Shown here: positions 1 through 43,116 of the stretch, one piece after another
How positions within the stretch are numbered: position 1 is the first letter of the stretch
Layout: every line of letters begins with the position of its first letter
From: Bacillota bacterium
GTDB lineage: Bacteria > Bacillota > Sulfobacillia > JAJZIM01
Length of the DNA: 43,116 nucleotides
Reading direction: 5' to 3'
NCBI GenBank assembly: GCA_021810565.1
Contig: JAJZIM010000023.1
Location: 1 to 43,116 of the forward strand
Program-made: the position numbers and the translations under genes
Notes under the pieces: generated by a model
Seen by the model: the letters and a program-made list of their open reading frames with translations, nothing else
The model's database searches: none
Told to the model about the DNA's origin: nothing

Positions 1-300
1 CCTGGATGCGAAACTCCAAGGCGCCAGGGTTGACCCTCGCATCCCCTGGTTGGGGAGCCGGCGGTTGCGCTTCAGGTTCCATTAAGTACCATGAAGTGTA
101 TACTCGATCGGGGGTGAATTATTGCTGTAGCCCAGGAAAAGCGAGGTGTTCAGCTCCGCAAGGAACACTTAACGGGATTCATAAGCCTTGCGATGCGTTT
201 AGCTCCGCCATCCTTTTGCTGGCTCCCGGCAGCTTATAATATCTAATGTACTCTATCTTGTAGCGTTAACCCCATTAACTACTAAATGGCTTGGTGACGA
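1..300. other. Left-edge region without a recognisable gene
   Basis: No open frame here resembles a known protein. An 8-bp inverted repeat (GGATGCGA at 4-11, TCGCATCC at 37-44) is visible, and there are isolated -10-like hexamers (TATACT at 99-104, TATAAT at 235-240) without a convincing -35 partner. An imperfect hairpin AGGTGTTC/GAACACTT sits around 145-170. The stretch is more AT-rich than the rest and ends at a truncated protease copy, so it may be rearranged DNA. Confidence 0.4.
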
Positions 301-307
301 CCATGGG

Positions 308-512
308 TTGGCAGCGGTCGGGTTCTTGATCCCCCAATTGGCGATGGCCAACCTGGCCCTGGCCGCAGGCACTCCCAAGGCGGTGGCGGCCCTGCAAACC
401 CGACCGCCGGTGCCGATCCTGGATGCGGCGGTTTGCCCCCAGACCACCGGCTCCACCCACTGCGCCACGGCAACGGCCTTCTACGTGCGGCCGGGACACC
501 GCGTTTTTTCAG
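308..512 (+). pseudogene. Truncated copy of the downstream secreted protease
   Basis: From the TTG at 308 the frame reads a signal peptide and early mature region that matches the intact protease at 844-1048 almost residue for residue: the PQLAMANLALAAG signal region, the DAAVCPQT segment and the CATATAFYVR segment. After about 512 the similarity stops, before the catalytic histidine, and the frame continues into unrelated sequence to a stop at 626-628. No good ribosome binding site precedes it and it has no riboswitch of its own. It is best read as the remnant of a partial tandem duplication. Catalytic Asp and Ser regions are missing, so it cannot be an active enzyme. Confidence 0.75.
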
Positions 513-601
513 CGCGGATGGACGGCTCCCCCGGGCCTAATAATACCCGCACCCGAAACCTGGCGGCCCCAGGAAACCGGTTCTTATCGGGAAACCCTCA
601 A

Positions 602-632
602 CTTTTTTCGGCGTCTTTTCGATATTAATAAT
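602..632 (+). promoter_or_regulatory. Possible promoter of the c-di-GMP riboswitch transcript
   Basis: An AT-rich patch directly in front of the riboswitch contains a -10-like TATTAA at 623-628, which would put the transcription start a few bases before the first paired riboswitch base (639). The T-rich run at 603-608 is the only -35 candidate and is poor. Position relative to the riboswitch is the main support. Confidence 0.3.
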
Positions 633-638
633 GGGAAG

Positions 639-724
639 CACCGCTAAGGGCAAACGCCGTGAAAGCGGCGGACGCAAAGCCACGGGTCTAAAGCCTACGG
701 GCCATGACAGCCGGGTTGCCGGTG
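639..724 (+). promoter_or_regulatory. Class I cyclic-di-GMP riboswitch (GEMM-I)
   Basis: The conserved GEMM-I core is present in order: AGGGCAAA at 647-654, a helix capped by a GAAA tetraloop at 661-664, GACGCAAAGCC at 671-681, then the second helix with the GGUCUAAAGCC-like receptor side and CCGGGUUGCCGG near 711-722. The closing helix P1 is CACCG (639-643) with CGGTG (720-724). The element senses the second messenger c-di-GMP in the 5' leader RNA. An intrinsic terminator follows at 746-781 and a secreted protease gene at 824, so it most likely acts as a transcriptional switch on that gene. Confidence 0.93.
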
Positions 725-745
725 TGGAGCAATAACCTCTCCACA

Positions 746-781
746 CGCTCCTTGGCGCTTATGCTGAGGAGTGCTTTTTTT
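746..781 (+). terminator. Riboswitch-linked intrinsic terminator
   Basis: CGCTCCT (746-752) pairs with AGGAGTG (767-773), followed by a run of seven T (775-781). Just upstream, GTGTGGAG (722-729) can pair with CTCCACAC (739-746); that hairpin uses the 3' strand of riboswitch P1 and touches the first base of the terminator stem, so it is a candidate alternative structure. Ligand-stabilised P1 would remove it. This arrangement suggests, but does not prove, an OFF switch. Confidence 0.8.
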
Positions 782-823
782 GCCGGTCGTCGCCCCAGCG
801 GGCCCCGGAGGGGGGCGTACGAC

Positions 824-1555
824 ATGGCGCGGTGGATGAGGTTTTTGGCAGCGGTTTGGTTCCTGGTCCCCCAATTGGCAATGGCCAACCTGGCCCTGGC
901 CGCAGGCGCTCCCAAGGCGGTGGCGGCCCTGCAGGCCCGGCCGCCGCTGCAGATCCTGGATGCGGCGGTCTGCCCCCAGACCCCCGGCTCCACCTACTGT
1001 GCCACCGCCACGGCCTTCTACGTGCGGCTGGGACACCGCCGGGTGGTGCTTCTGCCCTACCACGCCTTCGCCGCCGTGGGCGCGGAGACCCAGGCCGCCG
1101 TGCTCTTGGTGGGCAACGACGGACGCTGGTTCAGCTCGGGTGCCCGGGTGGTGGCCGCGGATCCAACTGACGATTTGGTCGCCCTGGAGCCGCCCGGGTT
1201 CCTGCGTGGCGTGACCCCGCTGCAGCTGGCCCGGAAGGTTGCGGTCGGCGAAACCCTGGCCGGCATCTCCAGCGGCTACGGAGTGCGCGGCGCCTTCGCA
1301 GGGCGCGTGAACTACGCCGGCCCGGTGCGGGAAAGCGACGGACCGGGCGAAGCACCCTGGAGTCTGACCTTCCAAGGCAACTTGGCGGCCATCACCTGGG
1401 GCAAGGTGGTCCCCGGCGACAGCGGCACCCCCTTGTTGGACCCGCACGGACGCGTGGCGGGGGAAACCGTAGCGGCCGCATCGTCCAGCTTCGCCTTGGT
1501 ACCGGTAGGCACGCTACGCACCTTCCTGGCCGGCCTTCCGGACCGCACCCCTTGA
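824..1555 (+). CDS. Secreted trypsin-like serine protease under c-di-GMP control
   Basis: The 243-residue product starts with a signal peptide (basic MARWMRF, hydrophobic core, likely cleavage after ALAAG near residue 28). The mature part carries a chymotrypsin-fold catalytic triad: His80 in LPYHAF, Asp116/117 in PTDDL and Ser200 in the GDSGTP motif. Cys50 and Cys59 could form a disulfide outside the cell. The start at ATG 824 is chosen because GGAGGGGGG lies about 8 bases upstream and the signal peptide begins there; the longer frame from 704 would begin inside the riboswitch. An in-frame ATG at 836 is possible. Known precedent: in Clostridioides difficile a secreted protease is repressed by a c-di-GMP-I riboswitch. 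The substrate is unknown. Confidence 0.85.
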   Translation: MARWMRFLAAVWFLVPQLAMANLALAAGAPKAVAALQARPPLQILDAAVCPQTPGSTYCATATAFYVRLGHRRVVLLPYHAFAAVGAETQAAVLLVGNDGRWFSSGARVVAADPTDDLVALEPPGFLRGVTPLQLARKVAVGETLAGISSGYGVRGAFAGRVNYAGPVRESDGPGEAPWSLTFQGNLAAITWGKVVPGDSGTPLLDPHGRVAGETVAAASSSFALVPVGTLRTFLAGLPDRTP

Positions 1556-1873
1556 GGGCTCATGCCCCTGCGCGGCTTGCCGCCCCACCCGCCGCCCGAG
1601 GGGCCAAACCTTGGCGGACAGGGGCCGGCGCAAAGCTCGGCCGGCCCGCTGGTTCATGCCTTCTTCCCACCCGGCCGGAGCGCGTCTAGACCTCCTCTTG
1701 GAAGCCTTCCGGCCCGGCCTGGATCCCCAAGCCCCCCGGGCCAGCCGGAAAACGGCGTGGCTCAGCCGCGCCGCCGGCCGGTCGGAAGAGGCCCCGGCCC
1801 GGCCCCTGGCGCACGTCGAAAGTGCCCCAGCCCGCCGCACAAGCGCCTGCGGCCACCGGTCATGAACCGCCGC
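1556..1873. other. Intergenic gap between convergent protease and polC
   Basis: This stretch lies between the 3' ends of the protease (plus) and polC (minus). Open frames exist on both strands but they are arginine/proline-rich with no family features, as expected of GC-rich non-coding sequence. No clear U-tract terminator was seen for either gene. Confidence 0.4.
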
Positions 1874-4800
1874 TCAAAACAGGGTCAGCTGCTCCGTGGC
1901 GGGCAGGTCCCGCAGGCAACCGTGCCGCTCCAGAAGCTCGATCACCGTCTTGGACACCCGCGCCCTGGCCTTCAGATCCCGCAGCGAGTCGAAGGGCTCG
2001 GCCTCCCGGGCCTCCACGATGCTGCGCGCCGCCGCCAGGCCCAGCCCCGGCAGGGCCACGAAGGGCGGCAAGAGCCCCGCCTCGGTCACCTGGAAATCCT
2101 CGGCCGCCGAGCGCGCCAGATCCACCGGCAAGAAGCGCACCCCCCGGGCCCAGGCCTCCCTCGCCACCTCCAGAGCGGGGACCAGGCCGCGCTCCTTGGG
2201 GGAGGCCTCGTTCCCCTTCTCCTCGATCTCCCGCAGGCGGGCCGCCACCGCCTGGCCACCCCGGCACAGCACCCCCGCGTCCACCTCGTCACCGTGGATG
2301 CTGAAATAAGCGGCGTAGAAGGCCTTGGGGTGATGCAGCTTGTAGTAGGCGATGCGCACGGCCATCATCACGTAGGCCACGGCGTGGGCCTTGGGAAACA
2401 TGTACTTGATCTTCCGGCACGACTCCAGGTACCACTCCGGCACTGCCTTCCCGCGCATCTCCGCCTCGTCCTCCGGCTCCAGCCCCCGGCCCTTCCGGAC
2501 CCGCTCCATGATCTGAAAGGCCCGGGCCGGCTCCACTCCCCGGCGCAGCAGGTAGGTCATGATGTCGTCCCGGGTGGCGATCACCTCCGAGAGGCTCTTC
2601 CCGGCGCGCACCAGGTCCTGGGCGTTGCCGGCCCACACGTCGGTGCCGTGGGACAGCCCGGAGATGCGCACCAGCTCGCTGAAGGCGCGGGGTTTGGCCT
2701 CCGTCAGCATCTGACGCACGAAGCGGGTGCCGAACTCGGGGATCCCCAGCGTGCCCACCTCGGTGCCGATGTCCGCCGCCTTCACCCCCAAGCCCCCCAG
2801 CCCGGAGAAGAGCGCCAGGGTGTCCGGGTCGTCGCAGGGCACCGCTCGAGGCGCCACCCCGGTATAATCCTGCAAGAGCCGCATCACCGTGGGATCGTCG
2901 TGTCCCAGAAGGTCCAGCTTCAAAAGGCGGCTGGAGATGGCATGGTAGTCGAAATGGGTGGTGATGGTGCCCGTCGTGCGGTCGTTGGCCGGGTGTTGCA
3001 GCGGGGTGAAGCGGTGCACGTCCAAGGAGCGGGGCACCACCATCAGGCCCCCGGGATGCTGGCCGGTGGTGCGCCGCACCCCGGTCACCCCCGCCGCCAG
3101 CTGGGACACCCGGGCCTCCCGGAAGGGGCGCCCGGTGCGCTCCAGATAACCCTTGGCCAGGCCGTAGGCGGTGCGCTCCGCCACCGTGGCGATGGTGCCG
3201 GCCCGAAAGACGCAGTCCTTGCCCAAAAGCTCCTCGGCGTAGCGGTGGATGAGGCCCTGGCAGCGCCCGGAGAAATTCAGGTCGATGTCCGGCACCTTGT
3301 CACCGGCGAACCCCAAAAAGGTCTCGAAGGGGATGTCGTGGCCGTCCCGCTCCATGGGGGTGCCGCACTCCGGGCACGGGGCCGGCGGCAGGTCGAAACC
3401 GGAGCCCGCCCCCGCCTCCTCCACGAAGCGGGTGTGGCGGCAGGAGGGACACCGGTAATGGGGAGGCAGGGGGTTCACCTCGGTGATCCCGCACAGGGTG
3501 GCCACCAGGGAGGAACCCACGGAACCCCGGGAACCCACCAGGAAGCCCTCCGCCTGGGAACGCAGCACCAACTGGCGGGCGATCAGGTAGATGCCCGCGT
3601 AGCCGTGACCCAGGACGGCCTCCAACTCCCGGGTGAGCCGCGTCGCCACCAAAGGCGGCAGCGGGTCGCCGTAGCGGCGGCGGGCCTCCTCCTGGGCGGT
3701 GCGGCGGATCTCCTCGACCGCTCCCTCCAACTCGGGGGCGAAGATCCCGTCAGGGACGGGACTGACCTCCGCCACCTGCGCCGCGATGCGCCGCGGCGCG
3801 TCCACCACCACCTGCCGTGCCGTGTCCTCCCCCAGGAAGGACAGCTCCTCCAGCATCTCCTGGGTGGTCCGCAGGTGGCACCCACCGTCGCCCTCGGCCT
3901 CCCCTCCTTGGGCCGCCTGCAGCACCCGCCTAAACTCCCGCTCCCCCGGCTCCAGGTGGTGGACGTCCCCGGTGGCCACCACCGGCCGTCCCGTGCGCCG
4001 CCCCAACTCCACGATGCGGGCGACCACCTGCCGCAATTCCTCCTCGGTCACCACGCCGCGCTCCACCAGGTGGGCGTGCACGGCGGGCGGGTGGACCTCC
4101 AGGTAGTCGTAGAACTCGGCCAGGGACGCCAGCTCCTCCGGATCGGCGCCCCGCAGCACCGCCTGGTACACCTCTCCCGCGGCGCATCCCGAGCCGATCA
4201 GGAAATGCGCACGCCGGGACCCAAGCTCACTTTTGAGCACCCGCGGCACCCGGTGGAAATGCTCCAGGTGGGAGCGGGTCACCAGCCGATACAGTTCCTC
4301 CAGTCCCTCCTGATCGCGCACCAGCACCACGGCGTGGTAGGGGTGCAGGGCGGTAGGCGCGATGCGCCGCCCCAGCTCGTTCAGCTGCGCCGCGTCGTTG
4401 CACCCGGCGCGCTCCAGGAGCCGGCCCAGAACCTGCGCCGTGGTCAGGGCGTCGTCCAGCGCCCGGTGCTCGCGCTCCTGAGGCACCTCCAGGGCCCGGG
4501 CCACCGCCCCCAGCCGATGACTCTTGAGGTGGGGCAACACCGCCCGGGACAAGAGCAGGGTGTCCAACACCGGCTGGTCCGGGCGCCACCCCAAGAGGCG
4601 CTCCCCCGCCGTCCCCAGAAAGCCCAGGTCGAAAGGGGCGTTGTGGGCGGCCAGTACCGCGTCGCCCGCGAACTCGCGAAACTCCCTCAGGACCGCCTCG
4701 GCCGGCGGGGCGTCCTGCAACATCTCGGGGGTGATCCCCGTGAGGGCCGCCACCTCGGGAGGGATGTCCCGACCGGGCCGCACGAAACGGTGCAGGGTGT

Positions 4801-5980
4801 CCTGCACCCGTCCCCCCTCCCAGCGCACCGCCCCCAGCTCCAAGAGCTCGTGCCCCACCGCCGACAGCCCCGTGGTCTCCACGTCCACCACCACGAAGCT
4901 CTCCTCGCCCAAGGGGCGCGATCGGGGGCGGCGCACCAGGGGAGCCAAGTCGTCCACCAGATAGGCCTCCAGCCCCAGGATCACCCGCACTCCGTGGCGG
5001 CGCCCCGCGGCGTAGGCTTCGGGAAAGGCCTGCACCCCCCCGTGGTCGGTGACCGCCAGGGCCGGGTGCCCGAAGGCGGCCGCCAGGCGCACCGCCTCCT
5101 CCACCCCCACCACCGAGTCCATGGGCGACATGCGGGTGTGCAGGTGCAGCTCCACCCGCCGCTCGGCCGCCTCGTCCCGCCGACCTTCGCAAGACAGCCG
5201 CGTGACGTCCTGCGCCGCCAGCACCGGCTCCCCGCCCTCGTCCAACTCCAGCCGGCCCCGCAGCGCCAGGAAGTCGCCCGCTGTGATCTGCGGCGCCCTC
5301 CCCCGGCGGGCCAAAAAGCGCACCCGCAGGGCGTCCGTGTCGTCCGCCAACTCCAGCAGCAACAGCTCGCCGCCCCGGCGCGTCTCCCGCCGCTCCACCC
5401 TAAACACGCGGCCACGCACCGCCAGGCGCTCCCGCGGCGCGCCGGCCTCGGCCAGGGGCACGGGGCGCTCCCGGAAGGAGCGTCCCGCCAGGACCTCGGC
5501 GCTTTCCTCCGAGCGCTCCCGGGTGTGGGCGCGGGCGAAGCGGCGCGCCTCCTCCTGGGCGGCCGGTGGGGGCGGCTGGTCCGGCCGCGCCTCCACCGAA
5601 AGCGGCGCGTCGCCCGCCAGGGCGAGCCAGACCCGCCCCAGCCGGTCGGCCGTCTCCCCCTCGGCCAGCCGCGCCTGCTGCTCCGCCGACACCTGGAGCC
5701 GAAAGCCCCCCTCGCCTAGCGGCGACAACTGCGCCCCGGCCAACAGCTGCGCCCCCAGCTCCCGGCGCAGGCCGCCCAAGAGGGCCTCGGCGCTAACCAC
5801 CACCCGCACCTCGGCCAGACCCGGCACCGCGTCCCGCAGCTCCCCGGCCAGGGCCTCGCGCTCGGCGGGCTCCACCGCCGCGGCCACCTCCAGCCGCCAG
5901 CCCTGGCTTTGGGGATCCACCAGGATGCGCTTAAGGCCCATGCGGCGCAGGATCTCCCGGGCTTGCGGTGAAATTTGCAT
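1874..5980 (-). CDS. polC: DNA polymerase III alpha subunit, Gram-positive PolC type
   Basis: A 1368-residue replicative polymerase with the PolC layout: N-terminal and OB-fold region (about 1-270), first half of the PHP domain at about 276-345 (ELHLHTRMSPMDS), an inserted DEDDh 3'-5' exonuclease starting near 363 (Asp366 and Glu368 in VDVETTG), the rest of PHP, a Cys4 zinc site (CPSC and CPEC) and the palm motif PDIDLNFSG near residue 895. It is slightly shorter than Bacillus PolC (1437). The ATG at 5980 overlaps the stop of the upstream glycosyltransferase (TGATG), implying translational coupling. It is the last gene of the rpsB operon. It copies the chromosome with proofreading by its own exonuclease. 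Confidence 0.97.
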   Translation of the reverse strand: MQISPQAREILRRMGLKRILVDPQSQGWRLEVAAAVEPAEREALAGELRDAVPGLAEVRVVVSAEALLGGLRRELGAQLLAGAQLSPLGEGGFRLQVSAEQQARLAEGETADRLGRVWLALAGDAPLSVEARPDQPPPPAAQEEARRFARAHTRERSEESAEVLAGRSFRERPVPLAEAGAPRERLAVRGRVFRVERRETRRGGELLLLELADDTDALRVRFLARRGRAPQITAGDFLALRGRLELDEGGEPVLAAQDVTRLSCEGRRDEAAERRVELHLHTRMSPMDSVVGVEEAVRLAAAFGHPALAVTDHGGVQAFPEAYAAGRRHGVRVILGLEAYLVDDLAPLVRRPRSRPLGEESFVVVDVETTGLSAVGHELLELGAVRWEGGRVQDTLHRFVRPGRDIPPEVAALTGITPEMLQDAPPAEAVLREFREFAGDAVLAAHNAPFDLGFLGTAGERLLGWRPDQPVLDTLLLSRAVLPHLKSHRLGAVARALEVPQEREHRALDDALTTAQVLGRLLERAGCNDAAQLNELGRRIAPTALHPYHAVVLVRDQEGLEELYRLVTRSHLEHFHRVPRVLKSELGSRRAHFLIGSGCAAGEVYQAVLRGADPEELASLAEFYDYLEVHPPAVHAHLVERGVVTEEELRQVVARIVELGRRTGRPVVATGDVHHLEPGEREFRRVLQAAQGGEAEGDGGCHLRTTQEMLEELSFLGEDTARQVVVDAPRRIAAQVAEVSPVPDGIFAPELEGAVEEIRRTAQEEARRRYGDPLPPLVATRLTRELEAVLGHGYAGIYLIARQLVLRSQAEGFLVGSRGSVGSSLVATLCGITEVNPLPPHYRCPSCRHTRFVEEAGAGSGFDLPPAPCPECGTPMERDGHDIPFETFLGFAGDKVPDIDLNFSGRCQGLIHRYAEELLGKDCVFRAGTIATVAERTAYGLAKGYLERTGRPFREARVSQLAAGVTGVRRTTGQHPGGLMVVPRSLDVHRFTPLQHPANDRTTGTITTHFDYHAISSRLLKLDLLGHDDPTVMRLLQDYTGVAPRAVPCDDPDTLALFSGLGGLGVKAADIGTEVGTLGIPEFGTRFVRQMLTEAKPRAFSELVRISGLSHGTDVWAGNAQDLVRAGKSLSEVIATRDDIMTYLLRRGVEPARAFQIMERVRKGRGLEPEDEAEMRGKAVPEWYLESCRKIKYMFPKAHAVAYVMMAVRIAYYKLHHPKAFYAAYFSIHGDEVDAGVLCRGGQAVAARLREIEEKGNEASPKERGLVPALEVAREAWARGVRFLPVDLARSAAEDFQVTEAGLLPPFVALPGLGLAAARSIVEAREAEPFDSLRDLKARARVSKTVIELLERHGCLRDLPATEQLTLF

Positions 5981-6654
5981 CAGTCTTTGGGGAGGTACTT
6001 GGCGATCTCCCAATACATCTTCATCCGCGCCACGAAGCCCTTGACCAGGCCCAGTTTCTCCTCCTTCATCACGTGGGTCATGTCCGTCAGGGCCACCTCC
6101 GCCCAGCGGGCGCCCCGCCGCTTGAAGAAGCGGGTCAGGGCCACCTCCGCCCCGAAGCGGGACAGGTCCAGATCGAAGAGGGATTCCAGCACATGACGGC
6201 GCACCGCCCGCTGCCCCGACAGGTAGGGAGCCATGGCCTGGGACAGGTCGGTGATGGGCCTCCCGCCGTCGAACACCCCCACCGACATGTCCACCTCTCC
6301 CTGCAGCACCGGCCGCAAAAGGTCCCGCACGTGCTCCGGCTTCAGCCCCATGAGGTCCGCGTCCAAGAAGAGCACCACGTCGGCGAAGGTGGCCTTGACT
6401 CCCGCCTGCATGGCTCCGCCCTTGCCCCGGTTGGGCTGCAGCTCCAGCACCCGGGCCCGATGCTCCTTGGCCACCTGCACCGTTCCGTCGGTGGAACCGT
6501 CGCTGACCACCAGGATGTCGTCGATGAGCTCCACCTGGTGCAGCACATCCAACACGGCGCCCAGGGTCTTCTCCTCGTTGTAGGCGGGGATCACCACCGA
6601 CACCTTGGTCCTGCGCTTGCTGCCCGCCTTGGGGGCTGTTTGTTCCTGCATCAT
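5980..6654 (-). CDS. Family 2 glycosyltransferase (DPM1/GT2-like)
   Basis: About 224 residues with the GT-A nucleotide-sugar fold: the opening KVSVVIPAYNEE strand, VSDGSTDGT, NRGKGGAM and the metal-binding LDADLMG motif. It lacks the long membrane tail of some dolichol-phosphate mannosyltransferase relatives. Such enzymes move a sugar from a nucleotide donor to a lipid phosphate or similar acceptor; the acceptor here is not known. It sits between proS and polC in the same operon and its stop overlaps the polC start. The start is uncertain: tandem ATGs at 6654/6651 lack a good site, a GTG lies at 6666, and a strong GAGGAGGA is farther upstream around 6686. Confidence 0.8.
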   Translation of the reverse strand: MMQEQTAPKAGSKRRTKVSVVIPAYNEEKTLGAVLDVLHQVELIDDILVVSDGSTDGTVQVAKEHRARVLELQPNRGKGGAMQAGVKATFADVVLFLDADLMGLKPEHVRDLLRPVLQGEVDMSVGVFDGGRPITDLSQAMAPYLSGQRAVRRHVLESLFDLDLSRFGAEVALTRFFKRRGARWAEVALTDMTHVMKEEKLGLVKGFVARMKMYWEIAKYLPKD

Positions 6655-6742
6655 GCCAGTGTCCACGGCGCCGGAATGCGCCCATTCCTCCTCTGCCCCA
6701 GGTGTGTAGCGGTTCGAGGGTAGCGCCCCTCCCGCCGGGCCG

Positions 6743-8173
6743 TCAGTAGGCCCGGGCATAGTATACCGTATGTGCCGCCGCCTTGCCGCATACGACACAG
6801 GCCGCCGAGCGGGCCGCGGGCGCGAAGGGGATGTTGCGGGCGGTGGCCCCGGTGGCCTCCTTGACCGCGGCCTCACATGCGTCGTCCCCGCACCACCCGG
6901 CGATGAACATGCCCCGGCGCTCCTCCAGCCGGAAGCGCAGCTGGTCCAGGTTGTCCACCGGCCAAGTCCGCTCCTGGAGAAAATTCCGCGCCCGCTCCTT
7001 TATTCCTGCCTGCACCGCCGACGACATCTGAGCCATGGCCCGGGGCAGGGCCTCCTGGTCCACCGGCACCTTCTCCCCCGTGTCGCGGCGCACCAGCACC
7101 GCCTTGCCCTGCTCCAGGTCCCGGGGACCCAGCTCGATGCGCAACGGCACCCCGCGCATCTCCCAGTCGTTGTACTTCCACCCCGGGGTGTACTCGTCCC
7201 GGTCGTCCAGGTGCACCCCCTCCAAGGCCGCCGCCAGCTGCCGCGCGCGCCCCAGCACCGCCTCCCGGGCGCGCTCCGGTGCGATGGGCACCAGCACCGC
7301 GGGGACCGGAGCGATCCGGGGCGGCAGCACCAGCCCCCGGTCGTCGCCGTGCACCATGATCAGGGCGCCGATGAGGCGAGTGCTCACCCCCCAGGAGCTT
7401 TGCCAGACGTGCTTTAGTTGGCCGTCCCGGTCCAGGAAGCTGATGTCGAAGGGCCGGGAGAAGTTCTGACCCAGGTCGTGGGAGGTGCCGGCCTGCAGCG
7501 CCCGGCCGTCCCCCATCAGCGCCTCCACCGAGTAGCTGTGCGCCGCCCCGGCGAATTTCTCCGAGGGGGTCTTCTCCCCTGCGATTACCGGGATCCCCAG
7601 GTCCTCCTCCAGGAAGTCCCGATAGATCTCCAGCATGCGCAGGGCCTCCTCCCGGGCCTCCTCCTCCCTGGCGTGGGCCGTATGGCCCTCCTGCCACAGG
7701 AACTCCGTGGTGCGCAGGAAGGGACGGGTGGCCTTCTCCCAGCGCACTACGTTGCACCATTGGTTGATCAGCACCGGCAGGTCGCGGTAGGAGTGGATCC
7801 ATTTCGCGTACATGGAACAGATCATGGTCTCGGAGGTGGGCCGCACCGCCAGGGGTTCCGCCAGCTCCTCCCCGCCGCCCCGGGTCACCCAGGCCAGCTC
7901 CGGGGCGAACCCCTCCACGTGCTCGGACTCCCGCTCCAGAAAGCCGCGGGGGATGAACAGGGGGAAGTAGGCGTTCTCGTGCCCGGTCTCCTTGAAGCGC
8001 CGGTCCAGGATCGCCTGGATCTTCTCCCAGACGGCGAACCCGTAGGGGCGGATCACCATGCAACCGCGCACCGGCGCGTAGTCGGCCAACTCGGCCTTCA
8101 GCACGCAATCCACGTACCACTGGGAATAGTCCTCAGCGCGCGGCGTGATCTCCTTGACGAATTCCTCGGCCAT
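6743..8173 (-). CDS. proS: Prolyl-tRNA synthetase, archaeal/eukaryote-like type
   Basis: A 476-residue class II synthetase charging tRNA-Pro. Motif 1 lies around RGCMVIRPYGFAVWEKI, motif 2 around VVRWEKATRPFLRTTEF and motif 3 around HGDDRGLVLPPRIAP. It has no INS editing insertion and ends in a C-terminal domain with cysteines (GWCGDDAC, CVVCG) and a terminal tyrosine, the type found in archaea, eukaryotes and several thermophilic or high-GC Firmicutes. The ATG at 8173 is preceded by GAGGAGGAG. The first 41 bases overlap the end of ispG. Confidence 0.95.
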   Translation of the reverse strand: MAEEFVKEITPRAEDYSQWYVDCVLKAELADYAPVRGCMVIRPYGFAVWEKIQAILDRRFKETGHENAYFPLFIPRGFLERESEHVEGFAPELAWVTRGGGEELAEPLAVRPTSETMICSMYAKWIHSYRDLPVLINQWCNVVRWEKATRPFLRTTEFLWQEGHTAHAREEEAREEALRMLEIYRDFLEEDLGIPVIAGEKTPSEKFAGAAHSYSVEALMGDGRALQAGTSHDLGQNFSRPFDISFLDRDGQLKHVWQSSWGVSTRLIGALIMVHGDDRGLVLPPRIAPVPAVLVPIAPERAREAVLGRARQLAAALEGVHLDDRDEYTPGWKYNDWEMRGVPLRIELGPRDLEQGKAVLVRRDTGEKVPVDQEALPRAMAQMSSAVQAGIKERARNFLQERTWPVDNLDQLRFRLEERRGMFIAGWCGDDACEAAVKEATGATARNIPFAPAARSAACVVCGKAAAHTVYYARAY

Positions 8174-9239
8174 CTCTCTCCTCCTCGACGAAGGTCTCTA
8201 CCGCTCGGTACACCGCCTCCACCATGTCCGCGGCCGCGACCCGACCCGCCGGCTTGCCCCGGATGAACAACAGCCCGAAGCCGGTCCCTCCGGCCAGCCC
8301 CACGTCGGCCTCCCGGGCCTCCCCCGGCCCGTTGACGGCGCAGCCCATCACCGCGACCCGCACCGGGTAGTCGATGTCGGCGATCCGCTGCTCCACGGCC
8401 CGGGCCACGCGCACCAGGTCGATCTCGCAGCGTCCGCAGCTGGGGCAGGCGATGACCACCGCCCCCCCCTGGCGCAAACCGAGGCTCTTTAAGACCTCGT
8501 GCCCCACCCGAATCTCCCGCACCGGCGAGGCCGCCAGGGATACCCGCAGGGTGTCCCCGATGCCCCGGGCCAGGAGCGCCCCGAGGCCCACCGCCGACTT
8601 CACCGTGCCGGCGAAGGCCGTCCCGGCCTCGGTGATGCCCAGGTGCAGCGGGTAGTCCACCTGGGAAGCGAGTAGCTCATAGGCCTCGACGGTCTGCATC
8701 ACGTCCGAGGACTTGAGGGACACCACGATCTCCCGGAAATCCAGGTCCTCCAGGATCCGGATATGGGAGAGGGCGCTTTCCACCATCGCCTCCGGCGTGC
8801 GGCCCAAGCTGGCCAAAAGGTGCTTCTCCAATGAGCCGGCGTTGACCCCGATGCGGATGGGCACACCCCGCGCCTTGGCCTCCCGCACCACCCGGCGCAC
8901 CCGCTCGGGAGCGCCGATGTTGCCGGGGTTGAGGCGCAGCTTGTCCACGCCCGCCTCCAGGGCCAAGAGGGCCAGGCGGTAGTCGAAGTGGATATCCGCC
9001 ACCAGGGCCAACCCGGGGAGGCGCCGGCGGATCTCCCGCAAAGCCAAGGCGGCCTCCCGATCCGGCACCGCCAGGCGCAGGATCTCGCCCCCGGCCCGGG
9101 CCATGGCCTTGAGCTGGCGCACCGTGGCCGCCACGTCCCGGGTGTCGGTCTTGGTCATGCCCTGGACGCTGATCGGGGCGGCGCCGCCCACCGTCATACG
9201 GCCCACCCGCACCGGCCGGGAGACGCGCCGGGTCAGCAT
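8133..9239 (-). CDS. ispG: 4-hydroxy-3-methylbut-2-enyl diphosphate synthase (GcpE/IspG)
   Basis: A 368-residue enzyme of the MEP isoprenoid pathway that reductively opens ME-cyclodiphosphate to HMBPP. The [4Fe-4S] ligands are Cys265, Cys268 and Cys300 (CPSCGRC and GCAVNGPGE), with Glu307 as the likely fourth ligand. The TIM-barrel part contains LRLAVPD, ADIHFDYRLA and LRLNPGNIG. The ATG at 9239 has no Shine-Dalgarno site and overlaps the dxr stop by 7 bases, so it is probably translated by coupling to dxr. It is followed by proS in the same operon. Confidence 0.96.
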   Translation of the reverse strand: MLTRRVSRPVRVGRMTVGGAAPISVQGMTKTDTRDVAATVRQLKAMARAGGEILRLAVPDREAALALREIRRRLPGLALVADIHFDYRLALLALEAGVDKLRLNPGNIGAPERVRRVVREAKARGVPIRIGVNAGSLEKHLLASLGRTPEAMVESALSHIRILEDLDFREIVVSLKSSDVMQTVEAYELLASQVDYPLHLGITEAGTAFAGTVKSAVGLGALLARGIGDTLRVSLAASPVREIRVGHEVLKSLGLRQGGAVVIACPSCGRCEIDLVRVARAVEQRIADIDYPVRVAVMGCAVNGPGEAREADVGLAGGTGFGLLFIRGKPAGRVAAADMVEAVYRAVETFVEEERDGRGIRQGDHAAR

Positions 9240-10381
9240 GCCGCGGCGGCCCGCCGCGCCGCGCGGCGCCCCTCCGCGTCCGCCGCCAACACCTCCTCCA
9301 GGGAGGGATGCCCCCGCACGCGGTGGGCGGCCATGGCCGCCTCCACCAGCCGGGGGATCCCGGTGAAGCTAAGCTTCTCCGCCAGGAACAACTCCACCGC
9401 CACCTCGTTGGCCGCGTTCAACACGCAGGGCAGGGTCCCCCCCATTCTAGCGGCTGCGTAGGCCAGCCGCAAGCAGGGGAAGGCGTCCTCCCGGGGGGCC
9501 TCGAAAGTCAGGGGGCCGGCCCGCAAGAGATCCAGGGGCGGCACCGGGCCGGGCAGGCGCTCGGGATGGCACAGGGCGTACTGGATGGGCGCGCGCATGT
9601 CCGGCCAGCCCAGTTGCGCCATGGTCACCCCGTCCACGAACTGCACCAGGGAGTGCACGATGGATTGGGGGTGGATCACCACCTGCACCTGCTCCACGGC
9701 CACCCCGAAAAGCCAGGTGGCCTCGATGACCTCCAATCCCTTGTTCATCAGGGTGGCCGAATCCACGGTGATCTTGGGCCCCATGGCCCAGTTGGGATGG
9801 CACAGGGCCGCCTGGGGGGTGACCGCCGCCAACTCCTCGGCCGCGGCGTCCCGGAAGGGTCCGCCCGAGGCGGTGAGCAACAGCCGCTCCACCGCGGCGA
9901 TCTCCTCCCCGGCCAGGCATTGGTGGATGGCGGCGTGCTCGCTGTCCACGGGCAGGATGCGTCGGCCCCCTCGGCGGGCCGTGGCGGTCACCAATTCCCC
10001 CGCCGCCACCAAGGTCTCCTTGTTGGCCAGGGCCAGGTCCATGCCGTGCTCCAGGGCCGCCAGGTTGGGCAACAGCCCCGCCAGTCCCGACACGGCCCCC
10101 ACCGCCAGGTCCGCCGGCACCGTGGACGCCAGTTCCGTCAGCGCGTCAGGCCCGCCCAGGACCCGGAGCCTTCCCCCCAGCTCCCGCGCCGCCCGGCGGG
10201 CCGCCTCCGGATCCTCCAGGGCCAGCACGGCGCCGAACTCCCGCGCCTGCTCCGCCGCGGCGCGCCAATTCCGCCGCGCGCCCAGGCCCACCACCCGGAA
10301 GCGCCCCGGAAACGAGCGCACCACCTCCAGGGTCTGGCGGCCCACGGAGCCCGTGGAACCCAACACCAACAGCCGCCTCAT
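9233..10381 (-). CDS. dxr: 1-deoxy-D-xylulose 5-phosphate reductoisomerase
   Basis: A 382-residue MEP pathway enzyme converting DXP to MEP with NADPH and a divalent metal. Visible are the N-terminal dinucleotide loop GSTGSVGRQ, ANKETLVAAGE, the metal/substrate region PVDSEHAAI, the SGGPFRD loop and MGPKITVDSATLMNKG. The ATG overlaps the stop of the upstream permease (ATGA) and has GGAGGGAGGAAG upstream. In most Firmicutes the site-2 protease gene rseP follows dxr; here ispG follows directly with an overlap. Confidence 0.97.
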   Translation of the reverse strand: MRRLLVLGSTGSVGRQTLEVVRSFPGRFRVVGLGARRNWRAAAEQAREFGAVLALEDPEAARRAARELGGRLRVLGGPDALTELASTVPADLAVGAVSGLAGLLPNLAALEHGMDLALANKETLVAAGELVTATARRGGRRILPVDSEHAAIHQCLAGEEIAAVERLLLTASGGPFRDAAAEELAAVTPQAALCHPNWAMGPKITVDSATLMNKGLEVIEATWLFGVAVEQVQVVIHPQSIVHSLVQFVDGVTMAQLGWPDMRAPIQYALCHPERLPGPVPPLDLLRAGPLTFEAPREDAFPCLRLAYAAARMGGTLPCVLNAANEVAVELFLAEKLSFTGIPRLVEAAMAAHRVRGHPSLEEVLAADAEGRRAARRAAAAC

Positions 10382-11424
10382 CCGGCTTCCTCCCTCCGCG
10401 GCCAGGGCAGCGCCCCCGACCGGTAGACCGCCTTGAGCACCACGGCGGACACGGGGCCCAGCACGAAGCCCCAGGCGCCGAACAGCTCCACCCCCACGTA
10501 AAGGGCCAGGAGGATGGCCAGGGGGTGGATGCCCAGTTGCCCCCCGATGATGCGGGCCTCGATGAGCTGGCGCACCAGCCCCAACACCAGCAGCAGCACC
10601 AAAAGCTGCACCCCGAAGGCGGGATGCCCGAAGAGCAGGTTGTAGGCGATCCAGGGCAGAAAGATGGCCGAGGGCCCCAGGTACGGCAGGAAGTCCAGCA
10701 ACCCCGCCACGATCCCTAGCAGGATGGCATAGGGGGAACCCAGGATCGCCAGCCCCGCCATGGTCAAGACGGTGGTGACGAACACCAGGATGAATTGCGC
10801 TCTCAGCAGCCGGCCCAGGGAACTCATGATCTCGCTGCGGACCAGGAGCGCCCGCTCCCTGGCCGCCCCGGGCAGGAAGGAGAGCAGGAAGTTCTGGATG
10901 GCGTCCTTGTCCCGAGACATGAAGAAGGCGGCCACCAGGGCCACGGCCAGCATCAGCACCGTGCCCGGCAGGGACAGCACGGTGCCGGTGGCGGAGGTGG
11001 CGATCTCCCCCGCCACCTGGTAGATGCGGCCGAGCTCCCCGGAGAGCACCCGGCTAACCGAGGTGGGCAGGTGCGCGGAGAAGGCCGCGAAGTACCCCGA
11101 GATCATCGCCGCCATGGACTGGGCGTCTTTCTGGTACAGCGGCAGATGACGGGAGAACTGCTCCAGCTCGAACACCAGCCGGCTCACCACCAGCCAGGAG
11201 ACCCCCCCCACCACGGCCAGGAGGGCCAGCAGGGTAACGGCCACCGCCCAGCCCCGGGGCAGGCGGGTGCGCCGCTCCAGGAAGCGCACCGGGGCGTCGA
11301 TGACCAAGGCCAGGAGCAGCGCCACCAGGAAGGGCACCAGCACCGGCACCAGGTAGCGCAAGGTGAGGTAGACGGCCGCCAGCACCGCCACTGCCGTGGC
11401 CAGACCCGTGAGGTTCTTGGTCAC
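10378..11424 (-). CDS. AI-2E family membrane permease
   Basis: A 348-residue membrane protein with an N-terminal pair of helices (LAAVYLTLRYLVPVLVPFLV), a central less hydrophobic segment (residues about 90-150), and a C-terminal group of helices containing the family-type region GLLDFLPYLGPSAI. This is the AI-2E/PurR-regulated permease family, some members of which are Na+/H+ or other antiporters; the substrate here is unknown. The start is the GTG at 11424, whose last two bases begin the cdsA stop (GTGA). It lies between cdsA and dxr, an unusual place for this family in an otherwise standard operon. Confidence 0.85.
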   Translation of the reverse strand: MTKNLTGLATAVAVLAAVYLTLRYLVPVLVPFLVALLLALVIDAPVRFLERRTRLPRGWAVAVTLLALLAVVGGVSWLVVSRLVFELEQFSRHLPLYQKDAQSMAAMISGYFAAFSAHLPTSVSRVLSGELGRIYQVAGEIATSATGTVLSLPGTVLMLAVALVAAFFMSRDKDAIQNFLLSFLPGAARERALLVRSEIMSSLGRLLRAQFILVFVTTVLTMAGLAILGSPYAILLGIVAGLLDFLPYLGPSAIFLPWIAYNLLFGHPAFGVQLLVLLLVLGLVRQLIEARIIGGQLGIHPLAILLALYVGVELFGAWGFVLGPVSAVVLKAVYRSGALPWPRREEAG

Positions 11425-12191
11425 TTCCCCCACCCCCAAAGCAGCAGGTAGGCGACCGGAGCCACCGCCAGCACGCTGTCCAGGCGGTCCAGGACCCCCC
11501 CGTGTCCAGGCAGGAAGCTGCCCGAGTCCTTCACCTGGGCCCAACGCTTCAGGGCCGACTCCGCCAGATCCCCGGCCTGGGCCACCAGGGGCAAGAGCGT
11601 CGCCCACAGCAGGCACACCTCGCGGGGCAGGCCGAAGCCCCACCCCACCGCCCAGACCGCGGCCCCGCCGCAAAGCCAACCCCCCGCGGCCCCCTCCCAG
11701 CTCTTGGCGGGTGACAGCCGGGGCCAAAGCCGGTGCCGGCCGAAGGCCCGGCCGGTCAGGTAGGCCGCCACATCGGTGCCCCAGCAGGCGGTCAGGACCA
11801 GCAGCGGATAGGGCATGCCCGCCGCGCGCAGAGGCAAGAGCGCCCCCAGCAGCCCCGCGGCGTACCCTCCCGCCCACACCGTCCCGACCGCCCGGCCCAG
11901 GATCCCCGGCCGCCGAAACAGCGCCGGTCCCCCCACGGCCAAAGCCACCAGCACCGGCAGCGCCGCCGGGGCGGCCCATACGTCCGCCGCCCAAAAGACC
12001 AGGGCCGCCACCGGACTCCCCCGGCGAAGGGCGGCGCCGCGGCGGGCCAAGAGGCGCCCGGCCTCCGCCGCGCCTCCCAGCCCCAGGAGGGCCACCCCGA
12101 CCGCCAGGGGCCAGCCGCCCAGGTAGACCAAAACCAGCGCCGCCGGCGCGGCCACCAAGACGCTTGCCGAGCGGCGCCTAAGCTCTCCCAT
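11421..12191 (-). CDS. cdsA: Phosphatidate cytidylyltransferase (CDP-diacylglycerol synthase)
   Basis: A 256-residue integral membrane enzyme making CDP-diacylglycerol, the precursor of anionic and zwitterionic phospholipids. Several transmembrane segments precede the CdsA signature near the C-terminus: SALKRWAQVKDSG, FLPGHGG and LDRLDS. It also has the SPAKSWEG motif. The ATG at 12191 overlaps the end of uppS by 14 bases. Gene order uppS-cdsA is standard. Confidence 0.95.
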   Translation of the reverse strand: MGELRRRSASVLVAAPAALVLVYLGGWPLAVGVALLGLGGAAEAGRLLARRGAALRRGSPVAALVFWAADVWAAPAALPVLVALAVGGPALFRRPGILGRAVGTVWAGGYAAGLLGALLPLRAAGMPYPLLVLTACWGTDVAAYLTGRAFGRHRLWPRLSPAKSWEGAAGGWLCGGAAVWAVGWGFGLPREVCLLWATLLPLVAQAGDLAESALKRWAQVKDSGSFLPGHGGVLDRLDSVLAVAPVAYLLLWGWGK

Positions 12192-12903
12192 CAGCCGGAT
12201 GGTCCTTCAGCCCGCCGAAGCGCCGCTCCCGGGCGTTGAACTCCCGCACCGCCTGCAAGAGGTGCTCTTCCCGAAAATCCGGCCAGAGCACCGGGCTGAT
12301 CCAAAGCTCCGAATAGGCGGCCTGCCACAGCAGGAAATTGGAGAGGCGGTTCTCGCCGCTGGAGCGGATCAAGAGCTCGGGGTCCGGTTGCCCCGCGGTG
12401 TACAGCGCCCCGGCCATGGCCGCCTCATCGACCTCCTCCGGCTCCAGCTCCCCCGCGCGCACCCGGGCGGCCAGCAGCCGGGCCGCCCGAGCCAGTTCCC
12501 GCCGGCCGCCGTAGTTTATAGCCAGGTTCAGCATCAGCCCCGGATTGCCGGCGGTCACCGCCTGCGCCCGCTCCAGCTCGCGGCGCGCCAAGGGCGGCAG
12601 CCCCTCGGCCTCCCCGATGGAGTTCACCCGCACCCCCTGGGCCGACAGCCCGGCCACCTCCCGGCGCAGGGCCTCCACCAGGAGGCGCATCAGCGCGTCC
12701 ACCTCCGGCCGCGGGCGGCGCCAGTTCTCGGTGGAGAAGGCATAGACCGTCAGGTAGCGCACGCCCAGGGTTCCGCAGGCGCGCACCACCCGTTTGAGGG
12801 CCTCTACCCCCGCCCGGTGTCCGGCCACCCGCGGCAGGCCGCGCGAGGCTGCCCACCGCCCGTTGCCGTCCATGATGATGGCGATATGGCGGGGTATGCG
12901 CAT
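12178..12903 (-). CDS. uppS: Undecaprenyl diphosphate synthase (cis-prenyltransferase)
   Basis: A 241-residue cis-prenyltransferase that builds the C55 lipid carrier for cell-wall synthesis from isoprenoids supplied by the MEP enzymes in the same operon. Motifs: IIMDGNGRWA with the catalytic Asp, VYAFSTENWRRP, NLAINYGGR and PDPELLIRSSGE with LSNFLLWQ. The ATG at 12903 follows GGGAGGAA at good spacing; a longer upstream frame (to 13014) is low-complexity and overlaps the PASTA gene, so it is rejected. Confidence 0.96.
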   Translation of the reverse strand: MRIPRHIAIIMDGNGRWAASRGLPRVAGHRAGVEALKRVVRACGTLGVRYLTVYAFSTENWRRPRPEVDALMRLLVEALRREVAGLSAQGVRVNSIGEAEGLPPLARRELERAQAVTAGNPGLMLNLAINYGGRRELARAARLLAARVRAGELEPEEVDEAAMAGALYTAGQPDPELLIRSSGENRLSNFLLWQAAYSELWISPVLWPDFREEHLLQAVREFNARERRFGGLKDHPADGRA

Positions 12904-12914
12904 CCGTTCCTCCC

Positions 12915-13139
12915 TCACTGGTGGTCGCTCCCGGAGTCGTCGACCGCGGGAGGGTAGACCACCACCAGCTGCACGCGCTTGTCGCCGAGGTAGCGCTGGC
13001 GCACCACCCGGCATTCCTCCGGCGCGGGCACCACCTGCCGCGGCGCCAGGCTCGTGAGCACCTCCACCCGCAGCCCCAGCTTCTCCAGGATGGCCCGGGC
13101 CTGCCGCAGGTCCCGCCCCAAGAGGTCGGGTAGCTTCAG
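12915..13139 (-). CDS. Single-PASTA-domain mini-protein
   Basis: Between frr and uppS a frame of about 74 codons encodes a segment that looks like one PASTA repeat: [16 protein letters not shown], then LGLRVEV, a hydrophilic turn and QLVVVYPP, ending DSGSDHQ. PASTA modules normally bind peptidoglycan or muropeptides at the tails of Ser/Thr kinases and penicillin-binding proteins. There is no signal peptide or membrane segment. No ATG/GTG start is available; the CTG at 13139 overlapping the frr stop (CTGA) is the likeliest, with GGGAGG very close to it. The role is unknown; a free-standing PASTA protein in this operon is unusual. Confidence 0.6.
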
Positions 13140-13696
13140 ACCTCCCGGATTTCCTTCTCCTTTGCCGCGCACGCTTCGTCTATCTCCTTCGTGTAGCGAT
13201 CCGTCAGTTTCTGGACCTCCTCCTGGGCCCGCCGGAAGGCATCCTCGGACAGGGAGTGGTCCTTCTCCTTGGCCCGCAGCTGCTCCACGCCGTCCCGCCG
13301 CAGGTTGCGCAGGGCCACTTTCTCCTCCTCGGCCTTCTTGTGCACGCTTTTCACCAGCTCCCGGCGCCGCTCCTCCGTGGGTTGGGGCAACACCAGGCGG
13401 ATCACCGTGCCATCGGAGGTGGGATTGATCCCCAGGTCGGATTTCATGATCGCCTTCTCTATGGCGCTCACCAGGTTCCGGTCCCAAGGCTGGATCACCA
13501 ACATGCGCGGTTCGGGCACGGTGATGTTGGCCAACTGGTTCACCGGCGTGGCGGTACCGAAATAGTCGACGTGCACCTGATGCAGCAGCGCCGGGTTGGC
13601 CCTACCCGCCCGAATGCCCGCCAGTTCCCGATGAAAAACCTCCAGGGTGCGTTTCATCTTGTCCTCAGTTTCCCGCAGGATATCCGCCACTTCCAT
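13136..13696 (-). CDS. frr: Ribosome recycling factor
   Basis: A 186-residue factor, the usual length (about 185), that splits post-termination ribosomes with EF-G. Visible are the N-terminal helix, the AGRANPALL segment, [14 protein letters not shown] and the [15 protein letters not shown] and [16 protein letters not shown] stretches, with the long C-terminal helix [14 protein letters not shown]. Start at ATG 13696 behind GGAGGGGGG; the ORF upstream of it is excluded by family length. It overlaps the tail of pyrH by 32 bases. Confidence 0.96.
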
Positions 13697-14423
13697 CAAC
13701 TTTCCCCCCTCCGTTGCCCACAAGGGTGCCAATCGGCTCCCCCAGAATGACCCGGCGGATGTTGCCCTCCACCGCCAAGTTGAAGACCACGATGGGAATT
13801 CCGTTGTCCATGCAAAGCGAGATGGCGGTGGAATCCAAAACCTTGAGTCCCTTCTGCAGCACCTCGATGTAGGAGATCGACTGATATTTGCGGGCCTGGA
13901 GATTGCGTCGGGGATCGTCGTCGAAGACCCCGTCCTCCTTGGTGGCCTTCAGCACCACTTCCGCCTCGATCTCCGCCGCCCGCAGCGCCGCCGTGGTGTC
14001 GGTGGAGAAGAACGGGTTCCCCGTGCCGGCGGCGAAGATCACCACCCGCCCCTTCTCCAGATGACGGATGGCCCGCCGCCGGATATAGGGCTCGGCGATC
14101 TCCCGCATCTCGATGGCCGTGGCCACCCGGGTGTCCACGCCGTGCTTCTCCAGGCCGTCCTGCATGGCCAGGGCGTTGATGACCGTGGCCAGCATCCCCA
14201 TGTAGTCCGCGGTGGCGCGGTCCATGCCCTTGGCGCTGCCCGAGGTGCCGCGCCAGATGTTGCCCCCGCCCACCACCACGCCCACTTGGACCCCCAGCTC
14301 CCGGATCTCCCGAATCTGCCGAGCGATGGACACCACCACCTCGGGATCGATGCCGTAGCCCGCGCCGCCCGCCAGCGCCTCCCCTGAAAGCTTCAGCACC
14401 ACCCGCCGGTATTTTGGCTGCAC
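13665..14423 (-). CDS. pyrH: UMP kinase
   Basis: A 252-residue amino-acid-kinase-fold enzyme phosphorylating UMP to UDP. Motifs: [42 protein letters not shown] and [17 protein letters not shown]. Most UMP kinases end near the IGTLV segment; this one runs about 20 residues farther, into the frr start. The GTG at 14423 is preferred because GGAGGGG precedes it at normal spacing and the resulting N-terminus ([16 protein letters not shown]) matches Bacillus PyrH. The alternative ATG at 14450 overlaps the tsf stop (TGATG). Confidence 0.95.
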
Positions 14424-14449
14424 CTTGCTCCCCTCCGTTGCCGGCGCCA

Positions 14450-15058
14450 TCAAAGCCCGGGTTGCTCCTCCCCCAGCCCGAAGCGAACGAAACGGCGCAG
14501 CACCACGTTCTCCTTCAGCACGGCGATGGCCTCCTTGAGCAGTTCCTCCACGGTGCGGTCGGGATCCTTGATGAAGGGCTGCTCCAACAGGCAGTTCTCC
14601 TGGTAGAACTTCTCCAAACGGCCCTGCACCATCCGCTCCACCACCGTCTCCGGCTTGCCCTGCTGCCGCGCCTGGGCGGCCAGGATCTCCCGCTCGGCGG
14701 CCAACTCCGCCTCCGGCACCCGGGCCCGATCCAGGTAGCGGGGGCTGGTGGCCGCCACCTGCATGGCCAGGTCGTGGGCCAGGGTGCGAAACTCGTCGGT
14801 CTTGGCCACGAAATCCGTCTCGCAGTTCAGCTCCACCAGAGCGCCGATCCGACCGCCGGCATGGATATAGGCCTCCACCAGCCCTTCCTTGGCCTGTCGC
14901 CCCGCCTTCTGGGCCGCCTTGGCCAGCCCCCGCTCCCGCAGGTAGGCCACGGCCTGCTCCAGGTCGCCCCCCGTCTCCTCCAGGGCCTTCTTGCAATCCA
15001 GCATCCCCGCCCCCGTGCGGGCGCGCAATTGTTTCACATCCGCCGCGGTTACCGCCAA
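14450..15058 (-). CDS. tsf: Elongation factor Ts (short form)
   Basis: A 202-residue guanine-nucleotide exchange factor for EF-Tu. It has the N-terminal UBA-like region [21 protein letters not shown] and the core motif [13 protein letters not shown]. The length matches the short EF-Ts type of Thermus and some Firmicutes, lacking the second core subdomain and coiled-coil of E. coli. The TTG at 15058 is chosen because GGGAGG lies 7 bases before it and the protein then begins [10 protein letters not shown] as in relatives; the ATGs at 15076/15073 lack a site. Confidence 0.95.
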
Positions 15059-15118
15059 CCGAGTGCCTCCCATCATGTTGCCGGACCGCCTGCCGCCGGG
15101 CGCGGCGACCCGTTTAAT

Positions 15119-15148
15119 AAGGGGGGAGGCCGCCGGCCTTCCCCCCTT
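15119..15148 (-). terminator. Hairpin between rpsB and tsf
   Basis: Immediately after the rpsB stop, AAGGGGGG...GGCC (15135-15148 read on minus) pairs with GGCC...CCCCCCTT (15119-15131) with one bulge, giving a very stable 13-bp stem and 3-base loop. The following bases on minus (TTATTAAAC) are only partly T-rich. It may be a partial terminator that sets the rpsB:tsf ratio, or an RNA-stability element. Confidence 0.55.
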
Positions 15149-15152
15149 GACC

Positions 15153-15851
15153 TCACTGCGCCACGGCCTCTCCCTGTTTACCCTCCAGGACGGCATCCGC
15201 CATCTTGGAGGTCAAAAGGCGCACCGCCCGGATGGCGTCGTCGTTACCCGGGATCACGTAGTCCACCTCGTCGGGATCGCAATTGGTGTCCACGATGGCC
15301 ACGATGGGGATCTCCAATCGCCGGGCCTCCGCCACCGCGATGCGCTCCTTGCGCGAGTCGATGATGAATAGCGCCACCGGCAGCCGCTTCATGCCCTGGA
15401 TGCCGCCCAGGTATTTCACCAGGCGCTCCCGCTCCTTGCGCAGGAGGCTGACCTCCTTCTTGGGGAGTTGCTCGAAGCGCCCCTTGCTCTCCATCTCGTC
15501 CAACTCCTCGAGGCGACCCACCCGTTTCTTGATGGTCTCGAAGTTGGTCAACAGACCGCCCAGCCAGCGCTGGTTGATGTAGAACTCGCCGCACCGCGTG
15601 GCCTCCTCGGCCACCGCGTCCTGGGCCTGCTTCTTGGTCCCCACGAAGAGGATGCGCCCGCCGTCCGCCGCCGTGGCGCGGATGAACTCGTAGGCCTCCT
15701 CCACCTTGCGCACGGTCTTTTGCAGGTCGATGATGTAGATGCCGTTGCGGTCAGTAAAGATGTATTCCCGCATCTTGGGATTCCAGCGCCGCGTCTGGTG
15801 GCCGAAATGCACTCCCGCCTCCAAAAGCGGCTTCATGGAAATTACGGACAA
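15153..15851 (-). CDS. rpsB: 30S ribosomal protein S2
   Basis: A 232-residue S2 with the family features [54 protein letters not shown] and the end region [20 protein letters not shown]. The TTG start at 15851 follows GGGGAGGTG; an internal ATG six codons in is too far from that site. It leads the operon that includes tsf, pyrH, frr and the lipid and isoprenoid genes, with a leader of about 100 bases from the promoter at 15962-15990. Confidence 0.97.
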
Positions 15852-15961
15852 ACTTTCACCTCCCCCCCGGTTTTAACCCTCCGTCCCCTTCCTTCGGCCC
15901 CGGAACCCTGCGGGCACCGCCGGAGCCGTCGAGGGACGTGCGTATTTCGAAACCGTGAGTT

Positions 15962-15990
15962 AGTATAGCACAAAGCACCGGGGGGCACAA
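15962..15990 (-). promoter_or_regulatory. Promoter of the rpsB operon
   Basis: On the minus strand, TTGTGC (15985-15990), 17-base spacer, TATACT (15962-15967), with TGC directly before the -10 hexamer giving an extended -10. The GC-rich leader of about 100 bases to the rpsB start can form hairpins and could host S2 autoregulation, but no specific S2 site was identified. Confidence 0.75.
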
Positions 15991-16003
15991 CCGCGCCGCC
16001 GGC

Positions 16004-17194
16004 TCACCGAAAGGGCAGCGCCCAGCGCCGCCGGGTGGCGCTCTCGGTGCCGGGGCGCGACACCCGGGTACCCAGGAGGCTCTCGGCCATGGTCTGCACC
16101 CCCGCGGACAGGGGGGTGCGCCCGCGGTGGCCCATGAAGGGGGAATGCTGGTTCGCGGCGCTCACCGCCGTGACCGCGTCCGAGGGCAGCACGAAGGAGA
16201 CGGGGTAGCCCAGCCCGCGGCTGATATTGTCGATGCTCACCGCCAGGGAAGCGGCGTGGCGGTTCAGGACCAGGCGGACCTTCTCCTGGCTGTATCCGAA
16301 CCCCTCCAGCAGCTTCTCCAGGCTGGCGGCGGTGTTCCGCAAAGCCAGAATATCCGGGGTGGTCACCAAGAGCACGATGTCCGCCCGCTCCAGGACGGTC
16401 AGGTTGCTCTCCCGCCAATGGCAGCCCGTGTCCACCACCACCCAGGCATACCGCCGCTGCAGGGCCTCCAGGATCTCCGCCACGTAGTTGCGGGGCTCGG
16501 ACCGCCCCTCGCCCTCCACCTGGGCCGCCAGTTCCGGGCTGGGCGGCGCCGCCAGGAAATCCACCCGGCAGCCCGACATCCGCCCCAGGGCGGCCCCCAG
16601 GGCCGTTTCGGTGATCGCACCGGTACGGCACAACTCCACGACGCTGACCGGGGGCCGCCCTCGCCCCAAGAGGGTGGCGGCGTTGCCGTGCTCCAGGTCC
16701 AGGTCCGCCAAGGCCACCCACTGGCTGCTCAGATCGCCCATGGCCACCGCCAGGTTCACGGCCAGGGTGGTCTTGCCCACGCCGCCCTTGCTGGAGAAGG
16801 TGCACACCACCCGTCCCGGCACGCGCTCCTCGCTCTCCCGGTGCTCGGGCAGCTCCCGCACCAGGGCGCGAAACAAGGCCGCGTCCGCTCCCGGTGGCAC
16901 AAAGCCCTTGATCCCCAGGCGCATGGCCTCCCGCAGTTGCCCGGTGGAGGCCCGCCCAGTTACGAAGACGGGGGTGTCGCCGCCGTGTCGACGGATGTCC
17001 TCCGCCAGCCGCCCCCAATCGGGCAGGGCCAGATCCAGCACCACCGCGTCGGGGCGGGCCTGCCGGATCTGGACGGCGGCCGCCGCCGCGTCCGCCTCCT
17101 CCCCCGCCAGGTAGCACTCCGCTTCCGCCGCCACCAGGGCGCGCAATTGCTCCGCCAGCTGCGCATCCGCCACCACCAGGAAAACCCCCAGCAT
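16004..17194 (-). CDS. CpaE/TadZ-like ATPase with receiver-like N-terminal domain
   Basis: A 396-residue protein with a response-regulator-like domain at about 1-115 (Asp54 in VVLDLALPD), then a ParA/MinD-type P-loop ATPase with deviant Walker A SSKGGVGKTT at 134-143 and ADLDLEHGNA. In Tad/Flp pilus systems such proteins place the assembly machine at the cell pole. No other tad, cpa or pilin gene is in the window, so the role is inferred only. The acidic pocket of the receiver looks incomplete, typical of the atypical receiver domain of TadZ. The ATG at 17194 follows GGAAGGGGTG. Its 3' end abuts the rpsB promoter, with no terminator seen. Confidence 0.75.
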   Translation of the reverse strand: MLGVFLVVADAQLAEQLRALVAAEAECYLAGEEADAAAAAVQIRQARPDAVVLDLALPDWGRLAEDIRRHGGDTPVFVTGRASTGQLREAMRLGIKGFVPPGADAALFRALVRELPEHRESEERVPGRVVCTFSSKGGVGKTTLAVNLAVAMGDLSSQWVALADLDLEHGNAATLLGRGRPPVSVVELCRTGAITETALGAALGRMSGCRVDFLAAPPSPELAAQVEGEGRSEPRNYVAEILEALQRRYAWVVVDTGCHWRESNLTVLERADIVLLVTTPDILALRNTAASLEKLLEGFGYSQEKVRLVLNRHAASLAVSIDNISRGLGYPVSFVLPSDAVTAVSAANQHSPFMGHRGRTPLSAGVQTMAESLLGTRVSRPGTESATRRRWALPFR

Positions 17195-17364
17195 GCCCCA
17201 CACCCCTTCCGCCCGCTGCCCTGTAAATTTATGCCGGGACTCCAACTCGCCGAGCGGTTTAATATATTCGCCACCCGAGCCGTGCTACCTGCTGGTGCTA
17301 CGATTTGGCATGGGAAGGCAGCTCGGCGCAAGGGGCGGCCTCCTTCCGGGAGTCCTACCTCGGC

Positions 17365-18201
17365 TCAGTTCTCGCTGAGCAGCATGCGGACGCGCTCCCG
17401 AGTGGCCGGATGGCTGGCGTACAGGCGCATCACCCAGGGGGGCCGCCGGGGCAGCATGGCCTCCTGATCCATGCGCAGGAGGGCCGCGGCCAAGCCGGGC
17501 GCGCAGCCCAATTCCTTGGCCCAGGCGTCGGCCCGGAATTCCCGCTCGCGGCTGGCCGCCATCACCGCCCAGTCCACCATCCCCACCGTGACCCGGTACA
17601 GCAGGTGCACCAGGTACGCGCCCAGCCGGAACATAAAGGTAGGCAAGAGGAAGAGGCTGCTCCAGCAGCTCATGACTTCCGCCAGCCGGCTGAGGCCCAA
17701 GGCCAGAGCGCGAAAACCGCGGGCTCCCCAGTCCCCCGCCCGGATCAGGGCCATCTCCAGTTGCTTCCACTCCAGGTCCCGGTAGTACAGGTGGCCGAGC
17801 TCGTGGGCCAGCACCGCCTCCCCCTCCCGCTGGTCCAGGCTCTCCAAGAGACCCCGGGTAACCACCACCGCCGCCCGCCGGCCGGTGCCCACGGCGAAGG
17901 CGTTGGGCTCCTTCCAAGGGGACAGATAGAGGGCGGGCATGGGGAGGCCGCTTTTCCGGGCCAGATCCCGCACCATGCTGCGCAACGGCCCCTCCGGCAC
18001 GGGCCGTGCCTCGGCCGCCTTCAGGAAGGCCCGCGGGGCCACCATCCAGTAGTAGGCCAGGAGACCGGCCACCACCCCCAGGGCCAGGCCCACGCCGCGC
18101 CAGCCCAGGAAGAGGAAAAACAGGGCCGCCAGCCAGCCGCCGTATCCCACCGCTGTGAACCCCAGCAGGAACCCCAACTTGGCGGTCGTGCGCAGGAGCA
18201 C
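17365..18201 (-). CDS. HtpX-like M48 membrane metalloprotease
   Basis: A 278-residue protein with two N-terminal transmembrane segments (about 8-32 and 36-54), a cytosolic zinc-protease domain with HELGH at 133-137 and a likely third ligand Glu221 in EFRAD, and a second hydrophobic pair at about 175-205. This is the HtpX/peptidase M48 family that degrades damaged membrane proteins. The SHPATRERV segment near the C-terminus is also family-typical. The GTG at 18201 (GGAGGGGG at good spacing) is chosen; an adjacent TTG at 18204 is possible. It lies 35 bases after rmuC and probably shares its transcript. Confidence 0.85.
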   Translation of the reverse strand: MLLRTTAKLGFLLGFTAVGYGGWLAALFFLFLGWRGVGLALGVVAGLLAYYWMVAPRAFLKAAEARPVPEGPLRSMVRDLARKSGLPMPALYLSPWKEPNAFAVGTGRRAAVVVTRGLLESLDQREGEAVLAHELGHLYYRDLEWKQLEMALIRAGDWGARGFRALALGLSRLAEVMSCWSSLFLLPTFMFRLGAYLVHLLYRVTVGMVDWAVMAASREREFRADAWAKELGCAPGLAAALLRMDQEAMLPRRPPWVMRLYASHPATRERVRMLLSEN

Positions 18202-18236
18202 CAACCCCCTCCGAATAGCTCTATTTCTTTCTTTCG

Positions 18237-19238
18237 TTAATCGCCGCCGGTTTCCTGCCCCTCCGAAGCTTCCCGGCAAGCCGCGGTGGCGGGAAGGGCC
18301 TCCAGGTAGTCGATGGCCGCGCGCAGGTCCCCGGTCAGGCGCCGCAGATCCACCTGAGCGTTTTGGACCATGGTCAGGCCCCGCGCCAGCTTGTTCTCCA
18401 GCACCTGGTCCAGCTCGTCCAGGTCCCGTTCCCAGCGGCGCAGGTACCCGGACAGCCGCTCCAGGTCCACCGTGCGCCCCAGCTGCAGTTGCAGGGTGTA
18501 GATGGCAAGCACCACCGGCAGGGCCATGCTGTAGGGCATGAGCAGCACGTGCTGCCGGAAGGCCCGGGCGTGGGCGCCCCGGGCCAGGGCGAAGGCCGCG
18601 TCGGGCACCGCCGCCACGGCCAGGGACAAGGTGGTCTCCGGGTCGATGTATTGGGCCGCCTCCTGGGCCTTCCTCCCGATGCCGCGCTCCACCTCCGCCG
18701 CCAGTTCGTCGCGCTCCGTGGCGTCGGCGTGCTCCAGCTGCTCCAGCAGATCCGCCCGGGGCCATTTGGAGTCGATGGCCAGTCTTCGTCCGTCGGGCAG
18801 GACCAGGGCGTACTCCACCGGTTTGCCGTGGACCCTGAAATCCCGCTCCACCATGCCGGGGGGCAGTTGCTGCAAGGCCTCCCCCAGAATGTTTTCCCCC
18901 GCCGTGCCCCGGGACTTGGATCCCGCCAGCACCGCCGCGATGCGCCCCACGGACCGGCCGAGCTCCTCCTCGCGCTCCCGCTGGGCATCGTGGCGCGCCC
19001 GCAGGTCCACCATGAGCTCCCGCGCCTCCCCCAGATCCCGGCGCAGGGCGCTCTCCACCCCTCCGGCGGCCTCCACCACCTTGGTGGAAAGCTGGTTCAC
19101 GCTGCCCAAAAGCTGCTCCTGCGCCCGGCGCAAGGAGGACAGGTCCCCCGCCGTCTGTCGCTCCCGGCGCAGCACCAGGGCCAGGATCCCGGCCAGCGCC
19201 AGCACCGCCAGTCCCAACAGGACCGCCACCGCGCCCAA
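18237..19238 (-). CDS. rmuC: DNA recombination protein RmuC family
   Basis: A 333-residue protein with an N-terminal membrane anchor (about 3-24), a coiled-coil region (about 28-110) and the RmuC domain with GTAGENILGEALQQLP, RLAIDSKWP and the QHVLLMPYSMALPVVL segment. RmuC proteins are predicted membrane-tethered nuclease-fold proteins that limit DNA inversions or rearrangement at repeats. The TTG at 19238 behind GGGAGGGAGCGAGG is preferred; the longer frame from 19373 would include the promoter region. htpX-like gene follows. Confidence 0.88.
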   Translation of the reverse strand: MGAVAVLLGLAVLALAGILALVLRRERQTAGDLSSLRRAQEQLLGSVNQLSTKVVEAAGGVESALRRDLGEARELMVDLRARHDAQREREEELGRSVGRIAAVLAGSKSRGTAGENILGEALQQLPPGMVERDFRVHGKPVEYALVLPDGRRLAIDSKWPRADLLEQLEHADATERDELAAEVERGIGRKAQEAAQYIDPETTLSLAVAAVPDAAFALARGAHARAFRQHVLLMPYSMALPVVLAIYTLQLQLGRTVDLERLSGYLRRWERDLDELDQVLENKLARGLTMVQNAQVDLRRLTGDLRAAIDYLEALPATAACREASEGQETGGD

Positions 19239-19269
19239 AGACCTCGCTCCCTCCCCGTCTGTGATCAAG

Positions 19270-19298
19270 ATTCTACCATTGCCCGGCCCCCAGGACAA
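19270..19298 (-). promoter_or_regulatory. Promoter of rmuC-htpX
   Basis: On minus: TTGTCC (19293-19298), exact 17-base spacer, TAGAAT (19270-19275) with an extended -10 TGG. It lies about 32 bases before the chosen TTG start of rmuC, which supports that start. It is divergent from the MFS promoter, whose -10 is at 19325. Confidence 0.75.
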
Positions 19299-19324
19299 GA
19301 TGCCTTGCGCCGGTCCCCCTGGTG

Positions 19325-19330
19325 TATAAT
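19325..19330 (+). promoter_or_regulatory. -10 element of the MFS exporter genes
   Basis: A perfect TATAAT lies 26 bases before the GTG start of the first MFS gene. The -35 is weak (GCCTTG at about 19302-19307 with 17-base spacing). Confidence 0.5.
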
Positions 19331-19356
19331 AAGAGACCACCGGCGCGGAAAGGAAG

Positions 19357-20571
19357 GTGCGGGCCGCGGCCAAATCCCTGCCCGCCGCCTACGGTCCCCT
19401 GGCCGTGGTGCTGGCGGAACTCTTGATGACCGACCTGGGCATGGGACTGACCATGCCCGTCCTCCCCCTGTACGCGGCCCGTCTGGGCGCCACCCTGGCC
19501 GTGGTGGGCCTGGTGGTGGGGGCCTTCGGCCTGAGCCGCTTCCTGCTGGACCTGCCCGCCGGCTTCCTGGCGGGCCGGCTGGGACCGCGCTTCCTGCTGC
19601 TGGCCGGACCATTGTTCATCGCCGCGGCAGCCACCACCGCCTACCTGGCGACCAGCCCCTGGATACTGGGCGCCTCCCGCCTGCTGGAGGGGGCGGGCTC
19701 CGCGGCGGTCAACACCGTCTCCATGGTCTTTCTGGCCCGCCAGACCCAGGGACGAGGCGATCGGGGACGGGTCATGAGCATCTACCAGGGGGTGCGCCGC
19801 GGCGGAGCCGGCATCGCCCCCCTGCTGGGCGGCCTGGCGGCGGACCGCTTCGGCTTTCACGCCGTCTACGCCATCTACGCCTTCCTGGCTCTGGGGGCAA
19901 CCAGTTGGGCCGTGCTGAAGATCCCCCGCGACCTGGCGGGTCCCGCGCAGCCGCCCGCACGGCCCTCCGGCCGCCGCTCCTTCGATCCCTTCCTCCGCTC
20001 CGCGGGCTTCGTGTTGATCAGCCTGCTGGCCCTGTCCTTCTTCTTCGGGCGCATCTCCAGCCGCCGCCTCTTGGTGCCGCTCTTGGGCCACCAGCTCTTG
20101 GGCATGTCCACCGGCTCCATCGGCGCGGCCCTGACCCTGGCCACCCTCACCACCCTGGCCACCCTGTACTTCTCCGGGCACCTGGCGGACCGTTTCGGTT
20201 CCCGCCCCATAGCCCTCTTGGGGGGCCTTTTGGGGGCGGCGGGAGTGCTGGGCTATCTCCTGGCCCACAGCGTGAGCGCCTTCTTCGCCGCCTCGCTCTT
20301 CTGGGGCTTTTGCACCGGCCTGGGCGGACCGGCCCGCAACATGTACCTGATGGACATCACCCCGGCCGGCCGCTACCCCGTGGTGGTGGGAGTCTACCGC
20401 ACCGTGGCCGACGCCGGCTTCCTGGCCGGACCGCCGATCCTCGGTCTGGTGGCCCACCTGGCAGGTCTGCGCATTTCCTTGGCGGTGGCCGCCCTGCTGT
20501 TCCTGGCGGCGACCGCAGCCTTCGCCGCCTGGGCTCCCCGTCCCCGCCCGGCCTCGCTGCCCCAAGGGTGA
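19357..20571 (+). CDS. MFS transporter, 12-helix drug/metabolite exporter-like
   Basis: A 404-residue polytopic membrane protein with about 12 hydrophobic helices. The loop after helix 2 has GFLAGRLGPR, similar to the MFS motif G-x-L-a-D-r, repeated in the second half as GHLADRFGSRP, and the LLEGAGSAAVN region fits helix 4. This points to the DHA1 group of proton-driven exporters, but the substrate is unknown. The GTG at 19357 directly follows GGAAAGGAAG, an unusually close site. The gap to the next MFS gene is about 50 bases and they are probably co-transcribed. Confidence 0.85.
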   Translation: MRAAAKSLPAAYGPLAVVLAELLMTDLGMGLTMPVLPLYAARLGATLAVVGLVVGAFGLSRFLLDLPAGFLAGRLGPRFLLLAGPLFIAAAATTAYLATSPWILGASRLLEGAGSAAVNTVSMVFLARQTQGRGDRGRVMSIYQGVRRGGAGIAPLLGGLAADRFGFHAVYAIYAFLALGATSWAVLKIPRDLAGPAQPPARPSGRRSFDPFLRSAGFVLISLLALSFFFGRISSRRLLVPLLGHQLLGMSTGSIGAALTLATLTTLATLYFSGHLADRFGSRPIALLGGLLGAAGVLGYLLAHSVSAFFAASLFWGFCTGLGGPARNMYLMDITPAGRYPVVVGVYRTVADAGFLAGPPILGLVAHLAGLRISLAVAALLFLAATAAFAAWAPRPRPASLPQG

Positions 20572-20622
20572 GGGGGCCGGGCCGGCGAGGGATCGCGGCC
20601 ACGGCGTTTTCCCCATAGGGAG

Positions 20623-22110
20623 GTGGGTCAACTGTCCCAACCGGAGGATCGGCGGGTGCTGATCACCGTGGCGGTGCTCCTCGGCACCTTCCTCACCGCC
20701 GTGGACACCACCATCGTCTCCACCGCCATGCCCACGGTGGTGGGGGAGTTGGGCGGCATGCGCATCTACAGCTGGGTCTTCTCGGCCTACCTGCTCACCT
20801 CCACCGTCACCGTCCCGATCTATGGGCGGCTGGCGGACATCCACGGCCGCAAACCGCTCTTTTTGGTCGGCAGCGCCATCTTCGTGGCGGGGTCGATGCT
20901 CGCCGGAGTCTCCCGCAGCATGCCCGAGCTAATCGCCTTCCGCGCCCTGCAGGGTCTGGGAGCCGGGGCGGTGCAGCCCATCACCCAGACCATCATCGGC
21001 GACATCTTCACCGCGGCGCAGCGGGCCCGCATGCAGGGTCTGTTCAGCTCGGTCTGGGGCGTCTCCGCCGTCCTGGGCCCGGGTCTGGGCGGCTTCCTGG
21101 TCCAATATGTCAGCTGGCGCTGGATCTTTTTCATCAACCTGCCCTTCGGGCTGGCCTCCGCACTCCTTTTGAGCCTGGCCCTGCGGGAGCGGCTGGAGCA
21201 CCACCGCCATCCGCTGGACTGGCCCGGGATAGGCGCCCTGAGCTTGGGACTCACCGCGCTGCTTTTCGCCCTCCTGGAGGGCGGCTCCGCCCTGCCCTGG
21301 ACCTCCCGCCCCGTCCTGGGCCTCCTGACGGGGGCGGCGGTCCTCCTGGCGGCCTTCATCCTCCAGGAGCGGCGGGCCGCGGATCCCGTGCTGTCTCTGG
21401 AGCTGTTGTCCCGGCCGGTGCTGGCGGTGGCCAACGCGGCCGGCTTCCTGAGCGGCTGGCTGATGCTGGGCATCAACTCCTTCGTGCCCCTCTTCGTGCA
21501 GGGGGTGCTACGCGGCACCCCCACCGCCGCCGGGGCGGCCGTGGCGGCCATGGCCGTGGGCTGGCCGGTGGGCTCCATCCTGGGCGGCCGCCTCCTGCCG
21601 CGCATCGGCCACCGGGCACTGGCGGTGGCCGGCGGCGTAGTCCTGGTCGCAGGAGCCCTCCTGGTGGCCGCCCTGGCCCCCTCCTCTTCGGCCGCGCTCC
21701 CCGAGTTGGCCGTGGGCCTGGTGGGGCTGGGCCTGGGCTTCTCCACCCTGGCCATGATCATCGTGGTGCAGCATTCCGTTCCCTGGCGCGAGCGGGCTAC
21801 GGCCACCGCCTCCACCCAGTTCTTCCGCACCGTCGGCGGGGCGGTGGGCGTGGCCGCCCTGGGGGGGCTGTTGAACGCCTCCCTGGCCGGGGCTCCCCTG
21901 GCGGGCAAGGTGTCTCTCGAGCGGCTGCTCCTGCCGGGGGCAACCATGAGCGCCGGGGCCCGGGCCGCCCTGGCCGGCGCCCTCATGGGCGGGCTGCACC
22001 GGCTCTTCTGGGTATTGCCACCCCTGGCGCTTTTGACCCTGGCGGTGAGCATCTTCCTGCCGCACCTGCCCCCGGGGGAGCCGCCGGAGCAAGCGCGACC
22101 CGGGACATGA
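20623..22110 (+). CDS. MFS transporter of the EmrB/QacA (DHA2) drug exporter type
   Basis: A 495-residue protein with about 14 hydrophobic helices. It carries the DHA2 signature LDTTIV-like VDTTIVSTAMPTVV in helix 1, GRLADIHGRKPLF in the 2-3 loop and RALQGLGAGAVQP in helix 4. These proton antiporters export drugs, dyes or lipids. The GTG at 20623 lies inside the best ribosome binding site (AGGGAGGTG); the CTG at 20632 is spaced 6 bases from that site and could be the true, rare start. It follows the first exporter in tandem. Confidence 0.88.
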   Translation: MGQLSQPEDRRVLITVAVLLGTFLTAVDTTIVSTAMPTVVGELGGMRIYSWVFSAYLLTSTVTVPIYGRLADIHGRKPLFLVGSAIFVAGSMLAGVSRSMPELIAFRALQGLGAGAVQPITQTIIGDIFTAAQRARMQGLFSSVWGVSAVLGPGLGGFLVQYVSWRWIFFINLPFGLASALLLSLALRERLEHHRHPLDWPGIGALSLGLTALLFALLEGGSALPWTSRPVLGLLTGAAVLLAAFILQERRAADPVLSLELLSRPVLAVANAAGFLSGWLMLGINSFVPLFVQGVLRGTPTAAGAAVAAMAVGWPVGSILGGRLLPRIGHRALAVAGGVVLVAGALLVAALAPSSSAALPELAVGLVGLGLGFSTLAMIIVVQHSVPWRERATATASTQFFRTVGGAVGVAALGGLLNASLAGAPLAGKVSLERLLLPGATMSAGARAALAGALMGGLHRLFWVLPPLALLTLAVSIFLPHLPPGEPPEQARPGT

Positions 22111-22916
22111 ACCGACCAGATCCAACGCCGAGCCGCCCTCGGCCCGGTCCGGCCGGGTGGCCCTCGCGGAGGCCGGCACGAAGGACGGCCCCGGCGCTAC
22201 TTCCGGCGGCCATGCCGCCGACGGCCCCGAAAACCGGCGCGTGCACCGCCCTCCTTGCGGAGATCGCCATCCTGGAAAGCAAGATCAGTGTTGCCTCCGG
22301 CGCATTTAGGCCACCGTCGTCTCCGGGATCGGGCCGGCCCAGGCAGTACGATGCCTTTATGCTTCGGGTTCCCTTCCGGGAGTCTTTGGGGCCATGAGGG
22401 GTGGCCAGCCACCCCGAACGGTTGACCGGTGGCGTGGATACTCCCGCCGCAGGGGCGCCGGCACAGTCTCCCTCATGATGCTTGCTCCCAATCCCCGCGA
22501 CACCGGCTGAGGCGGCTGCGTGGCTGCCTAACCTCCAACCATACAGTGGGCGCAGCGTAGAGACCCCCGTAGGCGTGAAGTCGAAGCTGTCCCGGCACTC
22601 GTCGGGCCAGGTCCCAGTCACGCAGTGGGGCAGGGAACTTCGGAACCTCGTCAGGCAGAGCCTCAGGGCGCACCATTGGTCGTACCGGATCCACCCGCCA
22701 TTCCCCAGCGGCCCGTCGGTCTCCACCCGAAGGTCGGACAGGCCGACGTGCCGGCCTACGCCCAAGTCGCCCGCGGACTTGCCCGGGCAGTTGCAGCTGC
22801 GCAGCACCTGCCCCCGGAGGCCGTTCGCCGGCATGAACGGGCCCTGGCAGGTGGCCGCCTAGCTGCCAGCCTCAGTGCCGTCGGCCGCTGAGCAGTTACC
22901 AGTTCCCGCCAATCCC
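22111..22916. other. Long region without a recognisable gene
   Basis: Frames exist on both strands but none shows a known motif or a good ribosome binding site. A perfect hairpin GGGGTGGC-CA-GCCACCCC occupies 22398-22415 without a T-tract. Around 22470-22830 a minus-strand frame (22473-22694) and a plus-strand frame (to 22891) look slightly more protein-like than background and could be remnants of decayed genes or mobile DNA, which I cannot identify. Confidence 0.35.
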
Positions 22917-22946
22917 TTGACGCCCGGATCGCGGCGGCCGTAAGAT
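22917..22946 (+). promoter_or_regulatory. Possible promoter of the nucleotidyltransferase pair
   Basis: TTGACG (22917-22922), 18-base spacer, TAAGAT (22941-22946), about 107 bases before the ATG at 23053. Confidence 0.5.
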
Positions 22947-23052
22947 ACAACCAGCAAGCTAACCTATGGGGCGCGCTCATGGTGGTGAGGGATAGGGCCG
23001 AGCGGCGTCCGCGCACTCCCTGAAGCAGCCGCAAAGGAGAGGTCGCCTGAGT

Positions 23053-23553
23053 ATGCGGGCCACACTCGCCGTACTTAATGATCTGGAAAGCGAAGGTGTC
23101 TTTAGCCGTTACGCCATCGGGGGCGGCATGGCTGCGATGTTCTATGCGGAACCCCAGATCACCTATGACTTGGATGTTTTTGTGGTACTTCCCACGATGG
23201 GTGGCGGACTACTGGCGCTGACACCCATCTATGAAGCCCTGCGACAGCGCGGGTATGCCGCCAAGCACGAACATGTGATCATCGAGGGAATGCCCGTCCA
23301 ATTCCTGCCCGTGTACAACCCGCTGCTGGAGGAGGCCCTGGATCAGGCGCCCACGGTAGAGGTAGCAGGGGTGCCCACCCGCATTCTGCGGATCGAACAC
23401 CTGATTTGCATTGCTGTCCAAACCGGTCGCGACAAGGATCGCGAGCGCGTGCGCCTGCTCTTGGAAGAAGGCCACCCCGACTTGGGCCGTCTGGCGGAAA
23501 TTTGCGCCCGCCATAACCTTACATCGCCTGCGTTGAGGGGGCGTTCACCATAG
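23053..23553 (+). CDS. Nucleotidyltransferase-fold protein, putative toxin-like partner
   Basis: A 166-residue protein with the minimal nucleotidyltransferase signature: IGGGMAAMFY followed about 10 residues later by YDLDVFV (metal-binding Asp pair), then the LRIEHLICIAVQTGRDKDRERV helix seen in AbiEii/DUF6036-like proteins. The family includes toxins that modify tRNA or proteins and house-keeping transferases, so a toxin role is inference. It overlaps the next small gene (ATAG), the arrangement of two-gene toxin-antitoxin pairs. AGGAGAGG is 13 bases before the ATG, rather far. Codon use is less GC-extreme than the core genes, which fits a transferred module. Confidence 0.7.
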   Translation: MRATLAVLNDLESEGVFSRYAIGGGMAAMFYAEPQITYDLDVFVVLPTMGGGLLALTPIYEALRQRGYAAKHEHVIIEGMPVQFLPVYNPLLEEALDQAPTVEVAGVPTRILRIEHLICIAVQTGRDKDRERVRLLLEEGHPDLGRLAEICARHNLTSPALRGRSP

Positions 23554-23783
23554 ATGCTCCACCTGCCGCCCTGAGGGCGGCGCTGGCGGCAAAGCGACGG
23601 TGGCGCCGGGAGCTGGCCGCGCTGCCATACGAGGAGAAGCTGCGAATACTGCTGCATTTACAGCGGATCAGGGACACCATCCGCGGAACCTGCGGGAATT
23701 CCCCCCGCGCCTGGCCGCTTGATGAGCGAACCCTGCTGCCGCTCCTTCCTGCCCGGACACGACGCTTCGAAAGCAACTCATAG
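23550..23783 (+). CDS. Small basic protein partnered with the nucleotidyltransferase
   Basis: Seventy-seven codons in a frame that starts inside the nucleotidyltransferase stop. It encodes an Ala/Arg-rich helix (AALAAKRRWRRELAALP) followed by YEEKLRILLHLQRIRD, a pattern I recall from small proteins found beside such nucleotidyltransferases (KLA-ALPFEEKLRIL type). No ATG/GTG/TTG start exists near the ribosome site; the ATA at 23550, about 9 bases after GAGGGGG, is the only position consistent with the overlap, and non-canonical ATA starts are rare. It is probably the antitoxin or cognate partner, or else a decayed one. Confidence 0.55.
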   Translation: MDAPPAALRAALAAKRRWRRELAALPYEEKLRILLHLQRIRDTIRGTCGNSPRAWPLDERTLLPLLPARTRRFESNS

Positions 23784-24128
23784 GATTGGACTTCGGGGCA
23801 TGCGTTAACAGCCATTATCCCCCCACCGCTTTAGGATCTTTTTCGGGTTGGTTTCCCGTTAAGGCCGCCACTCAGCGGAGCGGGTAACCGGAAGGCATGG
23901 AGAAGCCAGCTTCCTTTTCGTCGACGGACAATTGTCAGGCTATGTCAGGTGGAAAAGTCACCTCCGCAAAGCGTGCCGCGTCACTGGCAGAACGCCGGAG
24001 GAGATCCTGGCCAAGGTGCGGGAAACGCAGCCGCTGCGGTGACGCTGTGTAACATAAAAGGCCACGGCTCCGTCAAAGTCCGGCCAGATCCAGCCAGGCA
24101 GGGACTCGCCAAGCATGGAAGACGGGCT
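23784..24128 (+). other. Intergenic stretch with a gene remnant at 23863-24042
   Basis: A 59-codon frame (23863-24042) with no usable ATG or GTG reads as protein-like text ending in TPEEILAKVRETQPLR, including VRWKSHLRKACRV. It looks like the 3' end of a lost gene. I do not recognise the family. The rest of the stretch up to the Phd-RelE promoter shows nothing. Confidence 0.35.
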
Positions 24129-24157
24129 TTGACTAACTGCAAAAAATACGGTATAAT
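24129..24157 (+). promoter_or_regulatory. Strong promoter of the Phd-RelE module
   Basis: TTGACT (24129-24134), 17-base spacer, TATAAT (24152-24157): a near-consensus sigma-A promoter, about 50 bases before the antitoxin start. Toxin-antitoxin operons are usually repressed by their own products at such sites, but no obvious palindromic operator was identified. Confidence 0.85.
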
Positions 24158-24207
24158 CTGCGCATCGGAACGATACAATTTTGACGGTAAAAAGGGGGGA
24201 GATGGTT

Positions 24208-24561
24208 ATGATGATGCGGGAAGAGGAGGACCCTATCCGGCTGGCCCCGACTGATCTTGTCCCTTCCAGCAAGTTCGCCAAGTCGGTAGGAACGTATCTG
24301 GACCGGGCGAAGAAGCGCCCTTTATTCATCACCAGGGGACAGGACGTGGACGCGGTTCTAATCGGCTTGGACGAATACAGGGCTTTGCTCCGGGAGCAGC
24401 AGCGGTTTGAGGACATATCGGACCTGCTCTTGGCGTTGGAACGCCTAGGGACATCGATGCTCACCAAGGAGAAGAACCTGACCACGGAGGAGGTCATGGC
24501 CGCCGTTGGAATCAGCCAGGCGGACATTGACGTGGTGAACCTGGATGAGCTGGAGGATTGA
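24208..24561 (+). CDS. Type II antitoxin, Phd/YefM family
   Basis: About 117 residues. The Phd/YefM DNA-binding part is visible as VPSSKFAKSVGTYLDRAKKRPLFITRGQ-DVDAVLIGLDEYRALL, followed by an acidic C-terminal tail that would wrap the toxin (ending VNLDELED). Starts in a row at 24208, 24211 and 24214 follow GGGGGGAG; the first is used, while the ATG at 24202 overlaps the site. It overlaps the toxin gene by 17 bases. Role: neutralises the RelE-like toxin and autoregulates the operon. Confidence 0.88.
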   Translation: MMMREEEDPIRLAPTDLVPSSKFAKSVGTYLDRAKKRPLFITRGQDVDAVLIGLDEYRALLREQQRFEDISDLLLALERLGTSMLTKEKNLTTEEVMAAVGISQADIDVVNLDELED

Positions 24562-24907
24562 ATGGTCGCCGGGGACAAAAAGCGACCTGGACAACCTTGA
24601 TGGGAGTTTAAAACCGTTCGTCTTGAAGGTAATCCAGGAGCGGCTATCAAAAGATCCGGAGAAGTACGGGGAGCCGCTTACTGGATCTTTGTTCGGGCTG
24701 CGTAAGTATAGGGTCCGGTTCCTCCGTGTCGTGTATGCCGTTTCACCCGAGAAGCGTGAAGTGATCATTGTAGCTATAGGCATGCGCAAAGCGGGTGAGG
24801 TGTATGAAACGGCAACGGAAAGGATCCGGTATCTGCGGGAGCAGGTTGAGGTCCGTGGGAAAAAGGTGGAGGAGATTTTCAGGAAACTGGCGGACAAAGA
24901 CGAGTAA
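24545..24907 (+). CDS. Type II toxin, RelE/ParE family
   Basis: A 120-residue protein with the RelE/ParE pattern: WRIEWSPGTKSDLDNLD, then helices, PLTGSLFGLRKYRVRFLRVVYAV and IIVAIGMRKAGEVYE. RelE toxins cut mRNA on the ribosome whereas ParE toxins poison gyrase; which applies cannot be told from sequence. An extra basic helical tail of about 25 residues (REQVEVRGKKVEEIFRK) is longer than most. It starts at ATG 24545 inside the antitoxin gene, so the pair is translationally coupled. Confidence 0.88.
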   Translation: MSWRIEWSPGTKSDLDNLDGSLKPFVLKVIQERLSKDPEKYGEPLTGSLFGLRKYRVRFLRVVYAVSPEKREVIIVAIGMRKAGEVYETATERIRYLREQVEVRGKKVEEIFRKLADKDE

Positions 24908-25020
24908 AGTGCGCAAGGAGGAGTGTTCGCGGAAGCCCGTAAGGGCAGTTGCGGGGCGCCGGATGCTGTTAACATAACTAAAGTGTAAATGGCCTTGCGG
25001 TCATGACTACGAGCCCTAAG

Positions 25021-25062
25021 AACCGAGATATTGGGATTTTCCCTGATATCTCGGTTTTCTTC
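25021..25062 (+). terminator. Intrinsic terminator after the Phd-RelE module
   Basis: AACCGAGATAT (25021-25031) pairs perfectly with ATATCTCGGTT (25046-25056), with an inner GGGA/TCCC stem in the loop, followed by TTTTCTTCTTCT. It is a clear Rho-independent terminator about 115 bases downstream of the toxin stop. Confidence 0.85.
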
Positions 25063-25175
25063 TTCTGGCACCACGAGACGTTGCTTTACAACCGAAAGGC
25101 AGCATAATCTGGACAATTAATCCGGGGACCACTGCCGGCAAAGGCAAAGCCAGCGACCCCCAGGGAGGTGCTGAT

Positions 25176-26366
25176 TTGGCGTTGCCGCACATTTCGTCCC
25201 ACGAGGAATACCGCCGGCACCTCCACCAATTCATCTGCTCCCTCAAGGCCCAGAGTGATCTGCTTCACCTCTTCCACTGCTGCGAGCTGGCGCCGATGGT
25301 GGCATTCCTCTCCAAGCTGTACTCCCCCATGGGCCGCACCGCCTACGATCCCACCGCCATGCTCGGCGCCTCCCTCCTCCTCATCACCCAAGTGCCCTGC
25401 AAGAGTCTCCACGGCATTCCCGACTTCCTGGCGGGCAACCCCCCTCTACACCGCTGTGACCGGCTTCGCCAACCGCTCCACCAGCTCCGGCTACCTGGGC
25501 GATCCCCGAAACCTGCGCGTGGCCGGCGACGTCACTCCCATCTACGTCCACGCCAACGGAAGCGGCAAGAAGGCCTGCGACTGCCCTCGTGGAACTTCCT
25601 GCAACCATCCCCGCCGCTTCTCCTCTCCTGATGCCAACTGGGGCTGGGATCACGCCCGAGACCGCCACTTCTACGGCGGCTTCCTCTACCAGTACACCTG
25701 CAAGGGTCCTGAGGGTGAGGCGCCCCTCTGCCTGTCCATGGGCCAGGCCTTGGTTCACGACTCCACCCCGGGCTTCCTCAACCTCAGCGGCTTGGTCCAC
25801 CTCTACTCCGAGTGCCACGTGGACCTGGCCAGCCTCGACGCCGCCCACGACAACCACGCCACCTACCAGCTGGCCGGCTCCTTCGGTGCCCGTCTGGCCG
25901 TCTACCTGAACCTGGGGCGGGCCAAGGGCAACCCGGTGGCCAAGCCATTGCAACTGGACCAAAACGGCAACCCGGTGTGCCGTGTCGGCCACTGCCTGGT
26001 CCGCCCCGGCCGCATCTGCAAACACATCCGCCTCGACTGCCCGGCCACCCGCAAGCGCCGCCGTCTTGAATACCACGAGGAGTGCTTCGGACGCTGCCGC
26101 TGCCTCCACCAGGTAAGGTGGACCTGCGCTTCATGACGGACCCCCCGCGCGGGTCGAAAGAGGGGCGCGAGGCCTACAAGGACCGCCCCTGCACCGAGCG
26201 CAGCCACGACATGAAGAACGACTACCGCCTCAAGAAATGCCGTGTGCGCTCCCTGCGGCGCCTGTTCCCCCTCTACATGATCGCGGCCTGCGCCCAGCAC
26301 GTGAAATTGTGGACCAAGCACGAGGCCTTCGACCTGGACCAGTTCCTGAACCCCCAGACGGCCTAG
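25176..26366 (+). pseudogene. Frameshifted DDE transposase (IS4/IS1182-like)
   Basis: A TTG start at 25176 behind CAGGGAGGTG opens a transposase reading SSHEEYRRHLHQ...AYDPTAMLGASLLL (DUF772-like N-terminus). At a run of six C (25439-25444) the frame must shift to continue as LYTAVTGFANRS, through GDVTPIYV and SLDAAHDNHATY (two candidate catalytic Asp), and a cysteine cluster. A second shift near 26100-26115 is needed to reach LRFMTDPPRGS and the ERSHDMKNDYRLKKCRVRS end with the candidate catalytic Glu. Two shifts make it a pseudogene unless sequencing errors are involved. Family assignment within IS4/IS5/IS1182 is unsure and terminal repeats were not found. Confidence 0.8.
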
Positions 26367-26577
26367 CGCGGTATCCACAAAGCTCCAGCCCACGGAAAGC
26401 CCTGGGCCAGCTTCGCCATTCCTTGCCCACCTGGAGGCGACTCACCAGGCACCTGCTGAGGCCAAGGGGAAGGCGAGTCTACATATGACGATCGAGTCGC
26501 AAGGGGACATGGCCTCTCCCCGAAAACCTGGCTCGATAGGGAATTCTCCTCGGAAGACGAACCTCCCTGATTGCATT

Positions 26578-26823
26578 TTAACGTATAAGGGAACCCACCG
26601 CGTTCCAGGTTAAACTACACCTCGGATACGAGATGCCAAGGAAATCTCGACCATTGCCGGGCCGAGGCGCAAAGAAGTAATTCGACAAGACGCACTGTTT
26701 TTCATGCCGGAGGGCGCCGCCCAGGGGCATGGACGACTCCGCCAGTTCAGCCCCCGCCTCATCCTCCATCATCGCCAACAAGGCCGACGAATCAATCACA
26801 ACGCTCGCAGCGTCAGCAGCCAC
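26578..26823 (-). pseudogene. Truncated VapC-type PIN toxin
   Basis: From the GTG at 26823 the frame gives the start of a PIN domain, ASVVIDSSALLAMMEDEAGAELAE, with the first catalytic Asp in VIDSSA. After about 30 residues the sequence no longer resembles a PIN domain, and the frame ends at 26578 with 81 codons instead of about 130. The other acidic residues are missing, so it should be inactive. It overlaps the vapB-like gene by 11 bases, as in intact VapBC pairs. The lost 3' part faces the transposase at 25176-26366, suggesting loss through that element's activity. Confidence 0.7.
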
Positions 26824-27043
26824 GGCGCGCCTCTTCTCTGCATTCGGCCAGCAAGCGATCCAGCAATCCCTCGCCGGCGGCGCAACCCCGCAAGGCCCGC
26901 ACCGGGTCGTGGTGGAGCGGGATCACCTTAATGATCTGGCCGTCATCCAACCATTCCAGCCGATCTCCTACCTTGATGCCGAATTTCTTGCGAAATTTGG
27001 AACGGATAGCCGGCTTTCCGCGCTCGGTAACCACCGTTTTCAT
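26813..27043 (-). CDS. AbrB/SpoVT-type antitoxin (VapB-like)
   Basis: A 76-residue protein with the swapped-hairpin AbrB fold pattern MKTVVTERGKPAIRSKFRKKFGIKVGDRLEWLDDGQIIKVIP, followed by a short C-terminal toxin-binding tail (GLLDRLLAECREEA). Such antitoxins bind DNA as dimers and neutralise PIN-domain toxins. The ATG at 27043 has only a weak site. The toxin partner downstream is truncated, so this antitoxin is probably an orphan that may still bind its own promoter. Confidence 0.82.
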   Translation of the reverse strand: MKTVVTERGKPAIRSKFRKKFGIKVGDRLEWLDDGQIIKVIPLHHDPVRALRGCAAGEGLLDRLLAECREEARRGC

Positions 27044-27191
27044 ATGTCACATCACTATCAACTCAATATGCATGTAATTTCGGGATTTTGCAGTCCGCCC
27101 CAGCGGCAGGGCCAGCAGGGCTGGCTCATCAACTGCGGGCCGATGTCCGCGGGAAAATCCGGCGGCCTTCGACCCCCTTTCGGTCTCCGCC

Positions 27192-27220
27192 TTGCAGGAT
27201 TCGCGCACCCGATGGATAAT
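27192..27220 (+). promoter_or_regulatory. Promoter of the flavo-diiron operon
   Basis: TTGCAG (27192-27197), 17-base spacer, GATAAT (27215-27220), 45 bases before the fprA start. It is divergent from the vapB-like gene. No clear operator was identified. Confidence 0.7.
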
Positions 27221-27265
27221 TCAGTACAGGGAGGCCCCGCTCCACGGAAAAGAGGAGGATGGCGG

Positions 27266-28468
27266 ATGCGCGAGGCGCAGGACCGACTGGCCGACGGCGT
27301 CCTTTGGATCGGCGCCCTCGATCCCGAGCGGCGCTGGTTCGACTTCTTGCCCCTGGAGCACGGCACCACCTACAACTCCTATCTGGTGCGGGGCAGTACC
27401 CGCACCGCCCTGGTGGACACCGTGCATCCCAGCTTCGCGGCTCCCTTTCTGGAGCGGCTGGCCCGGCTGTGCCCCGCCGGCCCGGATTTCGTGGTGGTCA
27501 ACCACACCGAGCCGGATCACGCCGGCGCCCTGGCCGGCGTCTTGCAGGCATATCCCCAGGCCCAGGTGGTCTGCTCCCGGGCGGGAGCCAAGTTCCTGGA
27601 AAACCTCTTGCATGCCGGACTCCGTCCCCGGGTGGTGGACGAGACCGCCCGCCTGGATCTGGGGGGCCGCCACCTGCGCTTCTTCATCACCCCCCTCCTG
27701 CATTGGCCGGACACCATGATGGCCTACCTCGAGGAGGACGCGATCCTGTTCACCTGCGACGCCTTCGCCAATCACTTCAGCCCCTCCAGCCTGTGGGAAA
27801 GCGAGCTGCCTTCCCTGGAGGAGTCCAGCCGCTTCTACTACCGGGCCATCATGCGCCCGTACCGCGACCACGTGCAAAAGGCCCTGGCCCGGCTGGAGGG
27901 GCTGCCCCTGCGCGTCATCGCCCCCTCCCACGGACCCATCCTGGACCGCGATCCCGCCCAGCACCTGGCCTGGTACCGCACCTGGAGCACGCCTGCCGAT
28001 ACCGCCGGCAAGGCGGCGGTGGTGTACGCCTCCGCCTACGGCAACACCGCGCGGCTGGCCGAGGCCGCCGCCGCCGCCCTGACCGCGGCGGGGATCCAGG
28101 TCCGGCTGTGGGACGCCGCCCGGGAGGATCCCTCGGGGGCGGCGGACCTGGTGGACGGCGTGCAGGGCTTGCTGGTGGGCTCCCCCACCATCATGGGCGA
28201 CGTGGCTCACCCCATCTGGGAGTTCCTGTCCCAACTGGCCCGGGTGCCCCGCCGCGGCAAGCTGGCCGGGGTCTTCGGCTCCTACGGCTGGAGCGGCGAG
28301 GCGGCCGGTATCCTGGAGGAGCGGCTGCGGGGCCTGGGATTCCGATTGGTAGTGCCCGCCCTGCGGGTGCCCCTGGCGCCCGCCTCCCAGGACCTGGAGC
28401 ACATCGGCGAACTCGCCGGCAACTTCGCCCGGGAACTCGAGACCACCCAAGAGGAGGGGCCAAGGTGA
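27266..28468 (+). CDS. fprA: Flavo-diiron protein (FprA/NorV-type O2/NO reductase)
   Basis: A 400-residue two-domain enzyme that reduces O2 to water and/or NO to N2O in the cytoplasm. The N-terminal metallo-beta-lactamase-like domain has all diiron ligands in place: His80, Glu82 and Asp84 in NHTEPDHAG, His146 in LLHWPDT, Asp165 in CDAFANH and His222 in SHGPI. The C-terminal flavodoxin domain starts near 250 with the FMN loop YASAYGNTARLAE. ATG 27266 follows AGAGGAGGA; the longer frame from 26729 crosses the divergent promoter. The stop overlaps the next start (GTGA). Electron donors such as rubredoxin are not encoded nearby. Confidence 0.95.
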   Translation: MREAQDRLADGVLWIGALDPERRWFDFLPLEHGTTYNSYLVRGSTRTALVDTVHPSFAAPFLERLARLCPAGPDFVVVNHTEPDHAGALAGVLQAYPQAQVVCSRAGAKFLENLLHAGLRPRVVDETARLDLGGRHLRFFITPLLHWPDTMMAYLEEDAILFTCDAFANHFSPSSLWESELPSLEESSRFYYRAIMRPYRDHVQKALARLEGLPLRVIAPSHGPILDRDPAQHLAWYRTWSTPADTAGKAAVVYASAYGNTARLAEAAAAALTAAGIQVRLWDAAREDPSGAADLVDGVQGLLVGSPTIMGDVAHPIWEFLSQLARVPRRGKLAGVFGSYGWSGEAAGILEERLRGLGFRLVVPALRVPLAPASQDLEHIGELAGNFARELETTQEEGPR

Positions 28469-29133
28469 GCCGCACCACCGACGCCATCCGACGCCACCAC
28501 GCCCGCCTAGTGCAGGAACTGGCCGAGAAGGTCGAAGCCGCGGCGGCCGGCCAGCCCGGTAGCGCCGCCGCCCTGACCGCCTTCCTGCAGCAGGAGCTTC
28601 TGCCCCACGCCGCCGGCGAGGAGCAGGCCCTGTATCCGGCGGTGGAGCCGCTGATCAAGAGCCATGGCCGGGCCACCGCCACCATGGAGGTGGACCACGA
28701 GTTCATCCGCGACTGGGTCCGGCGGATCGCCGCCGCCCCGGACGCGGCCCAGGCCGCCGCCCTCGGCCGGGAACTGGCGGCCGTGCTGCGGCTGCACACG
28801 GCCAAGGAGGAGCGGGTGTACCTGCCCCTGATCGAGGCCCACCTGAGCGAGCCGGCCCAGGAAGCGCTGCTGGCCGACATCCACGCCCCGGCACCCGCCG
28901 CCGCGGCACCGGAGGAGTTGGACCTTCGCCCGCTCCCACCCGCCCAGCGCCACCCGCAGATCTTCGCCGCCTTCGACGCCCTGCCCGCGGGCGGCTCCTT
29001 CGTCCTGGTCAACGACCACGACCCTCGACCTTTGCATTACCAATTCGCCGCCGAGCGGGAAGGCAGCTTCACCTGGGAGTACCTGGAGGCCGGCCCCACC
29101 GTGTGGCGCGTGCGCATCGGAAAGGTGGGCTGA
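28465..29133 (+). CDS. Hemerythrin-HHE / DUF2249 fusion protein
   Basis: A 222-residue cytosolic protein. Residues about 1-130 form a four-helix HHE domain with candidate iron ligands His12, His48, Glu52/53, His78, His111 and Glu115/116. After an Ala/Pro linker, residues 150-220 are a DUF2249 domain (ELDLRPLPPAQRHP, VNDHDPRPLHYQF, WEYLEAGPTVWRVRIGK). HHE proteins bind O2 or NO or repair iron-sulfur clusters, and DUF2249 domains are common next to nitrosative-stress genes. Its GTG overlaps the fprA stop after GAGGAGGGG, so the two are made together, fitting an O2/NO handling role. Confidence 0.9.
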   Translation: MSRTTDAIRRHHARLVQELAEKVEAAAAGQPGSAAALTAFLQQELLPHAAGEEQALYPAVEPLIKSHGRATATMEVDHEFIRDWVRRIAAAPDAAQAAALGRELAAVLRLHTAKEERVYLPLIEAHLSEPAQEALLADIHAPAPAAAAPEELDLRPLPPAQRHPQIFAAFDALPAGGSFVLVNDHDPRPLHYQFAAEREGSFTWEYLEAGPTVWRVRIGKVG

Positions 29134-29134
29134 G

Positions 29135-30157
29135 ATGCCCGGCACGCCGCTCCTGTTCACCCCCTACACCGTCCGGGGCCTGAAGCTTGCCAACCGCGTG
29201 GTCATGTCCCCCATGTGCCAGTACCGCACCCGGGGCGACGGGCTGGCCCACGCCTGGCACCGGGTGCATTACGGCGCCCGGGCCGTGGGGGGCGTGGGCC
29301 TCATCATCGTGGAGGCCACCGGGGTGCTGCCCGAGGGGCGGATCACCGTGGGGGACCTGGGCCTGTGGGAGGACGCCCAGGCGGACGCCCTGCGGGAGAT
29401 CGTCGACTTCGCCCACTCCCTGCACACCCCCATCGGCATCCAGATCTCCCACGCCGGACGCAAGGCGGAGCTGCCGGATCCGGTGGGTCCCAGCCCGGTG
29501 CCCTTCGCTCCCGATTGGAAAACCCCCCGTCCGCTGACCGTCGGAGAGTTGGACGGCGTGGTGGAGGCCTTCGCCCGGGCCGCTCGACGCGCCGTGGCCG
29601 TCGGCTTCGACTGCCTGGAGGTGCACGCCGCCCACGGCTACCTGCTGCACCAGTTCCTCTCCCCCCTGTCCAACCGGCGGGAGGACGCCTACGGCACCGA
29701 CCCGGAAGGCCGCGCCCGCCTGCTGCGGGAGGTGCTGGCCGCGGTGCGCGCCGAGCTGCCCGCGGCCATGCCGCTGTTTTTGCGCATCTCCGCCACCGAT
29801 TGGCACGACGGCGGTCTGACTCCCGCCCAGTTTCGACCCCTGCTGCCCAGCTTCGTGGAGGCGGGGGTGGACGTGTTGGACGTGAGCTCCGGCGGGCTGA
29901 TCCCCCAGCCCCCTCCCGCGGTGTATCCGGGCTACCAGGTGCCCCTGGCCGAGGAGCTGGCCCATCCCGCCCTTGCCCGCATGGCCATAGGCATCCTGGA
30001 GTATTTCCCGCTGGCGGAAAACACCCTGCGCCGCGGTGCGGCGGATCTCATCGCCCTGGGCCGCGGCCTTCTGCGCGACCCGTACTGGCCCTTGCGCACC
30101 GCCCGGGAGCACGGCCTGGCTCTCACCCCTCCCGCCCCCTATGAGCGAGCCTGGTGA
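29135..30157 (+). CDS. Old-yellow-enzyme family ene-reductase (YqjM/NamA-like)
   Basis: A 340-residue FMN-dependent TIM-barrel NAD(P)H oxidoreductase. It has the YqjM-class marks Cys28 and Tyr30 (SPMCQY), ISHAGRKAE, the HAAHGYLLHQFLSP substrate-binding His pair and the ISATDWHDGG segment. YqjM-type enzymes reduce activated C=C bonds, xenobiotics and nitro compounds and respond to oxidative stress. It starts one base after the preceding stop. The physiological substrate is not known. Confidence 0.92.
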   Translation: MPGTPLLFTPYTVRGLKLANRVVMSPMCQYRTRGDGLAHAWHRVHYGARAVGGVGLIIVEATGVLPEGRITVGDLGLWEDAQADALREIVDFAHSLHTPIGIQISHAGRKAELPDPVGPSPVPFAPDWKTPRPLTVGELDGVVEAFARAARRAVAVGFDCLEVHAAHGYLLHQFLSPLSNRREDAYGTDPEGRARLLREVLAAVRAELPAAMPLFLRISATDWHDGGLTPAQFRPLLPSFVEAGVDVLDVSSGGLIPQPPPAVYPGYQVPLAEELAHPALARMAIGILEYFPLAENTLRRGAADLIALGRGLLRDPYWPLRTAREHGLALTPPAPYERAW

Positions 30158-30695
30158 GGCGCAGCCCCCGGGCACGGTGTGGACCGTGGGCCACTCCACG
30201 CGCACCGCGGCGGATCTAATCCGCCTGTTGGCCGACCACGGGGTGGGCTGGGTGGCCGACGTGCGCACCGCCCCGGGCTCACGCCGCAACCCCCAGTTCA
30301 ACCGGGAACCCCTGGCCGCCACCCTGGCCGCGGCGGGGATCGGCTACGTCCACCTCCCGGGCCTGGGCGGTTTTCGCCGCAGCCGCGCCGAGTCTCCCAA
30401 CACCGGCTGGAAGAACGCCTCCTTCCGCGGCTTCGCCGACTACCTGGACACCCCCGCCTTCGCCGCCGCCCTGGAGGAACTGGAGGGGCTGGCCCGCCGG
30501 GAGCGCACGGCCCTCCTGTGCGCCGAGGCCGTCCCCTGGCGCTGCCACCGCTCCCTCATCGCCGACGCCCTGACCGTGCGCGGCTGGCGGGTGGTGCACA
30601 TCCTGAGCGAGGGGCACTACCAGGAGCACCATCTGACGCCCTTTGCCCGGGTGGACGGGCGGCGCCTCACCTACCCCTCCGGAAAGGAGCGCTAG
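30141..30695 (+). CDS. DUF488 family protein
   Basis: A 184-residue protein with the DUF488 pattern: WTVGHSTRTAADLIRLL, VADVRTAPGSRRNPQFN, LPGLGGFRR and LLCAEAVPWRCHRSLIADAL. The conserved Cys and His/Arg residues suggest a catalytic role, but the family's function is not established. It starts inside the end of the ene-reductase gene (17-base overlap), so it belongs to the same operon. Confidence 0.88.
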   Translation: MSEPGEAQPPGTVWTVGHSTRTAADLIRLLADHGVGWVADVRTAPGSRRNPQFNREPLAATLAAAGIGYVHLPGLGGFRRSRAESPNTGWKNASFRGFADYLDTPAFAAALEELEGLARRERTALLCAEAVPWRCHRSLIADALTVRGWRVVHILSEGHYQEHHLTPFARVDGRRLTYPSGKER

Positions 30696-30696
30696 C

Positions 30697-31782
30697 ATGC
30701 CGCGCAAGGAGCTCGCCCTGTTGGCCGTCTCCGTCGTGTCGTTGCTGGCGGGGCTGTGGGCCGCCCTGGTACTCTTGGGCTTTCATCTGCCGCCTTTGCG
30801 GCCAGCCTTCCCCGCCGACCACGCCCCGCTGATGGTGGTGGGCTTTCTGGGCACCCTGATCGGCCTGGAGCGCGCCGTGTCCTTGCGCCGCCCTTGGACC
30901 TATCTGGGGCCGGCCGCCACCGGTCTGGCGGCCCTGGTCCTCTTGGCCGGCCTTCCCGGCGCGCCGCTTTTCGCGGCCCTGGGCGGGCTGGGGATGACGG
31001 CCATCTTCGTCACCCTGTGGCGGCGCACCCGTGCCGCGCACACCGCCGCCATGCTCCTGGGCGCCCTTTGCTTTCTGGGCGGCAACCTGCTTTGGCTGGG
31101 CGGAGTGCCGCTGGCGGCCTTGGTGCCCTGGTGGATAGCCTTCCTGCTCCTGACCATCGCCGGGGAGCGCCTGGAGCTGTCCCGCCTGGTGGCCCTCACC
31201 CTTGCGGACCGCGCGGTGTTCTGGGCCGCAGCGGGGCTGGTGACCCTGGGCACGGTCTGGTCGCTCCTCGCCCCCGCCGGGGTGCGCCTGGCCGGTGCCG
31301 GCTTGGCGCTTTTGGCCGGCTGGCTGCTCACCAGGGATGTGGCCCGCCGCACGGTGCGCCAGGCCGGAGTGACCCGCTTCATCGCCTTGGGCCTCTTGGC
31401 GGGCTTTTGCTGGCTGGGGGTGGCGGGAGCGCTCCTCTTGGCCTTCGGCCCCTACCCGCCGGGCCTGATCCTCGACGCCCAGCTGCACGCCTTCTTCCTG
31501 GGCTTCGTCCTGTCCATGATCTTCGCCCACGCCCCCATCGTCTTCCCGGCGGTGCTGCGCCGTCCTTTGCCCTTCGCCCCCCGGTTCTACGCCCATCTTG
31601 CCCTCCTGCACCTGTCCCTCCTGCTGCGGGTGGGCGCGGATCTGGCCGGCTGGCCCCCCGGCCAGTACCTGGGCGGAGTGCTGAACGTGGTGGCGGTGCT
31701 GGCCTTCCTGGCCAACACCCTCTGGTCCGTCCGCCGCGGCCGGGTCGTTCCCCGGGAGGATTCCTCCCGCGCCGAGGCGTAA
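30697..31782 (+). CDS. NnrS-like polytopic membrane protein
   Basis: A 361-residue protein with about 11 hydrophobic helices. The segment DAQLHAFFLGFVLSMIFAHAPIVFPAVL near residues 260-290 resembles the conserved His-containing region of NnrS, a heme- and copper-binding membrane protein that protects against nitric oxide by unknown chemistry. Similarity is partial, so this is a distant relative at best. It follows the DUF488 gene by one base and has GGAAAGGAGC before its ATG. Together with fprA and the hemerythrin it supports an NO-stress role for the operon. Confidence 0.65.
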   Translation: MPRKELALLAVSVVSLLAGLWAALVLLGFHLPPLRPAFPADHAPLMVVGFLGTLIGLERAVSLRRPWTYLGPAATGLAALVLLAGLPGAPLFAALGGLGMTAIFVTLWRRTRAAHTAAMLLGALCFLGGNLLWLGGVPLAALVPWWIAFLLLTIAGERLELSRLVALTLADRAVFWAAAGLVTLGTVWSLLAPAGVRLAGAGLALLAGWLLTRDVARRTVRQAGVTRFIALGLLAGFCWLGVAGALLLAFGPYPPGLILDAQLHAFFLGFVLSMIFAHAPIVFPAVLRRPLPFAPRFYAHLALLHLSLLLRVGADLAGWPPGQYLGGVLNVVAVLAFLANTLWSVRRGRVVPREDSSRAEA

Positions 31783-31806
31783 CCTCATCTTGGGGAGGCG
31801 AGGCGC

Positions 31807-32001
31807 ATGTTCCAGGAGTTCCCGCGCTCCTTGGTGGGCGAAGAGGCCGTGGTGGTGGAGGAGGTGGACAACGCCCGCGGCACCGGCTACGTGCTGGTGG
31901 ACGGCAAGCGCTTCCCCGCCCGCTCCTTGAGCGGCACGGTGGTGAGCGTAGGCACCCGCGTCCTGATCCTGGGCATCGACGGCATCCGGCTCCTGATCTA
32001 G
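31807..32001 (+). CDS. Short NfeD-type OB-fold protein
   Basis: A 64-residue protein resembling only the soluble C-terminal OB-fold of NfeD: LVGEEAVVVEEVDNARGTGYVLVDGKRFPARS and VGTRVLILGIDGIRL. There is no membrane segment or protease domain, unlike full-length NfeD1b. NfeD proteins work with the SPFH protein encoded next to them. It starts 24 bases after the NnrS-like gene, with TTGGGGAGGCG before the ATG, and is followed 17 bases later by the SPFH gene. Confidence 0.8.
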   Translation: MFQEFPRSLVGEEAVVVEEVDNARGTGYVLVDGKRFPARSLSGTVVSVGTRVLILGIDGIRLLI

Positions 32002-32018
32002 AGAGGGGGAGAGAGGCT

Positions 32019-32981
32019 TTGGCAGGGTTATATGCCGTGCTCCTGATCGTAGTCGTGGCGGTGGTGCTGGTGAGCCTGTTCCGCAGCGCCATCGTGGTGC
32101 ATCAAGCCCAGGTGGCCGTCCTGGAGCGCCTGGGCAAGTACCACCGGACCCTCGATGCGGGCACCCACATCGTCATCCCCTACATCAACTCGGTGCGGGC
32201 CTGGGTGGACATGCGGGAGCAATACTTCGCGGTCAAGCCCCAGGCGGTCATCACCGCCGACAACACCCCGGTCACCGTGGACTCCATCCTTTACTTCCAG
32301 GTGATGGATGCCAAGAAGTTCACCTACAACGTGGCCAACGGCACCGGGGCCGTGGAGAGCATCATCCAGACCGCGGCCCGGGCGGTCATCGGCACCATGA
32401 CCCTGGACGAGGTGCTCTCGGGCCGGGAGAAGATCAACGCGGCCTTGCAGGGAGCCTTGGACCGGGAGACCGACGTCTGGGGGGTGCGGGCCAACCGCAT
32501 CGAGATCAAGGACATCACGCCGCCCCAGAGCGTCATCGAGGCCATGGAGCGGCAGATGAAGGCCGAGCGGGACAAGCGGGCCACCATCACCCAGGCCGAG
32601 GCCCAGAAGCAGCAGGTGATCCTGGACTCGGAGGGGCAGCTGCAGAGCATCAAGAACCAGGCCGAGGCCAAGCGCCAGGCGGCCATCCTGGAGGCGGAGG
32701 GCCAGCGCCAGGCCGCCATCCTGCACGCCCAGGGAACGGCCGAGGCGATCCGCCTGGAGCAGGAGGCCACGGCCCAGGGCATCCGCATGATCAACGAGGC
32801 CGCCGCCGGGCAGGCCGCCCTGACCCTCCATGCCCTGAAGACCCTGGAGCGCATGGCCGACGGCCAGGCCACCAAGCTGGTAGTGCCCAGCGACCTGGCG
32901 GGGCTGGCAGGCGCCCTGGCCGCCGGGGCGGGCCTGCTGAGCGCGACGCCCCCGGGCAAAAAAAACGGCGGCCAGGCCTGA
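32019..32981 (+). CDS. SPFH/band 7 protein, stomatin-slipin type
   Basis: A 320-residue protein with an N-terminal membrane anchor (about 3-20), the SPFH domain (VAVLERLGKYHRTLDAG, VDMREQYFAV, ITADNTPVTVDSILYF, IKDITPPQSVIEAME) and a long Ala/Gln-rich coiled coil (about 180-270; repeats of AEAKRQAAILEAEGQ). Stomatin-like proteins assemble into membrane microdomain cages and influence membrane protein turnover. The TTG at 32019 behind GAGGGGGAGAG is the start, since no ATG lies nearby in frame. The NfeD partner is just upstream. Confidence 0.93.
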   Translation: MAGLYAVLLIVVVAVVLVSLFRSAIVVHQAQVAVLERLGKYHRTLDAGTHIVIPYINSVRAWVDMREQYFAVKPQAVITADNTPVTVDSILYFQVMDAKKFTYNVANGTGAVESIIQTAARAVIGTMTLDEVLSGREKINAALQGALDRETDVWGVRANRIEIKDITPPQSVIEAMERQMKAERDKRATITQAEAQKQQVILDSEGQLQSIKNQAEAKRQAAILEAEGQRQAAILHAQGTAEAIRLEQEATAQGIRMINEAAAGQAALTLHALKTLERMADGQATKLVVPSDLAGLAGALAAGAGLLSATPPGKKNGGQA

Positions 32982-33008
32982 CCGACCCGCCGCCCTTCCC
33001 GCCTCCGG

Positions 33009-34058
33009 CTACTTCTCGGACACCGACGCCTCGGCGAAGGTGGCCATCTGGGAGAGGATCCGGCAGGCGGCCTCCACCAGGGAGAAGGCCAGCACCGCCC
33101 CCGTACCCTCCCCCAGGCGCATCCGCAGGCGCAGCGGGGCCGTAAGCCCCAACTCCGCCAGCATGATCCGGTGGCCGGGCTCCTCCGACAGGTGGGAGGC
33201 CATCAGGTACTCCCGGCTGGCGGGCGCCAGGCGGGTGGCCACCAGGGCCGCCGCCCCCGAGATGAAGCCGTCCACCACCACCGGCACCCGCCGGGCCGCC
33301 GCCCCCAGGATCACCCCGGCCAGCCCCGCGATCTCCAGGCCCCCCACCTTGTGCAGCACGTCCAGGGCGTCCTGCGGATCCGGCCGGTTGACCTCCAGCC
33401 CGCGGCGCACCGCCGCCACCTTCGCCGCCAGGCGCTCATCGTCGATGCCCGTGCCCCGCCCCACCACCTCCTCCGCCGGACACCCGGTGAGGGCCGCCAG
33501 GATGGCCGAGGACGGCGTGGTGTTGCCGATACCCATGTCCCCCGTGGCCAACAGGTCCGCTCCCCGGCCGGCCAGGTCCTGGGCCACCTCGATGCCCGCC
33601 TCCAGGGCCGCCACCGCCTCCTCCCGGCTCATGGCCGGGCCCCGGGCCAGGTTGGCGGTGCCCTCCCGCACCTTGCGGGACCAAAGACCCGGCAGGGCCA
33701 GCTCGCCGTTGACCCCCATGTCCACCACCCGCACCCGCGCTTGGGCCATGCGGGCCAGCACGTTGACCCCCGCACCCCCGGCCAGGAAGTTCAGCACCAT
33801 CTGGGGGGTCACCTCGGCGGGATAGGCGCTGACGCCCTCCTCCACCACTCCGTGGTCTCCCGCCATCACCACCACCCATTTGTCGTGGATCCGGGGAAAG
33901 GGCCGGCCGGTGATCCCCGCCAGCTGCACCGCCCAGTCCTCCAGCATCCCCAGACTGCCCGGGGGCTTGGTGAGGCTGTCCAGGCGGCGGCGCGTGCGCT
34001 CCATCACCGCCTGATCCAGCGCCGGGATCGCCCGCACCGTTTGCTCCAATAGCTCCAT
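33009..34058 (-). CDS. cobT: Nicotinate-nucleotide-dimethylbenzimidazole phosphoribosyltransferase
   Basis: A 349-residue enzyme that makes alpha-ribazole phosphate for the lower ligand of cobalamin. Motifs: LTKPPGSLGMLE, MAGDHGVVEEGVSAYP, GDMGIGNTTPSSA, GRGTGIDDE, LHKVGGLEIAG and the catalytic Glu in RLGEGTGA. ATG 34058 follows GGAGGCGG. It is preceded by a cobalamin riboswitch and terminator on the same strand, so its expression should fall when B12 is plentiful. No other cob gene is in the window; it converges on the SPFH gene with a 27-base gap. Confidence 0.96.
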   Translation of the reverse strand: MELLEQTVRAIPALDQAVMERTRRRLDSLTKPPGSLGMLEDWAVQLAGITGRPFPRIHDKWVVVMAGDHGVVEEGVSAYPAEVTPQMVLNFLAGGAGVNVLARMAQARVRVVDMGVNGELALPGLWSRKVREGTANLARGPAMSREEAVAALEAGIEVAQDLAGRGADLLATGDMGIGNTTPSSAILAALTGCPAEEVVGRGTGIDDERLAAKVAAVRRGLEVNRPDPQDALDVLHKVGGLEIAGLAGVILGAAARRVPVVVDGFISGAAALVATRLAPASREYLMASHLSEEPGHRIMLAELGLTAPLRLRMRLGEGTGAVLAFSLVEAACRILSQMATFAEASVSEK

Positions 34059-34140
34059 CAAAGCCGCCTCCTCGCAGATTTTTCATTAGCGAACCCGGAT
34101 CCCGGCCCGACCACCACCTTTTTGCCCCGGGCCGTCCCCC

Positions 34141-34173
34141 AAATGAAAAGGCCCCGAGCTGTTCCGCCCGAGG
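34141..34173 (-). terminator. Terminator of the cobalamin riboswitch
   Basis: On minus, CCTCGGGC (34166-34173) pairs with GCTCGGGG (34152-34159) allowing two G-U pairs, loop GGAACA, followed by CCTTTTCATTT. It lies between the B12 box and cobT, giving a transcriptional OFF switch. Confidence 0.75.
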
Positions 34174-34216
34174 ACTTTGCCTTCGTCCCCTACAGCCGCC
34201 CCGCCGCCGCGGGACG

Positions 34217-34373
34217 GGACAGGCAGGTCTCCTGGCTGCGGATCACCGCCTCCGACGCCTTCCCGGTCGCCCGGTGGCCCTGTCGAAGGCTCCCCGTTCA
34301 CAGTGATGGGTTCGCGCCGCCGCCGGCTGCGCCGGTCCGGACTTCCCTATTCTCCCCCGCGGGGCACCTGTCC
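34217..34373 (-). promoter_or_regulatory. Cobalamin riboswitch
   Basis: Read on minus, the element has the B12 box AGCCAGGAGACCTGCC (34222-34237), the P1 pairing GGACAG (34368-34373) with CTGTCC (34217-34222), the 5' AATAGGGAAG segment, and CCCATCACTGT in the core, in the order of class I adenosylcobalamin riboswitches. It binds adenosylcobalamin in the leader of cobT. A terminator follows at 34141-34173. Confidence 0.92.
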
Positions 34374-34470
34374 GCCCTTAGCTTAGCGGCAGCCGAGCGG
34401 GAACACAAAGGCCCTCCCGCCGCCTCAAAGCGCTCCGAGCGGGGCCAATCGCCGCGCCGCGCCGCCTCGC

Positions 34471-36777
34471 TCACCCGTTCGGCGGATTTGTGCCCGCGGC
34501 GTTTCCTCTATCCGCCTCCTCCCCCGTCAACAACCGGCTCACCGCCGGGAGCGGTGCCCCGGCCAGGAAGCGGCGAAAGGCCCGGGACTCCGCCAGGAGG
34601 GCGCGCACCCGCTCCCGGGCCGGATCCGCCGCCAGGGCACCCCGCTCCCGGCGCCGTTCCACCCACACCCGGTCCTCCCCGTCGTACTCGCAGGTGATCA
34701 GGCCGCTGGCCTCCAGGACCTCCAGGCCGCCCAACACCGTGGCCTCCAGCTCCCCCGTCAGCACCGCCAGGCGCTGCAGGGAGGCCCGCCCGCGACCCTC
34801 CCGGGTGACCCGCTTCAGGGCGCCCAAGAGGTCCTGCCAGAAGGCGCGCTCTCCCCGCTCCGCTTCCCCCACCAGCACCAGTTCCGCCGGCTCCGCCAAG
34901 GCCACCGCCTCGGCCAGCACCCGGGGGGAGGGCGGGAAGGATCCCAGCACCAGTCTCGTCGCGCGCCGCAGGGTGTAGCGGTCCTGGCCGGATTGGGCCG
35001 CCGGTCCCTCCCGGAACCACGCCGCCGCGGGAAACTTGGCCGCGGCATCCCGCGCCCCCCGGCAGTCCACCAAGGTGGGCGCCGGTCGGGGCGCCGGGGA
35101 CTCCTCGCCCTCGGCCGACCCCAAGCCCTCCACCACCAGTTGCACTCCGCCCTCGCCGTTGCCCGGACGCAGCCGGAAGGCCACCTGCACCGGCAGGTCC
35201 CGGGACAGCCGCACCTGACCCGCCCGCCACCACATGGCGGGGAGGCTGGCCTCGGCGTCCTCCAGGACTAGGCTCAGGTGCTCCCCGGTGCGCCCCACGG
35301 GCCGCCAGGCCGCCACCCGGGCCGTGCTCCAGAACACGGGGGCGGGATGGCCCTGGCCGTACGGCCCCAGGCGGCGCAGGGCGGCGTGGAACTCCTCGTC
35401 CACCGCCCCCAGGGGCAGCCGCGCGTCCGCCCGGGGCGGTGCCGCTCCCGCCGCCGGGGAAAGATCCAAGGCCGCCGCTCGGAAGGCCGTCCGGAACGCC
35501 TCCCACTCCTCCCGGCGCAGGGTAAAGCCCGCCGCCCCCGGGTGCCCGCCGCTGCGCTCCAGATGCGGCGCGCAGCGCGCCAAGAGCGGCAGCAGGTCCT
35601 GCCCCTCGGGCGCCCGGGCGGAGCCGGTCAGCAGCCCGTCCTCCCGCCGGGCCACCAGCGCCGCGGGAGCACCGCGCTCCCGGGCCAGCCGGCCCGCCAC
35701 GATGCCCACCACCCCCTCGTGCCAATGGGGACGGAACAGCGCCACCGGGCCGGGCAGGGCCGCCGCCTCCTCCCGGGCCTCCCGCCAGGTGGCGTCGCTA
35801 AGCCGCCGCCGCTCGGCATTCAGCCGCTCCAGCTCCTGGGCCAGCCTCTCCGCCGGCCCCGCCTCCGCCGCCAGCAAGAGCTCCACCGCCGTCGCGGCGT
35901 CCCCCAGGCGTCCGGCGGCGTTCAACCGGGGCACCAGTTGAAAGGCCAGGTCCTCCTCGTCGCAATGGTTCCGCGCCACCCGGGCCGCGCGCAGCAGGGC
36001 GGCCACGCCGGGCTTCTCCGCCCGCCGCAACGCCTCCAGCCCGCGGCGCAAAAGATCCCGGTTGGCGCCCCCGACCTGGACCACGTCCGCCACCGTCCCC
36101 AGGGCCACCAGGTCCAGTTGGGCCTCGGCCGCCTCCGGCCGCCCCAAGAGCGCGGCCACCCGCCGGGCCAGGAGGTAGGCCACGCCCACCCCGCATAGGG
36201 GACGGTAAGGGTGCTCGGCGGGCAACAGCGCCGGGTGCACCAGCGCCGCGGCCGGCGGCGCCTCCCCGTCCCAGGCGTGGTGGTCCGTCACCACCACGGG
36301 CAATCCGGCGTCGGCCAGCTCCCGGTGGGAGCTCACCCCGCAGTCGCAGGTTATGACCAGCCGCGCCCCCGCGTCCTTGAGTTCGGCCAAGAGCTCCCCC
36401 GCCACGCCGTAGCCGTGGCGGAAGCGCCGGGGCACCCGCCAGACCACCCCGGTCCCCAGGCCCTGGAGCACGCGCACCAAGAGGGCGGTGGCCGTGACCC
36501 CGTCGGCGTCGTAGTCGCCGTGGACCGCCAGCGTGTGCCCCGCGGCCACCTCCTGGGCCACCAGGTGGGCGGCCTGCTCCAGGGCCGGAAACTCTTCCGG
36601 CCCCGGCAGGGGATATCCCGCGCCCTCCCAGAGGGCGCGCTGCTCTCCCGCCGTGCGGTAGCCCCGCCGGTAAAGCACCCGGCGCAGGGGCAGGGGAATC
36701 TCGGTCAGGTCCCGCAGTTCGGGGGGCAAGGTCACCGGCCCCGGGGCCAGCCAGGCCCGGGGCAAGCCCTCCGGCAT
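34471..36777 (-). CDS. recJ: Single-stranded-DNA-specific exonuclease RecJ
   Basis: A 768-residue 5'-3' exonuclease with the DHH domain motifs HGDYDADGVTATALL, CDCGVSSHRE, VVTDHHAWDG, CGVGVAYLL and LGTVADVV, then RLNAAGRLGDA and the DHHA1 motif SGGHPGAAGF. The C-terminal 150 residues carry a winged-helix-like segment (LQRLAVLTGELEATVLGGLEVLEASGLI). It works in recombination and gap repair. ATG 36777 has a poor site; a TTG at 36798 overlapping the upstream stop (TTGA) behind GGAG is a good alternative. It follows the helicase/nuclease trio on the same strand by 17 bases. Confidence 0.95.
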   Translation of the reverse strand: MPEGLPRAWLAPGPVTLPPELRDLTEIPLPLRRVLYRRGYRTAGEQRALWEGAGYPLPGPEEFPALEQAAHLVAQEVAAGHTLAVHGDYDADGVTATALLVRVLQGLGTGVVWRVPRRFRHGYGVAGELLAELKDAGARLVITCDCGVSSHRELADAGLPVVVTDHHAWDGEAPPAAALVHPALLPAEHPYRPLCGVGVAYLLARRVAALLGRPEAAEAQLDLVALGTVADVVQVGGANRDLLRRGLEALRRAEKPGVAALLRAARVARNHCDEEDLAFQLVPRLNAAGRLGDAATAVELLLAAEAGPAERLAQELERLNAERRRLSDATWREAREEAAALPGPVALFRPHWHEGVVGIVAGRLARERGAPAALVARREDGLLTGSARAPEGQDLLPLLARCAPHLERSGGHPGAAGFTLRREEWEAFRTAFRAAALDLSPAAGAAPPRADARLPLGAVDEEFHAALRRLGPYGQGHPAPVFWSTARVAAWRPVGRTGEHLSLVLEDAEASLPAMWWRAGQVRLSRDLPVQVAFRLRPGNGEGGVQLVVEGLGSAEGEESPAPRPAPTLVDCRGARDAAAKFPAAAWFREGPAAQSGQDRYTLRRATRLVLGSFPPSPRVLAEAVALAEPAELVLVGEAERGERAFWQDLLGALKRVTREGRGRASLQRLAVLTGELEATVLGGLEVLEASGLITCEYDGEDRVWVERRRERGALAADPARERVRALLAESRAFRRFLAGAPLPAVSRLLTGEEADRGNAAGTNPPNG

Positions 36778-36794
36778 CGCCGCGCCGTTCGGGC

Positions 36795-37595
36795 TCAAAG
36801 GGGCAACTCCGGCACCGCCTCCCAGGAAAGCTCCCATGGCGCGTCGTCCACCTCCCCTTCCGGGGGTTCCGTCCCTTCCCGGGCTTCGCCCCGGCAAAGG
36901 GGGCGATACTCGCAGTGCCGACAGGTCTCCTCTCTGGTCGTGGCCGGGAAATCCCCGGGTCCCAGGGCCGCGATCTCGGCCACCAGGCAGGTCAAGTGCT
37001 CCCAATCCCGCCGGTAGGCGGCAGGGGAGTAGGGCAGGCGCACCGGCGCCGCCGGAAAACGGGGATTCCAGTAGACCATGCTGACCGCCGCGGGCGCCCA
37101 CCCGCTCTCTCCCAAGGCCGTCCCCGCGCGGCACAGCACCGCCCGGTACAGCCGGGTCTGCAGGTCCCGGGCCAACCGTCCCGCCTGCGGCGGCTGCGGG
37201 GAGGTCTTCCAGTCATAGATCACCGCGTGACCGTCGGGGTGCAGCTCCAACAGGTCATACTTGGCCACCAGCGCCCCCTCGCCCGCCGCCGTGCGCAACT
37301 CTTGCTCGGGCAGGTAGCGGCACCCCGCCCGCCGGGGCGCAAACTCCTCCAGGGCGGCCAGCCACCCGGCCACCGCGTCGTCCGACGCCGCGCCGCTGGG
37401 CATTCCCCAGAAGTGGCGGCTGGCCAAGAGGTGGAACTCCTGACCGGTGCGGATGGCCCCTCGCTGCTCCTCGTCGGCGCCCCACTCCCGGCTCCACCAC
37501 ATCCGGTCCAGGTAGCGGCGGCGAAAGCGCAGGGGGCACTCCCGATAGGTCTTCAGGCTCAGCTGGCTGTGGCGGAACCCCTCAAGCCCGCTCAC
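36795..37595 (-). CDS. Cas4/AddB-type Fe-S PD-(D/E)XK nuclease
   Basis: A 266-residue stand-alone RecB-family nuclease. The first cysteine Cys20 (YRECP) and a C-terminal trio Cys225, Cys228, Cys234 (CRHCEYRPLC) form the C-xn-CxxC-x5-C [4Fe-4S] pattern of AddB and Cas4. The catalytic core is visible as Asp114 (AKYD), Asp128 and Lys130 (YDWKT), and Gln146 and Tyr150 (QTRLY). The GTG at 37595 follows GGGGGGAGGTG and overlaps the helicase stop by 14 bases. It probably supplies the nuclease activity for the adjacent pair of helicases, neither of which has a nuclease domain. Confidence 0.9.
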   Translation of the reverse strand: MSGLEGFRHSQLSLKTYRECPLRFRRRYLDRMWWSREWGADEEQRGAIRTGQEFHLLASRHFWGMPSGAASDDAVAGWLAALEEFAPRRAGCRYLPEQELRTAAGEGALVAKYDLLELHPDGHAVIYDWKTSPQPPQAGRLARDLQTRLYRAVLCRAGTALGESGWAPAAVSMVYWNPRFPAAPVRLPYSPAAYRRDWEHLTCLVAEIAALGPGDFPATTREETCRHCEYRPLCRGEAREGTEPPEGEVDDAPWELSWEAVPELPL

Positions 37596-39768
37596 GGCGC
37601 ACCTCCCCCCCGCGGCGCACGGATTCCTCCAACGCCCGAAAGGCCTGAGAGGGCGCCATGCCCCGGGACGGGTCCACCGCGCCGAGGAACAGGTTCTCCC
37701 GGGCGCGGGTGATCCCCACGTACAAAAGCCGCAGCCGCTCCCGGATCTCCTCCTCCTTCACCGCCGTCAGGTCCTCCTCCCCCAAGACCTCTTCCCCCAG
37801 CAGGTGGGACAGTTCCCGCCGGGCCAGCCGGTCGGGCCTAAACCGCTCCCCCAGGTAATCCAGATCCCCGCGCATATGCACCGTCGGGGTGGAGGGAAAA
37901 TCCCCCTCGTTCAGCTGCATCAGGTACACCGTGTCCCACTCCAGCCCCTTGGCCTTGTGGAAGGTGGTGACGTAGACCACCCCTGCCTCGGCATGAAAGC
38001 CCTGCCGGTCATACACGGCCGCGGCCACATGCCCCGCCTGGCGCACCAGCTCGCGCACCTGCGGGCCCAGTTGCACCAGGTCCAGCTGGGGCTCCCGCGC
38101 CAGGCGTCGGCGCACCTCCAGGGCCACCGCCTGCAGCACGGCGGCGTCCGCCTCCTCCAGGTCCAGCTCCTCGGCCAACTGCAGCAGCAAGGCGTCCGGC
38201 GGTAGGCTCCATGCCAGTTCCAGCCACTCCCCGAGGCGGCGCACCAGCCCCTCCAACTGAGCCGCCAGGGGGCCGGCTGCCGCCGGGGCCGGGAGTCGCC
38301 CCGCCCGCTCCTCCAAGGGGAACAGCAGCTCCTCCGGCGCGGTGGCACGCAGCGCCGCCTGCCAGGCGGCATCGGCGCCGGCCTCGGGCACCAGACCGGC
38401 CACCGCCCGGCCCAAGGCCTCCCGGTCGTGGGGAGCAGCCAGGAAATCCAGCAGGTCGCCCAGACCCTGGGCCAGGCGCTGCTGCTCCGGACGGGTGCGG
38501 GTGATGGTGCGGTAGGGGATCCCCCGGCGCTCCAAAAGCCGGGCGAAATCCTCCGCCTGCCGGTTGGTGGGAAACAACACCGCCACGGTATGTTCAGGCA
38601 CCGCCAGCGCCCGGGGCAGGCGACCGACCACATGCCCCATCTCCTCCGATTGGGAGGCGAACCGCCGCGTCAGGATATGGTAGCCGGGCGGATTCGGGTT
38701 GGGGTGGGGATCGTCGGGGGCCACCGGCTGGATCGTCTGCTCCTCCAGGGCGTCGCGGCAGGCCGCCCAGGGGTGCTCCTCCCGCACCCAGCGCATGAAA
38801 TGATTGGCCAGGTCGATGATGTCGCGGCTGGAGCGGCCCGACTCCCGCAGGGAGCGCACGAGGACCTCTGGCCGCCGACAGAAGCGGCGGAACAGGTCGG
38901 GGTCGGCGTTGGTGAAGGTGCTCATGATGGCCTGGTTGGCGTCCCCCACCCGCACCAGATTCCCCTCGGGACCGGCCAGGAGGGTCAGCAACTCCTCCTG
39001 CAAGGGGCTCGAATCCTGGGCCTCGTCCTCGAAGACGAAGGGCCAGCGCCGACGCAGCCGCTCCAAGAACTCCGGCTCCCCCCGCAAGAGCTCGTAGGCA
39101 TGCACCAAGAGGTCGTCAAAATCCAGCGCCCCCTCCCGGCGCAGGGCGGCCTCGTAGGCGGCATAGACCTCCAGGGCCGGTCGCAGGAAGGAATCCGCGG
39201 ACAGCTTCCCCACCTGCGCCGCCAGGGGCGCCGCCGCCAAACGGTGCGCCTTGCAATGGGCGACGATCTGGCGGACCAGCCCCGGGAAGGCCTCCTCCCA
39301 GCGCGCGCGCACCTGCAGGTCCTGGCGCACCCGCGGCTCCAAGAAATTCTGCAGGGTATCGGGGTGGTTGCGCCGCCAGCGGCGCACCTCGTCCCGCAGG
39401 ATGTGATCCCGGGACGCCTCGTCCAGGATCAGCGGGCGCTCGGGCAGCAGGCGCCGCTCGGGGCGCCGGCGCAGGATCTGGGCGGCCAGGGAATGGATGG
39501 TGCGTACCTCGTAGCCGCGGGCGGGAGGTAGCCCGCGCTCTTGCAGGAGGGTGCCGATGCGCTCCCGAAAGTTGCTCACCCCCGAGTTTTGATAGGTCAC
39601 CACCAGGATCCGCCCCTTCCCCACGCCCCCCTCGGCGATGAGGCGCGCCGCCAGGTGGGCCAGGGCGGTGGTCTTGCCGGCCCCCGGCACCGCCGGGACG
39701 GCCAGATAGCCGCCGGTGTAGGCGACCACCGCCGCCTGTCCCGAGCGCAACCGCCAGCCGCCGCTCAT
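37582..39768 (-). CDS. UvrD/AddA-type SF1 DNA helicase without nuclease domain
   Basis: A 728-residue 3'-5' SF1A helicase. Walker A GAGKTT is at 29-34, motif Ia around VVTYQNSGVSNFRER, motif II DEAQD at 248-252, motif III VRVGDANQAIM, motif V VTTFHKAKGLEWD and motif VI RLLYVGITRARE near 680-691. The protein stops about 40 residues after motif VI, so the C-terminal nuclease of AddA and RecB is absent. ATG 39768 overlaps the stop of the upstream degenerate helicase (ATGA). Together with that protein and the following Fe-S nuclease it appears to form an AddAB-like complex. Confidence 0.9.
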   Translation of the reverse strand: MSGGWRLRSGQAAVVAYTGGYLAVPAVPGAGKTTALAHLAARLIAEGGVGKGRILVVTYQNSGVSNFRERIGTLLQERGLPPARGYEVRTIHSLAAQILRRRPERRLLPERPLILDEASRDHILRDEVRRWRRNHPDTLQNFLEPRVRQDLQVRARWEEAFPGLVRQIVAHCKAHRLAAAPLAAQVGKLSADSFLRPALEVYAAYEAALRREGALDFDDLLVHAYELLRGEPEFLERLRRRWPFVFEDEAQDSSPLQEELLTLLAGPEGNLVRVGDANQAIMSTFTNADPDLFRRFCRRPEVLVRSLRESGRSSRDIIDLANHFMRWVREEHPWAACRDALEEQTIQPVAPDDPHPNPNPPGYHILTRRFASQSEEMGHVVGRLPRALAVPEHTVAVLFPTNRQAEDFARLLERRGIPYRTITRTRPEQQRLAQGLGDLLDFLAAPHDREALGRAVAGLVPEAGADAAWQAALRATAPEELLFPLEERAGRLPAPAAAGPLAAQLEGLVRRLGEWLELAWSLPPDALLLQLAEELDLEEADAAVLQAVALEVRRRLAREPQLDLVQLGPQVRELVRQAGHVAAAVYDRQGFHAEAGVVYVTTFHKAKGLEWDTVYLMQLNEGDFPSTPTVHMRGDLDYLGERFRPDRLARRELSHLLGEEVLGEEDLTAVKEEEIRERLRLLYVGITRARENLFLGAVDPSRGMAPSQAFRALEESVRRGGEVRRERA

Positions 39769-41741
39769 CCCGCCACTTCCTGCAGCGCCTCGGCCAACTC
39801 CCCGTCCTGCTCGAAGCCCCGACTGTCCAGGAGGCTGCCCGCCACGATCAGCCGGTCGGTGCAGCGGCGGGCCAGGGCGCGCACGGTGCGGGCGGCGTTC
39901 TCCAGGCGCACGGCCTCCTCCTCCGCGTCGGTCCACGCCAGGTCGGCCGGGTGCGCCGGGGTGCAGGTGCGGGGGTTTACCAGTTCCTTGGCGTCGCCCC
40001 GCAGCCATTGGGCGGCGTCCAGGTCCACCCAGACCTGTACCCGGGAGACGGCGCCGGCGGCCAGGTAGGCGTAAGGAGTGGCCAGGAGCACCCGGCGGTC
40101 GTCCTCGGGCCTTGCGATCAGCGGCTCGGCGGCCACCGTTCCCCCGCGCACCAACTCCGCGAACTGCCGCCCCACCGGCGCCCCCCCGAGCTCCGGCAGA
40201 ACCTGGGCCACGCTGCGGAAACGGGCGGCGGATTGGATCACCTGGCGGCAGTACACCAGGTGATCCTGGGCGGGCTCCAGCGGCGCCAACAGCTCCCCGA
40301 AGGCGCGGTGGCAAAAGACGTCCACCGGCAACTCCTCCGCCCGGCGCGCCGTCAGCCACTCCGCCACTCGCCGGTAGGCCTCCCCCTTGGCGAAGCCGAC
40401 CCGCGGCAAGAGCCCCCGCTCGGCCAGGTCCGGCAGCGCTCCCGGGAAACTCCCGGCCACGGCGCGGCCCAAAAGAAAGCCCCGCACCGGATCGAGATCC
40501 AAAAGCAGGCGGAAGGTGTGGGTCATCTCCCCGACGCTGGGGGCCAGGCCCCAGGCGGGGTTGGCCAACAGCAGCAGGCTGACCAGCGCCAGGGCGTAGG
40601 GCTCGTCGCGCAGGCGGCGGCTGCGGGTCAGGTTGATCAAGCCCACCCCCTCCCGGGCCAACCCGCCAGCGATGGTGTGCTCCAAGACCGGGTCCACCGC
40701 CGGCGCCACCACCGCCAGCTCGCCCGGCACGGCCCCCGCCGCCAGCTCCCGGCGCAGGGTCTCGACCACCTGACGCAGCATCTCCCCGCGAAACTCGGTG
40801 CGGATGTCCTCCAAGGGAAAAAGCCGCGTCACCTCCTCGCCCATGAGCCGTCGGAAGAGGGCCTGCCCGAATTCGGCCAACTGCGGTGTGGCCGTGCGGC
40901 AGCCCTCCAGGGGCACCTGGGCGCAAAGGGGAGCAAAGCGCCGCCAGGCCCCCTCGGGATCCGCTCCCTGGAAGCGGGTGTGGCCGCCGTCGGTGTTGTA
41001 GGTCAAAAAGCCGCCTTCCAGCCGCCCCATCAGCAACTCGATCAGTTCCTGGGCCAGGGGGAGGGTCTCGTCCAGGTCGTCGACCAGGATGTAGCGCAGC
41101 TCCCCCGCCAAGAACTCGCCGTAGGCCGGATCGCGCAATAGCTCGCGGTACAGGGCCAGGCACAGGCCGTAGTCCAGGACCTGGGCCTGGGAAAGCGCCG
41201 CGTGGTAGCCCTCCAAGAGGGCGGCGGCCTGGACGAAAACGGACGACTCCTTGGCGCCGACGCCGCCGGCCATGCGCGCGGGCAGCTCCTCGGGGGGCAC
41301 CCCCGCCGCCGCGGCGATCACCCCCAGGTTGCCCTCCAGGAGCAGGGCGGTGCGCTGGGGCGTGGCGGTGAGTTCCGCCAACTCCCCCCGCTCCAGGGCT
41401 TGCCGCACGCGCCGCTCCATCAGGAACTGGGCCACGTCGGCGGTGAGGAAGTGGGGCTCCGGGCCACCACGGCCCAGGCGCGGCCAGTGCCGGCGCAACT
41501 CCCGTTGGGCCCACCCGTTGAAGGTGTATATCGACAGGCCGGCGGCGGCGGGCTCCCCCAGCGTATCCCGCCATTCCCCCACCCGGGCGGCGTGGGCCAC
41601 CAGGACCAAGACGGTGGAGGAGGATACCCCGTCCGCCAGGAGCTCCCGGTAGCGCTCCTGCAGCCAGGTGGTGCGCCCGCTGCCCGTGGGTCCCACGGCC
41701 AGGCGACGGGACGAGGCTTTCCGCTCCACCGTGTCGTTCAT
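39765..41741 (-). CDS. Degenerate SF1 helicase, AddB/RecC-like subunit
   Basis: A 658-residue protein laid out as a UvrD-like helicase but with damaged motifs. Walker A reads GPTGSGRTT (residues 17-25), with Arg in place of the essential Lys, and motif II reads VDDLDET (about 220-226) instead of DEFQD. Motif Ia (VLVLVAH) and IYTFNGWAQR are recognisable; no motif VI Arg pattern or nuclease domain is evident at the end. It is most likely a structural or DNA-scanning partner for the intact helicase encoded next, as AddB and RecC are for AddA and RecB. It is the first gene of the helicase-nuclease-recJ run. The start is ATG 41741, with only a G-rich site. Confidence 0.8.
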   Translation of the reverse strand: MNDTVERKASSRRLAVGPTGSGRTTWLQERYRELLADGVSSSTVLVLVAHAARVGEWRDTLGEPAAAGLSIYTFNGWAQRELRRHWPRLGRGGPEPHFLTADVAQFLMERRVRQALERGELAELTATPQRTALLLEGNLGVIAAAAGVPPEELPARMAGGVGAKESSVFVQAAALLEGYHAALSQAQVLDYGLCLALYRELLRDPAYGEFLAGELRYILVDDLDETLPLAQELIELLMGRLEGGFLTYNTDGGHTRFQGADPEGAWRRFAPLCAQVPLEGCRTATPQLAEFGQALFRRLMGEEVTRLFPLEDIRTEFRGEMLRQVVETLRRELAAGAVPGELAVVAPAVDPVLEHTIAGGLAREGVGLINLTRSRRLRDEPYALALVSLLLLANPAWGLAPSVGEMTHTFRLLLDLDPVRGFLLGRAVAGSFPGALPDLAERGLLPRVGFAKGEAYRRVAEWLTARRAEELPVDVFCHRAFGELLAPLEPAQDHLVYCRQVIQSAARFRSVAQVLPELGGAPVGRQFAELVRGGTVAAEPLIARPEDDRRVLLATPYAYLAAGAVSRVQVWVDLDAAQWLRGDAKELVNPRTCTPAHPADLAWTDAEEEAVRLENAARTVRALARRCTDRLIVAGSLLDSRGFEQDGELAEALQEVAG

Positions 41742-41804
41742 GCTTTAAGGTCTTCTGCGCCGCCCCCCCCGCTTCCTGCCCGGGCGGATCGGGAGCCGGC
41801 CAAG

Positions 41805-41834
41805 TTTTTAGGCGCGGCTCGAGGAGTTCGCCAA
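41805..41834 (-). promoter_or_regulatory. Possible promoter of the helicase-nuclease operon
   Basis: On minus: TTGGCG (41829-41834), 18-base spacer, TAAAAA (41805-41810), about 64 bases before the first gene's ATG. Confidence 0.45.
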
Positions 41835-41887
41835 CCCCGCCGGACACCCTGACCCGGGCGGTGTGAGGGCCGTTTCACCACGGGCCC

Positions 41888-41916
41888 TTGCCTTATCGGT
41901 CCGGCGGTGATACATT
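41888..41916 (+). promoter_or_regulatory. Promoter of a candidate small RNA
   Basis: TTGCCT (41888-41893), 17-base spacer, TACATT (41911-41916) with an extended -10 TGA at 41908-41910. It predicts transcription starting near 41923, which is exactly the first base of the 5' arm of the RNA described next. Confidence 0.6.
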
Positions 41917-41922
41917 TGCCTT

Positions 41923-42050
41923 GGGGACACGGTGGAAACCCCGAGGGAAGAGCAGGGCACAAGGAGATGCAAGCCCTGCCACGCGCCTTTGCGCTTCGAG
42001 CGCCTATAATATGCGTTCTCCCATTGGACACGAAGCCGTGTCCCCTTTTT
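41923..42050 (+). ncRNA. Candidate novel small structured RNA, about 125 nt
   Basis: The first ten bases, GGGGACACGG (41923-41932), are perfectly complementary to CCGTGTCCCC (42036-42045), which is followed by TTTTT. Between them are two perfect hairpins: GCAGGGC (41952-41958) with GCCCTGC (41973-41979), and GCGCT-TCG-AGCGC (41991-42003). The 3' arm can also pair locally with GGACACG (42026-42032) to form the terminator, so two exclusive structures exist. No protein frame fits. It does not match the cores I know of 6S RNA, SRP RNA, tmRNA, RNase P or common riboswitches. It may be a free RNA or an attenuator leader for the gene at 42238. Confidence 0.5.
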
Positions 42051-42051
42051 G
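42026..42051 (+). terminator. Intrinsic terminator of the candidate small RNA
   Basis: GGACACG (42026-42032), loop AAGC, CGTGTCC (42037-42043), then CCTTTTTG: a compact 7-bp stem with a five-base T-tract. A TATAAT at 42005-42010 lies just upstream but without a -35. Confidence 0.8.
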
Positions 42052-42179
42052 TTTGGATCACCGCCTGGCCGCCCCAGCCCCCCCTGGGCCCGGGGCCACC
42101 GCGCGGCTTCCCCCCGGAAGGCCTCCCCGACAACTTTCGACCAGCGCAAGAAGGACCCGGGCGGGTGGGAAGCGAAACT

Positions 42180-42207
42180 TTGTCGGCAAGAGGCTCGAGA
42201 ATAAAAA
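42180..42207 (+). promoter_or_regulatory. Possible promoter of the truncated sensor gene
   Basis: TTGTCG (42180-42185), 16-base spacer, TAAAAA (42202-42207), about 30 bases before the GTG start at 42238. Confidence 0.45.
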
Positions 42208-42237
42208 CAAAGGCTTCATTGGGGGGGGAAATCGCCT

Positions 42238-42555
42238 GTGCCGCCGCCGTGGCCGAGGTTCGGCCTGCCGGTTGTCCTGCGCACGATTCGGGGCAAGCTT
42301 GCGGCCCTGGTCGTGTTTTCCGTGCTCATCGCCATGGGGCTGGCGGTCTGGGGCATGCTGCTCGCCCCGCGCCTGGCCCTCCAGTCCGCCCGCCCCCTGG
42401 TGGAGGCGGGCGGCATGGCCGTGACAGATGCCTTCCGGGAGGCGCTGCTGGCCGACGAGACGGTGCTGCTGAACATGACGCCCGCGCATTCCCCTTCCCG
42501 GGCGCAGCCGGGAGGGGGTCAAGCGGGCGATGGCGGGTGTGCGACAAATTTGTAG
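42238..42555 (+). pseudogene. Truncated membrane sensor or chemoreceptor N-terminus
   Basis: From the GTG at 42238 (GGGGGGGG upstream) the frame gives a basic segment (LRTIRGK), one strong transmembrane helix (LAALVVFSVLIAMGLAVWGML) and the beginning of what would be an extracytoplasmic helix (EAGGMAVTDAFREALLADETVLLN). This is the usual start of a methyl-accepting chemotaxis protein or sensor kinase. After about 42475 the frame turns into unrelated Gly/Pro-rich text and stops at 42555, next to the 3' end of a transposase gene. It is best read as a receptor gene cut by insertion of that element. The signalling domain is missing, so family assignment is tentative. Confidence 0.55.
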
Positions 42556-42568
42556 GTACCCCCGGGGG

Positions 42569-43116
42569 TTACCCGTGAGAGCGCGCCTCCCAATAGTCCT
42601 CCAGACGCCCGCTGAGTTCACAGCAGCGCAGGGCGATGATGGCGTTGGCCGCCGCCACGCTCCAGTGCATTCCGGCCTGCTTGAGCCGTTGCTGGATGAG
42701 CGTCTTGCAGCCCGCCTCCACCACACCGGACCCTATGAATAGGCCCATGCTGCGGAACCGGTTGTAGCGCATCCGTTCCAAGTTGGTCTGAAAATAGCCC
42801 GCGGTCTTTCGGATCTCCTCCCGTGCGGCTTGGCTCCTGGCAGGGAGGCCCTGGACGGCCTCGATCACCTGTTCCACCTCGCCGGCATCGAGAAGACGGC
42901 AACTCTCCGCAAGCCAAGCATTCTGCCGCTGCTTGGTGGTGAGGGTGAACTTGGCGATGTCACCCAAGTGCTCTCGAGCATGATAGAGATCCACGATGCA
43001 GACGGCGCCGGGAAAGTGTTCCGCGACCAGGTTCCAGATCCATGGGGCTCCGTCGCCGAGGACGATGACCAGGGTTGCTTTCTCCAAGCCCCTGCGCACG
43101 GCCTCCGCATAAAGAC
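42569..43116 (-). CDS. ISKra4-type transposase, C-terminal part (runs off window)
   Basis: The last about 182 residues of a DDE transposase. It has VIVLGDGAPWIWNLVAEHFPGA with the second catalytic Asp, IVDLYHAREHLGD, and near the end GLFIGSGVVEAGCKTLIQQRLKQAGMHWS with the catalytic Glu, then ALRCCELSGRLEDYWEARS. These are the hallmarks of the ISKra4 family. The frame is open to the right edge, so the N-terminus lies beyond it. The region 42540-42573 past its 3' end holds a palindrome ACAAATTTGT and a GGTA-C5G5-TTACC inverted repeat, probably near the element's end. The gene appears intact within the window. Confidence 0.9.
   Translation of the reverse strand, partial: LYAEAVRRGLEKATLVIVLGDGAPWIWNLVAEHFPGAVCIVDLYHAREHLGDIAKFTLTTKQRQNAWLAESCRLLDAGEVEQVIEAVQGLPARSQAAREEIRKTAGYFQTNLERMRYNRFRSMGLFIGSGVVEAGCKTLIQQRLKQAGMHWSVAAANAIIALRCCELSGRLEDYWEARSHG

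What the first reader, a model, noticed from the sequence alone, without database searches (positions are those of the whole stretch)
41882..42051. Unannotated small RNA gene or attenuator with self-complementary ends
An extended -10 promoter (TTGCCT-17-TACATT) predicts a start at the first base of GGGGACACGG, which is a perfect complement of the CCGTGTCCCC that ends just before a T-tract. Two further perfect hairpins lie inside. The 3' arm has a second perfect partner (GGACACG at 42026) forming a terminator, so the RNA can switch between two folds. Promoter, closed ends and terminator agreeing to the base is unlikely by chance. I cannot match it to a known RNA family. It lies between the divergent helicase operon and a sensor gene.
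Basis: partly seen in the sequence, partly recalled or inferred. Interest (0 to 1): 0.75.

Follow-up and report, generated by a model that had tools for sequence, protein, structure and literature searches.

The report
New mobile structured small RNA family
The stretch encodes a real small RNA belonging to a previously uncatalogued family with a conserved knotted fold, found in at least five bacterial phyla both as stand-alone genes and tucked into the ends of IS110 jumping genes, so it points to an unknown RNA-based function that spreads between bacteria.

Summary
Window 41923-42045 (+) is one member of an RNA family that matches none of the 4227 Rfam families. Covariance models built from it found 42 alignable members in Bacillota, Actinomycetota, Chloroflexota, Acidobacteriota and Pseudomonadota. 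The fold: a closing helix made by the RNA's two ends, a 3-bp helix, a conserved internal loop, a 7-bp hairpin whose loop forms a pseudoknot with the 3' part, and an optional variable hairpin. 29 of 30 base pairs show compensatory change; sliding partners by one column collapses the signal.

The RNA starts at the first base of the closing helix. A promoter lies just upstream in most members: sigma-A-like in the window, sigma-H-like in 14 of 22 stand-alone copies, a -10 box in 17 of 20 copies inside IS110 elements. There it is antisense to, and overlaps, the transposase 3' end. Bacillota copies are stand-alone; this genome has two copies and no IS110 Transposase_20 match.

The attenuator/switch idea fails: the alternative hairpin and T-tract are particular to this copy. 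Function is unknown; best reading: a discrete, trans-acting, protein-binding RNA spread as an accessory gene of mobile elements.

The parts
41888..41916 (+). Promoter: TTGCCT, 17-base spacer, extended -10 TGATACATT
   Evidence: Read from sequence; -10 ends 6 nt upstream of the RNA. 17 of 20 IS-borne relatives have TAnnnT 3-8 nt upstream of the RNA start (1.7 expected), 14 of 22 stand-alone relatives have a sigma-H-like AGG[AGT]-N17/18-GA[AG] (0.4 expected)
41923..42045 (+). Structured small RNA, full family match
   Evidence: R3 match 73.9 bits, E 1.3e-14 in the window; R2, built without the window, E 2.6e-7
41923..41933 (+). Closing helix P1, 5' strand
   Evidence: 12 of 12 modelled P1 pairs have compensatory changes across 42 sequences, 94.9% of cells paired
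42035..42045 (+). Closing helix P1, 3' strand
   Evidence: Partner of 41923-41933
41944..41946 (+). Helix P2, 5' strand (AGG)
   Evidence: AGG/CCU here; GAC/GUC, GGC/GCC, UGG/CCA in relatives; 97.5% paired
41986..41988 (+). Helix P2, 3' strand (CCU)
   Evidence: Partner of 41944-41946
41947..41951 (+). Conserved internal loop, 5' side (GAAGA; family AAGAG)
   Evidence: Among the best conserved unpaired positions of the family
41980..41985 (+). Conserved internal loop, 3' side (CACGCG)
   Evidence: Conserved unpaired positions (family C-R-CGC)
41952..41958 (+). Helix P3, 5' strand (GCAGGGC)
   Evidence: 7 of 7 pairs covary, 95.2% paired
41973..41979 (+). Helix P3, 3' strand (GCCCUGC)
   Evidence: Partner of 41952-41958
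41963..41967 (+). Pseudoknot, loop side (GGAGA)
   Evidence: Pairs with 42017-42021; relatives GGGG/CCCC, GAGG/CCUC, CUGG/CCAG, CGGC/GCCG; not part of any model used for alignment
42017..42021 (+). Pseudoknot, 3' side (UCUCC)
   Evidence: Partner of 41963-41967
41991..42003 (+). Variable hairpin P4 (GCGC-UUCGA-GCGC)
   Evidence: Covaries where present, missing in about 18 of 42 members
42026..42050 (+). Terminator-like hairpin plus TTTTT, overlapping the P1 3' strand; particular to this copy
   Evidence: not seen in relatives

Best explanation
The element is a small-RNA gene of a new family. Shown by comparison: the RNA (about 123-128 nt in the window) has its 5' and 3' ends joined by a long helix, enclosing a conserved core held by a loop-to-3' pseudoknot. 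Supported by motif statistics: it is transcribed from its own promoter starting at the first base of the closing helix. Shown: it exists both as stand-alone genes in varied contexts and as a passenger in the right end of IS110-family elements, antisense to the transposase 3' end. Inferred: it acts in trans, because in several copies no gene follows on the same strand. Inferred: it acts as a folded scaffold that binds a host protein present in many phyla, since the unpaired core is what is conserved and several carrier genomes have no IS110 transposase match. Inferred: its patchy distribution means it spreads horizontally, with IS110 as one vehicle. Inferred: in spore-forming Bacillota it is made when sigma-H is active (transition to stationary phase), while the window copy is sigma-A-type and ends at an intrinsic terminator.
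For: Family: single-sequence model R1 finds full-length diverged relatives; R2 without the window recovers it and new members; R3 extends to other phyla. Covariation: 29 of 30 pairs with two-sided changes, 293 such cells against 92 in shuffles, score 0.634 against 0.09-0.12 when slid 1-3 columns. Pseudoknot: >=4 Watson-Crick pairs in 39 of 42, 22 when partners are shuffled. Strand: G-U 32 against A-C 7. Promoters. Sigma-H gene above the family cut-off in 15 of 17 carrier genomes. No IS110 Transposase_20 match on any RNA-bearing contig of 17 Bacillota genomes, none at all in six including this one. Patchiness: 13 of 154 genomes of the class with E < 1e-3, 1 of 59 and 1 of 17 in two further classes.
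Against: No expression data. No protein partner identified. Sigma-H assignment rests on a short degenerate motif, and the window copy lacks it. A9 was aligned to a model of the nested helices, which favours those helices (not the pseudoknot). The window's own minimum-free-energy fold differs in the interior (-58.7 against about -49.2 kcal/mol for the best nested fold with the family helices, pseudoknot not counted).
Confidence: 0.6

Rival explanations
1. The RNA is a guide (bridge/seek) RNA of an IS110 subgroup, or a trans-acting derivative of one, and stand-alone copies are relics or domesticated guides.
For: Consistent placement in the right end of IS110 elements in several lineages. IS1111-type elements keep their guide RNA downstream of tnp (PMC11208160, PMC11187229). 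Orphan IS110-linked sRNA genes are on record: ssr9 of ISPpu9 (PMC8450116).
Against: Opposite strand to the transposase, whereas ssr9 is on the tnp strand (PMC8450116). The loops are conserved instead of variable as target guides must be; the one variable loop segment is a structural pseudoknot. The mapped right-end motif (CATCCGT, reverse ACGGATG) has no obvious complement in the RNA. A long left non-coding end, the usual seat of the bridge RNA, seems present as well (about 275 nt, inferred). Six carrier genomes have no Transposase_20 match.
Confidence: 0.17
2. It is an antisense regulator of the IS110 transposase that silences the mRNA from its 3' end; orphan copies are leftovers.
For: Antisense to tnp and overlapping its stop codon by 31-38 nt in ten elements with an annotated transposase; antisense control of transposases is well known.
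Against: Orphan copies keep fold and promoters under selection far from any IS110, in genomes with no Transposase_20 match. Simple antisense pairing does not need a conserved pseudoknotted fold.
Confidence: 0.12
3. It is a new self-cleaving ribozyme embedded in transcripts.
For: Pseudoknotted compact fold, closing stem, conserved loop nucleotides, wide scattering on mobile elements.
Against: Promoters sit directly at the first base of the closing helix, and in the window a terminator at its last, so the transcript is the RNA itself. No match to known ribozyme families.
Confidence: 0.07
4. Cis-acting attenuator or riboswitch for the downstream sensor-like gene.
For: Alternative terminator hairpin sharing the 3' arm; best fold with it forced is about 9.5 kcal/mol weaker than the minimum.
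Against: The competing arm is not conserved in relatives; downstream genes differ, are convergent, or start far away (187 nt beyond the T-tract here).
Confidence: 0.04

Closest known systems
IS110/IS1111 bridge RNA (seekRNA)
   Same: Non-coding RNA in the ends of IS110-family elements; about 100-180 nt; structured
   Different: Opposite strand to the transposase; own promoter just upstream; conserved loops; occurs without IS110 in many genomes
Ssr9/Asr9 sRNAs of ISPpu9 (PMC8450116)
   Same: Small RNA downstream of an IS110-family tnp, with orphan copies elsewhere in the genome
   Different: Ssr9 is on the tnp strand and described only in Pseudomonas strains there; homology to it was not tested here
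6S RNA (RF00013)
   Same: Discrete RNA closed by a helix of its two ends; possible stationary-phase expression
   Different: Pseudoknot and branched core; this genome has its 6S RNA on another contig; R3 finds nothing credible in 25 loci carrying 6S RNA (best E 0.28)
Orphan structured RNAs such as raiA, OLE, ROOL, GOLLD
   Same: Conserved structured RNAs of obscure function, some on mobile elements (own knowledge)
   Different: No match to any Rfam family

Membership tests
Any Rfam 15 family | Covariance-model score above the gathering threshold | tested here: not met
   No match on the element in the window nor on relatives, including E <= 10 searches
6S RNA | Match to RF00013; one closing stem, central bubble, terminal stem | tested here: not met
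   RF00013 hits another contig of this genome (C7) at E 3e-17, not this locus
IS110/IS1111 bridge RNA | Encoded within an IS110-family element | tested here: not met
   Met by 20 of 42 aligned relatives, not by the window copy; no Transposase_20 match in this genome
IS110/IS1111 bridge RNA | Transcribed on the transposase strand | tested here: not met
   IS-borne copies are antisense to tnp; G-U bias on the Bacillota alignment supports the modelled strand
IS110/IS1111 bridge RNA | Loops complementary to target and donor DNA, varying between elements | tested here: inconclusive
   Read by eye: no complement of the right-end motif in the RNA and conserved loops; no systematic guide search was run
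IS110/IS1111 bridge RNA | Binding by the IS110 recombinase | not testable with these tools
   Needs co-purification
Ssr9 of ISPpu9 | Sequence/structure homology to Ssr9 | not tested
   ISPpu9 sequence was not fetched; strand differs by the paper's description
Transcription attenuator / riboswitch | Mutually exclusive terminator conserved upstream of a regulated gene | tested here: not met
   Terminator arm particular to this copy; downstream genes not conserved
Self-cleaving ribozyme | Site-specific self-cleavage | not testable with these tools
   Biochemical assay needed

The most novel reading that the evidence does not exclude
A new class of trans-acting, pseudoknotted bacterial RNA that engages a conserved host machine, is moved between phyla as cargo of IS110 elements, and has been placed under the sporulation/stationary-phase sigma factor sigma-H in Bacillota.
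Probability: 0.35. Interest if true: 0.9.

Novelty: categorically new. Interest (0 to 1): 0.8.

Why it matters
A structured RNA conserved through heavy sequence change in five phyla is under selection for a specific job that is not known. Its presence inside IS110 elements, whose bridge RNAs are now used as programmable recombination tools, raises the question whether these elements use a second RNA. Its stand-alone sigma-H-linked copies suggest that hosts keep it. A covariance model and defined promoters make expression, partner and function directly testable.

Tried and rejected
BLAST of the 181-base region in own genome and 40 relatives: only itself; the family is too diverged for sequence search alone. 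Looking upstream of the helicase gene in relatives gave only distant matches, best 37% in G022 with no element seen by eye. 6S RNA hypothesis rejected. AddB protein scan of genome contigs found nothing. R1 partial hits L050/L056, inside coding sequence, discarded; R2 hits L075, L077-L079 discarded as coding repeats or weak partials. A viral-contig pattern scan gave two matches, one a weak partial. First pseudoknot test with G-U pairs allowed was uninformative and was redone with Watson-Crick pairs only. The RNA as the IS110 bridge RNA was considered and ranked below, on strand and conserved loops.

Full report
What is in the window. The sequence reads as the finding says: a weak sigma-A-type promoter with an extended -10, a start at GGGGACACGG, a perfect 10-bp partner for it that ends before TTTTT, two inner hairpins, and a second GGACACG able to make a terminator with the same 3' arm. 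The + strand folds far better than shuffles (z -4.7); the other strand less so (z -3.6). Rfam has no match on it at gathering threshold or, apart from chance-level hits on the other strand, at E <= 10.

Finding relatives. BLAST finds only the locus itself in its own genome and 40 relatives. A covariance model made from the single sequence and its predicted fold (R1), run over 154 genomes of the class, returned several full-length matches of low sequence identity. Their closing helices have unrelated sequences yet pair almost perfectly. A second model (R2), made from seven relatives without the window, finds the window at E 2.6e-7, a second copy in the same genome (C18:34019-34112), five loci in one genome, and members in 13 of 154 genomes at E < 1e-3. 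For two of the seven, one bulged base was left out when the model alignment was made. The first relatives were found with the window, so that E-value is not fully independent; the later members, in other phyla with other helix sequences, are. A third model (R3) confirmed members found by a core-pattern scan of genome contigs, in Actinomycetota (Solirubrobacterales, Thermoleophilaceae, Modestobacter), Chloroflexota and Acidobacteriota; more in other Bacillota classes; and more in alphaproteobacterial plasmids. Identity to the window RNA is 45-62%. Negative control: one sub-threshold hit (E 0.28) in 87 kb of 6S-carrying and other IS110 loci.

The fold. In the 42-sequence alignment A9, 30 pairs in five helices were counted, the pseudoknot included although no model contained it. 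93.4% of cells pair, against 66% in shuffles and 41-50% when partners are slid. 29 pairs have two-sided changes. The covariation score is 0.634 against 0.20 and 0.09-0.12. The pseudoknot joins the P3 loop to a stretch before P1's 3' strand: GGAGA/UCUCC in the window, GGGG/CCCC, GAGG/CCUC, CUGG/CCAG and CGGC/GCCG elsewhere; 39 of 42 have at least 4 Watson-Crick pairs against 22 with shuffled partners. In the 17-member Bacillota alignment, helices hold 32 G-U against 7 A-C combinations, which places the RNA on the modelled strand. Conserved unpaired positions are AAGAG and C-R-CGC, facing each other between P2 and P3, and CG before the pseudoknot strand.

Where transcripts start. In the IS-borne copies, TAnnnT lies 3-8 nt upstream of the RNA in 17 of 20 (1.7 expected by shuffling). 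In the stand-alone copies, AGG[AGT]-N17/18-GA[AG], the form of a sigma-H promoter (my knowledge of the B. subtilis consensus), lies upstream in 14 of 22 (0.4 expected). The motif was defined after looking at the first seven relatives, so those seven are not independent evidence for it. The window copy has the sigma-A-like form; its paralog in the same genome has the sigma-H-like form. 15 of 17 carrier genomes have a SigH above the family cut-off. So the RNA's 5' end coincides with P1, and the RNA is a discrete transcript by inference.

Genomic settings. In Bacillota the neighbours differ: AddB-like helicase and a truncated sensor (window), SNF2 helicase, SWIM protein (convergent), SpoVT, TraG-like ATPase, response regulator, decayed IS607 resolvase. 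No IS110 Transposase_20 match lies on an RNA-bearing contig in 17 such genomes, and six genomes have none. Outside Bacillota most copies lie at the 3' end of an IS110-family transposase gene, antisense to it. Two copies in Chloroflexi CSP1-4 share everything from CCTACGGATGAAAG inward and differ outside, so the RNA is inside the mobile unit. In Roseomonas the break between two copies falls after TCATCCGT, 48 nt outside the RNA. Where the transposase is annotated, its stop codon overlaps the RNA 3' end by 31-38 nt. Known bridge RNAs lie in the left end of IS110 and the right end of IS1111 elements (PMC11208160, PMC11187229); the IS110-family element ISPpu9 has a downstream sense sRNA, Ssr9, with orphan copies (PMC8450116). 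The present RNA is on the opposite strand.

What it does. Not shown. A trans role follows from stand-alone copies without a conserved downstream gene. A protein partner present in many hosts is the simplest reason for a conserved unpaired core in genomes that lack IS110. The patchy distribution fits a horizontally moved accessory gene. Guide-RNA, antisense and ribozyme rivals are kept with lower weight; the attenuator reading is rejected as the general function, although the window copy does seem to end at an intrinsic terminator that overlaps P1.

Limits. No expression data; the alignment of nested helices was fitted to the model (the pseudoknot was not); novelty is relative to Rfam 15 and to a partial open-access library; the large-genome scans used strict filters and undercount weak members.

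Noticed in passing
window 42569-43114 (-) and 42238-42555 (+): The contig ends in a UPF0236-type transposase next to a membrane sensor-like ORF that stops just before it, apparently truncated by the insertion.
   Followed up: partly
window 639-723 (+) and 34205-34386 (-): c-di-GMP-I and cobalamin riboswitches above Rfam thresholds.
   Followed up: no
L086 8020-8700 (own genome C18): Second copy of the RNA, with a sigma-H-like promoter, is followed by a decayed IS607-type resolvase.
   Followed up: partly
L143, L147, L149 flanks: By eye, IS110 elements of Rhodococcus and Roseomonas plasmids seem to sit in an IS256-type transposase gene at its conserved TTNAIE/TTNPIE-coding site.
   Followed up: no
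G017 and G037 genomes: Two genomes of one genus carrying the new RNA show only a weak 6S RNA hit or none, unlike nearly all relatives.
   Followed up: no
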